The notes beneath the pieces are model-generated. The model saw nothing but the letters and a program-made list of their open reading frames with translations. It was not told the origin of the DNA and ran no database searches. A stretch of 64,000 bases of DNA from Comamonas denitrificans. GTDB lineage: Bacteria; Pseudomonadota; Gammaproteobacteria; Burkholderiales; Burkholderiaceae_C. A program made the translations under genes and the position numbers. Below, one piece after another: positions 1 to 64,000 of this stretch. The stretch covers positions 62,001 through 126,000 of the forward strand of contig NZ_JAFNME010000002.1 in the NCBI RefSeq assembly GCF_017368815.1. Direction: 5' to 3'. Every line of letters begins with the position of its first letter. Positions within the stretch are counted from its first letter, which is position 1.

Positions 1-69
1 GCAGTAAAAATCGCCTGCGGGGTTCAGGTCGTGGGCGGTCAGTTCAACGGGGGCCGTGGTGGTGGTCAT
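1..69 (-). CDS. Zinc-finger domain protein (zf-CHCC type), N-terminal fragment
   Basis: Only the first 23 codons are present; the gene runs off the left edge. Translation from the ATG at 69 gives a threonine-rich start, then VELTAHDLNPAGDFYC. I recognise this as the opening of the small (about 60-70 residue) zinc-finger proteins of Comamonadaceae with a conserved Cys-His-Cys-Cys site, of unknown function. The last visible residue would be the first zinc-ligand cysteine. It lies 85 bp downstream of radA on the same strand, with a purine-rich AAGAGA before the start. The assignment rests on a short N-terminal match and is tentative. Confidence 0.55.
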   Translation of the reverse strand, partial: MTTTTAPVELTAHDLNPAGDFYC

Positions 70-154
70 GGGGACGGTCTCTTTCGGTCAAATCAATCGA
101 ATTTATGGGATAGGGCACTCACGCGGCGGATTTTACGCCGGGGGTGCGCAGCCC

Positions 155-1540
155 TTACTCCAAGCCGCGCAAGGTGTCCATCGCCTCATCCACGCGCTCC
201 ACCGCGTGAATGCTCAGGCCGGGGATGGCGCGTTTTGGGGCGTTGGCCTTGGGCACGATGGCGGTGGTAAAGCCCAGCTTGGCCGCTTCCTTCAGGCGCT
301 CTTGGCCGCGCGGGGCGGGGCGGATTTCGCCGGCCAGGCCCACTTCGCCAAAGGCGATAAAGCCGCGCGGCAGTGGTTTGCCGCGCAGGCTGCTGGTGAT
401 GGCCAGCATCACCGCTAAATCCGCTGCCGGTTCGCTGATGCGCACGCCACCGACGGCATTCACAAACACATCCTGATCGGCACAGGCCACACCGGCGTGG
501 CGGCTGAGCACGGCCAGCAGCATCGCCAGGCGGTCGCGCTCTAGGCCCACCGACAGGCGCCGGGGCGCGGGGCTGCCGCCATCGACCAGGGCTTGAATTT
601 CGACCAGCAGCGGGCGCGTGCCTTCCAGCGTGACCAGCACGCAGCTGCCGGGTACCGGCTCGCTGTGCTGGCTCAAGAAAATAGCGCTGGGGTTGGAAAC
701 GCCTTTGAGGCCTTTTTCCGTCATGGCGAACACGCCGATTTCGTTCACCGCGCCAAAGCGGTTTTTGATGGCGCGAATCAGGCGGTGCGGGCTGTGCGTG
801 TCGCCCTCAAAGTACAGCACCGTATCGACCATGTGCTCCAGCACGCGTGGCCCGGCCAGGGCGCCCTCTTTGGTCACGTGGCCGACCAAGATGACGGTGA
901 TGCCCGTGCTTTTGGCCATGCGGGTGAGGTGGGCGGCGCACTCGCGCACCTGGGCCACCGAGCCGGGGGCGCTGCTCAGTTGGTCGGAGTACACGGTTTG
1001 GATCGAGTCAATCACCGCCACCGCCGGTTGCACGGCATCAATGGTGGCCAGGATTTTTTCGAGTTGAATTTCAGCCAGCAAATTGACCTGGCTGCCCTCA
1101 ATGCCCAAACGGCGCGAGCGCAGCGCCACCTGCGCCCCGCTTTCTTCGCCGGTGACGTACAGCGTGGGCAAGCCGCTGCGCTGCAGCGCATCCATGGCCT
1201 GCAGCAGCAGGGTGGATTTGCCAATGCCGGGGTCGCCACCGATCAGCACCACGCCGCCCTCGACCACGCCGCCGCCCAGCACGCGGTCCAGCTCGCTCAG
1301 GCCGCTGGGGGTGCGGGCGACATCCTGCGCCTCGATGGCTGCCAGCGGGGTGACCGGCTGGGCGTTGGCCAGCCCGGCATAGCCTTGGGGCGTGCCCAGG
1401 CGGTTTTTGCCACCGCTGGCCGATTCGGCCACGGTTTCCACCAGGCTGTTCCACGCGCCGCAGCTGGGGCATTTGCCCAACCAGCGCGGCGAGGTGCCGC
1501 CGCAGGCGTTGCAGGTAAAAAGGGTTTTTTCTTTGGCCAC
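155..1540 (-). CDS. radA: DNA repair protein RadA
   Basis: RadA (also called Sms) is a RecA-like ATPase that promotes branch migration during homologous recombination and repair in the cytoplasm. The 461-residue product shows the family's layout. A C4 zinc finger has cysteines at about 10, 13, 24 and 27. A RecA-like ATPase core carries the Walker A motif GGDPGIGKST near residue 100. The RadA-specific KNRFG motif sits near residue 260. The C-terminal part is a Lon-protease-like domain. Length is normal for the family. The start is GTG, because no ATG lies in frame between it and the upstream repeat. The start abuts a large hairpin repeat, so its promoter must lie within or beyond that repeat. 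Confidence 0.96.
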   Translation of the reverse strand: MAKEKTLFTCNACGGTSPRWLGKCPSCGAWNSLVETVAESASGGKNRLGTPQGYAGLANAQPVTPLAAIEAQDVARTPSGLSELDRVLGGGVVEGGVVLIGGDPGIGKSTLLLQAMDALQRSGLPTLYVTGEESGAQVALRSRRLGIEGSQVNLLAEIQLEKILATIDAVQPAVAVIDSIQTVYSDQLSSAPGSVAQVRECAAHLTRMAKSTGITVILVGHVTKEGALAGPRVLEHMVDTVLYFEGDTHSPHRLIRAIKNRFGAVNEIGVFAMTEKGLKGVSNPSAIFLSQHSEPVPGSCVLVTLEGTRPLLVEIQALVDGGSPAPRRLSVGLERDRLAMLLAVLSRHAGVACADQDVFVNAVGGVRISEPAADLAVMLAITSSLRGKPLPRGFIAFGEVGLAGEIRPAPRGQERLKEAAKLGFTTAIVPKANAPKRAIPGLSIHAVERVDEAMDTLRGLE

Positions 1541-1552
1541 AATAAAAAAAGG

Positions 1553-1628
1553 AGCTGCTTGCGCTTTAAATTCAACAATTTCAAGCTTGTTTTTTATGAA
1601 ATTGCTTGTTTTTAAAGCGCAAGCAGCT
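1553..1628. repeat. Intergenic hairpin repeat, AGCT family, copy 1
   Basis: Two perfect 18-bp arms (1553-1570 and 1611-1628, beginning AGCTGCTTGCGCTTTAAA) enclose a second perfect 8-bp stem (1576-1583 with 1597-1604). The element sits immediately upstream of the radA start. Its outer sequence AGCTGCTTGCGCT recurs around other intergenic hairpins in this window. Confidence 0.85.
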
Positions 1629-1667
1629 ATTTGTAAAAGTTTAAATTACGGGGTCTGTCACGTTCTA

Positions 1668-1831
1668 AGAACGTGTTCACAACCTCCTCGCGGGTGTGCA
1701 GTCGCGGCCTCGGGCGGTCTGCGGCGTTGCAAATCCTCGCCATAGCTACCGCTATGTCTGTGGTTTGCGCCTTGCAGCCCATCCCGATCCGCATCCCGCA
1801 CCCCTTCGCGTGGAGATCATGAACACGTTCT
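1668..1831. mobile_element. MITE-like 164-bp element with terminal inverted repeats
   Basis: The left end AGAACGTGTTCACAACCTC and the inverted right end AGAACGTGTTCATGATCTC agree at 16 of 19 positions. The interior folds back on itself around the perfect stem-loop CATAGC-TACC-GCTATG. No coding capacity is seen. The right end overlaps the stop codon of the PagL-like gene at 1830-1832. Just outside the left end the TIR core is mirrored (CACGTTCT-A-AGAACGTG, 1659-1675). No transposase is present in the window, so mobility is inferred from structure only. Confidence 0.5.
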
Positions 1832-2375
1832 AAAAAGCCACGGCATAGCGAAGCAGCAGGAAATTATCGCCAGGGTTGGGTTTTTTCAGCCCAGCATTGG
1901 ACTGGTGCTGCACCCGCAGCGCCAAGGCATGGCGGCCCTGGGGGCCGAAGTTGCGCCCCACGCCCAGGTGCGAGGCAAAGTTGTAGCGGGTGCTGAAGTA
2001 TTTATCGCCGTTGGCGTAGTGGCGGTTGTGCCAGACCAGGCCCGTGCCCGCTTCCACAAACCAGCGCGATGCGCCCTGGGCGGGCCGCCAGCGCAGATTG
2101 ATGCCCGCACCCAAGGCGGTCACGCTGCGGCGCTGGGCCCCTTCAGGGCGGGCCGAGAGGGTGCCCAGCCCCAGATCCCACGCCCCCGTCAGCTGCCCGC
2201 TGCCCAGGGCATGCGCCCAGTTCCAGGGCAGGGTCACCCCCAGCGTTGCGGTATAAGCACCATGCCTGCCGCTGCCCGCTTGCAGGTACAGGCTGGGGCT
2301 GTCTTGGCTTTGCGCCGCTGCCCATGGCGAGGCCAGCAACAGGGCGAAGCCGAATGCAGAGGTGATGTTTTTCAT
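1830..2375 (-). CDS. pagL: PagL-like lipid A 3-O-deacylase (acyloxyacyl hydrolase family)
   Basis: PagL enzymes are outer-membrane beta-barrels that remove the 3-O-linked acyl chain of lipid A and so modify lipopolysaccharide. The 181-residue product starts with a signal peptide (cleavage probably after AAAQ, about residue 22). It continues with alternating strands typical of a small barrel and ends in F. The sequence HQSNAGLKKPNPGDN near residue 155 matches the catalytic His-x-Ser-Asn region of PagL. The gene is divergent from recQ with 98 bp between the starts. Its TAG stop lies partly in the end of the MITE-like element at 1668-1831, so that element may have trimmed or replaced the original 3' end. 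The family call is firm; the exact acyl specificity is inferred. Confidence 0.82.
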   Translation of the reverse strand: MKNITSAFGFALLLASPWAAAQSQDSPSLYLQAGSGRHGAYTATLGVTLPWNWAHALGSGQLTGAWDLGLGTLSARPEGAQRRSVTALGAGINLRWRPAQGASRWFVEAGTGLVWHNRHYANGDKYFSTRYNFASHLGVGRNFGPQGRHALALRVQHQSNAGLKKPNPGDNFLLLRYAVAF

Positions 2376-2473
2376 TTCAGCACTCCTTTCTCAAACAGAA
2401 CGCCACCGCGTTCAGCACCATCGTGAACCGCTGAGGGGAAAATACCCTTCTGGCAAACCCTGGAGGATACTTT

Positions 2474-4345
2474 TTGGCACCCACCCCGCACTCCGTTCTA
2501 CACGATATTTTTGGCTACGACAGCTTTCGCGGGCCACAGCAGGGCATTGTCGAGCACGTCACCGCCGGGGGCGATGCGCTGGTGCTGATGCCCACCGGCG
2601 GCGGCAAAAGCCTGTGCTACCAGATTCCGGCCATCGTGCGCCAGCAGCAGGGGCTGGGCTGCAGCATCGTCGTCTCGCCGCTGATTGCGCTGATGCACGA
2701 CCAGGTGGGGGCGCTGCACGAGGCCGGGGTGGATGCCGCATTCCTCAACTCATCGCAATCTTACGAGCAGGCGCAAGAGGTCGAATGGCGCTTGCAAAGT
2801 GGGCAGATTACGCTGCTGTACGTGGCCCCTGAGCGGCTGGTCACGCCGCGCTTTCTGGGCCTGCTCGATGCCTTGTACGCCCAGGGGCAACTGGCGCTGT
2901 TTGCCATTGACGAGGCGCATTGCGTCAGCCAATGGGGGCACGACTTTCGCCCCGAATACCGCCAACTGGCCCTGCTGCACGAGCGCTATGCGGGCGTGCC
3001 GCGCATCGCCCTGACCGCCACCGCCGACGACCTGACCCGTGCCGACATGGTGCAGGGCCTGCACCTGCAAAACGCGCAGCAGTTCATCAGCAGCTTTGAC
3101 CGGCCCAACATCCGTTACCGCATCGTCGAAAAAAAAGATGCCTTTGCGCAGCTGCAGCGCTTTATCCAGCACGAGCACGCGGGCGATGCCGGCGTGGTCT
3201 ATGCCCAGTCGCGCCGCCGTGTCGAAGAGCTGGCCGAGAAGCTGCAGCAGTCCGGCATCCACGCCTTGCCCTACCACGCCGGGCTGCCGCCCGAGGTGCG
3301 GGCGGGCAACCAGCACCGCTTTTTGCGCGAAGAAGGCGTGGTGATGGTCGCCACCATCGCCTTTGGCATGGGCATCGACAAGCCCGATGTGCGCTTTGTG
3401 GCCCACGTCGATATGCCCAAAAACATCGAAAGCTACTACCAGGAAACCGGCCGCGCCGGGCGCGATGGGCTGCCCGCGCAGGCGTGGATGGCCTACGGCC
3501 TGGCCGACGTGGTGAACCAGCGGCGCATGATTGACGAGGGCGAGGCCGAGCAAGCCTTCAAAGCCATCCTGCGCGGCAAGCTCGATGCCCTGCTCGCTCT
3601 GGCCGAGGCCACCGACTGCCGCCGCCAGCGCCTGCTGGCCTACTTTGGCGAAGCCAGCGGCCCGTGCGGCAACTGCGACAACTGCCTGCAGCCGCCCGCG
3701 CTGTGGGATGGCACGGATGCGGCGCGCAAGCTGCTCTCCACCATCTACCGCGTACACCAAAAAAGCGCCCTGACCTTTGGCGCGGGCCACATCATCGACG
3801 TGCTGCGCGGCAAAGATTCAGACAAAGTGCGCCAGTACGGGCACGAGAGCATTTCCACCTTTGGCGTGGGCGCACAGTACTCCGAGGCGCAGCTCAAAGC
3901 CATCATGCGCCAGCTGCTGGCCACCGGCGCACTGGGCCTGCACAAGGTGACCAGCGAAAACAGCGGCCATGTGTTTGACACGCTCACGCTCACCGATGCC
4001 TCCCGCGCCGTGCTGCAAGGCCAGGTGCAGGTGCTGCTGCGCGAAAGCCTGGCCGCCACCCGCACGCGCCGCCCCAAAGCCACCCCGGCCAACGTCGCCG
4101 CCCAAGACCTGGGGCCGGACGCACAGGCGCGCTTTATCAACCTCAAAGCCTGGCGCAGCGAAGTGGCCAAGGCGCACGACCTGCCCGCCTACGTCATCTT
4201 CAACGATGCCACGCTGGTGGGCATTGCCCAGCGCAACCCGCAAACCCTGGCCGATTTGCACGGCATCAGCGGCATTGGTGCCAAAAAGCTCGAAGCCTAT
4301 GGCGCGGAAGTGTTGCGCGTGATTCAACCGGGCACCAAACTATAA
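2474..4345 (+). CDS. recQ: ATP-dependent DNA helicase RecQ
   Basis: RecQ is a 3'-5' DNA helicase that unwinds recombination intermediates and stalled forks. The 623-residue protein has helicase motif I TGGGKS near residue 42 and the DEAH box near 146. An RQC zinc site (CGNCDNC) sits near 395, and a C-terminal HRDC domain fills the last 75 residues. A TTG start is chosen because a good Shine-Dalgarno sequence (GGAGG at 2462-2466) lies 7 bp upstream and no better ATG or GTG precedes the conserved [13 protein letters not shown] start of the helicase domain. Length and domain order are standard. It is transcribed away from the PagL-like gene. Confidence 0.96.
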
Positions 4346-4394
4346 AAATGGCCGCGGCCCACCATCCATCCACTGTGTCCCAAAAGGAGCGTCC

Positions 4395-5054
4395 GTGAAG
4401 TTCTTATCCTCCCGCCTCCCCACCCGCAAGCAGCACCCCTTGCGCCACATGCGCCTGCCACTGGTGGGCGTAGCCTTGCTGGGCAGCCTGCTGCTCAACG
4501 GCTGCGCCGTCATGAGCGCTGAAGAATGCACCCATGCCGACTGGTACGCCCTGGGCCAAGCAGACGGCGCCAAGGGCCGCGACCGGCAGTACCTGCAGGA
4601 GCGCATCAGCGTCTGTGCGAAAGCACAGGTGACTGCCGACACGGGCCGCTACGCGCAAGGCTATGCCCAGGGGCTGCAGCAGTATTGCGTGGTTGAAAAC
4701 GCCTTCTCGCTTGGTGCCAATGGGGGCCAGTACAAGGGCGTGTGCCCTGCGGCCATCGACCCGCAGTTTCGTCGCCGCTTTGATGCGGGTCGTGCGATCT
4801 ATGACACCCGGCAGGAAGTCAAACGCCTGCAAGAGCGCATCAACGACAAAGAGCGCGAACTGACCCAGACCCACAAGGACGAGGAACGCAAGCTGCGCGA
4901 CCCGAAAAACGCCGACGAACGCCGCCGCATCCAGCGCGATTTTGAGCAGCGCCACCACCGGCTGCGCTCTGAGATCGAGCAACTGGACCGCCAGCTGTAC
5001 CGCGCCCGCGACCAGCAATACGATGCAGAGCGCCGGGGCCGACAACACCAATAG
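4395..5054 (+). CDS. DUF2799 domain lipoprotein
   Basis: The function is unknown. The protein has a positively charged start, a hydrophobic stretch and a lipobox LLNGC, with the lipidated cysteine near residue 36, so it is a predicted envelope lipoprotein. The middle, with its HADWYALGQADGAKGR pattern, belongs to DUF2799. The C-terminal third is highly charged, with many Glu, Arg, Lys and Gln in a heptad-like pattern, and probably forms a long coiled coil. The GTG start at 4395 is supported by AAGGAG at 4384-4389. It follows recQ by 49 bp on the same strand and ends at a strong hairpin, so the two may share a transcript. Confidence 0.8.
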   Translation: MKFLSSRLPTRKQHPLRHMRLPLVGVALLGSLLLNGCAVMSAEECTHADWYALGQADGAKGRDRQYLQERISVCAKAQVTADTGRYAQGYAQGLQQYCVVENAFSLGANGGQYKGVCPAAIDPQFRRRFDAGRAIYDTRQEVKRLQERINDKERELTQTHKDEERKLRDPKNADERRRIQRDFEQRHHRLRSEIEQLDRQLYRARDQQYDAERRGRQHQ

Positions 5055-5128
5055 CTTCAACCGCTGATAAAAAAAGGGTTTCAGGAACAAAAGCACCTGA
5101 AACCCTTTTTTTATCAGCGAGAACAGCT
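5053..5128 (+). terminator. Strong hairpin terminator, also AGCT-family repeat copy 2
   Basis: Two perfect 24-bp arms (5062-5085 and 5096-5119) flank a 10-nt loop. A run of seven T lies within the right arm and seven A within the left, so the structure could terminate transcription in either direction. Outer AGCT motifs at 5053-5056 and 5125-5128 make it a member of the same repeat family as 1553-1628. It follows the DUF2799 gene. Confidence 0.8.
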
Positions 5129-5537
5129 CTTGTATTGATACCACAGCACCCTGCCTGCCTGCCGGGTGGGCGTGTCACGTGCAGGTTGGGCCCCTTGGCT
5201 TTCGCACAAGCTGTGTTTTGAAATGAATTATTGGCTATTAATACTCAAAAGTTGTAGCAATAATTTATTGAAGCACTTGATAAAAATAGTCAATCAAATA
5301 TTTTATTAATATTGAAGGTATTCACTCTAAATAGCCAGTGAAAAAAGGACTGAACCGCCGCCAACGCCGCTTTTGGGCGCTTTTTGACGGCCCGCTGCAG
5401 TGCCCATCAAGCCAAGGAGGGTTCATGGCGCAACCATAGCGGTAGTGCAGCGATGGATGCCGTCATGCCACATCCACCGGGTTGTGCGGCAGCGTAGGTG
5501 ATGCAAATTTGCCTGAAACAAATATCAAGGAATCGCC
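5129..5537 (+). promoter_or_regulatory. Upstream region of the ttr operon with AT-rich island
   Basis: This 409-bp gene-free stretch contains a strikingly AT-rich island (about 5215-5335) inside otherwise GC-rich DNA. Within it TTGAT at 5277-5281 and ATCAA at 5293-5297 form an inverted pair like the halves of an FNR/ANR site, but the 11-bp spacing is not the canonical 4. A perfect Shine-Dalgarno AAGGAGG (5414-5420) precedes a four-codon ATG...TAG mini-ORF at 5425-5439. The island probably holds the ttr promoter; the regulator is unknown. Confidence 0.4.
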
Positions 5538-6335
5538 ATGAAAATCCCAGAAACTCCTGCCCGCGATGTGCGCCTGCCCGAGATGGGCAAGCGCGGGTTT
5601 CTTCACGATCTGCTGGCCATGGCCACCGGTTTTGGCTTGGCCAGTACCGCCCAGGCCAGCGCCTTGCCCGATCCCCACCACCAGCCCCCGCGCCGCCCGG
5701 GCATGCCGGGCAAGCGTTTTGGCATGCTGGTCGATATCCGCAAGTGCATCGGCTGCCAGGCCTGCACGGTGAGCTGCTCGGTGGAGAACCAGCCGCCCAT
5801 CGGCCAGTTCCGCACCACGGTGCTGCAGTACGAAATTGACAAGCCCGACGGCTCGATGCCCGCCATGGTCAGCCTGCCGCGCCTGTGCAACCACTGCGAG
5901 GAGCCGCCCTGCGTGCCGGTGTGCCCGGTGCAGGCCACCTTCCAGCGCGAAGATGGCATCGTGCTGGTGGACAACGAGCGCTGTGTGGGCTGCGGCTACT
6001 GTGTGCAGGCCTGCCCCTACGACGCGCGCTTTATCAACCACGAGACGCAAACGGCCGACAAGTGCACCTTCTGCGAGCACCGCCTGGAGGTGGGCCTGCT
6101 GCCCGCCTGCGTGGAAAGCTGCGTGGGCGGCGCGCGCGTGATTGGCGATTTGAACGATCCGGGCAGCGAAATCAACCGCCGCATGCAGGCGCACAACCAA
6201 GCGCACTCGGACGGCATCAAGGTCTTAAAGCCCGATATGAAAACCCAGCCGCGCGTGTTCTACATCGGCTTGCCCGATGAGTTTGTCAATGGTGTGGACG
6301 GCCAGGCCAGCGTGCGCCTGGTGGCCGAGCATTAA
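5538..6335 (+). CDS. ttrB: Tetrathionate reductase iron-sulfur subunit TtrB-like
   Basis: This is the electron-transfer subunit that carries electrons from the membrane anchor to the molybdoenzyme. The 265-residue protein has four cysteine clusters (CIGCQACTVSC, CNHCEEPPCVPVCP, CVGCGYCVQACP, CTFCEHRLEVGLLPACVESC), which bind four [4Fe-4S] clusters as in DmsB/PsrB/TtrB. The N-terminus has a Tat-like signal with GKRGFLHDLL at residues 17-26, so the twin-arginine pair is Lys-Arg. Salmonella TtrB is a known case of a functional KR Tat signal, which supports this identity. RBS AAGGAA precedes the ATG. The gene order B-C-A equals Salmonella ttrBCA. Other PsrB-type enzymes are the alternative. Confidence 0.82.
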   Translation: MKIPETPARDVRLPEMGKRGFLHDLLAMATGFGLASTAQASALPDPHHQPPRRPGMPGKRFGMLVDIRKCIGCQACTVSCSVENQPPIGQFRTTVLQYEIDKPDGSMPAMVSLPRLCNHCEEPPCVPVCPVQATFQREDGIVLVDNERCVGCGYCVQACPYDARFINHETQTADKCTFCEHRLEVGLLPACVESCVGGARVIGDLNDPGSEINRRMQAHNQAHSDGIKVLKPDMKTQPRVFYIGLPDEFVNGVDGQASVRLVAEH

Positions 6336-6345
6336 GGAGAAAACC

Positions 6346-7389
6346 ATGGAAATCATCGAACTCCTGACCCCCGCTTACGAAGTCGCCTGGCTGCCCTGGG
6401 CCGTGCAGTATTTCTTTTTGGTCGCCGTGGCCACCGGTGCCGCGCTGCTGGCGGCAGCCTGTGCGTTTGCGTCGGCGGGCAGCCCCCTGGCGCGGCTGAC
6501 CCCGCTGGCCGTGGTCACGCTGGCGATTGCGGCCATTGCCGCGCCCGTGTCGCTGCTGGCCGATTTGCACCAACCGGCGCGTTTTTGGCATTTCTATGCC
6601 CACTTCACGCCCTGGTCGTGGATGTCGGTCGGCGCACTGCTGCTGCCGGCCTTTGTCACGCTGTCGCTGTCGCTGTGCGCCAGCTGGTGGCTGGGCAAAC
6701 CCGCCTGGATGCGGGCCATTGCGCCGCTGTTGCTGCTCTCGCTGCTGACCATCGTGGCCTACACCGGTGCCGAAGTGATGGTGGTGCGGGCCCGCCCGCT
6801 GTGGAATACCGCCTGGCTGCCCGTGAACCTGGCGCTGACGGGCTGGCTGGCGGCGATTGGTGCCATGTTCATCATCGAGCGCTTTTTGCCAGCGCCCTTG
6901 CGCCCGCACGAGGCGGCACTGCAGCTGTTGCGCAGCATCGCCCTGGCGCTGGCCGGCGCATTGGCCCTGGCCACACTGGGCTGGGTCGCGCTGGGCTGGA
7001 TGGCGCAAGCGCCCTCGCTGCTGGCGGCGGCGCGGTTGTGGCAAGACTTTCCGGTGTGGCGCTGGGGCATGGTGCTCTCGGCCCTGGGCGGCGCGGCGGT
7101 GCTGGCCGTGCTCCTGGCCGGCAAAACGCGCATGGCCTGCCCGTACTACCGCCTGGTACTGGGGGCCTTGCTGGCGGGCAGCGCCTGGGCCTTCCGCTGG
7201 GCGCTGTTCATGAGCGTGCAGGGCGTGCCCAAGTTTGGCGCGGGGCTGTACCTTTACACCATGCCGCTGGGTGGCGATGGTCTGCTGGGCATTCTGGGCA
7301 TGGCTGGCCTGTGCGTGGCCCTGGTGGGGCTGATCAGCTGGGCGCTGGAGCTGTTTCCAGCCCGCCAGCACCCCGTGGCTGCAATTTAA
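6346..7389 (+). CDS. ttrC: Tetrathionate reductase membrane subunit TtrC-like (NrfD family)
   Basis: This is the integral membrane quinol-oxidising anchor of the complex. The product (347 residues) has about nine hydrophobic segments and belongs to the NrfD/PsrC family. A conserved region early in the protein reads DLHQPARFWHFYAHFTPWSWMS, typical of NrfD proteins. The start is the ATG at 6346, 10 bp after the ttrB stop, because TAAGGAGAAAACC gives an ideal ribosome site. The frame is open further upstream to 6277, but that part overlaps ttrB. It lies between the Fe-S and catalytic subunits, as expected for a ttrBCA operon. Confidence 0.85.
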   Translation: MEIIELLTPAYEVAWLPWAVQYFFLVAVATGAALLAAACAFASAGSPLARLTPLAVVTLAIAAIAAPVSLLADLHQPARFWHFYAHFTPWSWMSVGALLLPAFVTLSLSLCASWWLGKPAWMRAIAPLLLLSLLTIVAYTGAEVMVVRARPLWNTAWLPVNLALTGWLAAIGAMFIIERFLPAPLRPHEAALQLLRSIALALAGALALATLGWVALGWMAQAPSLLAAARLWQDFPVWRWGMVLSALGGAAVLAVLLAGKTRMACPYYRLVLGALLAGSAWAFRWALFMSVQGVPKFGAGLYLYTMPLGGDGLLGILGMAGLCVALVGLISWALELFPARQHPVAAI

Positions 7390-7394
7390 GAAAA

Positions 7395-7445
7395 AAACGT
7401 AGATAACGCTTACCAGGCCAGCGCTTGCAGCTATCAAAAATAGCA
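7395..7445. repeat. Degenerate AGCT-family repeat copy 3
   Basis: In the ttrC-ttrA gap the sequence ends GCGCTTGCAGCTAT, matching an inverted half of the repeat family. The left arm TAGATAACGCTTACC is a poor mirror. It is probably a decayed copy inside the operon. Confidence 0.4.
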
Positions 7446-7473
7446 AAGCAGCGCGGTCCATGAAAGGTGAACC

Positions 7474-10400
7474 ATGACCGACAAAAAAAACGACACTCCC
7501 CAAACCCCTGACGCAACCCGTCGGCGCATGCTGCTGCGCGGCGGCGCTGTCGCCGGGGGCCTGACCGCGTTTGCGGCGGGCTACGGCGAGGTGCTGGCCA
7601 AAGGTGCCAAGGGCCTGCTCACCGGCAGCGCTGGCACGGCCCCGCCCAGCGCCACGCGCGGTAACTCGCTCACGCCCGAGTTCCGCATCGACCCGGTGAG
7701 CGGCCAGCTCACCACCCAGCCCGGCCAGGTGGTCAGCCCCAGCAGCTGCCTGGGCTGCTGGACGCAGTGCGGCGTGCGCGTGCGCGTGGATACGCAAAAG
7801 GGCGAAATCATCCGCATCGCCGGCAACCCCTACCACCCGCTGGCCACGACCAACGCCGCGCCCATGGCCACCCCTGTGCGCGAGGTGTACGCCATGCTGG
7901 GCGGCGACAACGGCCTGGAAGGCCGCGCCACGTCGTGTGCGCGCGGCTCGGCCATGCTGGAGCACCAAACCTCGCCCTACCGCGTGCGCACCCCACTCAA
8001 GCGCGTGGGCCCGCGCGGCTCGGGCCAGTGGCAAAGCATCTCGTTTGAGCAGCTGATTCAAGAGGTCTGCTACGGTGGCGACCTGTTTGGCGAGGGCCAC
8101 GTGGATGGCCTGGCCGCCATCCGCGATGTCAAGACGCTGATCGACGAGGCCAATCCCGAGTACGGCCCCAAGTCCAACCAGCTGGTCTTTACCGATGCCT
8201 CCAACGAAGGCCGCACCCCGCTGATCCGGCGCTTTGCCGGCCCAGCCTTCGGTACGGTGAACTTTGCCAACCACGGTGCTTACTGTGGCCAGACCTACCG
8301 CGTGGGCACGGCTGCGGCCCTGGGCAACATTCCGGGCATGCCGCACGGCAAGCCCGATTGGAAGAACTCGCGCTTTGGCCTGTTTCTGGGCACGGCACCG
8401 GCGCAGGCGGGCAACCCCTTTCAGCGCATGGGCCGCGAACTGGCCGAGGCCCGCTCGCGCGAGGACAACAGCTACAAATACGTCGTCATCTCGCCCATCC
8501 TGCCCACCTCGTCCAGCCACGCTGCGGGCGACAACAACCGCTGGATTCCCGTCAAGCCGGCCACCGACCTGGCCCTGGCCATGGCGCTGATCCGCTGGAT
8601 CATCGACAACGAGCGCTACGACGCGAAGTTTTTGGCACAGCCTGGCCCGGCGGCCATGGCCGCTGCGGGCGAGGCCTCGTGGAGCAACGCCACGCACCTG
8701 CTCATCAACGACCCCCAGCACCCGCGCCACGGCCAATTCCTGCGCGGCGCGGACATTGGCCTGCCCATGCCTGAACCCGTGGATGAAAAAACCCCGGCCG
8801 AAGATGTGTACGTGGTGCAACTGGCTGACGGCAGCCTGGCACCGCACACCACCGCCCAGCCCGCCGAGATCTTTGTCGAGCGCAGCTTGACCCTGCCGCG
8901 CGCGCCGGATGCGGCGCAAGACCCCGCCCCGGTGGCCGTGTGCTCGGCGCTGGTCATGCTGCGCACCGAGGCGCGGCGCAAGACGATCCAAGAGTATTCA
9001 GACATCTGCGGCGTGCCCGTGGCCGAGATCGAAGACCTGGCGCGCGAGTTCACCAGCCACGGCAAACGCGCAGTGGCCAACTCGCACGGCGGCACCATGA
9101 GCGGCGCGGGCTTTTACACCGCCTATGCCATTGCCATGCTGAACAACCTGATTGGCAACCTCAACGTCAAGGGCGGCTGGGTGCTGGATGCCGGCCCCTT
9201 CGGCCCTTTTGGCCCCGGCCCGCGCTACAACTTCGCCCAGTTCGACGGGCAGGTCAAGCCCACCGGTGTGGCGCTGTCGCGCACGCGCTTTCCGTACGAA
9301 AAAACCAGCGAGTTCAAGCGCAAAAAAGAGGCTGGCCAAAACCCCTACCCGGCGCGTGCGCCCTGGTACCCCGCGCCCGGCAACCTGAGCAGTGAGATGG
9401 TGGCCGCCGGCCTGCTGGGCTACCCCTACCCGATCAAGGCCTGGATCAACCACATGTCCAACCCGGTGTACGCCATCGCCGGCTTTGAGCACGCCGTGGT
9501 GCCGTCCATCAAGGATGTGAAAAAGCTGCCGCTGTTCATCTCGGTCGATCCGTTTATCAACGAAACCTCGGCCCTGGCCGACTACATCGTGCCCGACACC
9601 GTGACCTACGAGAGCTGGGGCATCGGCGCACCCTGGGCCGACGTGATTGCCAAAACCTCCACCGTGCGCTGGCCGGTGGTGGAACCGGCCACAGCCCGCA
9701 CCGCCGACGGCCAGCCGGTGAACCTGGAATCCTTCCTGTTTGCCATCGCCAAAGAGCTGCAGCTGCCCGGCTTTGGCAAGGGCGGCATGGCTACCCGCGA
9801 CGGCGAGCCCGTTGATCTGGAATGCGCCGAGGATTTCTACGTGCGCGGCATCTCCAACATCGCCTACCAAGCGGGCCGCCCCGTGCCCGAGGCCAGCGAC
9901 GACGACATCGAGATCACCGGCCTGTCGCGCTGGATGCCCGAAGTGCAAAAGCGCCTCAAAGACGAGGAAGTGCGCCGCGTGGCCATGGTCATGAGCCGTG
10001 GCGGGCGCTTTGACACCGTGGACGAGTCGTGGAAAGACGACCACATCAAAGCGGCTTACAAGTTCCCGGTGCAAATCTGGCACGAGGGTCTGGCCAAGAT
10101 GCGCCATTCCATGACCGGTGAGCGCTATATGGGCTGCCCCAGCTGGTTCCCGACGCGCTTTGCCGATGGCTCCAGCATGCGCGAGCACTACCCCGAGTCT
10201 GAGTGGCCGCTGACCATGAGCTCGTACAAATCCAACCTGATGAGCAGCATGTCGATCGGTGTCAAGCGCCTGCGCCAGGTCCACCCGCACAACCCCATCA
10301 GCCTGCACAAGGAAGATGCGGCACGCTTTGGCATTGCCAACGGCGATGCCATCGAAGTGAGCACCCCAGGGGCCAAGGTGCAAGGCGTGGCACTGGTGAG

Positions 10401-10647
10401 AAGCGGCGTGGCACGCGGCACCGTGGCCATCGAGTACGGCTATGGGCACCGGCAGCTGGGGGCGGTGGCGCACCTGATTGACGGCAAGCCCACCGCGCAC
10501 AACCCGCAGCATGGGCAGGGAGTGAACCTGAACGCGCTGGGCTTCACCGACCCGACCCGGCCGGAGCAGGACAACGTGTGGATCGACTGGGTCTCGGGTG
10601 CCGTGGTGCGCCAGGGCCTGCCAGTGCGGGTGCGCAAGCTGGCCTAA
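7474..10647 (+). CDS. ttrA: Tetrathionate reductase catalytic subunit TtrA-like molybdoenzyme
   Basis: This is a molybdopterin-guanine-dinucleotide enzyme of the DMSO reductase superfamily, predicted to reduce tetrathionate to thiosulfate in the periplasm. The 1057-residue product starts with a Tat signal (TRRRMLLRGGAVAGG, residues 15-30). The [4Fe-4S] site is CLGCWTQCGVR near 92-102, completed by TSCARG near 154. The segment NHGAYCGQTYR near 267 holds a candidate cysteine ligand to molybdenum. Length and the GCWTQCG signature fit TtrA better than arsenate or polysulfide reductases. The start ATG has AAAGGTGAACC upstream. It follows ttrC by 84 bp. The ttrRS regulators are not in the window, so substrate identity is inferred from family and order. 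Confidence 0.82.
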   Translation: MTDKKNDTPQTPDATRRRMLLRGGAVAGGLTAFAAGYGEVLAKGAKGLLTGSAGTAPPSATRGNSLTPEFRIDPVSGQLTTQPGQVVSPSSCLGCWTQCGVRVRVDTQKGEIIRIAGNPYHPLATTNAAPMATPVREVYAMLGGDNGLEGRATSCARGSAMLEHQTSPYRVRTPLKRVGPRGSGQWQSISFEQLIQEVCYGGDLFGEGHVDGLAAIRDVKTLIDEANPEYGPKSNQLVFTDASNEGRTPLIRRFAGPAFGTVNFANHGAYCGQTYRVGTAAALGNIPGMPHGKPDWKNSRFGLFLGTAPAQAGNPFQRMGRELAEARSREDNSYKYVVISPILPTSSSHAAGDNNRWIPVKPATDLALAMALIRWIIDNERYDAKFLAQPGPAAMAAAGEASWSNATHLLINDPQHPRHGQFLRGADIGLPMPEPVDEKTPAEDVYVVQLADGSLAPHTTAQPAEIFVERSLTLPRAPDAAQDPAPVAVCSALVMLRTEARRKTIQEYSDICGVPVAEIEDLAREFTSHGKRAVANSHGGTMSGAGFYTAYAIAMLNNLIGNLNVKGGWVLDAGPFGPFGPGPRYNFAQFDGQVKPTGVALSRTRFPYEKTSEFKRKKEAGQNPYPARAPWYPAPGNLSSEMVAAGLLGYPYPIKAWINHMSNPVYAIAGFEHAVVPSIKDVKKLPLFISVDPFINETSALADYIVPDTVTYESWGIGAPWADVIAKTSTVRWPVVEPATARTADGQPVNLESFLFAIAKELQLPGFGKGGMATRDGEPVDLECAEDFYVRGISNIAYQAGRPVPEASDDDIEITGLSRWMPEVQKRLKDEEVRRVAMVMSRGGRFDTVDESWKDDHIKAAYKFPVQIWHEGLAKMRHSMTGERYMGCPSWFPTRFADGSSMREHYPESEWPLTMSSYKSNLMSSMSIGVKRLRQVHPHNPISLHKEDAARFGIANGDAIEVSTPGAKVQGVALVRSGVARGTVAIEYGYGHRQLGAVAHLIDGKPTAHNPQHGQGVNLNALGFTDPTRPEQDNVWIDWVSGAVVRQGLPVRVRKLA

Positions 10648-10728
10648 AGCTGGGGGTGGATCGTGGGGCACACCCGTCTTTGGCGCTATGGCACGAGCCA
10701 CCCCACACACGGTCTGGTATGGCGTTGC

Positions 10729-11511
10729 TTAGCCCTGGTCTCCGCCGCCCACGGGCAGCACGGTGCCAGTGATGTAGGAGGCATCGTCCGAGGCTAGGAA
10801 CAGGATCGGATCGGCTTGCTCGTCCAGTGTGCCGTAGCGCTTCATCAGGCTGCTGTCGACCGACTGGGTGTAGATCTGCTGGTACCAGGCTTTTTCCTGC
10901 TCGCACTGTGCCTGGGTGTTGCGCGGGATGAGACGCGGGGGTGCTTCGGTGGCACCGGGCGCGGTGGCATTGACGCGGATGCCGCGCTCGCCGTTTTCAA
11001 AGGCCAGGCAGGCGGTCAGGGCATTGACACCGCCCTTGGCCGCGCCGTAGGGCACGCGATTGATACCGCGCGTGGCGATGGACGAGACATTGACGATGCT
11101 CCCCTTGCCGTTGGTCAGCATGTGTGTGATGGCTGCGTGGCAGCACCACAGGGTGGGGAAGAGCGAGCGGCGCACTTCGGCCTCGATTTCCGCTTCTTGG
11201 TAGTGCTCGAAGGGCTTGGTCCAGATGGTGCCGCCGACGTTGTTGATAAGGATGTCGATGTGGCCAAACTTTTCCACGGCCGCGTTCATGATGCGCTGGC
11301 ATTCGGCAAACTTTTCTAGGTCGGCGGTCAGGCTGAGCACCTCTACCTTGGTGCTGCTGGCGATGTCTTTGGCCACGTCGTGAACCAGTTCTGAACGATC
11401 CACTAGCACCAGGGTGCCTTTTTCCTTGGCCATTTTTTCGGCCACGCGCTTGCCAATCCCTTGCGCGGCACCAGTGATGACGGCCACTTTTTTCTTGAAA
11501 CGGTTGCTCAT
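10729..11511 (-). CDS. benD: Benzoate diol dehydrogenase BenD
   Basis: BenD oxidises the cis-diol of benzoate (1,6-dihydroxycyclohexa-2,4-diene-1-carboxylate) to catechol with NAD+ and release of CO2. The 260-residue protein is a short-chain dehydrogenase with the cofactor motif TGAAQGIG near residue 13, NNVGG near 90, and the catalytic Ser...YGAAK near 155-159. The C-terminal region PRLIPRN...WYQQIYTQSVDSSLMKRYGT is typical of BenD/XylL. GGAG lies before the ATG. It is the last gene of the leftward benABC-porin-benD run and converges on ttrA, leaving an 81-bp gap without a clear terminator. Confidence 0.93.
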   Translation of the reverse strand: MSNRFKKKVAVITGAAQGIGKRVAEKMAKEKGTLVLVDRSELVHDVAKDIASSTKVEVLSLTADLEKFAECQRIMNAAVEKFGHIDILINNVGGTIWTKPFEHYQEAEIEAEVRRSLFPTLWCCHAAITHMLTNGKGSIVNVSSIATRGINRVPYGAAKGGVNALTACLAFENGERGIRVNATAPGATEAPPRLIPRNTQAQCEQEKAWYQQIYTQSVDSSLMKRYGTLDEQADPILFLASDDASYITGTVLPVGGGDQG

Positions 11512-11544
11512 GTTTGCTCCGGAAGAAAGGGTCTGAACAGGTTC

Positions 11545-12630
11545 TCAGAACGCGTGGCGCAGGCCGACCATCAGACCGGTCTGGTTGCGTCCGGCCAGTG
11601 GGGCCAGTGCCGTGTTGCTGGCCCCCACCGAGGGCGAGAAGCGGGCCTTGCCATCGTTGCGCATGAAGCCGAGCGTGGTGTAGGCCGCCGTGCGCTTGGA
11701 GAAGGCATAGGTGCCACGCAGCACCAGCATCTGGGCACCGTCGGTACTGTCTTTGTAGTCAAAGTCGTAGTACTGGGCTTCCAGCATCACGGCGGTGCTC
11801 AGGGGGTGGGACACGCCCAGTGACCACAGGGTGCTCTTGCGCTGGGCCTGGACGGCGGCTTCGTTCCTGCGCTGCATGTAGTTGGCGACCAGCTTGGTCT
11901 TGCCCAGCAGGACGTAGCCGTTCAGTGCCAAGCGGCGATCGGACTTGTCGCTCAGGTCGGCGCCACCGGCGGGGCGGTTGTCGCGCCCGTTCTGCTCATC
12001 GACCCAGGTGCCCACGCCCCAGGTGGGGGCATCGTATTTCAGCACGGCAGACCAGGAGCGGCACTCGCTGCTGTTGCTGCTTTCGCCCGCGCAGTTTTGC
12101 GCATCCTTGCCCAGGCTGTAGAGCACGCCGGCGGTGACTCCGCTGAATTTGCCCAGGTAGGCAATGGAGTTGTCCAGGCGCGGGCCGGCCAGGTAGGTAT
12201 CGAACGCACCGGCGCCGTAGATCTGCGCCAGGAAGATATCGGTATTGGCAGCGCCCGGGAACAGCATCGAATACTGGCGGCCCAGCGACAGCGTGCCCCA
12301 TTGGCCGGAGAGGCCGACAAACGCCTGGCGGCCGAAGGCGCGGCCCCCTTGCTGGGTTTCGCCGGTGTCTAGGCCAAAGCCCGATTCCAGGGTGAACACG
12401 GCCTTGAGGCCGTTGCCCAGGTCTTCGCTGCCACGCAGGCCCCAGCGCGAGGCGGCAGAGCCGGCAATGCTGGGCATCCGCGTGATGCTGCCGCCGGTGC
12501 TGGTGTTGTCCAGGCGTTCGATGCCGGTGTCCACCAGGCCGTAGAGGGTGACGTTCTGGGCCTGGGCGGAGGTGATGGCTCCGGCGCACAGGAGCAAGGT
12601 GGTCGTCAGGCTTGTAGCGATGCGTTGCAT
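11545..12630 (-). CDS. Gram-negative porin in the benzoate operon
   Basis: This is a predicted outer-membrane trimeric porin of the beta-proteobacterial Porin_4 type. The 361-residue product has a signal peptide ending in AQA (about residue 24). The mature start NVTLYGLVDTGIE and the SRWGLRGSEDLGNGLKAVFTLESGF pattern are typical, and the last residue is phenylalanine. It sits between benC and benD with short gaps (52 and 33 bp), so it is co-transcribed. This position suggests it helps benzoate cross the outer membrane. It is not related by sequence to BenF/OprD-type porins, so selectivity cannot be read from the sequence. Confidence 0.85.
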   Translation of the reverse strand: MQRIATSLTTTLLLCAGAITSAQAQNVTLYGLVDTGIERLDNTSTGGSITRMPSIAGSAASRWGLRGSEDLGNGLKAVFTLESGFGLDTGETQQGGRAFGRQAFVGLSGQWGTLSLGRQYSMLFPGAANTDIFLAQIYGAGAFDTYLAGPRLDNSIAYLGKFSGVTAGVLYSLGKDAQNCAGESSNSSECRSWSAVLKYDAPTWGVGTWVDEQNGRDNRPAGGADLSDKSDRRLALNGYVLLGKTKLVANYMQRRNEAAVQAQRKSTLWSLGVSHPLSTAVMLEAQYYDFDYKDSTDGAQMLVLRGTYAFSKRTAAYTTLGFMRNDGKARFSPSVGASNTALAPLAGRNQTGLMVGLRHAF

Positions 12631-12682
12631 GCAAGATCTCCTAGGGTTTTGGTTTGGAATTCAGAAAAGTGAGAGTGATGAC

Positions 12683-13693
12683 TTAGACACTGGCAGCAAA
12701 TTTTTCGTAGTGAAAGCTGGCCGGTTCTATGGCCTGCGCACGCAGGTGCTGTGCCACGGCATCGACCATGGGCGGGGGGCCACACAGGTAGATATCGACG
12801 TTGCCGTGGTGCAATTGGGTCGGCTCCAGGTGGTGGGTGACGTAGCCTTTCTTAGGCCAGCGGCTGTCGTCGGCGACCACGCACACGGCGTAGCTGAAGT
12901 TGGGCAGGGCCGCTTTGAAGCTGTCCAGGCGCTCCAGGGCGACCACGTCGGCATCGGTGTTCACGCCGTAGATCAGGTGGATGGGCTGGTCGCTATCGCC
13001 TTGTGCGACCAGCTTGTCCAGCATTGACAGGAAAGGGGCCAGACCGGTGCCGCCCGCCAGCATCAGCACGGGGCGCACGACATCGCGCAGGTAGAAGCTG
13101 CCGATGGGGCCGGCCAGCTTGATGGTGTCACCGGGCTGGGTGCGACCGGTCAGGTAGCCACTCATCAGGCCGTCGGGCACGTTGCGAATCAGAAAGCTCA
13201 CCTTGCCATCGTGCGGCATAGAGCTGAAGGAATAGGCACGCGTTTGGGTGGTGCCGGGCACTTCCAGGTTGGCATATTGGCCGGGCAGGAAAGACAGTTT
13301 GTTCAGGCTGGGGCCTTGTAGCACCAGGCTGATGGTGCTGGGCGAGAGCTGGTGAACTGCTTCAATGGTGGCGGTCAGGGTGGCTTGCTTGATCTTGCAC
13401 ACCTCAGACGAGACGGGCACGTTCACCACGCAGTCGCTCTTGGGGAACATTTGGCAGGTGAGCACCTGGCCCAGGCGGGCTTCTTCCTCGCTCATGGCAT
13501 CTTCAATGTAGAAGCCCAGTTCGTATTGGCCCGATTCGGCCTGGCATTTGCAAGCGCCACACGCGCCATCGCGGCAGTCGATGGGCACATTGACACCCTG
13601 GCGGTAGGCGGCATCGGCCACCGTTTCCGTAGCATTGCAGTCGATGAAGCGGGTTACGCCGTCCTCGAAGTTCAGGGCGATTTTGAAAGTCAT
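12683..13693 (-). CDS. benC: Benzoate 1,2-dioxygenase electron transfer component BenC
   Basis: BenC is the NADH:ferredoxin reductase that feeds electrons to the BenAB oxygenase. The 336-residue protein has an N-terminal plant-type [2Fe-2S] ferredoxin domain (CRDGACGACKC near residue 40 and a fourth cysteine in VLTCQ). Next come an FAD-binding domain (RAYSFSS) and an NAD domain (GGTGLAPFLSML). The start chosen is the ATG at 13693, giving MTFKIALNFEDG, because GGAG lies just before it and the family starts here; the frame is open upstream to 13774 but that part is not conserved. The last residues match the BenC/XylZ family. Confidence 0.95.
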   Translation of the reverse strand: MTFKIALNFEDGVTRFIDCNATETVADAAYRQGVNVPIDCRDGACGACKCQAESGQYELGFYIEDAMSEEEARLGQVLTCQMFPKSDCVVNVPVSSEVCKIKQATLTATIEAVHQLSPSTISLVLQGPSLNKLSFLPGQYANLEVPGTTQTRAYSFSSMPHDGKVSFLIRNVPDGLMSGYLTGRTQPGDTIKLAGPIGSFYLRDVVRPVLMLAGGTGLAPFLSMLDKLVAQGDSDQPIHLIYGVNTDADVVALERLDSFKAALPNFSYAVCVVADDSRWPKKGYVTHHLEPTQLHHGNVDIYLCGPPPMVDAVAQHLRAQAIEPASFHYEKFAASV

Positions 13694-13759
13694 GTTCGTC
13701 TCCAAGAGGGAAAACCGGCCCGCACCACGCCTTTTGAAATCAGGGGGCGCAGGCCGCAT

Positions 13760-13783
13760 GGCGGCCCGCTTCAAGGGGCCGCC
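13760..13783 (-). other. GC-rich intercistronic hairpin between benB and benC
   Basis: Two perfect 8-bp arms (GGCGGCCC at 13760-13767, GGGCCGCC at 13776-13783) flank an 8-nt loop in the 120-bp benB-benC gap. There is no T-run, so it is more likely an mRNA-stability or processing element than a terminator. Confidence 0.45.
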
Positions 13784-13813
13784 CAGAGGTCGGGACAGGG
13801 TTAGGGTCGGCTC

Positions 13814-14302
13814 CTAGATGTGGTACACGTCCAGAACGTGGCGAACGTAGTCGGTCTTGAGGACCACTTTCTTGTCCTGAATGATGGGCTGCTCGCCAGT
13901 CACGTCCAGGGTGTAGAAGCTGGTGCCACAGAAGTGGTCGGTGTGGTTGTAGCGCACGCTCATGGTGTGCCAGTTAAAGCGCAGCTTGACGGTTTTGTCG
14001 TCCTGCTCCAGCACCTCGATGTTGCTGATGTGGTGGTTGGTGCGGGTGTCCGGGATGGTGGCGCTGGAGCGCTCGGTGCGGATGCGAAACACTCGGTCTT
14101 CCAGCCCGGCGCGGCGGCCGTACCAGATGAGCGAGATTTCGCTTTGCGGGTCTTCGGTCAGCTCGCCATCGTCATCCCAGGCAGGCACCCAGAAGGTGCA
14201 GTTTTCAGCGTACAGGGCCAGCCAGCTGTCCCAATCGCGCTCGTCCAGGTAGCGGGCTTCGCGGTACAGGAAGGCGCACAGGTTTTCGTAAGAAATCGAC
14301 AT
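13814..14302 (-). CDS. benB: Benzoate 1,2-dioxygenase small (beta) subunit BenB
   Basis: This is the beta subunit of the ring-hydroxylating oxygenase, with a structural role in the alpha3beta3 hexamer. The 162-residue protein has the SnoaL-like cone fold sequence of BenB/XylY. It starts YENLCAFLYREARYLDERDWDSWLALYAENCTFWVP and ends in LKTDYVRHVLDVYHI. Length is normal. It starts 26 bp after the benA stop with an appropriate ribosome site and is followed by benC. Confidence 0.95.
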   Translation of the reverse strand: MSISYENLCAFLYREARYLDERDWDSWLALYAENCTFWVPAWDDDGELTEDPQSEISLIWYGRRAGLEDRVFRIRTERSSATIPDTRTNHHISNIEVLEQDDKTVKLRFNWHTMSVRYNHTDHFCGTSFYTLDVTGEQPIIQDKKVVLKTDYVRHVLDVYHI

Positions 14303-14328
14303 ATCAATGGTCTCCTTGGGGCTTGGGC

Positions 14329-15681
14329 TTACTGGGCGGCAGATTCGTCAGACTCGGCAGCAATGGCGGCACGCATTTGCTCCAGCCAGTAGCTGTGCTG
14401 GGCCACGTAGAGGCCTTCGTCTTCGGTCTTGACACCCGACAGGATGGGCTTGAGGCCGATCTTGTCGGCTTCGGCATCGGGGCCTTCCACCCAATGCTCG
14501 GCACCACGTGACATGTCGTTCCACTCCAGCGCCCGGCCCATGAAGCCTTCTTGGCAGGCGCGGAATTCTTCCAGGTCGTCCGGCGTGGCCATGCCAGTGG
14601 CGTTAAAGAAGTCTTCGTACTGGCGAATGCGGTGGGCGCGTGCTTCGGCCGATTCGCCCTTGGGAGCGATGCAGTAGATGGTGACTTCCGTGCGATCGAC
14701 GGACAGCGGGCGGAACACGCGGATTTGCGAGCTGAACTGGTCCATCAGGTACACGTTGGGGTACACGCACAGGTTGCGCGAGTTGTTGATCATCCACTCG
14801 GCCTTGGCTTCGCCGAATTCCTTGACCAAGCGCTCGCGCTGCTCCATCAGCGGGCGGTCTTCGGGGTTGTCCCAGCGCGTCCACAGCAGCAGGTGGCCGT
14901 TCTCGAACGAGTAGGAGCCGCCGCCCTTTTTGGCCCAGCCGCCCGCGCTCATGGCGTTGATGTCGTCGCCGCTGTCGCGGCTCTTGCGCTGTGCTTGCGT
15001 GGCGGCGTAGTTCCAGTGCGTGGCGGTGACGTGGTAGCCATCGGCACCGTTTTCGGCCTGCAGTTTCCAGTTGCCTTCGTACACGTACGAGGAAGAGCCG
15101 CGCAGCACTTCCAGGCCTTCGGGTGACTGGTTCACGATCATGTCGATGATGACCTTGGACTCACCCAGAAAGTCTTCCAGCGATTGCACGTCCGGGTTCA
15201 GGCTGGCAAACAGAAAACCGCGGTAGGACGCAAAGCGTGCGACTTTTTTCAGGTCGTGCGAGCCTTCGCAATTAAAGCTGGCGGGGTAGCCGGTTTCGGT
15301 GGGGTCTTTGATCTTGAGCAGCTTGCCCGAGTTGTTGAACGTCCAGCCGTGGAAGGGGCAGGTGAAACTGCCCTTGTTGCCATGCTTGAAGCGCGTGAGC
15401 GTGGCGCCCCGGTGTGCACAAGAGTTGATGAAGCAGTTGAGCTGGTTGTCCTTGTTGCGCGTGATGAAGACCGGCTGGCGACCAATTTTGGTGGTGTAGT
15501 AATCGTTGATCTTGGGCAGCTGGCTCTCGTGGGCCAAATACACCCAGTTGCCTTCAAAGATGTGTTTCATCTCCAACTCGAACAACTCTGAGCTGGTGAA
15601 CATTTCGCGTTTGCAGCGGAATTTGCCTTTGGCTTTGTCTTTCTCGAGCAGTGAGTCGAGATATTCCTTGGTGATGCCCAT
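14329..15681 (-). CDS. benA: Benzoate 1,2-dioxygenase large (alpha) subunit BenA
   Basis: This is the catalytic subunit of benzoate dioxygenase, which adds both atoms of O2 to benzoate to give the cis-diol. In the 450-residue protein the Rieske [2Fe-2S] site is [11 protein letters not shown]...CPFHGW (cysteines near 87 and 107). The mononuclear iron site is [10 protein letters not shown] near residue 215, with the HX4H pair. Length matches BenA/XylX. The start ATG has AAGGAG upstream. It is the first gene of the leftward operon, with a predicted -10 (TACCAT, 15720-15725) and two BenR-type boxes (15747-15783) directly upstream. Confidence 0.96.
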
Positions 15682-15898
15682 GGTCGCGGTCTCCTTGTTT
15701 CTGGTGGTATGGAGCGGTCATGGTAGGCGGGGGAAAAGTTGCTAAATATCCGTTTTCTGCACGATAACTATCCGTTCTGTGCAGAAATTGCGGTTTTGCA
15801 TGAAATGGATACGAGTTGTGCAGGAACTGGATATTCCGCTGGGACAGGGTGCCCCTAACCTACGCCTGCAATACCAACAACGTTAGGAGACACACCCC
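15682..15898. promoter_or_regulatory. Divergent ben promoter region with four XylS/BenR-type boxes
   Basis: XylS-family regulators bind paired direct repeats TGCA-N6-GGNTA. Four exact matches occur here. Two read leftward toward benA (15747-15761 and 15769-15783 on the minus strand). Two read rightward toward the transporter operon (15797-15811 and 15819-15833 on the plus strand). Within each pair the repeats are 22 bp apart. The leftward pair is followed after 21 nt by TACCAT (15720-15725). The rightward pair is followed after 22 nt by TAACCT (15856-15861). This spacing resembles the XylS-activated Pm promoter. Both operons should respond to the BenR-like protein encoded at 23729-24739. Confidence 0.85.
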
Positions 15899-17059
15899 AT
15901 GGCATTCAAACTGAAGACCACTGCACTACTCACATTGGCCTGCTTGGCCAGCGCAGCCCACGCGGTCAGCGACAAGGTCAAAGTGGGCCTGATGCTGCCC
16001 TACACCGGCACCTACGCCGCACTGGGCACGGCCATGACCAATGGCTTTAAGCAGTACGTGGAAGAAAACGGCGGCAAGCTGGGCGGCCGCGAGGTGGAAT
16101 ACGCCGTGGTGGACGACGAGTCCAACCCGGCCAAGGCCACCGAGAATGCCAAAAAGCTGGTCTCGCGCGAGAAGGTGGATGTGCTGGTCGGCACGGCCCA
16201 CTCGGGCGTGGCACTGGCCATGGCCAAGGTGGCGCGTGACAGCAAGACGATCATGATCGTCTCCAACGCAGGGGCCAACGATCTGACCGGATCGCTGTGC
16301 TCACCCTACATCTTCCGTTCGTCGTTCTCGGCCTGGCAGCCGTCCTACGCCATGGGCGAGGCACTGGCCAAAAAGGGACTGAAGAACATCGCCACCGTGA
16401 CCTGGAAATACTCTTTCGGCGAGGAATCGGTGGCAGGTTTCAAGGAAGCCTTTGAAAAAGGTGGCGGCAAGGTGGTCAAGGAGATGACCCTACCCTTCCC
16501 GAACGTGGAGTTTCAGCCCTTCCTGACCGAGATTGCCTCGCTCAAGCCCGATGCGGTGTTTGTCTTCTTTGCGGGTGCGGGTGCGGCCAAGTTTGTCAGC
16601 GACTACGCGGCAGCCGGCCTGAAGAGCAGCATCCCGCTGTACGGCCCCGGCTTCCTGACCGATGGCAACCTGGATGCCATGGGCGCAGCGGGCGAGGGTC
16701 TGCTGACCACGCTGCACTACGCTGACGGCCTGACCAACGAGAAGGATGTGGCCTTCCGCTCCAAGTACGTCGCCAAATACAAGATGCAGCCCGACGTGTA
16801 CGCCATGCAGGGCTACGACGCGGCGCAGATGTACGAAGCCGGCCTGCGTGCTGCTGCTGGCGACCCGGCCAAAAAAGACGTGGTCATCAAGGGCATGGAG
16901 TCGGCCACCATCGACAGCCCACGCGGCAAGTTCACCCTGTCGCGCGCGCATAACCCGGTGCAGGACATCTACATGCGCCAGGTCAAGAGCGGCGGCAACA
17001 TCATGCTGGAAGTGGTATCCCCAAAGCTGGAAGACCCGGCACGCGGCTGCAAGCTGTAA
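15899..17059 (+). CDS. ABC transporter substrate-binding protein, probable benzoate binding
   Basis: This is a periplasmic binding protein of the branched-chain amino acid/aromatic acid (HAAT) family. The 386-residue product has a signal peptide (cleavage after AHA, about residue 22). It follows with VKVGLMLPYTGTYAALG, the typical start of the Peripla_BP_6 fold. TTAGGAGA lies 9 nt before the ATG. It is the first gene of the rightward operon and is driven by the BenR-box promoter it shares with benA, so the ligand is probably benzoate or a close aromatic acid. Family members bind either amino acids or aromatic carboxylates, so ligand identity is inferred from context. Confidence 0.85.
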   Translation: MAFKLKTTALLTLACLASAAHAVSDKVKVGLMLPYTGTYAALGTAMTNGFKQYVEENGGKLGGREVEYAVVDDESNPAKATENAKKLVSREKVDVLVGTAHSGVALAMAKVARDSKTIMIVSNAGANDLTGSLCSPYIFRSSFSAWQPSYAMGEALAKKGLKNIATVTWKYSFGEESVAGFKEAFEKGGGKVVKEMTLPFPNVEFQPFLTEIASLKPDAVFVFFAGAGAAKFVSDYAAAGLKSSIPLYGPGFLTDGNLDAMGAAGEGLLTTLHYADGLTNEKDVAFRSKYVAKYKMQPDVYAMQGYDAAQMYEAGLRAAAGDPAKKDVVIKGMESATIDSPRGKFTLSRAHNPVQDIYMRQVKSGGNIMLEVVSPKLEDPARGCKL

Positions 17060-17106
17060 GCCACTGGCTTTCTCTCCACACCTTTAATACCTAAAGTTTT
17101 TGTCGC

Positions 17107-17130
17107 CCCGGCAGGCTGCGCCCTGCCGGG
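17107..17130 (+). other. Intercistronic hairpin after the binding-protein gene
   Basis: A perfect 9-bp stem (CCCGGCAGG at 17107-17115 with CCTGCCGGG at 17122-17130) and 6-nt loop lie between the binding-protein and permease genes, without a T-run. Such hairpins commonly protect the upstream mRNA so that the binding protein is made in excess over the permeases. Confidence 0.55.
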
Positions 17131-17142
17131 CGGGGGATAGTC

Positions 17143-18009
17143 ATGGATTTCGCAAACTTCCTGATCCAGACGCTGAACTCGCTGCAGTACGGTTTGCTAC
17201 TTTTCTTGGTGGCAAGCGGGCTGACGCTGGTGTTCGGCATCATGGGGATCATCAATCTGGCGCACGGTAGCTTCTACATGATCGGCGCTTACCTGGCTTT
17301 TGTGCTGACCAGCGCCACGGGCAGCCTTGTCATGGCCATGGTGCTGGGCATACCGCTGGCACTGATTTTTGGCGCTTTTCTGGAGTGGGCGCTGTTCTCG
17401 CACCTGTACAAGCGTGACCATCTGGAACAAGTGCTGCTGACCTACGGCTTGATTCTGATTTTTGAACAGCTGCGCAGCCTGTTGGTGGGCGACGATGTGC
17501 ATGGGGTGGCCATTCCGGCCTTCTTGGATGCCTCCATCCCGCTGACAGAGGTGTTGAGCTACCCGGTCTATCGCCTGGCCATCTCGCTGGTGTGCATCGT
17601 GCTGGCTGTGGCTTTGTACTACCTGATTCGGCGCACTCGCCTGGGCATGATGATCCGGGCTGGGAACGACGACCGGGGCATGGTCGAGTCACTGGGCATC
17701 AACATCGACATGATTTACCGCGTGGTGTTTGCGCTGGGCGTGGCCATGGCTGCACTGGCGGGGATGCTGGCTGCGCCGATTTCTTCCGTCTTCCCCAATA
17801 TGGGCAGCCATGTGCTGATCATTTCGTTTGTGATCGTGGTCATCGGTGGCATCGGCTCGATCTGGGGCGCTTTGGTGGCAGCGCTGATCGTCGGGTTTGC
17901 CGACACCTTCGGCAAAGTGCTGATTCCCGAATTCTCGGGCATCGTGGTCTATGTGGTGATGGCGGTGGTGCTGCTCTGGCGCCCCGAAGGCATCCTGAAG
18001 AAAGGTTGA
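17143..18009 (+). CDS. Branched-chain-type ABC permease (LivH family)
   Basis: This is an inner-membrane permease subunit of the importer. The 288-residue protein has about eight hydrophobic segments and the family signatures LNSLQYGLLLFLVASGLTLVFGIMGIINLAHGSFYMIGAY near the N-terminus and GGIGSIWGALVAALIVG near the C-terminus. It starts 83 bp after the binding-protein stop and is separated from the next permease by 4 bp, so the genes are translationally coupled. It should pair with the LivM-type protein to move benzoate or a related acid. Confidence 0.9.
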   Translation: MDFANFLIQTLNSLQYGLLLFLVASGLTLVFGIMGIINLAHGSFYMIGAYLAFVLTSATGSLVMAMVLGIPLALIFGAFLEWALFSHLYKRDHLEQVLLTYGLILIFEQLRSLLVGDDVHGVAIPAFLDASIPLTEVLSYPVYRLAISLVCIVLAVALYYLIRRTRLGMMIRAGNDDRGMVESLGINIDMIYRVVFALGVAMAALAGMLAAPISSVFPNMGSHVLIISFVIVVIGGIGSIWGALVAALIVGFADTFGKVLIPEFSGIVVYVVMAVVLLWRPEGILKKG

Positions 18010-18013
18010 TGCC

Positions 18014-18982
18014 ATGAAAAACATACACGCTTCGCTGATCGTCAAACTGCTCGCCCTGGCCGCCATTGCCTGCGTGCCGCTGTCGGGAGAATCCTTCTAC
18101 ATCGAGATCATCGGCAAGGTGCTGATCATGGCCATCTTCGCCATGAGTCTGGACCTGCTGGTGGGCTTTACCGGTTTGGTCAGCTTTGGCCATGCGGCCT
18201 ATTTCGGCATTGCGGCCTACGCCGCCGCGCTGCTGACCGTGCGCTATGAAACGGCCAACCTGTGGCTGGCCCTGCCCGCCTCGGTCGCAATCGCTGCCTT
18301 GGCAGCCCTGGTGATTGGCCTGTTTGTGCTACGCACCAAGGGCATCTACTTCATCATGGTGACGCTGGCCTTTGCACAGATGGCGTACTTCATCTTCCAC
18401 GACACGCCGCTGGGCGGTGGCTCGGACGGGATGTATCTGAGCAACAAGCCTTCAACGTCCATCTTCGGCTGGGAACCCTTTGACCTCAACAACGAGGTGC
18501 ACATGTTCTATTTCATCCTGGGGATGCTGGTGCTGGTGTACCTCTTCCTGCACCGCGTGTTGCAGTCGCCCTTTGGCCGTGTGCTGATTGGCATCAAAAG
18601 CAACGAACACCGGATGCAGTCACTGGGCTACACCACCTTTCGCTACAAGTTGGGGGCCTTTACGCTGGCCGGTGCCCTGGGGGGACTGGCCGGTTTCCTG
18701 TACGCCGCGCTGCTGGGCTTTGTTACGCCGGAGCTGCTGTCCTGGCATGAGTCGGGCAACGTGTTGATGATGGTAATCCTGGGGGGCATGGGCAACCTGG
18801 GCGGGGCCATCGTCGGGGCCTTTGCCCTGGAAGCCATGCGCGAAATCTTTACCGATCTGACCAAATACTGGCAACTGTTGCTGGGTGGGGTGATTGTGGG
18901 CGTGGTGCTGTTCCTGCCCGGCGGTCTGTCCGGTGTGCCAGGCCGCATCCAGCGTGCCCTGCAAGGGGGAGAAGCCAAATGA
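18014..18982 (+). CDS. Branched-chain-type ABC permease (LivM family)
   Basis: This is the second permease subunit, 322 residues, with the LivM signatures MSLDLLVGFTGLVSFGHAAYFGIAAY near residue 40 and GGMGNLGGAIVGAFALEA near 258. Hydrophobic segments alternate with short loops as expected for an inner-membrane protein. The stop overlaps the ATG of the following ATPase gene by four bases (ATGA), showing tight coupling. As with its neighbours, the aromatic-acid substrate is deduced from the shared promoter with benA. Confidence 0.9.
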   Translation: MKNIHASLIVKLLALAAIACVPLSGESFYIEIIGKVLIMAIFAMSLDLLVGFTGLVSFGHAAYFGIAAYAAALLTVRYETANLWLALPASVAIAALAALVIGLFVLRTKGIYFIMVTLAFAQMAYFIFHDTPLGGGSDGMYLSNKPSTSIFGWEPFDLNNEVHMFYFILGMLVLVYLFLHRVLQSPFGRVLIGIKSNEHRMQSLGYTTFRYKLGAFTLAGALGGLAGFLYAALLGFVTPELLSWHESGNVLMMVILGGMGNLGGAIVGAFALEAMREIFTDLTKYWQLLLGGVIVGVVLFLPGGLSGVPGRIQRALQGGEAK

Positions 18983-19755
18983 GCACGAATGCAAGCCAAG
19001 AAGTGTTGCTCCAAGCAACCAAACTGACGCGCCGCTTTGGCGGGCTGGTGGCCAACCAAGACCTGGATGTGACGCTGGAACGCGGCATGATCCATGTGCT
19101 GCTCGGCCCCAACGGGGCGGGCAAATCGACCTGCATCAACATGCTCTCGGGCGATCTGCCGCCCAGCGAGGGCAAGATCGAGTTCATGGGCCGCGACATC
19201 ACGCACCTGACGGCCGCACAACGCTCGCAGGTCGGTATCGGGCGCAGCTACCAGCGCACCAACATCTTCCCGCAGTTCACCGTGCTGGAGAACGTGCGCC
19301 TGGCCGCGCAGTCGCGCCGCCAGCAGCCCTGGCGCATTTTCAGTAAGGCCATGCAGCAGCAGTGGGCGCTGGAAAAAGCACGCGCCTGCATCGAAGAGGC
19401 TGGTCTCGGCAAGCGCGTGGACTGGGTCTCAGGGGTGCTGAGCCACGGCGAGCAGCGTCAGCTGGAAATCGCCATGGTGCTGGCCACCGATGCGCAGGTG
19501 CTGCTGCTCGATGAACCGCTGGCGGGCATGGGCTCGGAAGAATCGGCGAGCATGGTCGAGGTGCTCAAACGCCTGCGAAAGACACGTGGCATCCTGCTCG
19601 TCGAGCACGACATGGATGCCGTGTTTGCCGTGGCCGACATGATCACCGTGATGGTCAACGGTCTGTTGCTCGAATGCGGGCCACCGGCACAAATCAAGGC
19701 CAGCGTGGCCGTGCAACAGGCCTATCTGGGGACGGAGGAGAGTTTCCATGTCTAA
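18979..19755 (+). CDS. ABC transporter ATP-binding protein (LivG family)
   Basis: This is a cytoplasmic ATPase of the importer. The 258-residue product has Walker A GPNGAGKST near residue 43 and the region VGIGRSYQRTNIFPQFTVLENV that contains the Q-loop. The signature is LSHGEQRQLEIAM, with Walker B LLLDEPLAGMG. It overlaps the preceding permease by 4 bp and the following ATPase gene by 8 bp. With the LivF-type protein it forms the ATPase dimer. Confidence 0.92.
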   Translation: MSTNASQEVLLQATKLTRRFGGLVANQDLDVTLERGMIHVLLGPNGAGKSTCINMLSGDLPPSEGKIEFMGRDITHLTAAQRSQVGIGRSYQRTNIFPQFTVLENVRLAAQSRRQQPWRIFSKAMQQQWALEKARACIEEAGLGKRVDWVSGVLSHGEQRQLEIAMVLATDAQVLLLDEPLAGMGSEESASMVEVLKRLRKTRGILLVEHDMDAVFAVADMITVMVNGLLLECGPPAQIKASVAVQQAYLGTEESFHV

Positions 19756-20461
19756 CATGCTGCTTGAAGCCAAGGAAATCCACACCTACTACGGTGCCAG
19801 CCACATCCTGCACGGCATCGACTTCCACATCCGCGAAGGCGAGGGCATTGCCCTGATGGGGCGCAACGGCATGGGCAAGTCCACGCTCATCAAGAGCATG
19901 CTGGGCGTGGTGCGTCCGCGCCATGGCCGCGTGCTGGTGCGTGGCGATGATCGCAGCAAGGCGCGCACCTACCAGATCGCCCAGCAAGGGATTGCCTATG
20001 TGCCCGAGGGGCGCGGCATTTTCAAGAGCCTGACCGTGCGTGAAAACCTGCAGATGTCGGCCCGTGCCGGTGTCGATGGGCGGCGCGAGTGGACATTTGA
20101 CCGCGTGATGGCCACCTTCCCGCGCCTGGGCGAGCGCATCAACAACGGCGGCTGGCAGCTGTCAGGTGGCGAGCAGCAAATGCTCACCATTGGCCGGGCG
20201 CTGATGACCAATCCCGACCTGCTGATTCTGGACGAGGCCACCGAGGGCCTGGCCCCGCTGATCGCCATGGAGATCTGGCGCATCATCAAAGAGATCCGCA
20301 AGACCGGCATCGCCACCGTGATCGTGGACAAAAACCATGGCGCGGTCACCAGCATCTGCGACCGGGCAATGATTCTGGTGAAAGGCCAGATCGTGTTTGA
20401 CGGCACCAGCGCCGAGGTGCAGAACAATCCCACCCTGATTCAAACCCACCTCGGGGTCTGA
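19748..20461 (+). CDS. ABC transporter ATP-binding protein (LivF family)
   Basis: This is the second ATPase of the importer, 237 residues. It has Walker A GRNGMGKST near residue 38, the LivF-typical YVPEGRGIFKSLTVRENL region, the signature LSGGEQQML and Walker B LLILDEATEGLAP. The ATG at 19748 overlaps the end of the LivG-type gene; a second in-frame ATG lies at 19757. It is followed 27 bp later by a hemerythrin-like gene with its own AAGGAG ribosome site. Confidence 0.92.
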   Translation: MSNMLLEAKEIHTYYGASHILHGIDFHIREGEGIALMGRNGMGKSTLIKSMLGVVRPRHGRVLVRGDDRSKARTYQIAQQGIAYVPEGRGIFKSLTVRENLQMSARAGVDGRREWTFDRVMATFPRLGERINNGGWQLSGGEQQMLTIGRALMTNPDLLILDEATEGLAPLIAMEIWRIIKEIRKTGIATVIVDKNHGAVTSICDRAMILVKGQIVFDGTSAEVQNNPTLIQTHLGV

Positions 20462-20488
20462 GCCGCGCCGCGCTACAAGGAGATCGAC

Positions 20489-21067
20489 ATGCAATACAAA
20501 GCCCTGGACATGATTCACGATGAGCACCGGGCGCTGGCCGCCATGCTCAACGGTATGCGCACCATCGCCACCGGCATCCGGGACGGACGGATGAAAGTGG
20601 ACTTTGCGCTCTACGCCGCCATGATTCGCTACATGGAGGAAGTGCCCGAAAAGCTCCACCACCCCAAGGAAAACGAATACCTGTTTGCTCTGCTGCGCCT
20701 GCGCACCGATGCGGCCAACCCCATCCTCGCGCGGCTGGAAGCCGAGCACCAAGCCGGCGGCAAACGCATCCACGCCCTGCGCACAGCGCTGGAAAGCTAC
20801 CAAACGGCGGGTGAGGCCGGCTTTGCGGCGTTCTTTGCCGCCCTCAACGACTACGTGGCCGATGAGTGGCAGCACATGAACACCGAAGAGCACGAAATCT
20901 TCCCCCTGGCACGCCAGCACCTGCTGCCAGAAGACTGGGCGGCGATTGAGGCCGCCTTTCTGGCCAACGACAACCCGTGGCAGGGAAAGCGCGGGGAATA
21001 CGAGGCGCTTTTTTCGCAAATTGTGAACACGGCACCGGCCCCCGTCGGCCTAGGAGGATCGGTGTGA
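20489..21067 (+). CDS. Hemerythrin HHE cation-binding domain protein in the benzoate operon
   Basis: Hemerythrin-like four-helix bundles bind a diiron centre and can hold O2, sense it or manage iron. The 192-residue product starts LDMIHDEHRALAAML, with a His-x-x-x-Glu-His-like first helix. It continues with KLHHPKENEYLF and ends in DEWQHMNTEEHEIFPLARQHL, the pattern of HHE proteins. It is read from the transporter operon: 27 bp after the second ATPase, with AAGGAG upstream, and its TGA overlaps the GTG start of a second hemerythrin. Being under the BenR-box promoter suggests a role tied to benzoate oxidation, perhaps supplying O2 or iron to BenAB. That role is inference. Confidence 0.85.
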   Translation: MQYKALDMIHDEHRALAAMLNGMRTIATGIRDGRMKVDFALYAAMIRYMEEVPEKLHHPKENEYLFALLRLRTDAANPILARLEAEHQAGGKRIHALRTALESYQTAGEAGFAAFFAALNDYVADEWQHMNTEEHEIFPLARQHLLPEDWAAIEAAFLANDNPWQGKRGEYEALFSQIVNTAPAPVGLGGSV

Positions 21068-21519
21068 ATACGGCACTGCCAGCACCCTTCGCCTGGGACG
21101 ATGGCTATTTGGTCGGGCACAGCGCCATGGACGACACCCACCGAGAATTCGTGGAATGCCTGAACGCTGTGCTGCAAGCCCCGGACGATGGCTTGCTCGC
21201 CGCCCTCGATGCCTTTGCTGCCCATGCACAAGCGCATTTCGACGAGGAAGACCACTGGATGCGCAGCACCAACTTCCCACCGGCCGACTGCCACCTGGAT
21301 GAGCACGCCAAGGTGCTGGCCTCGGTCAGCGCCGTGCGCGAAGCCCTGCGCGAAGACCCGGAGGGCAATGCGGCCTGGTGCCGGGAACTGGCCCAGGCCT
21401 TGCAGGACTGGTTCCCAAGCCATGTCCAACACCTGGACTCGGCCCTGGCCACCTGGCTGGTGCACCGCACCCACGGTGGGCGGCCGCTGGTGTTGCGGCG
21501 CAAATCGGTCTGCGCCTAA
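21064..21519 (+). CDS. Bacteriohemerythrin-type protein in the benzoate operon
   Basis: This 151-residue protein belongs to the single-domain bacteriohemerythrin family. The iron ligands appear in order: H in AMDDTHREFV, H and E in AHFDEEDHWM, H in DCHLDEH, and H plus D near SHVQHLDSALATWL. The start is the GTG at 21064, four bases into the end of the preceding gene (GTGA overlap), with TAGGAGG upstream. No ATG gives a conserved start. It resembles the third hemerythrin of this window (36287-36745). Together with its HHE neighbour it separates the ABC importer from benE. The expected activity is reversible O2 binding; the link to benzoate dioxygenation is a hypothesis from context. Confidence 0.87.
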   Translation: MNTALPAPFAWDDGYLVGHSAMDDTHREFVECLNAVLQAPDDGLLAALDAFAAHAQAHFDEEDHWMRSTNFPPADCHLDEHAKVLASVSAVREALREDPEGNAAWCRELAQALQDWFPSHVQHLDSALATWLVHRTHGGRPLVLRRKSVCA

Positions 21520-21529
21520 AGTGCCCCCT

Positions 21530-22702
21530 ATGTCCTGGACGCGCGACGTTTCCGTGTCGGCACTGACGGCGGGTTTTCTGGCCGTCCTGATCTCCTACTC
21601 CGGGCCGCTGCTGATCTTCTTTCAGGCCGGGCAATCGGCGGGCGTGTCGCCCGCGATGATGGCCTCCTGGGTCTGGGGCATCTCGATTGGCGCGGCCATC
21701 TCGGGCATCGTCTTGAGCTGGTGGCTCAGGGTGCCCGTGGTCACGGCCTGGTCGGCCCCTGGCACGGCGCTGCTGATCACGCTGTTCCCGGACATCAATA
21801 TCCACCAGGCCGTCGGGGCGTATCTGGTGGCGGGTGCCATCTTGCTGGCGATTGGCTTGTCCGGCAGCTTTGACTGGCTGATGCAGCGCATCCCCAAAGG
21901 CATCGCCTTCGGCATGATGGCCGGCATCCTGTTCCAGTTTGGTACCGGGGCCTTCAAGCCAGCCGCCAGCATGCCGTTGCTGACTTTCGGAATGGTGCTG
22001 GCCTACCTGCTGTGGAAACGCTTGTTCCCACGCTACTTCCTCGTGCTGGTGCTGCTCACCGGGGTGGCCTTGAGTGCAATCAGCACCGGCGGCCTGGCGG
22101 TGGGCGAGATTGACCTGTCACCCACCTGGCCTATCTTCATCGCACCCGAATGGCATGGCGGAGCCATCCTCAGCCTGGCACTGCCACTGGTGCTGGTCAG
22201 CCTGACCGGGCAGTTTCTACCCGGCATGGCCATTTTGCGCGGTGCGGGCTACACCACCCCGGCCAAACCCATCGTGGCCATTACCAGCCTGGCATCGCTG
22301 GGCGTGGCGATGGTGGGGGGGATCAGCATCGTGATTGCTGCCATCACCGCCGCCCTGTGTACCGGCAAGGAAGCCCACGATGACCCGAGCAAACGCTATA
22401 TCGCCGGGATTGCCAACGGCGTGTTCTACCTGGTGGGCGGCTGCTTCAGTGGTGCCATCATCGGGCTGTTTGCGGCCCTGCCTGCCGCCTTCATCGCCGT
22501 GCTGGCCGGTCTGGCGCTGCTGGGGGCCATTGCTGCCAACCTGGCGGGCACCCTGGCCGAGGCCGACCAGCGCGAGGCCGCCGTCATCACCTTTGTCGCC
22601 ACCGCCTCCGGCATGAGTTGGCTGGGCCTGGGTTCGGCCTTCTGGGGCATCGTCATCGGCCTGGTGGCCCACTTTCTCTTGCGCCCCCGGCATAAACAGT
22701 AG
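21530..22702 (+). CDS. benE: Benzoate/H+ symporter BenE
   Basis: BenE is an inner-membrane secondary transporter that brings in benzoate with protons. The 390-residue protein has about twelve hydrophobic segments and the family signatures GFLAVLISYSGPLLIFFQA near the N-terminus and VVTAWSAPGTALL near residue 70. The ATG at 21530 is chosen, 10 bp after the second hemerythrin stop; the frame is open upstream but overlaps that gene. The operon therefore encodes both an ATP-dependent and a proton-driven uptake system for the same probable substrate. Confidence 0.94.
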   Translation: MSWTRDVSVSALTAGFLAVLISYSGPLLIFFQAGQSAGVSPAMMASWVWGISIGAAISGIVLSWWLRVPVVTAWSAPGTALLITLFPDINIHQAVGAYLVAGAILLAIGLSGSFDWLMQRIPKGIAFGMMAGILFQFGTGAFKPAASMPLLTFGMVLAYLLWKRLFPRYFLVLVLLTGVALSAISTGGLAVGEIDLSPTWPIFIAPEWHGGAILSLALPLVLVSLTGQFLPGMAILRGAGYTTPAKPIVAITSLASLGVAMVGGISIVIAAITAALCTGKEAHDDPSKRYIAGIANGVFYLVGGCFSGAIIGLFAALPAAFIAVLAGLALLGAIAANLAGTLAEADQREAAVITFVATASGMSWLGLGSAFWGIVIGLVAHFLLRPRHKQ

Positions 22703-22727
22703 CATCCAGCTGCCCCACAGCCTGCAC

Positions 22728-22761
22728 CCCTTCGCACCCGAAAGCGTGAACCGGTTCTTAG
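22728..22761. repeat. Possible diverged end of the 1668-1831 element
   Basis: After benE the sequence GCACCCCTTCGC, followed about a dozen bases later by GTGAACCGGTTCTTAG, parallels the right end of the MITE-like element (same 12-mer, then ATGAACACGTTCTAA). It contains the palindrome GAACCGGTTC. The match is short, so homology is uncertain. Confidence 0.3.
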
Positions 22762-22800
22762 GGACAGCCCTTCTTCTTATATTTATGCCGTGTAAGCCCC

Positions 22801-23676
22801 ATGCTGCTTCGAATCATTGAAATCCTGTTTCCGATGTTTGCCATCACCGCACTCGGCTACGGTGTCGGACGCACCCTCCAGCCCGACCTGTCGCACGCCA
22901 ACAAGCTGAACATGGATGTTTTCGTGCCGGCACTGGTGTTTGCAGCCCTGGCCAACAAGGCGTTGGATATCAGCGCCTACCTGCCGCTGGTGCTGGCCGG
23001 CACGCTGGCCGTGGTTGGCTCCGGCATTCTGGCTTGGGCCGTTGCACGGGGGGCAGGCATCGCCGTCAAGACCTTGGTGCCCCCCATCATGTTCAACAAC
23101 TGCGGCAACCTGGGGCTGCCGCTGGTCGTGCTGGCATTCGGCGAGCAGGCGCTGGCCCCCATGGTGGTGTTGTTCATGGTCTCCAACCTGCTGCACTACT
23201 CTTTTGGTGTCTGGCTGTTTGACCGTCGGGTTCGCTGGTTCACGGTGTGGAAAGTCCCTACGGTGGTCGCCGCGTTCCTGGGCCTGCTGGTCAGCATCAC
23301 CCAGTTCGAGGTCTGGCCACCGCTGCTGACTTCGATTCGCATGCTTGGGGAAATTTCCATTCCGCTGATGCTCTTTGGCCTTGGGGTGCGCATTGCCAGC
23401 TCACGCATTGAATCGATCGGCTTCGGCTTGTTTGGCGCGGTACTGCGCCCGGCCATTGGCATGGGCCTGGCCTGGCTCATCCTGCAGCTGATCACGCTGC
23501 CGCGCACCGAGCAGGCGCTGCTGCTGGTGTTTGGTGCTTTGCCGCCAGCCGTGCTCAACTTCATGTTCGCCGAGCGCTACCACCAGGAGCCGGAAAAGGT
23601 CGCCTCCATGGTGCTGATCGGCAACCTCGCCTCGGTGCTGTTTCTGTCGCTTGCACTGGCCTTGGTCTTGAATTAA
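22801..23676 (+). CDS. AEC family carrier (auxin efflux/malonate carrier type)
   Basis: This is an inner-membrane transporter of the AEC family (auxin efflux carrier, malonate permease). The 291-residue protein has ten predicted membrane segments in two five-helix halves. The conserved NNCGNLGLPLVVLAFG lies near residue 98, and NFMFAERYHQEPE near the C-terminus. It lies 98 bp after benE on the same strand and converges on the benR-like gene. AEC members move organic anions, so a role with benzoate or its metabolites is possible, but nothing in the sequence shows the substrate. Confidence 0.8.
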   Translation: MLLRIIEILFPMFAITALGYGVGRTLQPDLSHANKLNMDVFVPALVFAALANKALDISAYLPLVLAGTLAVVGSGILAWAVARGAGIAVKTLVPPIMFNNCGNLGLPLVVLAFGEQALAPMVVLFMVSNLLHYSFGVWLFDRRVRWFTVWKVPTVVAAFLGLLVSITQFEVWPPLLTSIRMLGEISIPLMLFGLGVRIASSRIESIGFGLFGAVLRPAIGMGLAWLILQLITLPRTEQALLLVFGALPPAVLNFMFAERYHQEPEKVASMVLIGNLASVLFLSLALALVLN

Positions 23677-23697
23677 AGCCTTGATTTGTAGCCTTCG

Positions 23698-23718
23698 ACG
23701 GGGCTGTCGCGGCCCCGT
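23698..23718. terminator. Hairpin between converging genes
   Basis: A 7-bp stem (ACGGGGC at 23698-23704, GCCCCGT at 23712-23718) with a 7-nt loop lies in the 52-bp gap between the AEC gene and the end of the AraC-type gene. No T-run follows on either strand, so it is at best a weak terminator. Confidence 0.35.
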
Positions 23719-23728
23719 ACCCAGGTGC

Positions 23729-24739
23729 CTAGCGCTGCTTGAGCACCTCGGAAGGCAGGCGGCCAAACGTCTCGCGGTAGGTTTCGGCAAAGCGGCCCAG
23801 GTGGGTAAAACCGTACTCCAGTGCCAACGCAGTGATGTTGGCGAACTGGCTGCCCGGATCCATCAGCGCGTTGTGCACGGCCTGCAGTTTTCTTTGCCGA
23901 ATGAAGTGCTTGGGCGTGGTTTTGGCGTGCCGCTCGAACAGGTGGTAGATCGACCGTGTGCTCATGCGTGCCTGGGCAGCCAGGTTTTCCACGCACAGGT
24001 CGCTCGTGATGTTTTCGTCGATGTAATGCACCAGGCGCTCAAAGGAGACATCCAGCAGCGCTGGCTTTTCCAATGACACGTTGTGGTTCAGCATGGTCAT
24101 CAACTTGGTGGCGATCACGCGGCTGTAATGGTTGAGCAGCTGCGGCTGGAGGCTCTCGGCCTCCGCTTCGGCCTCCTGGCAGATCAGGGTGAGCAGGTAC
24201 AGCAGGCTTTCAAGGGAATCAAACCGGTAGGGCATGGGTTGGAAGCGAATGCCCTCCTGGGGGGGGTGCCACTGGTGCTCGGTGCAGGTGTTGTGTAGCA
24301 GGTGCGTGGGCAGGCGCAAGATAAATTTTTCGCAATCCTCGGAATACGTCAGATCAACCGGGTCATCGGGGTTAATGAGCATCAACTGCCCCGCCGACAG
24401 GTTGATGCTGTCATGGCCCAGCTCGTAACGGCACTGACCGCGCAAAATGAATTGCAGGTGGTAGATGTCGTGCAACCGCTCTGAAACAATCCGCGCCTGG
24501 CTGCCATAGGCCAGGCGGCACAGGTCGATGTTGCCAAACTTGCGGTGGGCCAAAGCGGCTTTGCCACTCCCCCCCCGTTGCAGACTCAGGCCATGGTTGC
24601 CGACATGCTCATTGACATATTCCGACACGGCAAAAGGATCTGCTTGGTGAAAAACCGTGCTCGTCTCTTTCAGGAACGAGAAGCAGCGAATGGGTCGGCT
24701 GGCGCACGAGGAGGCGGGCGCAATAGAGATCGTTTGCAT
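23729..24739 (-). CDS. benR: AraC/XylS family regulator, probable BenR
   Basis: This is a predicted benzoate-responsive activator of the ben operons. The 336-residue protein has an N-terminal AraC-binding-like sensor region (residues about 30-210). A C-terminal AraC domain carries two helix-turn-helix units: LAAQARMSTRSIYHLFERHAKTTP and ITALALEYGFTHLGRFAETYRETFG. The size and layout match BenR/XylS. It sits at the right end of the benzoate island, and four boxes of the XylS type occur in the ben promoter. It may also control its own gene: a palindrome overlapping its ribosome site lies just upstream. The symbol is assigned from context plus family. Confidence 0.78.
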   Translation of the reverse strand: MQTISIAPASSCASRPIRCFSFLKETSTVFHQADPFAVSEYVNEHVGNHGLSLQRGGSGKAALAHRKFGNIDLCRLAYGSQARIVSERLHDIYHLQFILRGQCRYELGHDSINLSAGQLMLINPDDPVDLTYSEDCEKFILRLPTHLLHNTCTEHQWHPPQEGIRFQPMPYRFDSLESLLYLLTLICQEAEAEAESLQPQLLNHYSRVIATKLMTMLNHNVSLEKPALLDVSFERLVHYIDENITSDLCVENLAAQARMSTRSIYHLFERHAKTTPKHFIRQRKLQAVHNALMDPGSQFANITALALEYGFTHLGRFAETYRETFGRLPSEVLKQR

Positions 24740-24750
24740 AACTTCAACGC

Positions 24751-24763
24751 CCCTTTAAAAGGG
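24751..24763 (-). promoter_or_regulatory. Palindrome overlapping the benR ribosome site
   Basis: The perfect 13-bp palindrome CCCTTT-A-AAAGGG lies 12 bp upstream of the benR start. On the minus strand its second half forms the purine-rich AAAGGGG that should be the Shine-Dalgarno sequence. It could be an operator or an RNA stem that hides the ribosome site. Confidence 0.4.
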
Positions 24764-25140
24764 CACAACAGGCCGACGCATCCAAGTGCGTAGACCATTG
24801 AAATTTAGCGATTCTAAAAAATTTTATCGATTTTGATACAGAGGGAAACCCTCGGAAAACCGTCTCCAGACAACTCCAGCCTGCTGAAAAATAGCACAAA
24901 AAATACAAAAACCGGCCCTACTCCCTTGTAAAAATTGATCAGCACGACCAAGGCATCTACAGAGAATAATTTCAAAAAAGAGAGCTTTATCCGCTTATGA
25001 ATAAACAAATTAAATGTATTAAATACTTTAAACCCATTAAATCAGAACGAAAAAAGCTCTGTTTTATAAAAATGTCGATAATTTAACCATTTCTGTGCAG
25101 CAACTCCCTAGCGGATAAGCAGCGCAGGCGCTAAGACAAT
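24764..25140. other. Low-GC spacer at the right edge of the benzoate island
   Basis: This 377-bp stretch is clearly AT-richer than anything around it and has no convincing gene. It should contain the benR promoter on the minus strand. A diverged member of the AGCT hairpin family lies at 24981-25060 (arms AGAGCTTT and AAAGCTCT, with CCGCTT inside the left arm). The composition suggests a junction or foreign DNA. Confidence 0.5.
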
Positions 25141-26511
25141 CTAAGCCGCAAACACCTTGCCCGGATTCAAAATCCCCAAGGGATCGAGCGCAGCCTTGAT
25201 CGCCCGCATCATGGCAATGGCGCCGTCGCCGCATTCTTCGCGCAAAAAATCTTGTTTGTGGATGCCTATGCCGTGCTCGCCGGTGCAGGTGCCGTCCATG
25301 GCGATGGCGCGGCTGACCAGGCGGTGGTTGAGCTGCTCGGCACGGTCGCGCTCGGTTGCGTCGTCGGGGTCGATCAGGTAGCCAAAGTGAAAGTTGCCGT
25401 CGCCCACGTGGCCCACCAAGAAGAAGGGGATGGCGCTGTCTTGCGCGTCCTGCACCGACTCCAACAGCGCATCGGCCAGGCGCGAGATGGGCACGCAGGC
25501 ATCGGTGGTGATGCAGCGGCTGCCCGGGCGGCTTTGCACCCCGGCAAAGTAGGCGTTGTGCCGGGCGGTGAACAAGCGGGTGCGCTCTTCAGGCGTTTCG
25601 GCCCATTCAAAGTCTTGCGCCCGGTGCTCGGCGGCAATGGCCTGCACTTGCTCGACCTGTTCCTGCACGCCCGCTGGGGAGCCGTGAAATTCCATCAGCA
25701 GCATGGGCGCTTCGCGCAAGCTCAGTTGGCTGTAGCGATTGACCATGCCCACGGTGGCGGCATCCAGCAGTTCGACCCGCGCAATGGGCACGCCCATTTG
25801 GATGGTTTCAATCACGGTGTGTACGGCATCGGCGATGCTGGCAAAGGTGCAGGTGGCGGCGCGCACGGCCTCGGGCAGGGGGTGCAGGCGCAGGGTGATT
25901 TCGGTGAAGATGCCCAGTGTGCCTTCGCTGCCGACCAGCAGGCGCGTGAGGTCGTAACCGGCGGCGCTTTTCTTGGCGCGGTTGCCGGTGCGGATGAGGT
26001 CGCCGCTGGCGGTGACGGCCTGCAGCGCCAGCACGTTCTCGCGCATGGTGCCGTAGCGCACGGCGTTGGTGCCGCTGGCGCGGGTGGCGGTCATGCCGCC
26101 GATGGTGGCATCCGCGCCGGGGTCGATGGGGAAGAACAGGCCCAGGTCTTTGATGGCTTCATTGAGCGCTTTGCGCCGAATGCCCGGCTGTACGGTCACC
26201 GTCATGTCCTCGGCATGCACCTGCAGCACCTGGTTCATGCGGCTCACATCCAGGCTGATGCCGCCGTGTACGGCCAGCAAATGCCCTTCTAATGAGGTGC
26301 CCGCGCCGTAGGCAATGATGGGCACGCCATGCTGGGCGCACAGGCGCACGGCATCTTGCACGTCCTGGGTGCTTTCGGCAAAGACCACCGCCATGGGCGG
26401 CGGTGCGGTGATGGATCCTTCATCGCTGCCATGCTGCTCGCACAGGGCCGCTGCGGTGGAGCATTGCTGGCCAAAACGCTGGCGCAGGGTGGGAAGAAAA
26501 TCGGGGGACAT
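25141..26511 (-). CDS. FAD-linked D-2-hydroxyacid dehydrogenase (GlcD/DLD family)
   Basis: This is a flavoprotein that oxidises a D-2-hydroxy acid such as D-lactate or glycolate and passes electrons to the respiratory chain or a cytochrome. The 456-residue product has the FAD_binding_4 domain (VPIIAYGAGTSLEGHLLAVHGGISLDVSRMN near residue 80, PGADATIGGMTATRASGTNAVRYG near 130). The C-terminal FAD-oxidase domain has HVGDGNFHF near 375 and GEHGIG near 420. The start is the ATG at 26511, with AAGGAA upstream; the frame continues to 26562 but runs into an AGCT-family repeat. Substrate is not determinable from the sequence; DLD-like D-lactate dehydrogenase is the best guess. Confidence 0.85.
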   Translation of the reverse strand: MSPDFLPTLRQRFGQQCSTAAALCEQHGSDEGSITAPPPMAVVFAESTQDVQDAVRLCAQHGVPIIAYGAGTSLEGHLLAVHGGISLDVSRMNQVLQVHAEDMTVTVQPGIRRKALNEAIKDLGLFFPIDPGADATIGGMTATRASGTNAVRYGTMRENVLALQAVTASGDLIRTGNRAKKSAAGYDLTRLLVGSEGTLGIFTEITLRLHPLPEAVRAATCTFASIADAVHTVIETIQMGVPIARVELLDAATVGMVNRYSQLSLREAPMLLMEFHGSPAGVQEQVEQVQAIAAEHRAQDFEWAETPEERTRLFTARHNAYFAGVQSRPGSRCITTDACVPISRLADALLESVQDAQDSAIPFFLVGHVGDGNFHFGYLIDPDDATERDRAEQLNHRLVSRAIAMDGTCTGEHGIGIHKQDFLREECGDGAIAMMRAIKAALDPLGILNPGKVFAA

Positions 26512-26535
26512 GCGGGGTTCCTTTTTAAAAATAAT

Positions 26536-26636
26536 AGCTGTTAGCGCTTTAAATAAAGACAATTTTTAATGTTTTATTGAAATTTCGTTATCAATAAAGC
26601 GGGATGTGCTGCAAATATGTGCTTTACATGCAGCAC
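26536..26636. repeat. AGCT-family half repeat (copy 4) and adjacent hairpin
   Basis: AGCTGTTAGCGCTTT at 26536-26550 matches the left arm of the repeat family but has no good mirror. A separate hairpin (GTGCTGC at 26606-26612 with GCAGCAC at 26630-26636) overlaps the last codons of the degenerate racemase gene. Confidence 0.45.
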
Positions 26637-27286
26637 ATGAATTCCACATCCCAGCCGTGCTGCTCGGCCTGCTGGGCCAAGCGGTGCAGGCTGGGCCAGG
26701 GCAGGGCGGCCTGTAAATGCACGGGCACGGCGATGCTGCGCAGGCCAATCCAGTCTTGGGCCACGGGCTGCAAGGCCGCCATGAGTGCCGTGGCCGCCGC
26801 GCCATCGCTGGCCTGGGCCCACAGGGTGACATCTTCCACCTGGGGCAAGGCGGCCAGCCGGGCGTAGCGACTGCGCAGGTGCTGGGCGGCCATGCCGTGC
26901 GCCCCGGCCAGCAGCAGCACGGGCTGGGGCTGCTGGCTTTTGTGCGCGGCCAGCCAGTCGATTTGCGCGGCCTGGCCAATGCCGTGCCACAGCCCCAGGC
27001 GCGAGCACGCCTCCAGCCCGCGCGCATCGGCCACCCCGGGCAGCAGGGCCAGGGGGCCGCGCCAGCCCAGGCGGCGCAAGCGTGTGGCGCTGGCCGTATC
27101 GGGGGCGATAAAGCCTTCGGCTGCCTGCAGCAGGGCAAATTGTGTGGCGATGCGGTCAGCCCCCGTCCCTTGCCCTGCTGGCTCCTGCGGCGCCACGGCA
27201 GCCCACAGGCGGGCGGTTGGCAAGGTGGCCGCCAAGCTGGCCAAGGCGGTGGTTACAAAATCATCGGGGGCAGGGGTGGGCATCAT
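26624..27286 (-). CDS. Degenerate alanine racemase-like protein
   Basis: The 220-residue product aligns by eye with the N-terminal barrel of beta-proteobacterial alanine racemase. GFIAPDTASATRLRRLGWRG, then ALLPGVADARGLEACSRLGLWH, then QIDWLAAHKSQQPQ occur in the same order as in Alr. The PLP-lysine segment VKANAYGHG is replaced by a region reading VAPQEPAGQGTG, so the catalytic lysine is missing. The whole C-terminal domain, about 140 residues, is absent. The gene lies next to lplT, where alr is commonly found in relatives. It is probably a decayed or repurposed alr copy without racemase activity. The start is ATG 27286; a TTG at 27301 is also in frame. The open frame and good codon usage argue against a dead pseudogene. 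Confidence 0.65.
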   Translation of the reverse strand: MMPTPAPDDFVTTALASLAATLPTARLWAAVAPQEPAGQGTGADRIATQFALLQAAEGFIAPDTASATRLRRLGWRGPLALLPGVADARGLEACSRLGLWHGIGQAAQIDWLAAHKSQQPQPVLLLAGAHGMAAQHLRSRYARLAALPQVEDVTLWAQASDGAAATALMAALQPVAQDWIGLRSIAVPVHLQAALPWPSLHRLAQQAEQHGWDVEFMCCM

Positions 27287-27357
27287 TACAAGTTCTCTCA
27301 ACGTGCGTGCGATTCTGACACTGGGGCACGTGATATAAACCTTGTCTTATTTGTTAC

Positions 27358-27379
27358 AGGCCAGCGACCCCGCTGGCCT
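27358..27379 (+). promoter_or_regulatory. Hairpin just upstream of the lplT start
   Basis: A perfect 9-bp stem (AGGCCAGCG at 27358-27366, CGCTGGCCT at 27371-27379) with an ACCC loop ends 16 bp before the lplT ATG. It may act on translation of lplT. Confidence 0.4.
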
Positions 27380-27395
27380 AGTGATTTTGAATTGC

Positions 27396-28721
27396 ATGAA
27401 GCGCGGTTTCTACACCATCATGGCGGCGCAGTTTTTCAGCTCGCTGGCCGACAATGCCTTGTTCGTTACCGCGATCGCACTTCTGCGCAGCGCGGGGGCG
27501 CACGAGTGGCAGCAAGCGGCTTTGGTGCCCATGTTTGCCCTGTTTTACGTGGTGCTGGCCCCTTTTGTCGGGGCGTTTGCCGATGCCATGCCCAAAGGGC
27601 GGGTCATGCTGATCAGCAACACCATCAAGGTGCTGGGCTGCCTGCTGATGCTGTGGGGGGCGCATCCGCTGCTGGCCTACTCCATCGTGGGCCTGGGGGC
27701 GGCGGCGTATTCCCCGGCCAAGTACGGCATCCTGACCGAGTTGCTGCCCTCCTCTCAACTGGTGCGCGCCAATGGCTGGATTGAGGGGCTGACGATCAGC
27801 TCCATCATCCTGGGGGTGTTGCTGGGCGGCCAATTGGTTGGCCCGGTGGTTGCGCCCCTGCTCATGGGGCTGCACCTGCCCGGTGTGGACAGTGCCCCCC
27901 AGGCCGCCATTGCCGTGCTGGTGCTGGTGTATGCCCTGGCCGCTTTGTTCAACCTGGGCATTCCGCGCACCAGCGCCCGCTTGGTGCCATTTTGGCAAAG
28001 CAGCCACCACGCCAGCAGCCCCTGCGCCGACCCAGGCAGCGGCCGCCGCAGTGCGGGGGTGTGGGGCTTGCTCCAAGATTTTTGGCGCTGCAACGCCAGC
28101 CTGTGGGGCGACAAGCTGGGGCAAATCTCGCTGTCGGCCACCACCTTGTTTTGGGGCGTATCGGGCAATCTGCGCTACATCGTGCTGGCCTGGGCCGCCG
28201 TGGCGCTGGGGTATGACACGACCAAGGCCTCTGCCCTGGTGGGCGTGGTGGCCCTGGGCACCGCGGCCGGAGCCATTTTGGCGGCCATGCGCATGCGTTT
28301 GCAGTACGCCACCCGCACCATTCCGCTGGGCATTGGCATGGGGTTGTTGGTGCTGGCGATGAACTTCATCAACGAGCTGTGGCTGGCGGTGCCGTTTTTG
28401 ATTTTGTTGGGGGGGCTGGGCGGCTATTTGGTCGTGCCCATGAATGCCTTGCTGCAGCACCGTGGCCATTGCCTGATGGGCGCGGGCCGATCGATTGCGG
28501 TGCAAAACTTTAACGAGCAAATTGCCATTTTGGCGCTGGGGGCGCTGTACAGCCTGGCCTCGTGGGGGGGGCTGACGGCCTACGGGGCGATTACCGCCTG
28601 TGGCCTGCTGGTGGCCATCAGCATGTGGCTGATTGGGCGCTGGTATGTCTTTAACTGCCGCAACCACGGCGGCGAGATGCGCAAGCTGCTGACCATTGCC
28701 CGCAGCGATAAAAGCGAATAA
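27396..28721 (+). CDS. lplT: Lysophospholipid transporter LplT
   Basis: LplT is an inner-membrane MFS-type flippase that moves lysophospholipids inward for re-acylation. The 441-residue protein starts MKRGFYTIMAAQFFSSLADNALFVTAIALL, the strongly conserved LplT N-terminus, and has about twelve hydrophobic segments. Other signatures are AYSPAKYGILTELLP near residue 105 and ANGWIEGLTI. ATG 27396 is chosen because the family starts here; the open frame extends 18 codons further. No acyltransferase gene (aas) follows; the next gene on this strand encodes a phosphoethanolamine transferase-like protein, another membrane-lipid function. Confidence 0.92.
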   Translation: MKRGFYTIMAAQFFSSLADNALFVTAIALLRSAGAHEWQQAALVPMFALFYVVLAPFVGAFADAMPKGRVMLISNTIKVLGCLLMLWGAHPLLAYSIVGLGAAAYSPAKYGILTELLPSSQLVRANGWIEGLTISSIILGVLLGGQLVGPVVAPLLMGLHLPGVDSAPQAAIAVLVLVYALAALFNLGIPRTSARLVPFWQSSHHASSPCADPGSGRRSAGVWGLLQDFWRCNASLWGDKLGQISLSATTLFWGVSGNLRYIVLAWAAVALGYDTTKASALVGVVALGTAAGAILAAMRMRLQYATRTIPLGIGMGLLVLAMNFINELWLAVPFLILLGGLGGYLVVPMNALLQHRGHCLMGAGRSIAVQNFNEQIAILALGALYSLASWGGLTAYGAITACGLLVAISMWLIGRWYVFNCRNHGGEMRKLLTIARSDKSE

Positions 28722-28733
28722 GTAGCAGCGAAT

Positions 28734-28790
28734 AAATATAAAAATTCATAGCTATTAGCGCTTATTTAATAAGGCGTTAAGCCGTATTTT
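28734..28790. repeat. AGCT-family repeat copy 5
   Basis: ATAGCTATTAGCGCTT at 28748-28763 is followed by an imperfect compact hairpin (CGCTTAT with ATAAGGCG). It occupies most of the 77-bp gap between lplT and the next gene. Confidence 0.5.
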
Positions 28791-28798
28791 TTAAAAAT

Positions 28799-30346
28799 AT
28801 GCGTTCTATCCATACTCAAACTTGGCGGGTCATTGCCGCTTGGCTGTTGTTTTTTACGCCCGCTTTGCTGCCGGGCCTGTCTGCCTCGGCCCTGGGCCAC
28901 CTGCTGTTGGCGGCCTGGTGTTTTGCGCCCGTGCTGTTGGTGCGCCCGCTGCTGCCGCTGGTGCTGGGGGGGCTGGCGCTCTTGGGCTGCGCCAACATTG
29001 TGCATGCCAGTTTTTTTGGCGCTTTGGTGGATGAGTTTTTCTTGGCCACCTTGCTGCGCACCACGCCGACAGAATCCCTAGAGTTTGTGCCCACGGTGCC
29101 CGGCCGGGCCTGGGCCACGCTGGCCCTGTGGCTGCTGGCCTGTGCCTGGGCCGGGCGCACGCTGTGGCGCACCCTGCCAGCGCTGCGCGGCACCTCCTTG
29201 CTGCTGCGCAGGGTGTGGCAGGGGGCCGGGCTGTTTTGGGCGTTGGTGCTGGTGTATGCGCTGATTCAGCAGCTCAATGCCAATACCTTTATGCGCAAGG
29301 CCAAGAGCCTGTATCCCCTGCATGTGGTGCGGGCCGCCATGCGCCAGCAAGAGATTGCGGCCGGGCTGTTTCTGCCACCCCTGCTGCCCAGCAGCGCCCC
29401 CAATGCCAGCAGCCAAGTCGATACCATCGTGGTGGTATTGGGCGAAAGCGCTACCGCCCACCGCTGGTCGTTGCTGGGTTACCAGGGGGCCCCTACCAAT
29501 GCCCCGCTGGCCAGCGTGCCCGGCATCGCCGCCACCACCGTGCTGGCCCAGGGGTGGAATACGGCGGCCGCGCTGCCCTACATGCTGACGGGCATGTCGG
29601 CCCTGGACAGTACCGCCCGCCGCGCACCATCGTTTCTCGATCTGGCCCAGCACGCTGGCTATAAAACCTTTGCGTTCAGCAATTCGCGTTTTTTCAGCTT
29701 GCACGAAGACTTTTTCAGCTACGCCTTGCGCCGTGCCAGTGCGGTGTATCAAAAAGTGGGCAATGGCGATTTGGATGAGGTGCTAACGCGCAGCCTGCGC
29801 ACGGCCTTGGCCGATCCGGCCCCGCGCAAGCTGATCGTGCTGCACACCTATGGCAGCCACCCACAGCTGCAAGAGCGCACACCGTCCAGCTACCGCGCCG
29901 TGGCCGATGCCTACGACAACAACACCCACTACAGCAGCCATTTGCTGGCGCAGTGGATTGGGTTGTTGGAGCAGGCCAGCAGCCCCCACCGCAGCGCCTT
30001 GCTGCTGTACACCAGTGACCACGGCGTGCTGCTGCCGCCCTGTGCCGATGATTACCGCCACGGGGCCGGCCTGAGCAGCCTGGAGGTGCCCATGCTGGTC
30101 TGGGCCAACCCGGTGACCCATGCCCAGCATGCGCCGGTGTTGCCGATCTTTGCCCAAGCCCCCCAGGCCGGCGGGCCGGGCCAAGCCCCCGAACACTCCA
30201 ACGCCCTGTTGGCCGAAACGGCGATGCGGGCGGTGGGGTATGGTGCCTTGCTGGAGCAAGCGGACTGGCCCGGCAGCGCCCAGCCTGGCTTTAATGGCAT
30301 TGCGTGGGCAACGCTGCGCCAGCGCAATGCCTGCACGCTGCAATAA
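28799..30346 (+). CDS. Phosphoethanolamine transferase-like membrane enzyme (sulfatase fold)
   Basis: The 515-residue protein has about five N-terminal membrane segments (to residue 165) and a periplasmic alkaline-phosphatase-fold domain, as in EptA/EptB/CptA. Metal and active-site elements are visible: E in VVVLGESATAHRW near 215, the nucleophile threonine in NTAAALPYMLTGMS near 253, and SDHG near 405. It probably transfers phosphoethanolamine to lipopolysaccharide or another glycan. The catalytic region differs enough from EptA (ALPYM in place of SVPCM) that the acceptor cannot be named. It begins 77 bp after lplT. Confidence 0.78.
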   Translation: MRSIHTQTWRVIAAWLLFFTPALLPGLSASALGHLLLAAWCFAPVLLVRPLLPLVLGGLALLGCANIVHASFFGALVDEFFLATLLRTTPTESLEFVPTVPGRAWATLALWLLACAWAGRTLWRTLPALRGTSLLLRRVWQGAGLFWALVLVYALIQQLNANTFMRKAKSLYPLHVVRAAMRQQEIAAGLFLPPLLPSSAPNASSQVDTIVVVLGESATAHRWSLLGYQGAPTNAPLASVPGIAATTVLAQGWNTAAALPYMLTGMSALDSTARRAPSFLDLAQHAGYKTFAFSNSRFFSLHEDFFSYALRRASAVYQKVGNGDLDEVLTRSLRTALADPAPRKLIVLHTYGSHPQLQERTPSSYRAVADAYDNNTHYSSHLLAQWIGLLEQASSPHRSALLLYTSDHGVLLPPCADDYRHGAGLSSLEVPMLVWANPVTHAQHAPVLPIFAQAPQAGGPGQAPEHSNALLAETAMRAVGYGALLEQADWPGSAQPGFNGIAWATLRQRNACTLQ

Positions 30347-30351
30347 AAAAG

Positions 30352-30972
30352 CTAGGGCTGCTCCCCGGCCCAGAGCTTTTCCAGCCGCCGCCCTTCATCG
30401 TCAAAGCGCAGCATGGTGCGCTGGCGGTTGAGCTCATTGGTCTCGATGGACTGTTTTTGTGCCGCTACGGCCATTTGGGCGGCTTTCACGGCCCTTTGGG
30501 CTTCTGGTGTGGGGTTGCTGCCCTGCGCGGCCAAATCTTTTTGTGCTTGCAGGTACAGCTCATCCAAGCTGGCCAGCCGTGCCCGGGCCATGGCCTGCAC
30601 CTCGTCGAGTTGCTGCGCTTGCTGCAGGCGCGCGGCCTCATGGGCATCGCGATCGGGGTAGCGCAGCAAGAGGGCCTGGTTTAAGCGCCGTTGCTCGGCG
30701 ATGCGCTCGCGCTCGCGCTGTTGGTGCTCGCGCTCGCGGGCGGCTTGCTCGCGCTCGCTTTTGGTTAAAACAGGAGGGTGCGGCTGGCGCTCTACGCCGC
30801 TGGGGCCCAGCACGCGCTGCTCCCGGTCGAGGCATTCCGGGATGGGGCGATCGGATACCAGGCGGCGGCCCCGATCATCCACACAGGAGTACACCGCAGA
30901 ACTTTGCGCCCACCCGCTGGCGCACACCAGCACCAGCCCTGCGGCGATCCCTCCTGAAAAATAATGACGCAT
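30352..30972 (-). CDS. DUF4124 domain envelope protein with coiled coil
   Basis: The 206-residue product has a signal peptide (cleavage after GWAQ, about residue 23). A DUF4124 core follows, with the pattern AVYSCVDDRGRRLVSDRPIPEC. A long charged region rich in Glu, Arg and Gln (residues about 75-200) should form a coiled coil. The function is unknown. The start at 30972 is chosen because the signal peptide begins there and AGGA lies upstream; the open frame further upstream overlaps pyrE. It converges with the phosphoethanolamine-transferase-like gene, with only five bases between the stops. Confidence 0.75.
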   Translation of the reverse strand: MRHYFSGGIAAGLVLVCASGWAQSSAVYSCVDDRGRRLVSDRPIPECLDREQRVLGPSGVERQPHPPVLTKSEREQAAREREHQQRERERIAEQRRLNQALLLRYPDRDAHEAARLQQAQQLDEVQAMARARLASLDELYLQAQKDLAAQGSNPTPEAQRAVKAAQMAVAAQKQSIETNELNRQRTMLRFDDEGRRLEKLWAGEQP

Positions 30973-31042
30973 ATCCTGGTTCCGCCTGTGTCCCCTGCGC
31001 TGTGGAGCCCTTGGTGTCGTTGTGGTGTATTTGCTGGCGCGC

Positions 31043-31747
31043 TTACCCGGCGACCCCGTACCGCTGGCGGTACGCGGTGACGCGCTGGTAGTGCTCGGCC
31101 ATGGTGGCTTCGCCATCGGCTTGTTGGCCCAAGTAGGCCAGTAAATCGGCCAGTGTAGCAATAGCGCAAACCTGCAGCCCCAGTTGCTGGCGCACGTATT
31201 GCACGGCGCTGTGCGCAACGTCCTGGCCGTTTTCGGTGGCCATTTCCTGGCGGTCCAAGGCAATGGCCACCGCATGCGGGGTGGCCCCGGCGGCCTGGAT
31301 GAGGGCAATCGATTCGCGCGCTGCGGTGCCGGCGCTCATCACGTCGTCGATGATGAGCACGCGGCCCTGCAGCGGGGCCCCAACCAGGGTGCCGCCTTCG
31401 CCGTGGTCTTTGGCTTCTTTGCGGTTGTAGGCAAAGGGCACGTTTTTGCCCATGTGGGCCAGTTCCACAGCCACCGTGGCGGCCAGCGGAATGCCTTTGT
31501 AGGCGGGGCCAAACACCATGTCAAACTCGATGCCGCTGGCCACAATGGCCTGTGCATAAAATTGGGCCAGGCGGGCCAGCTTGGCACCGTCATCAAACAG
31601 ACCGGCGTTAAAAAAGTAGGGACTCATGCGCCCGGCTTTGGTTTTGAATTCACCAAAGCGCAACACGCCCGCTTCCACCGCAAAGGCCACAAACGCTTGG
31701 GCCAAACCTGCAGCATCTACTGGCTGCGTGACTTCTTGATTCGACAT
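31043..31747 (-). CDS. pyrE: Orotate phosphoribosyltransferase
   Basis: PyrE converts orotate and PRPP to orotidine 5'-phosphate in pyrimidine synthesis. In the 234-residue protein the phosphoribosyltransferase signature [16 protein letters not shown] lies near residue 128. [13 protein letters not shown], the flexible catalytic loop, lies near 108, and [11 protein letters not shown] near 80. Length is normal. Its ATG overlaps the ATG of xth on the other strand: the four bases CATG at 31745-31748 serve both starts. AGGGAAGAAG upstream, inside the xth coding region, is its ribosome site. Confidence 0.95.
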
Positions 31748-32567
31748 GACAACTACTTCTTCCCTGTTTCAACTGACCAGCCTGAATTTGAACGGCATCC
31801 GCTCTGCAACCACCAAGGGGCTGGAGGCTTGGCTGGCCACCATGCGGCCCGATTGTATTTGTGTGCAAGAGTTAAAAGCCCAGCAAACCGACATTGCTGG
31901 GCGCTTTGAGGCCCTGGCCGGGCTGCCGGGCTGGTTTCACTGCGCTGAAAAAAAGGGCTATTCCGGCGTGGGCATTTACAGCCGCCACGCGCCCAGTGAC
32001 GTGATTGTTGGCTTTGGCAACCCCGAGTTTGATGCCGAGGGTCGCTACATCGAAGCGCGCTTTGACACGCTGCAGCGCAAGCGCTCCATCATCAGCAGCT
32101 ACTTTCCCAGTGGTTCTTCGGGGGAAGAGCGGCAGGCGGCCAAGTTTCGCTTTCTGGATGCCATGCATGCCCACCTGATGGCGCTGAAAGAGGAGCGGGA
32201 CTTTATTTTGTGCGGCGACATCAATATCGCGCACACGCAAAAAGACATTAAAAACTGGCGCAGCAACCAAAAAAACAGCGGTTTTACCCCCGAAGAGCGC
32301 GCCTGGATGGACCAGCTGCTCAGCGACGATCCGGCCCGTGGCGGCTTGCGCGATGTGTACCGCCAGCTGGAGCCTGAGGCCACCGACGCAGGCTACACCT
32401 GGTGGAGCAACCGGGGCCAGGCCTATGCCAACAACGTGGGCTGGCGCATTGATTACCACCTGGCCACCCCGGCGCTGGCCGCTTTGGCGCGCAGCAGCAG
32501 CATCTACAAGGGGGAAAAGTTTTCTGACCACGCGCCGCTGACGGTCGGCTACGACTGGGCGTTTTAA
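31746..32567 (+). CDS. xth: Exodeoxyribonuclease III
   Basis: This is an AP endonuclease and 3'-5' exonuclease of base excision repair. The 273-residue protein shows the exonuclease-endonuclease-phosphatase motifs [10 protein letters not shown] near residue 12, CVQELKAQ near 40, [11 protein letters not shown] near 155 and [13 protein letters not shown] at the C-terminus. The only good start is ATG 31746, which overlaps the pyrE start codon on the opposite strand, so each gene's promoter must lie inside the other. No strong Shine-Dalgarno sequence precedes it. A strong hairpin follows the stop. Confidence 0.95.
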
Positions 32568-32573
32568 TAGATG

Positions 32574-32649
32574 AGCTGTTTACGCACGCAGATAAAAGGT
32601 TTCATGCATAAAAATGCATGAAACCTTGATTTAATCAACGCAAACAGCT
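32574..32649. terminator. Bidirectional hairpin between xth and metH, AGCT-family copy 6
   Basis: A perfect 14-bp stem (32596-32609 with 32614-32627, AAGGTTTCATGCAT) closes on an AAAA loop. It is framed by AGCTGTTTACG and CGCAAACAGCT arms (AGCT at 32574-32577 and 32646-32649). It lies between two converging genes and probably ends both transcripts. Confidence 0.75.
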
Positions 32650-32675
32650 TTTAAAATCAGAGCAAACCTCGCCCA

Positions 32676-35432
32676 TCACCCCAGGTTGGGGGCCAGGCGG
32701 CGGCGCAGTTCTTCCACGTCCATGCCCCGGCGCTGGGCCATGTCTTGCACCTGATCGTCGCCAATCGTGCCCACGCTGAAGTAGCTGGCCTGCGGGTGGG
32801 CCAGGTAAAAGCCGCTGACGCTGGAGGCCGGGTGCATGGCCAGGCTCTCGGTCAGCTGCATGCCGATTTCGTCGGTGCGCAGGGCTTTGAACAGGTCGAT
32901 CTTGGGCGTGTGATCGGGGCAGGCCGGGTAGCCGGGGGCGGGGCGGATGCCTTGGTATTGCTCTTTGATGAGTGCCTCGTTGTCCAGGGCTTCATCGGCG
33001 GCATAGCCCCACAAATCTTTGCGCACGCGCTGGTGCAGGCATTCGGCAAAGGCTTCGGCCAGGCGGTCGGCCAGGCTTTTGAACATGATGCTGCTGTAGT
33101 CGTCCAGCGCGTCGAGAAATTCTTTTTCTTTTTTCTCGCTGCCAATCCCGGCGGTGACGGCAAACAGGCCGGCGTAGTCGGCAATGCCGCTGTCCTTTGG
33201 GGCGACAAAGTCGGCCAGGCAGCGGCTGGGGCGCAACTTGCCTTCGGCATCCACCTGTTTTTCGGTTTGCTGGCGCAGGCCGTACCAAGTCATCAGCACC
33301 TGGCTGCGGCTTTCGTCGGTGTAGAACTCGATGTCGTCGCCCACGCGGTTGGCCGGGTACAGGCCCAGCACACCGTTGGCTTGCAGCCAGCGGCCTTCGA
33401 CGATTTTTTTCAGCATGGCCTGCCCGTCGGCCAAGACTTTGCGGGCTTCTGTGCCGACGATTTCATCGTCCAGGATGGCGGGGTAGGGGCCGGCCAAATC
33501 CCAGGTCTGAAAGAAGGGGCCCCAGTCGATGTACTGGGCGATTTCGGCCAGATCGAAGTTTTTGAACACGCGTCGCCCCAGGGCGCGGGGGGCCACGGGG
33601 GGCGGGTTGGCAAAGTCCAGCTGCGGCAGATTGGCGCGGGCTTTGGCCAGGGGCCACAGGGGTTGCTTTTTGCGCTTGGCGTGCAGTTGGCGCACGTGTT
33701 CGTAATCGGCGGCCACTTCGGCCAAGTAGGTGGCGCGGTTCTCGCCCAGCAGGTTTTGCGCCACGCCCACGCTGCGCGAGGCATCGGGCACGTAGATGAC
33801 CGGGCCGTTGTACTGCGGGGCGATTTTCACGGCGGTGTGCACGCGCGAGCAGGTGGCCCCGCCGATCAAGAGTGGGGTCTGGCGGCTGCGGAAGTACTCG
33901 TCTTTGTCCATTTCGCCGGCCACGTACTGCATTTCTTCCAGGCTGGGGGTGATCAGGCCCGACAGGCCCACCATGTCGGCGTTCACCTCTTTGGCCTTGG
34001 CCAGGATTTCGTGGCAGGGCACCATCACGCCCATGTTGATAACGTCAAAGTTGTTGCACTGCAGCACCACGGTGACGATGTTTTTGCCAATGTCGTGTAC
34101 GTCGCCCTTGACGGTGGCAATCACGATCTTGCCTTTGCTGGAGACGTCGATGCCTGCCGCCTCTTGCTGGCGCTTTTCTTCCTCGATGTAGGGAATGAGG
34201 TGGGCCACGGCCTGCTTCATCACGCGCGCGCTTTTCACCACCTGGGGCAAAAACATTTTGCCCGCGCCAAACAGGTCGCCGACGATGTTCATGCCGTCCA
34301 TCAGCGGCCCTTCAATCACGTGCAGCGGGCGGCCGCCTTGTTGCACCACGAGTTGCTGGTAGGCCTCTTCGGTGTCTTCGGTGATGAAGTCGGTAATGCC
34401 GTGTACCAGCGCGTGCGACAGGCGCTCGCCCACGGTTTTGGGGTTGTCGGGCGTGCCGCGCCATTCGAGTTTTTTGCTCTCGTCCTTGGCCGCGCCTTTG
34501 GCGGCTTCGGCAATTTCCAAGAGGCGTTCGGCGGCATCGTCGCGGCGGTTCAAGACCACGTCTTCCACGCGCTCGCGCAGCTCGGGGTCCAGGTCGTCGT
34601 ACACCCCGACCATGCCGGCATTGACGATGCCCATGTCCATCCCGGCCTGGATGGCGTGGTACAGAAAGACGGTGTGAATCGCTTCGCGCACCGGCTCGTT
34701 GCCCCGAAAGCTAAAGCTCACGTTGGAGACCCCGCCGCTGATTTTGGCCCCCGGCAGGTTGGCCTTGATCCAGCGCACGGCGTTGATGAAATCGACGGCG
34801 TAGTTGGCGTGCTCTTCGATGCCGGTGGCAATGGCGAAGATGTTGGGGTCGAAGATGATGTCTTCGGGCGGAAACCCCACCTCATCGACCAGGATGCGGT
34901 AGGCGCGTTCGCAGATTTCGATCTTGCGCTCAAAGGTGTCGGCCTGGCCTTTTTCGTCAAAGGCCATGACCACGGCGGCCGCGCCGTAGCGTTTGATGAG
35001 CCGCGCCTCGTGCTTGAATTTGTCCACCCCTTCTTTCATCGAGATGGAATTGACAATGCCCTTGCCCTGCAGGCAGCGCAGGCCCGCTTCGATCACTTCC
35101 CACTTGGAGCTATCGACCATCACCGGCACTTTGGCGATGTCCGGCTCCGAGCCGATCAGGTTCAAAAAGCGCACCATGGCGGCCTTGCTGTCGAGCATGG
35201 CCTCGTCCATGTTCACGTCGATCACCTGGGCGCCGTTTTCCACCTGCTGGCGCGCCACGGACAGGGCTTCTTCGTACTGCTCGTTCAGAATCATCCGCGC
35301 GAAGGCTTTGGAGCCGGTGACGTTGGTGCGCTCGCCCACGTTCACGAACAAAGAGCCCTCACCGATAAACACCGGCTCCAGGCCCGAAAGCTTCATGGGG
35401 GGAATGGTCTGAACAGGGGGCACGGTGGACAT
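32676..35432 (-). CDS. metH: Cobalamin-dependent methionine synthase, C-terminal polypeptide (MetH2)
   Basis: This makes methionine from homocysteine and methyltetrahydrofolate. The 918-residue protein contains the pterin-binding domain ([18 protein letters not shown] near residue 25), the cobalamin cap and B12 domain (DVHDIGKN near 444) and the S-adenosylmethionine activation domain ([13 protein letters not shown] near 830). It lacks the N-terminal homocysteine/zinc domain of one-piece MetH (about 330 residues). As in relatives, that domain should be a separate gene, but it is not in this window. ATG 35432 is preferred; a GTG lies three codons upstream. No cobalamin riboswitch was recognised upstream. 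Confidence 0.93.
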
Positions 35433-35492
35433 AGAACTCACTTCATCGAATAAAAGGCAAACAGGGCCGCGATTTTACCTTTGTAAATAGAT

Positions 35493-35530
35493 AGCTTTAA
35501 CCGCTTGAAAATAGTGTGTTTAAAGCGGTT
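35493..35530. repeat. AGCT-family repeat copy 7
   Basis: AGCTTTAACCGCTT and its mirror give an 8-bp stem (AACCGCTT at 35499-35506 with AAGCGGTT at 35523-35530). It occupies the gap between the dienelactone hydrolase-like gene and metH. Confidence 0.6.
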
Positions 35531-35542
35531 TTATGCCCAAAT

Positions 35543-36262
35543 TCAAGGTAGTGAAAGCGCAAGGTGCTGGTCAAAGAATAGCAAGGTGCGGTCTTTGGCC
35601 TGGATGGCGCTGTCGTGGTCGTAGCTGGCGCGCAGGTCGCAGTTAAAGCCGTGCTCGGCCTCATAGATATGCGTTTGCACGGACGGCTGGTGGGCCGCTT
35701 GGGCTTGTGTGGCGTGGGCAAAGGCCAGCACTTCTTGCAGGGGGATGATGGTGTCGCGCCGGCCAAAGTGCGCTTGCACCGGGCAGCGGGGGCGGCGCGT
35801 GCGTTCGCGCTGGCTGGTCATGCCGCCGCCGTAGTAGGTGACGGCCGCCGACAGCTCGGGCACCTGGGCAGCGGCCCGCCACGTGACCAGGCCGCCCCAG
35901 CAAAAGCCGACCATGCCCACTTTGCACGGGGCCTGGGCCAAGGCCCATTGGGCGCTGGCTTGCACCTGTTGCAAGATGGCATCGGGCATGGCTTCGGCCT
36001 GGGCTTTGTACCGGCGGCCTTGGGCCACGTCGGCCTCGCTGTAGCCCAGGTCCAGGCGCGGGGTAAAGCGGGCGAATAAATCAGGCGCGATGGCCAAAAA
36101 TCCCCGGGTGGCCATGCGGTCGGTGACGGCCCGGATGTGGCTGTTTACGCCAAAAATTTCTTGCCCCACGATGACCGCGCCACGCAAAGCGCCCGGCGGG
36201 TGGGCGGCCCAGGCCGAAAAGGGGGTGCCATCGGCGGCCTGCAGGTCAATCCACTGTCCCAT
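35543..36262 (-). CDS. Dienelactone hydrolase family protein
   Basis: This is an alpha/beta hydrolase of the DLH family. The 239-residue protein has the triad elements: cysteine in GFCWGG near residue 121, aspartate in GRRDTIIP near 172 and histidine in YEAEHGFNCD near 204, with QEIFG near 35. AGGAGA lies before the ATG. Carboxymethylenebutenolidase activity, used in chlorocatechol degradation, is possible, but many members act on other esters. It sits upstream of metH and near a hemerythrin gene rather than in the ben cluster, so a link to aromatic degradation is not shown. Confidence 0.82.
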   Translation of the reverse strand: MGQWIDLQAADGTPFSAWAAHPPGALRGAVIVGQEIFGVNSHIRAVTDRMATRGFLAIAPDLFARFTPRLDLGYSEADVAQGRRYKAQAEAMPDAILQQVQASAQWALAQAPCKVGMVGFCWGGLVTWRAAAQVPELSAAVTYYGGGMTSQRERTRRPRCPVQAHFGRRDTIIPLQEVLAFAHATQAQAAHQPSVQTHIYEAEHGFNCDLRASYDHDSAIQAKDRTLLFFDQHLALSLP

Positions 36263-36286
36263 CGCATGTCTCCTGGGCTCTTTTTT

Positions 36287-36745
36287 TTAGTGGCAACCGC
36301 AACCTGTGCTGGCCGCTGCTGGGGTGGGCGCGGCCGCCACGGGCTGGGCATGGATGTCAAACCCGGTGCTTTGCAGGTGGTAAACCAAGGCGGCATCCAT
36401 GGTTTTGGCGTGGTAGCTGAACCAGTGGGCCAAGTCGGGAATCATCGCCCGGATGGCGGCCAGATCGCCTTGCGCCCCTTTGGCCGCGCCGTCGCGCAGG
36501 ATGTCCAGCACCGCTTGGTGTTGGTGAAAGTGGCAGTTGTCCGGGGCAAAACCGGTGGCCAGCATCCAGCGGTTTTCCATGGCGAAGTGCTCCTCGGTGT
36601 GGCTGACGATGGTGTGCCACAGCGCCAGCAAGGCGGCATCGTCGGCGCTTTCGGCGTGGGTGAGTAAATCGACAAATTCACGGTGGACGGTGTCCAGCTC
36701 TGGTAAGTCCAGCTGCAGTTTGTCGTCCCATTGCAAGGTGGCCAT
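36287..36745 (-). CDS. Bacteriohemerythrin-type protein
   Basis: This is a single-domain oxygen- or iron-binding protein, 152 residues. Ligand residues appear in LDTVHREFVDLL, HTEEHFAMENRWM, DNCHFHQH and SYHAKTMDAALV. It is a paralog of the benzoate-operon protein at 21064-21519. The tail is unusual: after a proline/alanine linker it ends STGCGCH, adding two cysteines and a histidine that could bind a metal. It lies between the lipid ABC operon and the dienelactone hydrolase-like gene on the same strand. The function is inferred from family. Confidence 0.85.
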   Translation of the reverse strand: MATLQWDDKLQLDLPELDTVHREFVDLLTHAESADDAALLALWHTIVSHTEEHFAMENRWMLATGFAPDNCHFHQHQAVLDILRDGAAKGAQGDLAAIRAMIPDLAHWFSYHAKTMDAALVYHLQSTGFDIHAQPVAAAPTPAAASTGCGCH

Positions 36746-36787
36746 AAAGGGGTCTCTCTTTGGAGAAAGTGGATGAAAAAAACAAGC

Positions 36788-37426
36788 TTAACGGGCGGTG
36801 GCGGTGGTTTGTAGCCATTGGATCAGTTGCTGGCCCACGGCATCGGTGGCCTGGCTCAGGGCGGCCGCACCGCCGGCCGCATTGGCGCTGGGGGCGGGGA
36901 TGGTGGCGGTAAACAGCTGTTGGCCCAGCAGCACTTCACCGGCCGCTTGGTAGCCCATCAAGGTGGCCCGCAGGCGAATGTTGGCGCTGCTGTGTGCGGA
37001 CTGGTCAAACACTTGCTCAAACTGCTCCAGCGCCAGCAGCAGCACGGGGGGCGCTTGCCCGGCCACGCTGGGCGGGATGCGCCCGCCTTCGGCGCTGAGC
37101 ACCACGCGCTGGCCTTGGCTGAGCCATTGGCGCAGGCGCTCTTGCACCAGCAGCTCGGGCGGCAGGCTCCAGTGGGCTTGGCTATAAGCGTGCCGGTGGT
37201 GGGGTTGGGCGTAGGCCAGGCGGTAGTGCATGGCGGTGGTGCTGCCCTCGGCTTGCCAGGGGGCCTGAATATCGGCCAGTACCACGGCAGGGGGGAGCGC
37301 GGCGGGCATTTCGGCCCAGGTGGCCAGGCCCAAATCAAAGCGTTCGGGCTCTTGCGGCGGGGTGGGCAGGCTTTGGCAGGCGGTCAGCAAAACCGTCAAA
37401 ACCAGGGGGGATAGGCGCAGCAGCAT
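36788..37426 (-). CDS. ABC-type transport auxiliary lipoprotein (PqiC-like)
   Basis: This is an envelope lipoprotein of the ABC_trans_aux family that works with MCE-type lipid transporters. The 212-residue product has a lipobox LLTAC (cysteine near residue 17) and the family patterns RLAYAQPHHRHAYSQAHWSLPPELLV and ANIRLRATLMGY. It is the last gene of the leftward permease-ATPase-MCE-lipoprotein set, 15 bp after the MCE gene. It probably docks the MCE ring to the outer membrane. Confidence 0.82.
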   Translation of the reverse strand: MLLRLSPLVLTVLLTACQSLPTPPQEPERFDLGLATWAEMPAALPPAVVLADIQAPWQAEGSTTAMHYRLAYAQPHHRHAYSQAHWSLPPELLVQERLRQWLSQGQRVVLSAEGGRIPPSVAGQAPPVLLLALEQFEQVFDQSAHSSANIRLRATLMGYQAAGEVLLGQQLFTATIPAPSANAAGGAAALSQATDAVGQQLIQWLQTTATAR

Positions 37427-37441
37427 GGCAATCTCGCAAGG

Positions 37442-38380
37442 TTAAGGGGTGGCGGGCGCTGGGGGGGCAAAACCGGGCTCGCCCGGGCCGGGGCGCACGG
37501 TGCCATTGCCGTAGATCAGGGACTGCGGGTTGGCATCAATATTGGCCATGGTGTGGCCCATTTGGCGCGATGCCAGGCCCAAATCGCTGCTGGCGCGTTG
37601 GATGCCTGGCAGGGTGTAGCGCTCAAAGCGCTGGGCCGATTGCACCAGCGATTGGCTGCCGGTTTGCAGGTGCTGCAGCACCCCATCGGGGGCTTGCAGC
37701 CGGTCGGCCAGTTGGCCAAATTTTTCTCCGGTGCTGGTCAAGGTGCGGATGCCGCTGCGGCTGTCCTGCACCAAGGCGGGCAGCTCTTGCAAGATCGGAT
37801 CGACGCGCTCGCCCAGCTGTTGCAGCGTGCGGTTGGTGTGGTTGAGGTTGTCCAGCAGCAGGCTAAAGCGCTCTTGGTTGGCATCGCCCAGCAGGCGATT
37901 GATGCGTTCGGCGGCTTCGTCGGCACGGCTCAAAATCATCATGCCCTGGTCGGCCAGCACGTTCAGCGGTGACGACTTCATGGGCAGGCGCGGCAGTCCG
38001 CTGGGGCCGATGGGCTGGATGGGCGAGGGGCCGGGCTCGTCGTCCAGCTGCACATGGGCAATGCCGGTGACCCCTTGGTAGCCCAGTTGGGCGTAGGTGT
38101 AGCCGGGCTGGACGGGGGCTTGGCTATCAACCGCGATGCGAATGAGCAGGTGGCCATTGCGCTCGTGGTCAAAGCCAATGTGGGTGACTTTGCCCACGGC
38201 CACGCCCTTGTAGCGCACGGTGGCCTGGGGCTGCAGGCCGCTGATGGCATCGGTGGTGGACAGCTCGTAGCTGGTGTACTGGCGCTGGTCACGCGTGAGC
38301 CACAGGGCCAGGCCAACCAGCATGCTGGCCAGCACCAGCATGAAGATGCCGGCGGCCATGGCGTGGGATTTGTTTTCCAT
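37442..38380 (-). CDS. MCE (MlaD-like) lipid transport protein
   Basis: This is an inner-membrane anchored MCE protein that forms a hexameric ring for lipid passage. The 312-residue protein has one N-terminal membrane segment (AAGIFMLVLASMLVGLALWL) and one MCE domain (residues about 40-120, with ATVRYKGVAVGKVTHIGF and YQGVTGIAHVQLDDE). A long helical C-terminal part is of the tunnel-forming kind, followed by a proline-rich tail. It is co-transcribed with the ATPase (18-bp gap) and the lipoprotein. It resembles the single-MCE proteins of PqiC-associated operons rather than short MlaD. Confidence 0.87.
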   Translation of the reverse strand: MENKSHAMAAGIFMLVLASMLVGLALWLTRDQRQYTSYELSTTDAISGLQPQATVRYKGVAVGKVTHIGFDHERNGHLLIRIAVDSQAPVQPGYTYAQLGYQGVTGIAHVQLDDEPGPSPIQPIGPSGLPRLPMKSSPLNVLADQGMMILSRADEAAERINRLLGDANQERFSLLLDNLNHTNRTLQQLGERVDPILQELPALVQDSRSGIRTLTSTGEKFGQLADRLQAPDGVLQHLQTGSQSLVQSAQRFERYTLPGIQRASSDLGLASRQMGHTMANIDANPQSLIYGNGTVRPGPGEPGFAPPAPATP

Positions 38381-38398
38381 GGGGCAGTTGCTCCTTTG

Positions 38399-39211
38399 TT
38401 AGGCGGATGCCGGGGCGGCAAGGGGGGTGGCGCTGGGCGCTGGGGCCATGGCCCGGCGGCCCCGCTCGCCCTGGAAGAAAGTGGTGGTAAAGGGGTGGTC
38501 AAACTGTGCCACTTCCTGCGCCGTGCCGCTGACCAACACGCGCTTTTCGGCCAGCACGGCCACGCGGCTGGACAGGGCAAACAGGGTGTCCAGATCGTGG
38601 GTGACCATGACCACGGTTAGGCCCAAATCAGCCTGCAGTTGGCGCAGCAGTGCGCAAAATTCGTCCGAGCTGGTGGGGTCCAGGCCGGCGGTGGGTTCAT
38701 CCAGCAGCAGCAGTGGCGGGTCCATGATCAGCGCCCGCGCCAGCGCTACGCGCTTGATCATGCCGCCGGACAGATCGGCCGGGTTGCGGCTGGCGTGCTC
38801 GGGCTTGAGGCCCACCATTTGCAGCTTGATCATGGCCGCTTGGCGCACCACGGCATCGGGCAGGCCGCCTTGCTCGCGCAGGGCAAAGGCGATGTTGTCC
38901 AGGACGCTGAACGCCGAGTACAGCGCCCCGTGCTGAAACAACATGCCCACGCGGGCCGAGGCCCCGGCGCGGCACAACTCGGCGGCGGGGCGGCCCAAGG
39001 TGGTGACCCGGCCTTTGCCCGGTTGCAGCAGCCCCAAAATTTGCCGCAGCAACACGGTTTTGCCGGTGCCCGAGCCGCCAACGATGGACAGCATTTCGCC
39101 CCGGTGTACCTGCAGGTTTAAATCTTGGTGGACGGCAAAGGCCTGCTCGCCTTGGCCAAAAATGCTCCACAGCTGGTCGATGTCGATCATCACGTCGGAC
39201 GGGCTGGTCAT
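38399..39211 (-). CDS. ABC transporter ATP-binding protein (MlaF-like)
   Basis: This is the cytoplasmic ATPase of the lipid transporter, 270 residues. Walker A is GGSGTGKT near residue 46, the signature is LSGGMIKRVALARAL near 148, Walker B is LLLLDEPTAGLDP near 170, and the switch histidine follows in MVTHD. The GMIKRVALARA variant is typical of MlaF/Ttg2A. The start is ATG 39211, two bases after the permease stop; the frame is open upstream inside the permease gene but not conserved. Confidence 0.92.
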   Translation of the reverse strand: MTSPSDVMIDIDQLWSIFGQGEQAFAVHQDLNLQVHRGEMLSIVGGSGTGKTVLLRQILGLLQPGKGRVTTLGRPAAELCRAGASARVGMLFQHGALYSAFSVLDNIAFALREQGGLPDAVVRQAAMIKLQMVGLKPEHASRNPADLSGGMIKRVALARALIMDPPLLLLDEPTAGLDPTSSDEFCALLRQLQADLGLTVVMVTHDLDTLFALSSRVAVLAEKRVLVSGTAQEVAQFDHPFTTTFFQGERGRRAMAPAPSATPLAAPASA

Positions 39212-39213
39212 GC

Positions 39214-40335
39214 TTAGAACCCCACATCCTTGAAGGCCACGGCAAAAATCGCATCGACGATGATCACCATGGTGATCGAGCTGACCACCGAGGCGGTCGT
39301 GCCCGCCCCCAGGCTTTGCGTGTTGGGCTGCACGCGCAGGCCCCAGTGGCAGCCGATCAGCGCAATCCACACCCCAAACACCATGGCCTTGGTGCTGGCC
39401 AGCCACAGGTTGCTGACCTCTACGGCGCTGGGCAGGGCTTGCCAGAAGTAGGCCGGGGAGATGCCCATGGTCAGGTCGGCCGCCACAATGCCGCCAAGCA
39501 AGGTCGCCAGCGTGGTCCACAAACTAACCAGGGGCATGGCCAGTGCCAGGGCCATGGCCCGGGGCAGCACCAAGCGGTAGCCGTGCGAAATGCCCATGAC
39601 TTGCATGGCATCCAATTCTTCGGTGACGCGCATCACGCCAATTTGCGCCGTGATGGCCGAGCCCGAGCGCCCAGCCACCAAGATGGCGGCCAGCAGGGGC
39701 CCCAGCTCCCGAATCAGCGAGATGCCCAAAATATTTACGATAAAGGCTTCGGCCCCAAACTGGCGCAGCTGCAGCGCCATCAAATAGGCCAGCACCACGC
39801 CAATCAAAAAACCAACCAAGGCGGTAATTGGCAGGGCCGTGGCCCCCATGTTGAACAGGTGGCCAGAAAAATCACGCCACGGCCCCTTGTGGGGGGCCCG
39901 CAACAGGCGCAGGGCATCCAGCCACAAGCCCCCGATCAGCAGCAAGATGTCGCGGCCATGGCCCAAGGCGGCCAGCACCAAGGTGCCCAAATGCTCAATC
40001 GAACGGCCAAAGTAATACGGGCGCTGCGCCGGGGGGGTGGCGCTGGCAAAGCGGGCCACGCGCTCGAGCATGGCGCGTTGGCTGGGGTGGGTGTGCAATT
40101 GCGCGGGCCACTGGCCCTGCCAGTGCTGCCACAGCAACTGGGCCCCGAGGTGGTCCAGCCAGGCCAGCTGCGTCAAATCCCACACGGCCGCCGTGCCATG
40201 CCCGGCCAGCTGGCGCTGCAGGCGTTGCCATTGACCGCGCTGGCCCAATTCGGCGGCCCCCCAGCGGCCCAGCAGCACAATGTGCTGGCCTGCGGCGTGT
40301 GTTTGGGGCTCAAGGCGGGGGGTGGGGTCGGTCAT
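39214..40335 (-). CDS. MlaE-like ABC permease with N-terminal STAS-like domain
   Basis: This is the inner-membrane permease of the lipid transporter. The 373-residue protein is longer than MlaE (about 260) because of about 115 extra N-terminal residues that resemble a STAS domain (WDLTQLAWLDHLGAQLLWQHW). The permease part carries the MlaE signatures LGPLLAAILVAGRSGSAITAQIGVMRVTEELDAMQVMG and ends VDAIFAVAFKDVGF. It is the first gene of the four-gene leftward operon. In the Mla system the STAS protein (MlaB) is separate, so this is a natural fusion, also found in other MCE operons. Confidence 0.9.
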   Translation of the reverse strand: MTDPTPRLEPQTHAAGQHIVLLGRWGAAELGQRGQWQRLQRQLAGHGTAAVWDLTQLAWLDHLGAQLLWQHWQGQWPAQLHTHPSQRAMLERVARFASATPPAQRPYYFGRSIEHLGTLVLAALGHGRDILLLIGGLWLDALRLLRAPHKGPWRDFSGHLFNMGATALPITALVGFLIGVVLAYLMALQLRQFGAEAFIVNILGISLIRELGPLLAAILVAGRSGSAITAQIGVMRVTEELDAMQVMGISHGYRLVLPRAMALALAMPLVSLWTTLATLLGGIVAADLTMGISPAYFWQALPSAVEVSNLWLASTKAMVFGVWIALIGCHWGLRVQPNTQSLGAGTTASVVSSITMVIIVDAIFAVAFKDVGF

Positions 40336-40418
40336 CAGGGGAGTGGTTTTAGCACAAATTGTTGCGGGGCTGACCTGGCCGTTGGCTGGCTGACGATCTG
40401 GGGCATCGTTACTGACGA

Positions 40419-40448
40419 TTGTACCCTAGGGAAAACTCTGTCTTATAG
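40419..40448 (+). promoter_or_regulatory. Predicted promoter of the 40.45-kb RNA
   Basis: TTGTAC (40419-40424) and TTATAG (40443-40448) are separated by 18 bp, a fair sigma-70 promoter on the plus strand. It would start RNA near 40455. It lies in the 288-bp gap between the leftward permease gene and the rightward TauE/SafE gene. Confidence 0.45.
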
Positions 40449-40454
40449 AAGACT

Positions 40455-40617
40455 TGTCTGCGGTTACATTGGCGGCACTTCTAGCGCTGCGAGACAACAG
40501 CGCGTGGAGGGCCCGAGGAGACAACTCGATCCATAACTAGAAATTTTTATCCAAGCGCCCGTCATGAGGTGTAGATTTTTTCCATAGCGCCGGTTTATCC
40601 GGCGCTTTTCTTTTTGG
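40455..40617 (+). ncRNA. Candidate small RNA or leader with repeated loop motif
   Basis: About 160 nt bounded by a predicted promoter and a strong intrinsic terminator contain no ORF. Two adjacent hairpins show the same octamer GAGACAAC at the 3' side of their loops: GCGCTG/CAGCGC (40484-40489, 40498-40503) and CGAG/CTCG (40514-40517, 40525-40528); the octamers are at 40491-40498 and 40518-40525. The region ends with the terminator at 40586-40617. It could be a free small RNA or an attenuating leader of the next gene. I did not recognise it as 6S, SRP, tmRNA or RNase P RNA. Confidence 0.5.
40586..40617 (+). terminator. Rho-independent terminator before the TauE/SafE gene
   Basis: A perfect 8-bp GC-rich stem (AGCGCCGG at 40586-40593, CCGGCGCT at 40599-40606) with a TTTAT loop is followed by TTTTCTTTTT. 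It is directional (plus strand). It ends only 7 bp before the next start codon, with no plus-strand gene upstream. Confidence 0.85.
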
Positions 40618-40623
40618 TGCGTG

Positions 40624-41376
40624 ATGGAGTGGATAGTTGTTACCCTGGCCTCGGCCCTGGCGGGCATGGTCGATGCCATCGTGGGCGGCGGCGGGCTGAT
40701 TTTGCTGCCGGCGTTGTTTGCGGTTTTTCCGGGGGCGGCACCAGCGACGTTGTTTGGCACGAATAAAAGTGCCGCCATTTGGGGCACGGCGGTGGCCTCG
40801 TGGCAGTACAGCCGCCGCGTTGCGGTGCGCTGGCCGGCGCTGTGGCCGGGCATTGCGGCGGCCTTTGCCGGGGCCTTTGCCGGGGCCTGGAGCGTGACGC
40901 TGATTGACCCGAGCTTTCTGCGCAAGTTGCTGCCGCTGATTTTGCTGGTTTTGCTGGTCTATACCCTGGCCAAAAAAGAGCTGGGGCGCACCCATGCGCC
41001 GCTGTTTCAGGGCCGCCAAGAGCAGTGGCGCACGGCGGCCATTGGGGCGGTGATTGGGTTTTACGATGGCTTTTTTGGGCCGGGTACGGGCAGCTTTTTT
41101 GTTTTTTTGTTGGTGCGCACCTTGGGGTATGACTTTCTCAATGCCTCGGTGAGTGCCAAGTTGCTCAATTTATCGACCAATATTGCCGCCCTGCTGCTGT
41201 TTGCCGCCAAGGGCCATATTTGGTGGCACTTTGCCGTGCCCTTGGCGCTGGCCAATGTGCTGGGCAGTGTGCTGGGCAGTTGGCTGGCCCTGCGCCATGG
41301 CACGGGGTTTGTGCGGGTGATCTTTATTGTGGTGGTCGGTGGCCTGATTGTGAAAACGGGGATGGATGCAATTTAA
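40624..41376 (+). CDS. TauE/SafE family sulfite exporter-like permease
   Basis: This is an inner-membrane protein of the TauE/SafE (DUF81) family, which exports sulfite, sulfoacetate or other small organic anions. The 250-residue product has about eight membrane segments. It shows the two family repeats ASALAGMVDAIVGGGGLILLPAL near the N-terminus and GAVIGFYDGFFGPGTGSFFVFLLV near residue 145. ATG 40624 is used, with GTG 40621 adjacent. There is no Shine-Dalgarno sequence, because a terminator ends just before the start; the gene may depend on read-through of that terminator or on a leaderless start. The substrate is unknown. Confidence 0.82.
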   Translation: MEWIVVTLASALAGMVDAIVGGGGLILLPALFAVFPGAAPATLFGTNKSAAIWGTAVASWQYSRRVAVRWPALWPGIAAAFAGAFAGAWSVTLIDPSFLRKLLPLILLVLLVYTLAKKELGRTHAPLFQGRQEQWRTAAIGAVIGFYDGFFGPGTGSFFVFLLVRTLGYDFLNASVSAKLLNLSTNIAALLLFAAKGHIWWHFAVPLALANVLGSVLGSWLALRHGTGFVRVIFIVVVGGLIVKTGMDAI

Positions 41377-41378
41377 AT

Positions 41379-41453
41379 AGCTGGTACCGCTTGTATATAG
41401 TCGTTTTATTTGAGTTTTGTATAAAAAATGACATTTAATAAGCGGTTAAAGCT
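41379..41453. repeat. AGCT-family repeat copy 8
   Basis: ATAGCTGGTACCGCTT at the left and AAGCGGTTAAAGCTAT at the right (AGCT at 41379-41382 and 41450-41453) enclose an AT-rich centre. The right arm contains an ATG (41428) in frame with the following gene, which is probably not the true start. Confidence 0.65.
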
Positions 41454-41481
41454 ATTGTTTATGATGATTTTGGCCACTTGT

Positions 41482-42417
41482 ATGACTGCTACTGCCTCTT
41501 TTCGCTACGCCGGGGTGCTGGCCTTGCTGGGCGTGACCTTGGTGTGGGGGACAACCTTTCCAGCCATGAAATTGCTGGCCAACGATGTGCCGGCGTTGCA
41601 CATTTTGGCCCTGCGCTTTGGCTTGGCCAGCGTGGTGTTGCTGCCGCTGTTTGTGCGGCTGCGGGGGGCGGAGTGGCGCTGGGGGCTGGTGCTGGGGCTG
41701 CTTAATTTCATCGCCTTTTGGTTGCAGACCGAGGGCTTGGCGCTGATCAGCAGCAACCGCAATGCGTTTATTACCGGCTTGAATGTGTTGATCGTGCCGC
41801 TGCTGGCCTGGGTGGTGTTGCGCCGCCCGATGGGCTGGGCCATTGCGCTGGCCTGTGCCTTGGCGCTGGGCGGTTTGCAGCTGATGTTTTTTGAGGACAG
41901 CGCCTGGAGCTGGGGCGATACGCTGACCCTGTCCAGCGCCGTGTTTTTTGCCTTGTTTATTTTGACGCTGGAGCTGTGCGCCCTGCGCAACCGCCAGCAG
42001 CCGCTGCGCGCCACGCGGTTGGCGGCCGTGGTGTCGCTGACCATGTGCGCCTGCAGTGTGCTGGTGGCCCTGGGGATGGAAGCACAGCCTTTGCTCGGCG
42101 TGGCCCGCAGTTTGCCCTGGGGCAGCTGGCTCTCGCTGGGGTATTTGGCGGTGGTCGCCAGCGTGGGCGTGGTGGTGCTGCAAGCCTGGGGCCAGCAGCG
42201 GGTGGATGCCACGCGCAGCGCCATTATTTATGGGCTGGAGCCGGTGTTTGCCGCCATCACCGCCTGGTGGTGGATTGGTGAGCGCATGCACGCGCAGGCC
42301 ATGCTGGGGGCGGCGTTGTTGGTCAGCGCCTTGATGGTCAGTCAGTGGGGGAGTGCGCCTGCCAGTGCGCCCCAGGCCGCCAAGCCCAGGGGGCGCGCGG
42401 CGGTGGCCCCCCATTAG
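41482..42417 (+). CDS. EamA/DMT family transporter
   Basis: This is an inner-membrane drug/metabolite transporter of the EamA type. The 311-residue protein has ten hydrophobic segments in two EamA repeats (YAGVLALLGVTLVWGTTFPAMKLLA and, in the second half, the YGLEPVFAAITAWWWIGERM signature). Possible starts are ATG 41482, 41461 and 41428. The last lies inside the right arm of a repeat, and none has a clear ribosome site; 41482 fits the family best. The TAG stop overlaps a palindrome shared with the mrdA 3' end. The substrate is unknown. Confidence 0.82.
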   Translation: MTATASFRYAGVLALLGVTLVWGTTFPAMKLLANDVPALHILALRFGLASVVLLPLFVRLRGAEWRWGLVLGLLNFIAFWLQTEGLALISSNRNAFITGLNVLIVPLLAWVVLRRPMGWAIALACALALGGLQLMFFEDSAWSWGDTLTLSSAVFFALFILTLELCALRNRQQPLRATRLAAVVSLTMCACSVLVALGMEAQPLLGVARSLPWGSWLSLGYLAVVASVGVVVLQAWGQQRVDATRSAIIYGLEPVFAAITAWWWIGERMHAQAMLGAALLVSALMVSQWGSAPASAPQAAKPRGRAAVAPH

Positions 42418-42433
42418 AACGTGAATACGTTCT
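42416..42433. repeat. 18-bp palindrome shared by two convergent stop codons
   Basis: AGAACGT-GAAT-ACGTTCT lies between the converging EamA and mrdA genes. The EamA stop TAG (42415-42417) and the mrdA stop (42433-42435) both fall on its arms. The arm sequence equals the terminal seven bases of the 1668-1831 element. It may be a weak terminator or a solo end of that element. Confidence 0.45.
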
Positions 42434-44505
42434 TAGTCCTCGGCAGCGCCATCTTGGGCGACCTCTTCGGGGGCAGGGGCTGGCGGTGCCTTGGCCGCAG
42501 CCGCAGGGGGCACCCAGGGGATGGCGCGCGGTGACAGGCCCGGAACGCTGATGCGCTCGTAGTGGTTGAGCATGTCGGCGGCGCGGCGTGGGGTACCGAT
42601 GGGGGTGCGGGCCAGGCCTTGGCGGCTGGCGGCCAAGTCTTGCTCGCTGGGGTAGTGGCCCAGCAGCCAGTAATCGAACACGCGCCGGGCGATGGGGGTG
42701 GCGGCGGTGGCCCCGAAACCCGCGTTTTCCACAATCACGGCCAGGGCGATTTCGGGCTGGTCTGCGGGGGCATAGGCGATGTACAGCGAATGGTCGCGCT
42801 GGCGCTCGGCCAGTTTGGCGGCGTTGTAGCGCTCTTTTTGGCCGATAGTCACGGCCTGGGCGGTGCCGGTTTTGCCCGCCGAGGTGTACGGTGCGCCGGC
42901 AAAAATGCCCCGTGCCGTGCCTTCTACCGTGACGGCTTGGGTGGCTTCACGCACGGCCTCGATGTTTTCGGGCTTGTAGCCCAGGGACAGGCCCGGCGGC
43001 TGCGGCAAGGCGTGGTATTGCCGCGTGACGGCATCAATGCGCCCCAGGCCCAAATGTGGCTGGTGTTGCACGCCCCGGTTGGCCAGCATGGCCGTGGCGT
43101 AGGCCAGTTGCAGCATGGTGAAGTGGTTGTAGCCCTGGCCAATGCCCAGGGAAATGGTTTCGCCGGCGTACCAGCGTTTTTGTTCCGGGCGTTTGTAGGT
43201 GTTGCGCTTCCACTGCATGCTGGGCAGCACGCCGGGGGATTCGCCCTCCAGGTCAATGCCGGTGGGCCGGCCAAAGCCCATGGGCGAGAGGTAGTCGTGG
43301 ATCAAGTCCACGCCCATGTCGTTGGCCAGCATGTAGTAGTACACGTTGGACGATTTGATGATGGAGCGGCGCAAATTGGTCGGCCCATTGGGGTGGCCCG
43401 AGCGGAAGGTGTGGCCACCAAAGGTCCAGCTGCCGTTGTCCTGGATGGTGGTGTCGATCTTGCGCTTGCCCGATTCCAGCCCCGCCAAGCCCATGAAGGG
43501 TTTGTAGGTGGAGCCGGGCGGGTAGGTGCCCCGCAGGGCCCGGTTGAGCAAGGGGCGGTCGATGGAGGTGTTGAGCAGGTCCCAGTTTTCCTGGTCAATG
43601 CCGCCAATGAACAAGTTGATGTCGTAACCCGGCTTGCTTACCATGGCCAGCACTTCGCCATTGCGCGGGTCGATGGCGACCAAGGCCCCCCGGCGCTCGC
43701 CAAACAGGTCCTCAACCAGCTTTTGCAGGCCCACGTCCAGGCTCAGCACCAAGGTGTCGCCCGGTATGGCATCGCGGCTGTTCAGGCGGCGCACGGCAAA
43801 GCCGCCGGCGGTGGTCTCTAGTTGCTCCCAGCCGGTTTGGCCGTGCAGTTGTTTTTCGTAGCTTTGCTCAATGCCCAGTTTGCCGATGACTTCGGTGCCA
43901 CGGTAGTTGGCGGCATCGTCGGATTCGTCGATCAGCTCCTGCTCTTTGGTGTTGATGCGGCCGATGTAGCCCACCACATGGCCAGCCACTTCCCCCAAGG
44001 GGTAGGTGCGAAACAAGCGGGCTTTGACATCCACCCCGGGAAAGCGCCAGCGCTGGGCGGTGAAGCGGGCCACTTCCTCGTCGGTCAGCCGGCTGCGCAG
44101 GGGGATGGATTCGAAGCTTTTGCTATCGGCCATCAAGCGCTTGAACTGGCGGCGGTCGCGGGCGCTGATGGGGACGATTTCAGAGATGGCCTGGATGGTG
44201 GCCTCCAGGTCTTCGACCTGGGAGCGGGTGATCTCCAGCGTGTAGGCCGAGTAGTTGGTGGCCAGCACAATGCCATTGCGATCCACAATGCGCCCGCGAT
44301 TGGGCACGATGGGCACCACGGCGGTGCGGTTGCTCTCGGCCCGCTCGGAAAAAGCCGCGTAGCGTTGCACTTGCAGCACAGACAAACGGTAGGCCAGTAG
44401 CGCAAACAGCAGCAAGACGACCAGCCCCAGCACAAACACCCGCAGGCGAAAGCTTTGTGTTTCGGCTTGGGTGTAGAGGCTGCGAAAATTTAAACGACTG
44501 GCCAT
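42433..44505 (-). CDS. mrdA: Penicillin-binding protein 2 (transpeptidase)
   Basis: This is the elongation-specific peptidoglycan transpeptidase of the rod complex. The 690-residue protein has an N-terminal membrane anchor (FVLGLVVLLLFALLAYRLSVLQVQRY), a dimerisation domain and the transpeptidase motifs: STYK in PGSTYKPFMGLAG near residue 332, SSN in IKSSNVYYY near 388 and KTG in SAGKTGTAQ near 545. Length is at the upper end of the family because of a proline/alanine-rich tail. It is the last gene of mreBCD-mrdA; rodA, often next to it, is not downstream here, where a convergent EamA gene follows. Confidence 0.95.
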   Translation of the reverse strand: MASRLNFRSLYTQAETQSFRLRVFVLGLVVLLLFALLAYRLSVLQVQRYAAFSERAESNRTAVVPIVPNRGRIVDRNGIVLATNYSAYTLEITRSQVEDLEATIQAISEIVPISARDRRQFKRLMADSKSFESIPLRSRLTDEEVARFTAQRWRFPGVDVKARLFRTYPLGEVAGHVVGYIGRINTKEQELIDESDDAANYRGTEVIGKLGIEQSYEKQLHGQTGWEQLETTAGGFAVRRLNSRDAIPGDTLVLSLDVGLQKLVEDLFGERRGALVAIDPRNGEVLAMVSKPGYDINLFIGGIDQENWDLLNTSIDRPLLNRALRGTYPPGSTYKPFMGLAGLESGKRKIDTTIQDNGSWTFGGHTFRSGHPNGPTNLRRSIIKSSNVYYYMLANDMGVDLIHDYLSPMGFGRPTGIDLEGESPGVLPSMQWKRNTYKRPEQKRWYAGETISLGIGQGYNHFTMLQLAYATAMLANRGVQHQPHLGLGRIDAVTRQYHALPQPPGLSLGYKPENIEAVREATQAVTVEGTARGIFAGAPYTSAGKTGTAQAVTIGQKERYNAAKLAERQRDHSLYIAYAPADQPEIALAVIVENAGFGATAATPIARRVFDYWLLGHYPSEQDLAASRQGLARTPIGTPRRAADMLNHYERISVPGLSPRAIPWVPPAAAAKAPPAPAPEEVAQDGAAED

Positions 44506-44541
44506 GGCGGCGCTCCCATCCCTTCGCGTCCTGTGCGCAGC

Positions 44542-45056
44542 TTACAAAGGCCGTTCATTGTCGTGCACGGGGGCGCGGCGCTGGGGGGCGAGCAAAACCG
44601 CCACGGCCACAGGCCACAGCAAGCTTTCGAGCACCGGTGCCCAGGCCAGGCCAAAACCCGGAAAGATTCCGCCAGCGGCCAGGCGAATCAGCACTTGCAG
44701 CAAATGGGCCCCAAAAAATACGGGCAGCATTTGCAAGGCTTGCTTCCAGCTGGAAAACCACAGCAACCGGCGACTGCTGTTTTGCCCGACAAACACCACC
44801 AGCGCATACACCAGCGCATGCTGGCCCAGCAAAGCCGTTTGCTGGACATCGATCAGCAAGCCCAGAAAAAATGCCACGCCCATGCCCACGCGCTGGGGCT
44901 GGTGGATGCCCCAAAAAGCCAGCACCAGCAGCAACAGATCCGGCATCCAAATCCAGTTGCTGGTGGGCAGCAAATTCACCACCAGCGCCAAAAACAAGCT
45001 CAGGCCAATAAACCAAGGGCTGGCTGGGAGCAAAAGCTGCTCGCCACGCGGCATGA

Positions 45057-45060
<4 letters not shown>
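44542..45060 (-). CDS. mreD: Rod shape-determining protein MreD
   Basis: This is an inner-membrane subunit of the elongation complex linking MreC to the synthases. The 172-residue protein has five to six hydrophobic segments and the MreD pattern WMPDLLLLVLAFWGIHQPQRVGMGVAFFLGLLIDVQQTALLGQHAL. Its start overlaps the mreC stop by four bases and its stop is 36 bp before mrdA. Size is normal. Confidence 0.93.
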
Positions 45061-47328
<2,268 letters not shown>

Positions 47329-47628
47329 ATGGCCCTCACCCCTCACGACATTGACCGCATTGCCCATCTGGCGCGATTGGAACTCTCCCCGCAAAAAAGC
47401 GAGCAAATGCGCACCCAGTTGAATGATTTTTTCGGCATGGTTGCGCAGATGCAAACCGTTGATACGGCGGGCATCGAGCCGCTGACCCACCCCGTGGCCG
47501 TGCTGCAGGACGTGCAGCTGCGCCTGCAGGACGATGTGGTCACCGAGACCAATCAGCGCGATGCCTATTTGCGCAACGCCCCGGCGGCCGAGCAAGGCCT
47601 GTTCCTGGTTCCCAAAGTCATCGAATAA
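47329..47628 (+). CDS. gatC: Aspartyl/glutamyl-tRNA amidotransferase subunit C
   Basis: This is the small subunit that stabilises the GatA-GatB complex, which makes Gln-tRNA(Gln) and/or Asn-tRNA(Asn) by transamidation. The 99-residue protein starts [20 protein letters not shown] and ends [11 protein letters not shown], both typical. ATG 47329 is chosen over an upstream in-frame ATG because of family length. It is followed 19 bp later by gatA. Confidence 0.95.
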
Positions 47629-47647
47629 CAAGCGCCTGGCTAGTTTT

Positions 47648-49138
47648 ATGAGCACCCAAGATTTGCACCATTTAAGCATTGCGGCCCTGGCCGCGCAGAT
47701 TCGCAACCGCCACACCAGCGCCACCGAGGTGGCCCAGCACTTTTTGCAGCGCGCCAAAGCCCAGCAGGCCTTGGGCGCATTTTTGGCGCTGGATGAAGAC
47801 ATCACCTTGGCCCAAGCCCAGGCGCAAGATGCCGCCTTGGCCGCTGGCCAAGCCGGCCCCCTGGCGGGCGTGCCCATTGGGCACAAAGATGTGTTTGTCA
47901 CCCGCGACTTTCCCACCACCGCCTCCAGCCGCATGCTGGCCGGTTACCGCTCACCGTTTGATGCCACGGTGGTGACCCGCCTGGCCGAGGCCGGTTGCGT
48001 CACGCTGGGCAAATTGAGCTGCGATGAATTTGCCATGGGCAACGGCAACGAAAGCGCCGCCATCGCCCCCGTGGGCATGGACGCACCCGCCCCGGTGCGC
48101 AACCCCTGGGACACCCAGCGCGTGCCCGGTGGCTCGTCCGGCGGCAGCGCCGCTGCGGTGGCCGCCCGCATGGTGGCGGCGGCCACGGGCACCGACACCG
48201 GCGGCTCGATCCGCCAGCCGGCCAGCTTTTGCGGCATTACCGGCATCAAACCCACCTATGGCCGTGCCAGCCGCTACGGCATGATTGCTTACGCCTCCAG
48301 CCTCGACCAGGCCGGCCCCATGGCGCACAGCGCCGAAGACTGCGCCCTGCTGCTGTCGGTGATGTGCGGCCCCGATACCGAGCGCGATGCCACCAGCCTG
48401 GACGTGCCGGCCGAGAACTTCACCCGCCAACTGGGTGACAGCATCGAAGGGCTGCGCATTGGTGTGCCCGCCCAGTTCTTTGCCGACGGCCTGGCCGACG
48501 ATGTGCGCACGGCCATCGACGCAGCGCTGAAAGAATACGAAAAACTCGGTGCCACGCTGGTGCCGGTGCAACTGCCGCGCACCCAGCTGTCGGTGCCGGC
48601 CTACTACATCATCAGCCCGGCCGAGGCCAGCTCCAACCTCTCGCGCTTTGACGGCGTGCGCTACGGCCACCGCACGGCCAACCCCGTGGATTTGCAGGAT
48701 TTGTACAAAAAATCGCGCGCTGAAGCCTTTGGCGATGAGGTGCAGCGGCGCATCATGATTGGTGCCTATGTGCTGTCTGAAGGCTATTACGACGCGTACT
48801 ACCTGCAGGCGCAAAAAATCCGCCGTTTGATTGCCAATGATTTCCAGGCCGCCTTCAAGGATTGCGACGTGATTGCCGGGCCGGTGGCCCCCAGCGTGGC
48901 CTGGCAGTTGGGCGACAAGGCCGACCCGCTGGCCAGCTACCTGGCCGATGTGTTCACCCTGCCGGCCTCGTTGGCCGGGCTGCCGGCCATGAGCCTGCCG
49001 GTCGGTTGGGGGGCCCACCAGATGCCGGTGGGCCTGCAGCTGATTGGCAACTACCTGCAAGAGGGCCGCTTGCTGAATGTGGCGCACCGCTTCCAGCAGG
49101 TCACCGATTTTCACCAGGCCGAGCCCAAGAGTATTTAA
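47648..49138 (+). CDS. gatA: Aspartyl/glutamyl-tRNA amidotransferase subunit A
   Basis: This is the glutaminase/amidase subunit that releases ammonia for transamidation. The 496-residue protein is an amidase-signature enzyme. The lysine lies in [10 protein letters not shown] near residue 80, the cis-serine in [33 protein letters not shown] near 160, and the nucleophile serine in GGSIRQPA near 184. ATG 47648 is used; the longer frame overlaps gatC. It ends just before an AGCT-family repeat that separates it from gatB. Confidence 0.96.
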
Positions 49139-49143
49139 TTTAT

Positions 49144-49218
49144 AGCTGTTTGCGCTTGATACTCGTTGTTTTTAATATAAAAACGTTTGAAAACATTGAA
49201 AAACAAACGCCAGCAGCT
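49144..49218. repeat. AGCT-family repeat copy 9, inside the gat operon
   Basis: AGCTGTTTGCGCTTG (49144-49158) and the imperfect mirror GCCAGCAGCT (ending 49218) enclose an AT-rich centre with CGTTGTTTTT and AAAAACAAACG. It lies between gatA and gatB and could tune read-through. Confidence 0.6.
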
Positions 49219-49237
49219 CCTTTAAAGATTGCACACC

Positions 49238-50686
49238 ATGACTGCCCCTTTGATCAACGGTTACGAAGTCGTCATCGGCTTTGAAACCCACGCCCAACTG
49301 GCCACGGCCAGCAAAATCTTCAGCCGCACCAGCACCGCCTTTGGCGCCGAGCCCAACACCCAGGCCAGCGCCGTCTGCCTGGCCTTGCCCGGCACGCTGC
49401 CGGTGATGAACAAAAAGGCGGTCGAATGCGCCATCCAGCTGGGCCTGGCCCTGGGCTCGCACGTGGCCCCGCGCAGCATTTTTGCCCGCAAAAATTATTT
49501 CTACCCCGACCTGCCCAAGGGCTACCAGATCAGCCAGTTTGAAATCCCCGTGGTGCAGGGCGGCGAGGTCAGCTTTTATTTGGGCGACGAGAAAAAAACC
49601 GTGCGCCTGGTGCGCGCCCACCTGGAAGAAGACGCGGGCAAATCCGTCCACGACCTGTTCCCCAACGAATCGGGCATTGACCTGAACCGCGCCGGTACGC
49701 CGCTGTTGGAAATTGTCACCGAGCCGGACATGCGCTCCTCGCTGGAGGCCGTGGCCTACGCCAAAGAGCTGCACAAAATCGTCACCTGGATCGGCATTTG
49801 CGACGGCAACATGCAAGAAGGCTCGTTTCGCTGCGATGCCAACGTCAGCGTGCGCAAGCCGGGCCAGCCGCTGGGCACGCGCCGCGAGATCAAAAATTTG
49901 AACTCGTTTCGCAACATGCAGCAGGCCATTGATTACGAAATCCGCTGGCAAATCGAGCAACTCGAAGACGGCTACGCCATCGAGCAGGCCACCGTGCTGT
50001 TCAACCCAGACACGGGCGAAACCCGCGCCATGCGCACCAAGGAAGATGCGGCCGATTACCGCTACTTTCCTGACCCCGACCTGCCGCCGCTGGTCATTGC
50101 CCCCGAATGGATTGAGCAGGTCAAGGCCGCCATGCCCGAGCTGCCCCGCGCCATGGCCGAGCGCTTTGTCCAGCAGTACGGCCTGCCCGAGTACGACGCG
50201 ACCACGCTGACCCAGTCGCAAGCCATGGCCGCCTACTTTGAAGAGGCGGCCCAAGCCTGCGGCCAGCCCAAACTGGCCAGCAACTGGGTGATGGGCGAAA
50301 TCTCGCGCCGTCTGAACAACGAAGAAATCGGCATGGACGCCGTCAAAGTCAGCAGCGCGCAGCTGGCCGCGCTGATTGGCCGCATCAGCGACAACACCAT
50401 CAGCAACAACGCCGCCAAACAGGTGTTTGAGGCGCTGTGGGTGGGCGAGGGCAGCGAGGTGGATGCCGTGATCGCCGCCAAGGGCCTGAAACAGATGAAC
50501 GACACCGGCGCACTGGAGGCCATCATTGCCGAGGTGGTGGCGGCCAATGCCGCCAACGTGGAGCAGTACCGCGCGGGCAAAGACAAGGCGTTTAACGCCC
50601 TGGTCGGCCAGGTGATGAAGGCGAGCAAGGGCAAGGCCAATCCGGCCCAGGTGAATGCGCTGCTGAAAGCCAAGCTCGACGGCTAA
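49238..50686 (+). CDS. gatB: Aspartyl/glutamyl-tRNA amidotransferase subunit B
   Basis: This is the kinase/tRNA-binding subunit of the amidotransferase. The 482-residue protein starts with [25 protein letters not shown]. It contains [36 protein letters not shown] and, near residue 150, the [15 protein letters not shown] motif. The C-terminal YqeY-like domain ([20 protein letters not shown]) is complete. ATG 49238 is used. It closes the gatCAB operon and is followed by a convergent signalling gene. Confidence 0.96.
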
Positions 50687-50712
50687 GCGCACGCGGCTGG
50701 CGCGTGCGCTGG

Positions 50713-53700
50713 CTAGCGGTGTGGGGTGGTGGGGGCGCTGGAGGGCCGATGCGCGCTGCTAAATTGCGCCACCCACTCGGCAAACTCGGCCACGGGCAGT
50801 GGGCGGCTGAAGTAGTAGCCTTGCCAGGTGGTGCAGCCGTTGTGCTGCAAAAAGTCGCGTTGGGCGGCGGTTTCTACCCCTTCGGCAATCACGCGCAGGC
50901 CCAGGCTGGTGCCCAGGGCCACCACGGTGCGGGCGATAGCAGCATCGTTCGCGTCTGTAAGGACATCGCGGACAAAACCCTGGTCAATCTTTAGCTGGTC
51001 CAGCGGTAAGCGCTTCAAATAAGCGAGCGAAGAGTAGCCGGTGCCAAAGTCATCGAGTGAAAACGCGATGCCGTGGCGTTTGAGTTGCAGCATTTTCTCG
51101 ATGGTGTCTTCCACATCGTGCAGCAGCAGACCTTCGGTCAGCTCCAACTCCAGGGCGCGCGGATCGGCCCCGGTTTGGGTAATGGCAGCAATGACTTGTT
51201 CGACAAAATTGGGCTGGTGAAACTGCCGGGGGCTGACGTTGATGGCGATGCTCAGGTGCGCCATGTGCGGGTTGCTGGCCCAAGCGGCCAGCTGGGCGCA
51301 GGCCGTGTGCAGCACCCACTGCCCGAGGGCCAGAATTTGACCACTGTCTTCGGCCAGGGGAATGAACAGGCTGGGGGCGATGAACCCGCGCTCGGGGTGG
51401 CGCCAGCGAATGAGCGCCTCGCAACCGATGACCTGGTGGGCATGCACCTGCGGTTGGAAGAACAGCTCGAAATGCCCTTGCTCCAGGCCGGTGCGCATTT
51501 CGGCTTCCATTTGCACACGCTCTTGAATGGCCATGTGCATATTGGGGGAGTAGAACTGCAGCGTATTGCGGCCAGCGGTTTTGGCTTGGTACATGGCCAG
51601 ATCGGCGCGTTTGAGCAGCTCGTCAGCCGATGGTTGGGTTCCTTGGAACAAGGTGATGCCCACGCTGGCGGTGGTGTGATAAGGCTCGCCTTTCAAGATA
51701 AAGGGGGCGCGAAAGACTTCCAAAATACGCTGGCCCATGCGCTCGGCCAGGGTGACGGCCTCGCCCGGCAGGGGGGAGAGATGGTCCAGCAGCACCACAA
51801 ACTCATCATCCCCATGGCGGGCGACGGTGGGGCCTTTTTGCACGCAACTGCGCAGACGTTCGGCCACTTGCTGCAGCAAGGTGTCGCCCGATTCATGGCC
51901 TTTGATTTCATTGACGGTTTTAAAGTGGTCAATGTCCAGCAGCAGAACCGCACCATAGGTTTTTTCTTCGGCGCTGGCGTTCAAGGTGTGCCGCAAGGTC
52001 ATTAAAAGCTGGCGGCGGTTGGGCAGTTGGGTAAGGGGGTCGTAGTACTCCAAGTAGGTGATTTTTTCCTCGGCCGCTTTGCGCTGGGTCAGGTCCTGGG
52101 TCATGACCAGCTGGGCATCGCCCAACAGCACGCCGGAAATTTCCAAGATGCAGGGGCTGCCGTCGGCCCGGGTGATGTGGTACTCCGCAGGAGGAATCAA
52201 GCCATCCCCGTCCCGGGCATGTGCCAAGGCCGCATCCCACTGGGTGTGTACTTGTTCGCGCAGCACGGGGTCGGGGTAGGCGCTGGCCCACCAGGTGGGC
52301 AGATCCGGAACGGTGGCGGCATCAAAGCCTGTAATTTGAATGAAGCGTGCATTGCGGAAGGTGATGGCGTTGTTTTTCTCGACCCAATGAATGCCCACCG
52401 GCATGTGGTTCAAGATGTTGCGTTGCTGGGCCTCACGCTGGCACAGCATCTCTTGGATTTGGTGCTTGGCGGTAATGTCTTGCAACACGGCCAAATGGTA
52501 GGTGGGGGCCTGGCCGGTGGGCCACATGGGGGAGATGTTTACATCGACCCAGATGGTGTGCCCATCCTTGTGGCGCATGCGTTGTTCGATGCGGTATTCA
52601 TGAATTTCCCCTTTGAGCAGACGCTGCTGTTGGGCCATGGCCTGGGACAAGTCCTGGGGATCGACCAATTCTTGGAAAGTCCGGGTGGCCAGCTCCTGCG
52701 CGGTGTAGCCCAAAATGTGGGCGCAGCGGGCGTTGGTTTGCAGCAAGTGCCCAGTTTGCGTATCGGCCAGCGCGATGCCCACGGTGGCTTGGTTAAAGAT
52801 GGCTTGGAAGTTGGCCTCGCTGGTCTTCAAGGCCCGCGCATGGCGGCGCACCAGCCAGCTGACAAAGCCCCCCAGCAACAACGACAGCAAGCCGCCGCCT
52901 GCGCCCAGCCACCAAGGCTGCATGCGCTCGGCCGCAGACAGCAGCGGTTGGGTGGGTAAAAACTCCAAGCGCCAACGCCGGTCAAGGATTTGGACAATGC
53001 GCACCTGCGGTGGCAGGTGCCGCATCTGCAGGGCAGAGGTAAAACCGCTGGATTGGCCCAGCAGCAAGGGGGCCGTGGCCGGCTTCTGGGGCAGCGGGCC
53101 GATATCGTGCATCTGCACGGCCACACCCCGGAAAAATCCTTGTGCTGCCAGGCTGCCCAGCATTGCTGTCACATCGACGGCGGAGCCGACCGAGCCGAGG
53201 AACTCGCGCTCTTGCGCAGTGCCCCAGGGCTGGGGGTTTTCCAGAAAAACCGGCAAGCGCAGCATGAACCCCGAGCGCTCTTTGTCTTGCTTCAGGATAA
53301 AAGGGGCGGAAATTGTCGGCTGGCCGCTGGCCCGCCCAGCCAGCAGGGCGGCGAGGTTGTTGGGTTGCTCGGTCAGATCCAGCCCCCAGATGCTTTGGTT
53401 GTTGTCCAACGGCCAGAGGAACTCTAGCAAGAAGTACTCTTCGCGCACTGCGCTGGGCATGGCGGGCAAGGCCATGCCAGTGCGCAAGGCCTGCTCCTGC
53501 ATGCGCTTGGCATAGGCGGGCAGCGCCTGCTGGGGCACCCGGCGGACAAAGGACAAAGAGCGTATTTCCGGGTAATTTTCCCCGACGTTGTGAATCGAAG
53601 TGACCTGCTGAAACTGGTCAAAACGCAGGTAGGGATTGACCAGAAACAGATCGCGCAGTCCCGCCGTGAACTCGGTGTAGGTCGTAATACGCTGGGACAG

Positions 53701-53856
53701 TGCATCGGTCGAGGAGCGCACCTCTTGGGTAAAGCGCACCTGGGCCAGGGTGGCGTTGGCCTGGCGCTGCTGCTCTACCAAGCCATAGGTTAGCCCCCAG
53801 CCAGTCACCACGATGACCGCCGCCGTCAGCCAGTGGCCGCATTGGCGCCAAAACAT
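50713..53856 (-). CDS. CHASE-PAS-PAS-GGDEF-EAL cyclic-di-GMP signalling protein
   Basis: This is a 1047-residue membrane sensor. Domains in order are: membrane segment 1 (about 10-27), a periplasmic CHASE sensor (about 60-260), segment 2 (about 318-340), two PAS domains (about 345-460 and 470-590), GGDEF (about 605-765) and EAL (about 785-1030). The GGDEF signature reads GDDEF (RHGDDEFVV near 680), so cyclase activity is doubtful. The EAL signature EALIRW near 812 and DDFGTGYSSL near 935 are intact, pointing to c-di-GMP phosphodiesterase activity. The periplasmic ligand is unknown. It converges on gatB, with 26 bp between the stops. Confidence 0.9.
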   Translation of the reverse strand: MFWRQCGHWLTAAVIVVTGWGLTYGLVEQQRQANATLAQVRFTQEVRSSTDALSQRITTYTEFTAGLRDLFLVNPYLRFDQFQQVTSIHNVGENYPEIRSLSFVRRVPQQALPAYAKRMQEQALRTGMALPAMPSAVREEYFLLEFLWPLDNNQSIWGLDLTEQPNNLAALLAGRASGQPTISAPFILKQDKERSGFMLRLPVFLENPQPWGTAQEREFLGSVGSAVDVTAMLGSLAAQGFFRGVAVQMHDIGPLPQKPATAPLLLGQSSGFTSALQMRHLPPQVRIVQILDRRWRLEFLPTQPLLSAAERMQPWWLGAGGGLLSLLLGGFVSWLVRRHARALKTSEANFQAIFNQATVGIALADTQTGHLLQTNARCAHILGYTAQELATRTFQELVDPQDLSQAMAQQQRLLKGEIHEYRIEQRMRHKDGHTIWVDVNISPMWPTGQAPTYHLAVLQDITAKHQIQEMLCQREAQQRNILNHMPVGIHWVEKNNAITFRNARFIQITGFDAATVPDLPTWWASAYPDPVLREQVHTQWDAALAHARDGDGLIPPAEYHITRADGSPCILEISGVLLGDAQLVMTQDLTQRKAAEEKITYLEYYDPLTQLPNRRQLLMTLRHTLNASAEEKTYGAVLLLDIDHFKTVNEIKGHESGDTLLQQVAERLRSCVQKGPTVARHGDDEFVVLLDHLSPLPGEAVTLAERMGQRILEVFRAPFILKGEPYHTTASVGITLFQGTQPSADELLKRADLAMYQAKTAGRNTLQFYSPNMHMAIQERVQMEAEMRTGLEQGHFELFFQPQVHAHQVIGCEALIRWRHPERGFIAPSLFIPLAEDSGQILALGQWVLHTACAQLAAWASNPHMAHLSIAINVSPRQFHQPNFVEQVIAAITQTGADPRALELELTEGLLLHDVEDTIEKMLQLKRHGIAFSLDDFGTGYSSLAYLKRLPLDQLKIDQGFVRDVLTDANDAAIARTVVALGTSLGLRVIAEGVETAAQRDFLQHNGCTTWQGYYFSRPLPVAEFAEWVAQFSSAHRPSSAPTTPHR

Positions 53857-53962
53857 GCTTCTTGCCCTTTGGGATCAAACGAAAACTGCAGCTTATCGGG
53901 CTTTGGTGGCGCTCAAAAGGGGCCAAACCCGTAAATTTGCCCTGCTGGGGGGCGGCTGGCTT

Positions 53963-54601
53963 TCAGGTGTTGCCGACAAAGGGGTTGGTCAGGCGCTCCT
54001 GGCCAAAGCTGCTCTCGGGGCCATGGCCGGGGATGAAGATGGTGTCGTTGCCCATAGGCCACAGGCGCTGGGTGATGCTGTCGATCAGTTGCTGGTGGTT
54101 GCCTTGCGGAAAATCCGTGCGGCCAATGCTGCCGGCAAACAGCACATCGCCGACAAAGCAGCGCTGAATTTGCGGGGCATGAAACACCACATGGCCAGGG
54201 GTGTGGCCCGGGGTGTGGCGCACGTGCAGGGTTTCGCGGCCGACTTGCACGGTGTCGCCATCTTCCAGCCAGCGCGTGGGGATAAAGGTGTCCGCAGGCG
54301 GAAAACCAAACATCAGGCTTTGTTGGGGCAGGCCGTCAATCCAGAACTGGTCGCCCCGGTGGGGGCCGATGATGGGCACATTGGCTTGTTGGGCCAGGGC
54401 CGCCGTCCCGCCGGCATGGTCGATGTGGGCGTGGGTTAGCCACAGGGCGGTGAGGGTGAGCTGCTGCGCCTGGAGCTGGGCCAATAGGGTGTCGATATCG
54501 CCGCCGGGGTCAATGAGGGCCGCTTCGTGGGTCTGGTCGCACCACAGCAAAGAGCAGTTTTGTTGAAAGGCGGTAACAGGAATGGTCAGGTAATGCAGCA
54601 T
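53963..54601 (-). CDS. Metallo-beta-lactamase fold hydrolase (glyoxalase II-like)
   Basis: The 212-residue protein has the metal site THAHIDHAGG near residue 56, then HTPGHTPGHVVFH near 130, GDVLFAGSIGRTDFP near 152 and PGHGPES near 196. This is the pattern of the small YcbL-type hydroxyacylglutathione hydrolase-like proteins. ATG 54601 is chosen because the family starts MLHYLTIPVTAFQQNC; the longer frame upstream overlaps the flavin reductase gene. It may hydrolyse thioesters; the physiological substrate is unknown. Confidence 0.82.
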   Translation of the reverse strand: MLHYLTIPVTAFQQNCSLLWCDQTHEAALIDPGGDIDTLLAQLQAQQLTLTALWLTHAHIDHAGGTAALAQQANVPIIGPHRGDQFWIDGLPQQSLMFGFPPADTFIPTRWLEDGDTVQVGRETLHVRHTPGHTPGHVVFHAPQIQRCFVGDVLFAGSIGRTDFPQGNHQQLIDSITQRLWPMGNDTIFIPGHGPESSFGQERLTNPFVGNT

Positions 54602-54628
54602 AGGGGTGATTCTAAGTTTGTGCAGACC

Positions 54629-54652
54629 TTGGATAATTATTGGTTTATCCAA
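54629..54652. promoter_or_regulatory. Dyad in a divergent promoter (possible operator)
   Basis: A perfect inverted repeat (TTGGATAA at 54629-54636, TTATCCAA at 54645-54652, spacing 8) lies in the 90-bp region between the hydrolase and flavin reductase starts. Its arm spacing, about 16 bp, is the size of a dimeric repressor site. No regulator gene is adjacent. Confidence 0.45.
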
Positions 54653-54691
54653 AAAAATCCGAACACCTGCACTTTCTTGAAAGCTTGGCCC

Positions 54692-55201
54692 ATGACCCTT
54701 CCCGATTGCCCCATCCCGTTTTCTGAGCATCAACTGCGCGATGCCTTGGGGCAATTTGCCACGGGGGTCACGATTGTGACCACGGTGGATGCCGCCGGCC
54801 AGCCGGTGGGCATGACGGTGAGCTCCTTCAATGCGGTATCGCTCAATCCACCGCTGGTGTTGTGGAGCCTGGGCCGTGCGACCTCGCTGTACCCGGTGTT
54901 TGCAAGCTGCCAGCACTACGCTATTCACGTGCTGGCGCTGGAGCAAGAGGCGCTGGCACGGCGTTTTGCCAGCAAAGTGGAGCAACGCTTTGCCGGGGTG
55001 GATTGGCAGGCCAATGCCCAGGGGGTGCCAATTATCCCGGGGGCCGGGGCCGTGTTTGAATGTGCGCTGCGCCACCAGTATGACGGGGGCGACCACCTCA
55101 TCATCGTGGGCGAAGTGCTGCAGTGCCAACACCAAAGCGTTGCGCCCTTGCTCTACCACGCAGGTCAATTGGGCCTGCGCTTGGCAGCGCCGTCCGATTG
55201 A
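54692..55201 (+). CDS. Flavin reductase domain protein (HpaC/ActVB-like)
   Basis: The 169-residue protein belongs to the flavin reductase family that supplies reduced FMN/FAD to monooxygenases. Motifs are LRDALGQFATGVTIVTTVDAAGQPVGMTVSSFNAVSLNPPLVLWSL and, near the end, GGDHLIIVGEVLQ. ATG 54692 is chosen as the family start; the longer frame overlaps the divergent hydrolase gene. It converges with minE, with 32 bp between the stops. A partner oxygenase cannot be named. Confidence 0.83.
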   Translation: MTLPDCPIPFSEHQLRDALGQFATGVTIVTTVDAAGQPVGMTVSSFNAVSLNPPLVLWSLGRATSLYPVFASCQHYAIHVLALEQEALARRFASKVEQRFAGVDWQANAQGVPIIPGAGAVFECALRHQYDGGDHLIIVGEVLQCQHQSVAPLLYHAGQLGLRLAAPSD

Positions 55202-55233
55202 CCTTGCCGTTGGCCCACCACGCAGATGGGTGA

Positions 55234-55506
55234 TTAGCGTGCCGTGGCGGGGGCTTCTGGCAACTCGACCTTGACTTCGAGCACTTCCAGATTGTCTTGG
55301 CGCTCAAAATTGACTTTGATGTCCTCGGGGTTGATCGAGACATATTTGGAGACCACGGCCATCAATTCGCGCTGCAGTGCGGGCAGATAGTCGGGTTCGG
55401 CGCTGCTGCCATTGACGCACTCGCGGGCCAGGATGATTTGCAGGCGCTCTTTGGCAATGGCCGCAGATTTTTTCTTTTCGCCCAGCAGCATGGAAATAAT
55501 CGACAT
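55234..55506 (-). CDS. minE: Cell division topological specificity factor MinE
   Basis: MinE drives the pole-to-pole oscillation of MinD and so relieves MinCD inhibition at mid-cell. The 90-residue protein contains [16 protein letters not shown], the MinD-stimulating anti-MinCD region, and [44 protein letters not shown], the topological domain. Size is normal. It follows minD by six bases. Confidence 0.96.
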
Positions 55507-55512
55507 GGCTGC

Positions 55513-56325
55513 TTACCTCCCGCCAAAAATGCGTTTGAAGAATCCAGTCTTTACCGCCTCGGTAAAGCGCATCGGGCGCTCTTCGCCCAGCAGCCGGGCC
55601 ACCACATCTTGGTAGGCTTGGGCGGCATCGGCATCGGGCATGTGGATGACGGGAATACCTTGGTTGGAGGCTTGCAGCACAATTTCAGATTCGGGGATCA
55701 CGCCCACCAGGGGGATGCGCAAAATGTCTTCAACATCTTTAATCGAGAGCATTTGCCCCTCTTCGACCCGGGCCGGGTTGTAGCGCGTAATGAGCAAATG
55801 CTCTTTGATGCTGCCGCCGTCTTTGGCTTTGTGCGTTTTGGAGCTGAGCATGCCCAAGATGCGATCGGAGTCCCGCACGGAGGAGACTTCTGGGTTGGTG
55901 GTCACTATGGCCTCATCGGCGTAGCGCATGGCGAGCAAAGCGCCGCTTTCAATGCCGGCGGGCGAATCGCACAGGATGTAGGCAAAGTCCATGGCGGCAA
56001 GATCGTCCAGCACTTTTTTCACGCCCTCGTCGGTCAGGGCATCTTTATCGCGGGTTTGCGAAGCGGCCAAAATGAACAGGTTCTCGCACTGTTTGTCTTT
56101 GATCAGGGACTGGTGGAGGTTGGCCTCGCCTTGAATGACGTTGATCAGGTCGTACACCACGCGCCGTTCGCAGCCCATGATGAGGTCTAAGTTGCGCAGA
56201 CCCACGTCAAAGTCAATCACGACGGTTTTATGGCCACGCAGGGCCAAGCCTGCGGCAAGGCTGGCGCTGGTGGTGGTTTTGCCCACACCGCCTTTGCCGG
56301 ATGTGATCACAATAATTTTGGCCAT
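55513..56325 (-). CDS. minD: Septum site-determining ATPase MinD
   Basis: This is a membrane-associated ATPase that recruits MinC. The 270-residue product has the deviant Walker A KGGVGKTT near residue 11, IDFDVGLRNLDLIMG near 39 and CDSPAGIE near 120. The C-terminal amphipathic membrane-targeting helix reads TEAVKTGFFKRIFGGR. It lies between minC and minE. Confidence 0.97.
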   Translation of the reverse strand: MAKIIVITSGKGGVGKTTTSASLAAGLALRGHKTVVIDFDVGLRNLDLIMGCERRVVYDLINVIQGEANLHQSLIKDKQCENLFILAASQTRDKDALTDEGVKKVLDDLAAMDFAYILCDSPAGIESGALLAMRYADEAIVTTNPEVSSVRDSDRILGMLSSKTHKAKDGGSIKEHLLITRYNPARVEEGQMLSIKDVEDILRIPLVGVIPESEIVLQASNQGIPVIHMPDADAAQAYQDVVARLLGEERPMRFTEAVKTGFFKRIFGGR

Positions 56326-56370
56326 ATAGAGCAGGGTTCCTAGGGGGCAAATGTGAATTTGCGGTAGTTA

Positions 56371-57144
56371 TCAGGACAAAGAGGCCAGGGGCTCAATGAT
56401 GAGCTTGTCCCCCTCCAGGCGTGCTTGTGCGGGTTTGCCTGCTACATCCGGGGGTAAATCGGTTTCTAGTGCGCGGTAGGTGCCGGCAATAGAAAGCAGT
56501 TGTGGTTGCATGCAGGTAGTGTAAATCCGCGCCTCGGTATCGCCTCGGGCACCAGCGACGGCGCGGCCGCGCAAGGGAGCGTAAATATGCACACTGCCAT
56601 CGGCAATCACTTCCGCCCCAAAGCTGACCATGGACAGTACGACCAAATCGGCTCCTTTGGCGTACACCTGCTGGCCGGAGCGCAGGGGCTTGTCGATCAC
56701 CATGGTGGGGCGAATGACCTCCAGCGGCACTTCCCGCACCACTTCAACGGGGATGGGCACCTCGCGAATGACTTCCACCTCCACTTCGCGAATGCGCTCC
56801 TTGGGCCGGGCGATGGTGGCATCGGGGGCGGGCACCAGGCCGGCTTCATGGGCCGCTTGCATTTGGGCAGCACTGCCGCTGCGCACGGCCACCGGGCGGG
56901 TGCGGTGGTGGCGCAAGGCGGCAATCAGCCGCGCAAAGTCAATGGGCTCGGGGTGGTGCTGGACATGCTGCAAGTCGATGAGTACCGGGTCGTTATCAAA
57001 AAAATCCGGATCATCGGCCAAGCGGCGGGCCAAGTCGGCAATCACCTGCTCGACCTCGGTGCTGCGCAAAGTCACGGCCAGCACCGGCAGTTCGGCGCTT
57101 TTCAGGTCGAAAGAGTGGACAGCACTGGGAGTATCAGCGGCCAT
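56371..57144 (-). CDS. minC: Septum site-determining protein MinC
   Basis: This is an inhibitor of FtsZ polymerisation, recruited by MinD. The 257-residue protein has an N-terminal MinC_N domain (residues about 1-110). A long linker repeats a Glu-Val-Pro motif (REVEVEVIREVPIPVEVVREVP near 130-155). The C-terminal beta-helix domain has VVLSMVSFGAEVIADGSVHIYAPLRGRAVAGARGD. ATG 57144 is used as the family start; the longer frame is not conserved. It leads the minCDE operon. Confidence 0.94.
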   Translation of the reverse strand: MAADTPSAVHSFDLKSAELPVLAVTLRSTEVEQVIADLARRLADDPDFFDNDPVLIDLQHVQHHPEPIDFARLIAALRHHRTRPVAVRSGSAAQMQAAHEAGLVPAPDATIARPKERIREVEVEVIREVPIPVEVVREVPLEVIRPTMVIDKPLRSGQQVYAKGADLVVLSMVSFGAEVIADGSVHIYAPLRGRAVAGARGDTEARIYTTCMQPQLLSIAGTYRALETDLPPDVAGKPAQARLEGDKLIIEPLASLS

Positions 57145-57386
57145 GTTTACGTGAAAAGACGGTGAGGGAAAAGGGCGCCCAAGACGCACGAAGCGCAAGT
57201 GTACCCTGCCTGTTCGCATCGGCTGCAAGCGGGGCAGGGGCGTTTGTGGTGTTCCTGCCTCTGGGGGCAGAAGCGGGGACAATAGCCGCCAGCTTTTGGT
57301 GCCCTCTGACCGGGTTTTGCGACTGTGGTGCTGGGGGGTGGCTGTTTTCTTTTTGTTCCCTCTTTTGCTTCTGATTGCGCCTTTTT

Positions 57387-58661
57387 ATGGATACCGATGT
57401 TTTGATCGTAGGTGCCGGGCCTGCAGGTTTATCGCTGGCTCTGGCCTTGTCCCACGCGGGTTTGCACGCCACGGTGCTGGAGCAGCAAAGCCTGCCTGCT
57501 TTGGCCCAGCCGGCCCCTGATGGCCGCGAAATTGCCCTGACCCAGCCCAGCGTGCAGACCTTGCAGCGCCTGGGCACCTGGCAGCGTTTGCTGGCGCATG
57601 AGCAAGGTTTTATTCGCCAGGCCATCGTGCACGATGGCCCGGTGGGCGCGCGCCCGACGCTCACTATCGACACCGTGGGCCAGGACATGCACGAGCTGGG
57701 CCGCATCGTGCCCAACTGCGCCCTGCGCCGCACGGCGTTTGAGGCCGCGCAAACGCATGACAACATCCGGCTGATTACCGGGGCCACCGTCACCCAGGTG
57801 GTGCGGCATGCGCAGTGCGCCCAAGTGCACTACCAGGTACACGAAGGGGGCGTGCGGGTGGATGCGCCACCCCTGTCCGCGCCGCTGGTGGTGGCGGCGG
57901 ACAGCCGCTTTTCTGCCGTGCGCCGCATGCTGGGCGTGGCAGCGCAGATGACGGACTTTGGCCGCGGCATCATCGTCTGCCGCATGCGCCACACGCTGGA
58001 GCACCATGACGTGGCGCACGAGTGCTTTGGCTACGAGCGCACGCTGGCCATCCTGCCGCTGCAGCCCGACCCGGCCACGGGCGATCTCCTGTGCTCGGCG
58101 GTGGTGACCAGCGACAGCCCAGACATTGCCCGCCTGATGCAGCTCGATGAAGCGGATTTCAGCGCCCAGGTGCAGGCGCATTTCCAGCACCGCCTGGGCG
58201 AGATGGAGCTGCTGGGCCCGCGCCACCATTACCCGCTGGTGGCCACCTATGCCCGCCAGTTCAGCGGGCCACGCTTTGCCTTGCTGGGCGATGCCGCTGT
58301 GGGCATGCTCCCGGTGACGGCGCATGGCTTCAACCTGGGCCTGTCGGGGGTGGAGCGCTTAAGCAGCGCCGTCGCCAGTGCCTACCATGCGGGCCAGGAC
58401 TGGGGGCACGAAAGTGTGCTGGCCGCCTACAGCCGCAGCCAGCACCGGCATGCCTGGCCGCTGTTTCAGGGCACCAACGCCGTAGTCAAGCTGTTTACCG
58501 ATGCGCGCCCGGCCCCCAAGCTGCTGCGCCAAATCGTGCTGCAGGGGGCGCAGCACTTGCCGCCGCTGAAGGCGGTCATCGTGGCGCAATTGAGTGGGCG
58601 CAGTCCGTGGGGCATCCTGCGGGAGCAGTTGCCGCGTTTGCCGTTTCGGGGGCGATATTAA
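57387..58661 (+). CDS. FAD-dependent ubiquinone-biosynthesis hydroxylase (UbiH/UbiM type)
   Basis: The 424-residue flavoprotein has the Rossmann motif DTDVLIVGAGPAGLSLALALSHAG at the start and the second FAD motif GPRFALLGDAAVGMLPVTAHGFNLGLSGVERL near 305. The HPVTAHGFNLGL-type variant fits UbiM, the C5 hydroxylase of beta-proteobacteria, better than UbiH or UbiF, but this needs a phylogeny. ATG 57387 is preferred over TTG 57375. It is divergent from minC and is followed by a repeat-rich spacer. Confidence 0.72.
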   Translation: MDTDVLIVGAGPAGLSLALALSHAGLHATVLEQQSLPALAQPAPDGREIALTQPSVQTLQRLGTWQRLLAHEQGFIRQAIVHDGPVGARPTLTIDTVGQDMHELGRIVPNCALRRTAFEAAQTHDNIRLITGATVTQVVRHAQCAQVHYQVHEGGVRVDAPPLSAPLVVAADSRFSAVRRMLGVAAQMTDFGRGIIVCRMRHTLEHHDVAHECFGYERTLAILPLQPDPATGDLLCSAVVTSDSPDIARLMQLDEADFSAQVQAHFQHRLGEMELLGPRHHYPLVATYARQFSGPRFALLGDAAVGMLPVTAHGFNLGLSGVERLSSAVASAYHAGQDWGHESVLAAYSRSQHRHAWPLFQGTNAVVKLFTDARPAPKLLRQIVLQGAQHLPPLKAVIVAQLSGRSPWGILREQLPRLPFRGRY

Positions 58662-58667
58662 ATAAGT

Positions 58668-58743
58668 AGCTGCTTGCGCTTTTTAATGAACGATTTCAGG
58701 TTGTTTTATTGCTGAAGTTGTTTGTTTTTGTGTGGGGGTAGCT
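58668..58743. repeat. AGCT-family repeat copy 10
   Basis: TAGCTGCTTGCGCTTTTTAA at the left and a shorter TAGCTAT end at the right (AGCT at 58668-58671 and 58740-58743) frame an imperfect inner stem (GATTTCAG with CTGAAG). It follows the UbiM-type gene, probably as its terminator. Confidence 0.6.
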
Positions 58744-59215
58744 ATTTTTTTCGTTTCTGCTGGCCGGGACTCGCCCCGGCGGGCGACATCCTTTCTTGCA
58801 CGCGCAAGAAAGGATGCAAAGAAAGCGTGCTGGCGCAGCTTTGGCACCGTGGAACTCGCTTCGCGCCCTGCGGGCGCTGCGCTCGGACAACCACGGTGAG
58901 TCAGACGGGAAGCCGTTGCGGGAAATAAACGGCCTGCGCCCTGACGGCGGCATTGTCGGGACGGGCTTCCTTGCTTGCTGCGCAAGCGTTGGAAGCGGGG
59001 GCGCTGACGCAAGCCTCTGGTTCCGGTTTTCTGTTCCTGCTTTGGTGCGTTGCAGCATTGTTTGCACCAAAAAATGGCGTGAATTTCCGTGCAAGGCCAT
59101 GGCGCCCGATGGCTTTTGCCCCGTTTCTGGCAAGGGGGCGGTTTCATTTTTTGCATTGGCATGGTTCTTGCTTTGTTCTCTGCGTGGCCCGGTGGGGCCG
59201 CTCATGAACACTGCA
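58744..59215. repeat. Gene-free spacer resembling a dispersed proteobacterial repeat
   Basis: This stretch of about 470 bp has no convincing gene. On the minus strand it would translate to GFPSDSPWLSERSA and FLCILSCACKKGC. I recognise these as fragments of short hypothetical ORFs that occur in many copies in related genomes and are generally repeats rather than genes. A perfect 13-bp hairpin (58787-58799 with 58804-58816, loop ACGC) and a 6-bp one (58973-58978 with 58982-58987) are visible. The nirB promoter should lie at its right end. Confidence 0.5.
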
Positions 59216-59225
59216 AGAGGGCGCT

Positions 59226-61688
59226 ATGAAAAAAATGCAACTGGTGATGGTCGGCAATGGCATGGCGGGGGTGCGCACGCTCGAAGAGCTGCTCAAGATC
59301 GCGCCCGATCTGTACGAGATCACCATCTTCGGCGCGGAGCCGCATCCCAACTACAACCGCATCCTGCTCTCGCCCGTGCTGGCGGGGGAGCAGACGCTGG
59401 AGCAGATCGTGCTCAACGACTGGGCGTGGTATGCCGGGCATGGCATCACCCTGCACGCCGGCTGCACCGTGACCGAGGTGAACCGTGCCCGGCGCACCGT
59501 GCAGGCGGTGCGCGGCACGGGCGAGACCATCAGCGTGCCCTACGACCGGTTGATTCTGGCCACCGGCTCCAACCCCTTCATGCTGCCGATTTCCGGCAAG
59601 GATCTGGGCGGCGTGCTGGCCTACCGCGACATTGCCGATACGCAGGCCATGATCGACGCGGCTGCGCAGTACCGGCACGCCGTGGTGATTGGCGGCGGCC
59701 TGCTCGGGCTGGAGGCGGCCAATGGCCTGATGAAGCGCGGGATGCAGGTGACGGTGGTGCACGCGGGCGAATGGCTGCTCGATCGCCAGCTGGATCCCAC
59801 GGCCGGGCAGATGCTGCAAAAGGCTTTGCAGGAGCGCGGCATGGCATTCCTGATGCAGGCGCAGACCGAGGCGTTGCTGGGCAACGCCGCTGGCCGCGTG
59901 CAGGCCGTGCGCTTCAAGGACGGCAGCGAAATCCCGGCCGATCTGGTGGTCATGGCCGTGGGCATCCGCCCCAACACGGCCCTGGCCGAGTCGATGCGCC
60001 TGCACGTCGACCGGGGTATCGTCGTGGGCGACACCATGCAGACCACCACCGACCCGCGCATCTACGCCGTGGGCGAGTGCGCGGCGCACCGGGGCATTGC
60101 CTACGGGCTGGTGGCGCCGCTGTTCGAGCAGGGGCGGGTGGCGGCCAACCACCTGGCGGAATTCGGCATTGGCCGCTACCTGGGGTCGCAGACTTCGACC
60201 AAGCTGAAGGTGACGGGCATCGACCTGTTCTCGGCGGGCGACTTCATGGGCGGCGCGGGAACGGAGGAAATCGTCATGAGCGACCCCGGCGCGGGGCAGT
60301 ACAAAAAGCTGGTGCTCAAGGACGACAAGCTGGTCGGCGCCTGCCTGTACGGCAACACCGTCGATGGCAGCTGGTACTTCCAGCTGCTGCGCGAGGGCCG
60401 CAGCGTGGCCGAGCTGCGCAGCAGCCTGATGCTGGGCCAGAGCAACCTCGGCGAAGGCGGCCACGCCGGGCAGAACCAGGCCGCCGCCATGCCCGACGAT
60501 GCCGAGGTCTGCGGCTGCAACGGCGTGACCAAGGGCACCATCTGCAAGGCCATCAAGGAAAAGGGCCTGTTCACCCTCGACGAAGTGCGCAAGCACACCA
60601 AGGCCAGCGCCAGCTGCGGTTCATGCACCGGGCTGGTGGAGCAGCTCTTGATGGCCACCGTGGGCGGCGCGTATGCGGCCAACAGCGCTGCCAAGCCCGT
60701 GTGCGCCTGCACCGAACACGGCCACCAGGCGGTGCGCGATGCCATCCGCACGCACCATCTCGTCAGCAAGGAGGAAGTCTTCGCCTTCATGGAGTGGCAG
60801 ACGCCCGACGGCTGCCCCGGTTGCCGCCCGGCGATCAACTACTACCTGATCAGCACGTGGCCCAAGGAGGCGCTGGACGACCCGCAAAGCCGCGCCATCA
60901 ACGAGCGCAGCCACGCCAACATCCAGAAGGACGGCACCTACAGCGTCATCCCGCGCATGTGGGGCGGCGAGACGAATGCCGCCGAGCTGCGCCGCATTGC
61001 CGACGTGGTGGACAAATACCAGATCCCCGGCGTGAAGGTGACGGGCGGCCAGCGCATCGACCTGCTGGGCGTGAAGAAGGAGGATCTGCCCGGAGTGTGG
61101 CGCGACATCGGCATGCCGTGCGGCCACGCCTACGGCAAATCCCTGCGCACCGTGAAAACCTGCGTGGGCAGCGAATGGTGCCGCTTCGGCACGCAGGACA
61201 GCAGCCAGCTGGGGCGCGATCTGGAGCGGGCGCTGTGGCGCATGTACGCGCCGCACAAGGTCAAGCTGGCCGTCAGCGGCTGCCCGCGCAATTGCGCCGA
61301 AAGCGGCATCAAGGACGTGGGCGTGATCGGTGTCGATTCCGGCTGGGAAATCCACATCGCCGGCAACGGCGGCATCAAGACCGAGGTGGCGCAGTTCTTC
61401 ACCAAGGTGAAAACCGCCGAGGAGGTGCTGGAGATCAGCGGCGCCTTCCTCCAGCTCTACCGCGAGGAGGGCTGGTACCTGGAGCGCACCACGCACTACG
61501 TGGCCCGCGTCGGCCTGGAGCACGTCAGGCAGAAGGTGCTGGAGGACGCCGCCAATCGGCAGGCGCTGTGGGCGCGGCTGCAAGCGGCGCTGGAGGGCGA
61601 GCCGGACCCTTGGTTCGAGGGCGACAGGGCGCGGGTCGATGCGCGGCAGTTCATCCCCATCGTCCCCGCCACCGCGGCCACCGTTTGA
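59226..61688 (+). CDS. nirB: Nitrite reductase (NADH) large subunit
   Basis: NirB reduces nitrite to ammonium with NADH in the cytoplasm. The 820-residue protein has an FAD/NAD domain (VGNGMAGVRTLEELL near residue 8, VIGGGLLGLEAANGL near 156). A BFD-like [2Fe-2S] domain has CGCNGVTKGTIC near 430 and CGSC near 465. The siroheme/[4Fe-4S] domain has CVGSEWCRFGTQDS near 645 and CPRNCAES near 685. Length and order are normal. It is the first gene of nirBDC. Lysine is mostly AAG here, unlike the AAA-rich housekeeping genes of the window. Confidence 0.97.
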   Translation: MKKMQLVMVGNGMAGVRTLEELLKIAPDLYEITIFGAEPHPNYNRILLSPVLAGEQTLEQIVLNDWAWYAGHGITLHAGCTVTEVNRARRTVQAVRGTGETISVPYDRLILATGSNPFMLPISGKDLGGVLAYRDIADTQAMIDAAAQYRHAVVIGGGLLGLEAANGLMKRGMQVTVVHAGEWLLDRQLDPTAGQMLQKALQERGMAFLMQAQTEALLGNAAGRVQAVRFKDGSEIPADLVVMAVGIRPNTALAESMRLHVDRGIVVGDTMQTTTDPRIYAVGECAAHRGIAYGLVAPLFEQGRVAANHLAEFGIGRYLGSQTSTKLKVTGIDLFSAGDFMGGAGTEEIVMSDPGAGQYKKLVLKDDKLVGACLYGNTVDGSWYFQLLREGRSVAELRSSLMLGQSNLGEGGHAGQNQAAAMPDDAEVCGCNGVTKGTICKAIKEKGLFTLDEVRKHTKASASCGSCTGLVEQLLMATVGGAYAANSAAKPVCACTEHGHQAVRDAIRTHHLVSKEEVFAFMEWQTPDGCPGCRPAINYYLISTWPKEALDDPQSRAINERSHANIQKDGTYSVIPRMWGGETNAAELRRIADVVDKYQIPGVKVTGGQRIDLLGVKKEDLPGVWRDIGMPCGHAYGKSLRTVKTCVGSEWCRFGTQDSSQLGRDLERALWRMYAPHKVKLAVSGCPRNCAESGIKDVGVIGVDSGWEIHIAGNGGIKTEVAQFFTKVKTAEEVLEISGAFLQLYREEGWYLERTTHYVARVGLEHVRQKVLEDAANRQALWARLQAALEGEPDPWFEGDRARVDARQFIPIVPATAATV

Positions 61689-61705
61689 ACAGGAAAGGTA
61701 TCCCC

Positions 61706-62104
61706 ATGACATCCCAAGCGAACTGGCAATACATCTGCCAAGTGGACGACATCCCGCGCCAGGGCGCACGCCGCGTGGCCCGGCCCCGGGGGCTGGAAGT
61801 GGCGCTGTTCCGCACCGCCGCCGATACCGTCCACGCCCTGCTGGACTACAGCCCCTACAAGGGCGGGCCGCTGTCGCAAGGCATGGTGTTTGGCGACAAG
61901 GTGGCCTGCCCGCTGCACAACTGGACCATCGGCCTGGCCGACGGGCAGGCGCTGGCCCCGGACGAGGGCAGCACCCCGGTGTTCCGTGTGCAGGTGGCCG
62001 CCGGGGCCGTCTACCTGGACGCTGCCGAACTGGCCGGGCACGCCCTGGCGCAGACCCGCCCGCTGGCCGGCCCGGCGCAGCGGGCGCTGCCGGCAGTGCG
62101 TTGA
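61706..62104 (+). CDS. nirD: Nitrite reductase (NADH) small subunit
   Basis: This is the small subunit, a Rieske-fold protein without the usual cluster ligands. The 132-residue product starts WQYICQVDDIPRQGARRVARP and contains VFGDKVACPLHNWTIGLADGQALAPDEG, the NirD signature. It begins 17 bp after nirB with AGGAAAGG upstream. The last 25 residues are an alanine/proline-rich extension. Confidence 0.93.
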   Translation: MTSQANWQYICQVDDIPRQGARRVARPRGLEVALFRTAADTVHALLDYSPYKGGPLSQGMVFGDKVACPLHNWTIGLADGQALAPDEGSTPVFRVQVAAGAVYLDAAELAGHALAQTRPLAGPAQRALPAVR

Positions 62105-62156
62105 TGGCCTCTTTCTTCGCTTTCCCCTGATTTCCCACCCTTGCAGGAGTATTCCC

Positions 62157-62969
62157 ATGGCCTACCTCTCTCCCGCCGAATTCGTCACCAAGATGGTCGA
62201 TACCGGCGAAGCCAAGATCCACATGTCCACCCGCGACACCCTCATCCGCGCCTTCATGGCCGGGGCCATCCTGGCGCTGGCGGCGGTGTTCGCCGTCAGT
62301 GCCAGCGTCATGAGCGGCTCGGCGCTGATCGGGGCGCTGCTCTTTCCCGTCGGCGTGTGCATGCTCTACCTGCTGGGCTTCGACCTGCTCACCGGCGTGT
62401 TCATGCTCACCCCGCTGGCGCTGTTGGACAAGCGCCCCGGCGTCACCGTGCGCGGCATCCTGCGCAACTGGGGGCTGGTGTTCGTCGGCAACTTCCTGGG
62501 GGCGCTGACCGTGGCGGGGATGATGGCCTTCATCTTCACCTACGGCTTTTCCGTGCCGCCGGGCGAGATCGGGCAGAAGATCGGCCACATCGGCGAGGCC
62601 CGCACCCTGGGCTATGCCGAATACGGGCTGATGGGCTGGGCCACCATCTTCCTGCGCGGCGTGCTGTGCAACTGGATGGTGTCCACCGGCGTGGTCGGCG
62701 CGATGATCTCCACCACCGTCAGCGGCAAGGTCATCGCCATGTGGATGCCGATCATGCTGTTCTTCGCGATGGGCTTCGAGCATTCGGTGGTGAACATGTT
62801 CCTCTTTCCCTCGGGGCTGATGCTGGGCGGCAACTTCTCCGTCATGGACTACTTCATCTGGAACGAAATCCCCGTGGTACTGGGCAACATCGTCGGTGGC
62901 CTGGCCTTCACCGGCCTGACGCTGTACACCACCCACGCCCGCACCGCGCCGCAGCGGGCCATTGGCTGA
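62157..62969 (+). CDS. nirC: Formate/nitrite transporter family channel (NirC-like)
   Basis: This is an inner-membrane pentameric channel for nitrite or formate. The 270-residue protein has six membrane segments and the FNT signatures FMAGAILALAAVFAV near residue 33, LGFDLLTGVFMLTPLALLDKRPG near 78 and FLRGVLCNWMVSTGVV near 165. AGGAG precedes the ATG. Its place directly after nirBD supports nitrite uptake. Confidence 0.9.
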   Translation: MAYLSPAEFVTKMVDTGEAKIHMSTRDTLIRAFMAGAILALAAVFAVSASVMSGSALIGALLFPVGVCMLYLLGFDLLTGVFMLTPLALLDKRPGVTVRGILRNWGLVFVGNFLGALTVAGMMAFIFTYGFSVPPGEIGQKIGHIGEARTLGYAEYGLMGWATIFLRGVLCNWMVSTGVVGAMISTTVSGKVIAMWMPIMLFFAMGFEHSVVNMFLFPSGLMLGGNFSVMDYFIWNEIPVVLGNIVGGLAFTGLTLYTTHARTAPQRAIG

Positions 62970-62988
62970 GATGCGGGGGGTGCATCCC

Positions 62989-63711
62989 ATGCGCGTACAC
63001 GTTTTGCAGCATGTGCCGTTTGAAGGGCCGGGCAGCATCGCCGCCTGGCTGACCGCCCGGCATGTGGTGGTGACGACGACCCGGCTGTTCGAGGCCGGGG
63101 CCGTCCTGCCGCCGGTCAGCGCCTTCGACGTGCTGATCGTCCTGGGCGGCCCCATGAGCGCCAACGACGAAGCCGCGCTGCCCTGGCTGCGCCCGGAAAA
63201 GCGCCTGCTGCGCAAGGCCATTCGCAGCGGCAAGGCCGTGCTGGGCATCTGCCTGGGGGCGCAGCTCATGGCGGCGGCCCTGGGGGCCAGGGTCTACCCG
63301 GCGCAGCACAAGGAGATCGGCTGGTTCCCCATCCAGGGCTGTGCGCCGCAGGGCAGCGGCTTTGCCTTTCCGGCCACGGCAGAAGTCTTTCACTGGCATG
63401 GCGAAACCTTCGACCTGCCGGACGGGGCCATCCACCTGGCCCGCAGCGCGGCGTGCCCGCACCAGGCCTTCCAGGTCGGCCAGCGGGCCATCGGCCTGCA
63501 ATTCCACCTGGAAACCACGCCCGAAAGCGTGGCCGCCATGCTCGCCCACTGCCACGGCGAACTGGCGGCGTCGCCTTTCATCCAGACCGCGCAGGCATTG
63601 CAGGCCCGCCCCCCGGGGCGCTACGAAGAGCTGTATGCCCTGATGGACCAATTGCTGCGCTACCTGACGCGCAGCACACCAAAAAGAGAAGCTTTTTCCG
63701 CTGACAAATAA
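62989..63711 (+). CDS. Class I glutamine amidotransferase-like protein
   Basis: The 240-residue protein resembles the GMP-synthase-type GATase1 family. The nucleophile elbow is AVLGICLGAQLMAAALGA near residue 88, and the His/Glu part is GLQFHLETTPE near 175. These proteins cleave glutamine or gamma-glutamyl compounds to release ammonia; the acceptor is unknown. ATG 62989 is preferred because a G-rich ribosome site lies upstream; ATG 62971 is also possible. It follows nirC by 19 bp, so it may be the fourth gene of the nitrite operon. The last codons, including the stop, come from an AGCT-family repeat. Confidence 0.78.
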   Translation: MRVHVLQHVPFEGPGSIAAWLTARHVVVTTTRLFEAGAVLPPVSAFDVLIVLGGPMSANDEAALPWLRPEKRLLRKAIRSGKAVLGICLGAQLMAAALGARVYPAQHKEIGWFPIQGCAPQGSGFAFPATAEVFHWHGETFDLPDGAIHLARSAACPHQAFQVGQRAIGLQFHLETTPESVAAMLAHCHGELAASPFIQTAQALQARPPGRYEELYALMDQLLRYLTRSTPKREAFSADK

Positions 63712-63765
63712 ACGATTTCAGCATCTTTCATATCTGAAGTCGTTTATTCAAAAGCGAAAACAGCC
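63690..63765. terminator. Hairpin terminator, AGCT-family copy 11
   Basis: A 15-bp stem with one mismatch (63707-63721 with 63734-63748, AATAAACGATTTCAG type) is framed by AGCTTTTTCCGCT on the left and AAGCGAAAACAGCC on the right. Its left arm encodes the end of the amidotransferase gene. It probably ends the nir operon. Confidence 0.7.
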
Positions 63766-63830
63766 ACTTTATTGGTAGCAGCCCCGCCGCTTTACACAAC
63801 AGACAACTGCGCCCTCTACACTGCCTGCGC

Positions 63831-64000
63831 ATGAGCATGCAGCAACACCTATTGATGATTGAAGACGACCAGCGCCTGGCGGACATGGTCGTCACCTACC
63901 TGGGGAACAACGGCCTATCGGTGGCGCACTGCCCGGATGCCACCAGCGGCCTGCAGCAACTGCAACGCCAGCCCCTGCCCGATTTGCTGATTCTGGATCT
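63831..64000 (+). CDS. Response regulator, receiver domain fragment
   Basis: Only the first 56 codons are inside the window. The product starts MSMQQHLLMIEDDQRLADMVVTYL, with the acidic pair Glu-Asp-Asp of receiver domains near residue 11-13. The visible part ends PDLLILDL, where the last aspartate (near residue 55) should be the phosphorylation site. An OmpR-type DNA-binding domain probably follows. It begins 119 bp after the amidotransferase, beyond a terminator-like hairpin, so it is a separate unit. Confidence 0.85.
   Translation, partial: MSMQQHLLMIEDDQRLADMVVTYLGNNGLSVAHCPDATSGLQQLQRQPLPDLLILD

Follow-up and report, generated by a model that had tools for sequence, protein, structure and literature searches.

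The closest described counterpart of the locus examined here is the BenR divergon of Dechloromonas aromatica and Thauera sp. MZ1T, in which benABCD face an operon made of a benzoate ABC importer and a gene for a COG3945 HHE protein (PMC6449761). In the sections of that study drawn on here, HHE genes are reported in the benzoate clusters of the Rhodocyclales studied and of Rhodoferax ferrireducens, and are placed in BenR/BoxR regulons, with a role described as unclear, possibly protection or an oxygen store or scavenger (Suvorova and Gelfand 2019; PMC6449761). Because these sections cover both an HHE gene inside an importer operon and a guess at an oxygen function, the HHE link and the oxygen idea are already known, and an initial annotation of the present DNA erred, as regards HHE, in calling the gene set undescribed. 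A second precedent comes from methane oxidation: the bacteriohemerythrin of M. capsulatus was reported to supply O2 to pMMO in vitro, and a methanotroph overexpressing Bhr, in work cited in the same source, showed aided respiration but not aided methane oxidation (PMC12607906, in the part used here).

Layout and predicted regulation of the Comamonas locus

We analyzed a stretch of 64,000 nucleotides from Comamonas denitrificans (hereafter the window), which contains the following features:

12683..13774, minus strand: benC (NF040810, 536 bits, cut-off 430)
13814..14302, minus strand: benB (TIGR03232, 281.5 bits, cut-off 225.55)
14329..15681, minus strand: benA, benzoate 1,2-dioxygenase large subunit (TIGR03229, 878.3 bits, cut-off 780.95)
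15747..15783, minus strand: two BenR-type sites toward benA (15747-15761 and 15769-15783), exact TGCA-N6-GGNTA
15797..15833, plus strand: two BenR-type sites toward the importer-hemerythrin operon (15797-15811 and 15819-15833), exact TGCA-N6-GGNTA
15899..17059, plus strand: substrate-binding protein (SBP) of an ABC importer (PF13458, 275.8 bits)
17143..20461, plus strand: permeases and ATPases of the importer, of LivH (17143-18009), LivM (18014-18982), LivG (18979-19755) and LivF (19748-20461) type, named by sequence and by synteny in relatives
20489..21067, plus strand: HHE-domain (hemerythrin) protein, COG3945-like, 192 aa (HHE)
21064..21519, plus strand: bacteriohemerythrin-type protein, 151 aa, GTG start (BHr)
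21530..22702, plus strand: benE, benzoate/H+ symporter (TIGR00843, 466.8 bits, cut-off 203.4)
23729..24739, minus strand: AraC/XylS-type regulator, candidate BenR (PF14525 and PF12833)

The order is thus benC-benB-benA on the minus strand, then, across the intergenic region and directed away from benABC, the SBP, LivH, LivM, LivG, LivF, HHE, BHr and benE genes, followed by a membrane-transport gene and the AraC-type gene on the minus strand. Both the position of the two hemerythrin-like genes between importer and benE and their four-base overlap (21064-21067) held up, as did their family: HHE and BHr match PF01814 with 63.7 and 43.2 bits, respectively, over a gathering cut-off of 25.3. HHE starts 27 nt past the importer (15899-20461) and benE 10 nt past BHr, whose GTG is preceded by AGGAGG at 21052-21057. 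The locus shares with the system of PMC6449761 the divergent arrangement of benABCD and an importer operon, here under predicted BenR control, and the HHE gene inside that operon; it differs in that the sections of PMC6449761 used here contain neither a second, O2-type bacteriohemerythrin nor a Rieske context beyond ben, and in that we find HHE in 3-hydroxybenzoate and protocatechuate importer clusters as well. The ben run is interrupted by a porin gene (11545-12630, minus strand), with benC on one side and, on the other, a gene (10729-11511) called benD-like from its position and from tblastn in relatives; in one related locus (L042), benC directly adjoins benD, with no porin gene.

The initial annotation had assumed a promoter region common to the hemerythrin genes and benzoate dioxygenase, and the intergenic region supports this. 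The four exact sites between benA and the importer, which conform to the BenR consensus TGCA-N6-GGNTA taken from PMC6449761, form mirrored pairs with a 22-bp spacing within each pair; a fifth occurs at 15856, and the whole window holds seven matches where 1.65 are expected. Among the 80 HHE loci compared, many of which stop short of any benA, the four-site array recurs in L042, L051, L074 and L082 and, in part, in L052 and L059. The nearest NCBIfam model for the product of 23729-24739 is AndR (116.7 bits, cut-off 350); this protein is a candidate BenR, which would then control both predicted operons. The importer, HHE, BHr and benE genes are likely to form one transcription unit. Between 15600 and 23000 the promoter scan was uninformative, its sole sigma-70-like match lying inside benE (22110; 1.6 expected), and the same interval has nine weak terminator-like hairpins, one of them within livF at 20374, against 6.0 in shuffled sequences.

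Genomic contexts of HHE

Relatives of HHE were sought by scanning genome contigs with three HHE sequences, and the best 80 of 174 were used, their contexts being assigned by tblastn at 45% identity or more with family names taken from the representatives. In 66 of these 80 loci the HHE match begins 18-123 nt past the end of livF. The importers belong to clusters of four pathway types, that is, benzoate, catechol-meta, 3-hydroxybenzoate/gentisate and protocatechuate: among the same best 80, a benA or benB match was present in 8 loci, catechol 2,3-dioxygenase in 14 (partly overlapping the ben loci), 3-hydroxybenzoate 6-monooxygenase together with gentisate dioxygenase in 15, gentisate dioxygenase alone in 1, and protocatechuate 4,5-dioxygenase beta in 6, plus L118, where no livF directly precedes HHE. 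Since HHE follows importers in clusters of other pathways, a role as partner of benA is ruled out; the pathways around it use O2, yet HHE is not tied to BenAB, as had been supposed, but goes with the importers of several aromatic acids. On plasmids, HHE relatives were found in 26 records, all below 60% identity; none of the three that were opened is of ben type, and the Azospirillum oryzae plasmid carries an importer followed by HHE in a 3-hydroxybenzoate cluster. In L115 a single importer is flanked by two HHE genes, the first ahead of the SBP and the second after livF.

The association has limits. Of 47 more distant importer places besides the window, we fetched 26 (the 20 best and the 6 weakest), of which 24 were usable, L307 being too short and L309 lacking importer ATPases. 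HHE was found behind livF in none of these 24 (SBP 53-70% identical), which rules out that such distant importers are always accompanied by HHE; the loci of the closest importer clade (SBP more than 70% identical) had been fetched through HHE itself. In one distant locus (L303), an HHE match precedes the SBP gene in the same orientation, and L177 combines ben and a distant importer without any hemerythrin. BHr is also an irregular companion: 12 of the best 80 loci have a BHr match no more than 1.5 kb from HHE, and in 11 of them BHr follows HHE directly in the same orientation. These 11 belong to the 28 ben-type importer loci (livF at least 82% identical, with the L046 and L070 contigs ending just past HHE); L062, with a BHr match 3.6 kb behind HHE, was left out of the pair count. 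These figures favor the view that both hemerythrins are passengers, accessory genes of catabolic islands with no pathway-specific role. We regard this as unlikely, as the linkage to livF across four pathway types and the overlap of the two reading frames stand against it.

The HHE-BHr pair occurs mostly in Thauera, and also in Azoarcus, Zoogloea, Azonexus, Comamonas and an Oxalobacteraceae MAG; several of these groups include denitrifiers. Among the best 80 loci, 10 of the 14 HHE relatives without livF adjoin ccoN and ccoP (cbb3 oxidase) and a PHA synthase gene (L093, L105, L108, L110, L112, L113, L114, L116, L119 and L121), a neighborhood that is another oxygen context. Both the distribution of the pair and the presence of HHE relatives beside ccoNOP and an FtrB-type gene of the Crp family would fit a function in O2 sensing, with the hemerythrins signalling O2 to partners that select aerobic or anaerobic use of benzoate. 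However, HHE and BHr each consist of one domain and carry no signalling domain, and no kinase is apparent among their neighbors, so that such a metabolic switch seems improbable.

The BHr subfamily and Rieske oxygenase genes

BHr exceeds the cut-off of TIGR02481 (81.4 bits, cut-off 51.75) and falls below both NCBI's own bacteriohemerythrin model NF033749 (70.7 bits, cut-off 84) and the NF002522 (PRK01917) equivalog (122 bits, cut-off 162); it is therefore named bacteriohemerythrin-type by its ligands and fold and not by NF033749. The diiron ligands, whose positions are assigned from known hemerythrin structures, are H26, H58, E62, H77, H81, H120 and D125, and all seven are invariant in an alignment of 18 sequences (A2), as are the Cys of the CHxxEH motif and a GG-x-P in the C-terminal tail. 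Five His, one Glu and one Asp constitute the diiron set of O2-binding hemerythrins, according to the part of PMC9388753 consulted. The structure model of BHr (pLDDT 93.7) finds its best fold matches in the O2-binding hemerythrins DcrH-Hr and M. capsulatus hemerythrin. HHE differs: in place of the H-x3-H pair of O2 carriers, only one histidine (H87) is invariant. Its residues 10-141 align with the C-terminal domain of YtfE, but it has no YtfE-like N-terminal domain and scores 24.7 bits against the RIC/YtfE model TIGR03652 (cut-off 204.7); an iron-sulphur repair protein is ruled out, as HHE is far under the RIC and YtfE cut-offs.

The surroundings of benA were compared over up to ~10 kb per side. 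With TIGR03229 at E <= 1e-150, benA was present in 12 of the 399 genomes drawn from the order, in 36 of the 399 drawn from the family and in 13 of the 53 genomes of the genus; a BenA search of plasmids returned 113 records. Apart from the window, 56 places were compared (11 from other families, 12 from the genus and 33 from the family, from which five of 548-563 bits were left out and L136, of 504 bits, was included); 45 of them are in Comamonadaceae, many under the TIGR03229 cut-off and some cut by contig ends. With a hemerythrin HMM, 9 of these 45 places proved to have a hemerythrin within ~10 kb of benA, against none of the 11 from other families of the order. The exact gene set is rare: the full HHE-BHr-importer set accompanies benA in L139 only (1/45), and L140 has ben and the importer on a contig that ends before the relevant spot. 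In seven other places (L152, L155, L160, L162, L166, L170 and L171), BHr lies beside a gene of LysR type, as judged by sequence, and benABCD. In L170, a gene for muconate cycloisomerase (447 bits, above cut-off) is followed by a 78-aa gene, a gene resembling that of catechol 1,2-dioxygenase (355.7 bits against a cut-off of 392), BHr, the LysR-type gene, benABCD and finally benE. Two more distant hemerythrin matches (48.9 and 23.6 bits) lie 6-8 kb away in L172. In L152, L155, L160, L162 and L166, all of one genus, a long gene, taken by eye to encode a putative Lon-like protease, lies on the other side of BHr.

A scan of 399 family genomes with a profile of the 18 sequences of A2 gave 49 places of at least 162 bits that reach position 139 or beyond of the 145 in the profile (upper tier), the next match having 134 bits (lower tier, 134 bits and less). 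In a tree made from few columns and with many open forks, the 17 lower-tier sequences group together (100/97), the BHr of the window falls into the clade of the HHE pairs (96/96), and the BHr beside the LysR-type gene (benM-linked) fall into another (99/91). From the sequences, BHr is a subfamily of its own, apart from other bacteriohemerythrins. Two separate clades contain ben-linked BHr, which on the simplest interpretation of the tree means at least two entries of BHr into ben clusters; in one of these clades, BHr follows muconate cycloisomerase and catechol 1,2-dioxygenase-like genes.

This subfamily recurs beside Rieske genes. In the first test, whose distances were read by hand, a PF00355 match lay within 10 kb in at least 11 of 19 upper-tier places, window included (from matches listed down to ~61 bits), where gene density predicts 1.16. 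Of 22 lower-tier places, located in 17 other genomes, one had such a match, with 0.78 predicted. G129 (L231) was included because its match reaches the tail, a criterion chosen after seeing the scan. The replicate, on new places and with one detector for both groups, gave 17 of 23 against 2 of 17 controls (Fisher p = 1.2e-4). The detector was a local HMM built from BenA and ten Rieske domains of the first set, so that only the replicate is independent of it; rescoring the first set gave 9/17, the same nine loci, and overall 26 of 40 Comamonadaceae loci have a Rieske domain within 10 kb and 14 have none. When the loci were clustered at 70% identity (39 upper-tier loci), the proportions were 17/24 clusters against 1/11, and tblastn with four Rieske queries gave 24/40 against 0/17. 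The two replicate control matches have 32 bits, and all three control matches, including the one from the first test, come from a single genus (g34). The 49 places are made up of these 40, the window, the seven benM-linked places and G063 (L216, a 3.7-kb contig); L224, with a broken BHr frame, enters the Rieske counts but not the tree or the clusters. In that locus (~9782; G032), the BHr frame beside the Rieske gene has stops and looks decayed, and intact copies exist in other genomes. In our searches of the literature outside subscription journals, we found no description of a second hemerythrin, or of a bacteriohemerythrin with Rieske oxygenases.

Uptake-receptor (Bug) genes are also enriched beside BHr (20/40 against 2/17) and lie equally close: a Rieske gene is within 2.5 kb in 14 of 26 loci (8.2 at random), a Bug gene in 13 of 20 (7.5 at random). 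The link of BHr may accordingly be to catabolic islands in general, which again favors passenger genes. Seven other catabolic genes, with a single query each and hence a weak control, showed no significant enrichment beside BHr. Against the passenger view, the livF linkage, the overlap of HHE and BHr, the invariance of the ligands and the recruitment of BHr from two separate clades into ben clusters all speak for selection.

Possible functions of the two hemerythrins

Aromatic ring oxygenases need O2 as a substrate, also in facultative bacteria living at low O2 in sediments or sludge. The reading that we prefer, to which we give a probability of about 40%, is that the locus is a BenR-type divergon in which BHr acts as an O2 buffer and HHE as a protective diiron protein for oxygenase-based catabolism. 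With benABC read one way and the benzoate importer, two diiron proteins of hemerythrin fold and benE the other, BHr would be induced with the pathway, would bind O2 reversibly in the cytoplasm and, under scarce or fluctuating O2, would buffer it or pass it to the oxygenases that attack the ring (BenAB and then those of catechol cleavage). HHE would be deployed on import of aromatic acids and may handle peroxide or NO.

Since the seven ligands are kept and the subfamily recurs beside Rieske genes, an O2-related role in ring oxygenation is plausible. The initial annotation also proposed a supply of iron for ring dioxygenation; nothing supports the supply of iron to BenAB, both proteins being single-domain. 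The scarcity of hemerythrins around benA (36 of 45 places in the family and all 11 outside it have none) counts against the O2-buffer reading. So do the 14 BHr loci lacking a nearby Rieske domain, the equally close Bug genes, the NF033749 score below cut-off and the methanotroph in which Bhr brought no gain in methane oxidation.

The precedent for O2 delivery by BHr is the bacteriohemerythrin-pMMO case, as presented in the part of PMC12607906 used here. BHr and the M. capsulatus protein (PDB 4xpx) share the fold, the full diiron ligand set and a proposed partner that is an O2-consuming oxygenase. They are 18% identical in a structural alignment, BHr has a C-terminal tail of GG-x-P-V type, and the neighbors of BHr are Rieske enzymes, whereas the M. 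capsulatus partner is a membrane copper enzyme. The Rieske enzymes near BHr are soluble.

The main rival to the buffer reading is that both proteins protect, without any supply of O2, by removing peroxide or NO or by shielding iron-sulphur enzymes (BenC, the Rieske centre) from the ROS of uncoupling. Uncoupled Rieske turnover is a source of ROS, according to the part of PMC9502038 consulted, and we consider this explanation rather unlikely for the pair as a whole, the preferred reading having HHE alone as the protective protein. More doubtful than the O2 buffer at this locus is its extension to the whole subfamily, namely that BHr serves Rieske-oxygenase catabolism in Comamonadaceae and Rhodocyclales as a dedicated O2 buffer, repeatedly recruited to different oxygenase clusters (benzoate and others) and joined in ben by an importer-linked HHE partner. 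If true, the subfamily would be the soluble counterpart of the hemerythrin-pMMO partnership of methanotrophs. A hemerythrin recurring beside ring oxygenases would generalize a proposal made for methane oxidation and would open the O2 handling of pollutant degradation to genetic tests.

The whole 3.0-Mb genome contains 11 hemerythrin-domain matches. A further bacteriohemerythrin-type gene lies in the window at 36287-36745 on the minus strand (NF002522, 120.5 bits), its product being 34% identical to BHr over the match, and a paralogous HHE protein (G000:C12:128096-128662), 39% identical to the HHE of the operon, is encoded 2.1 kb past the end of the window.
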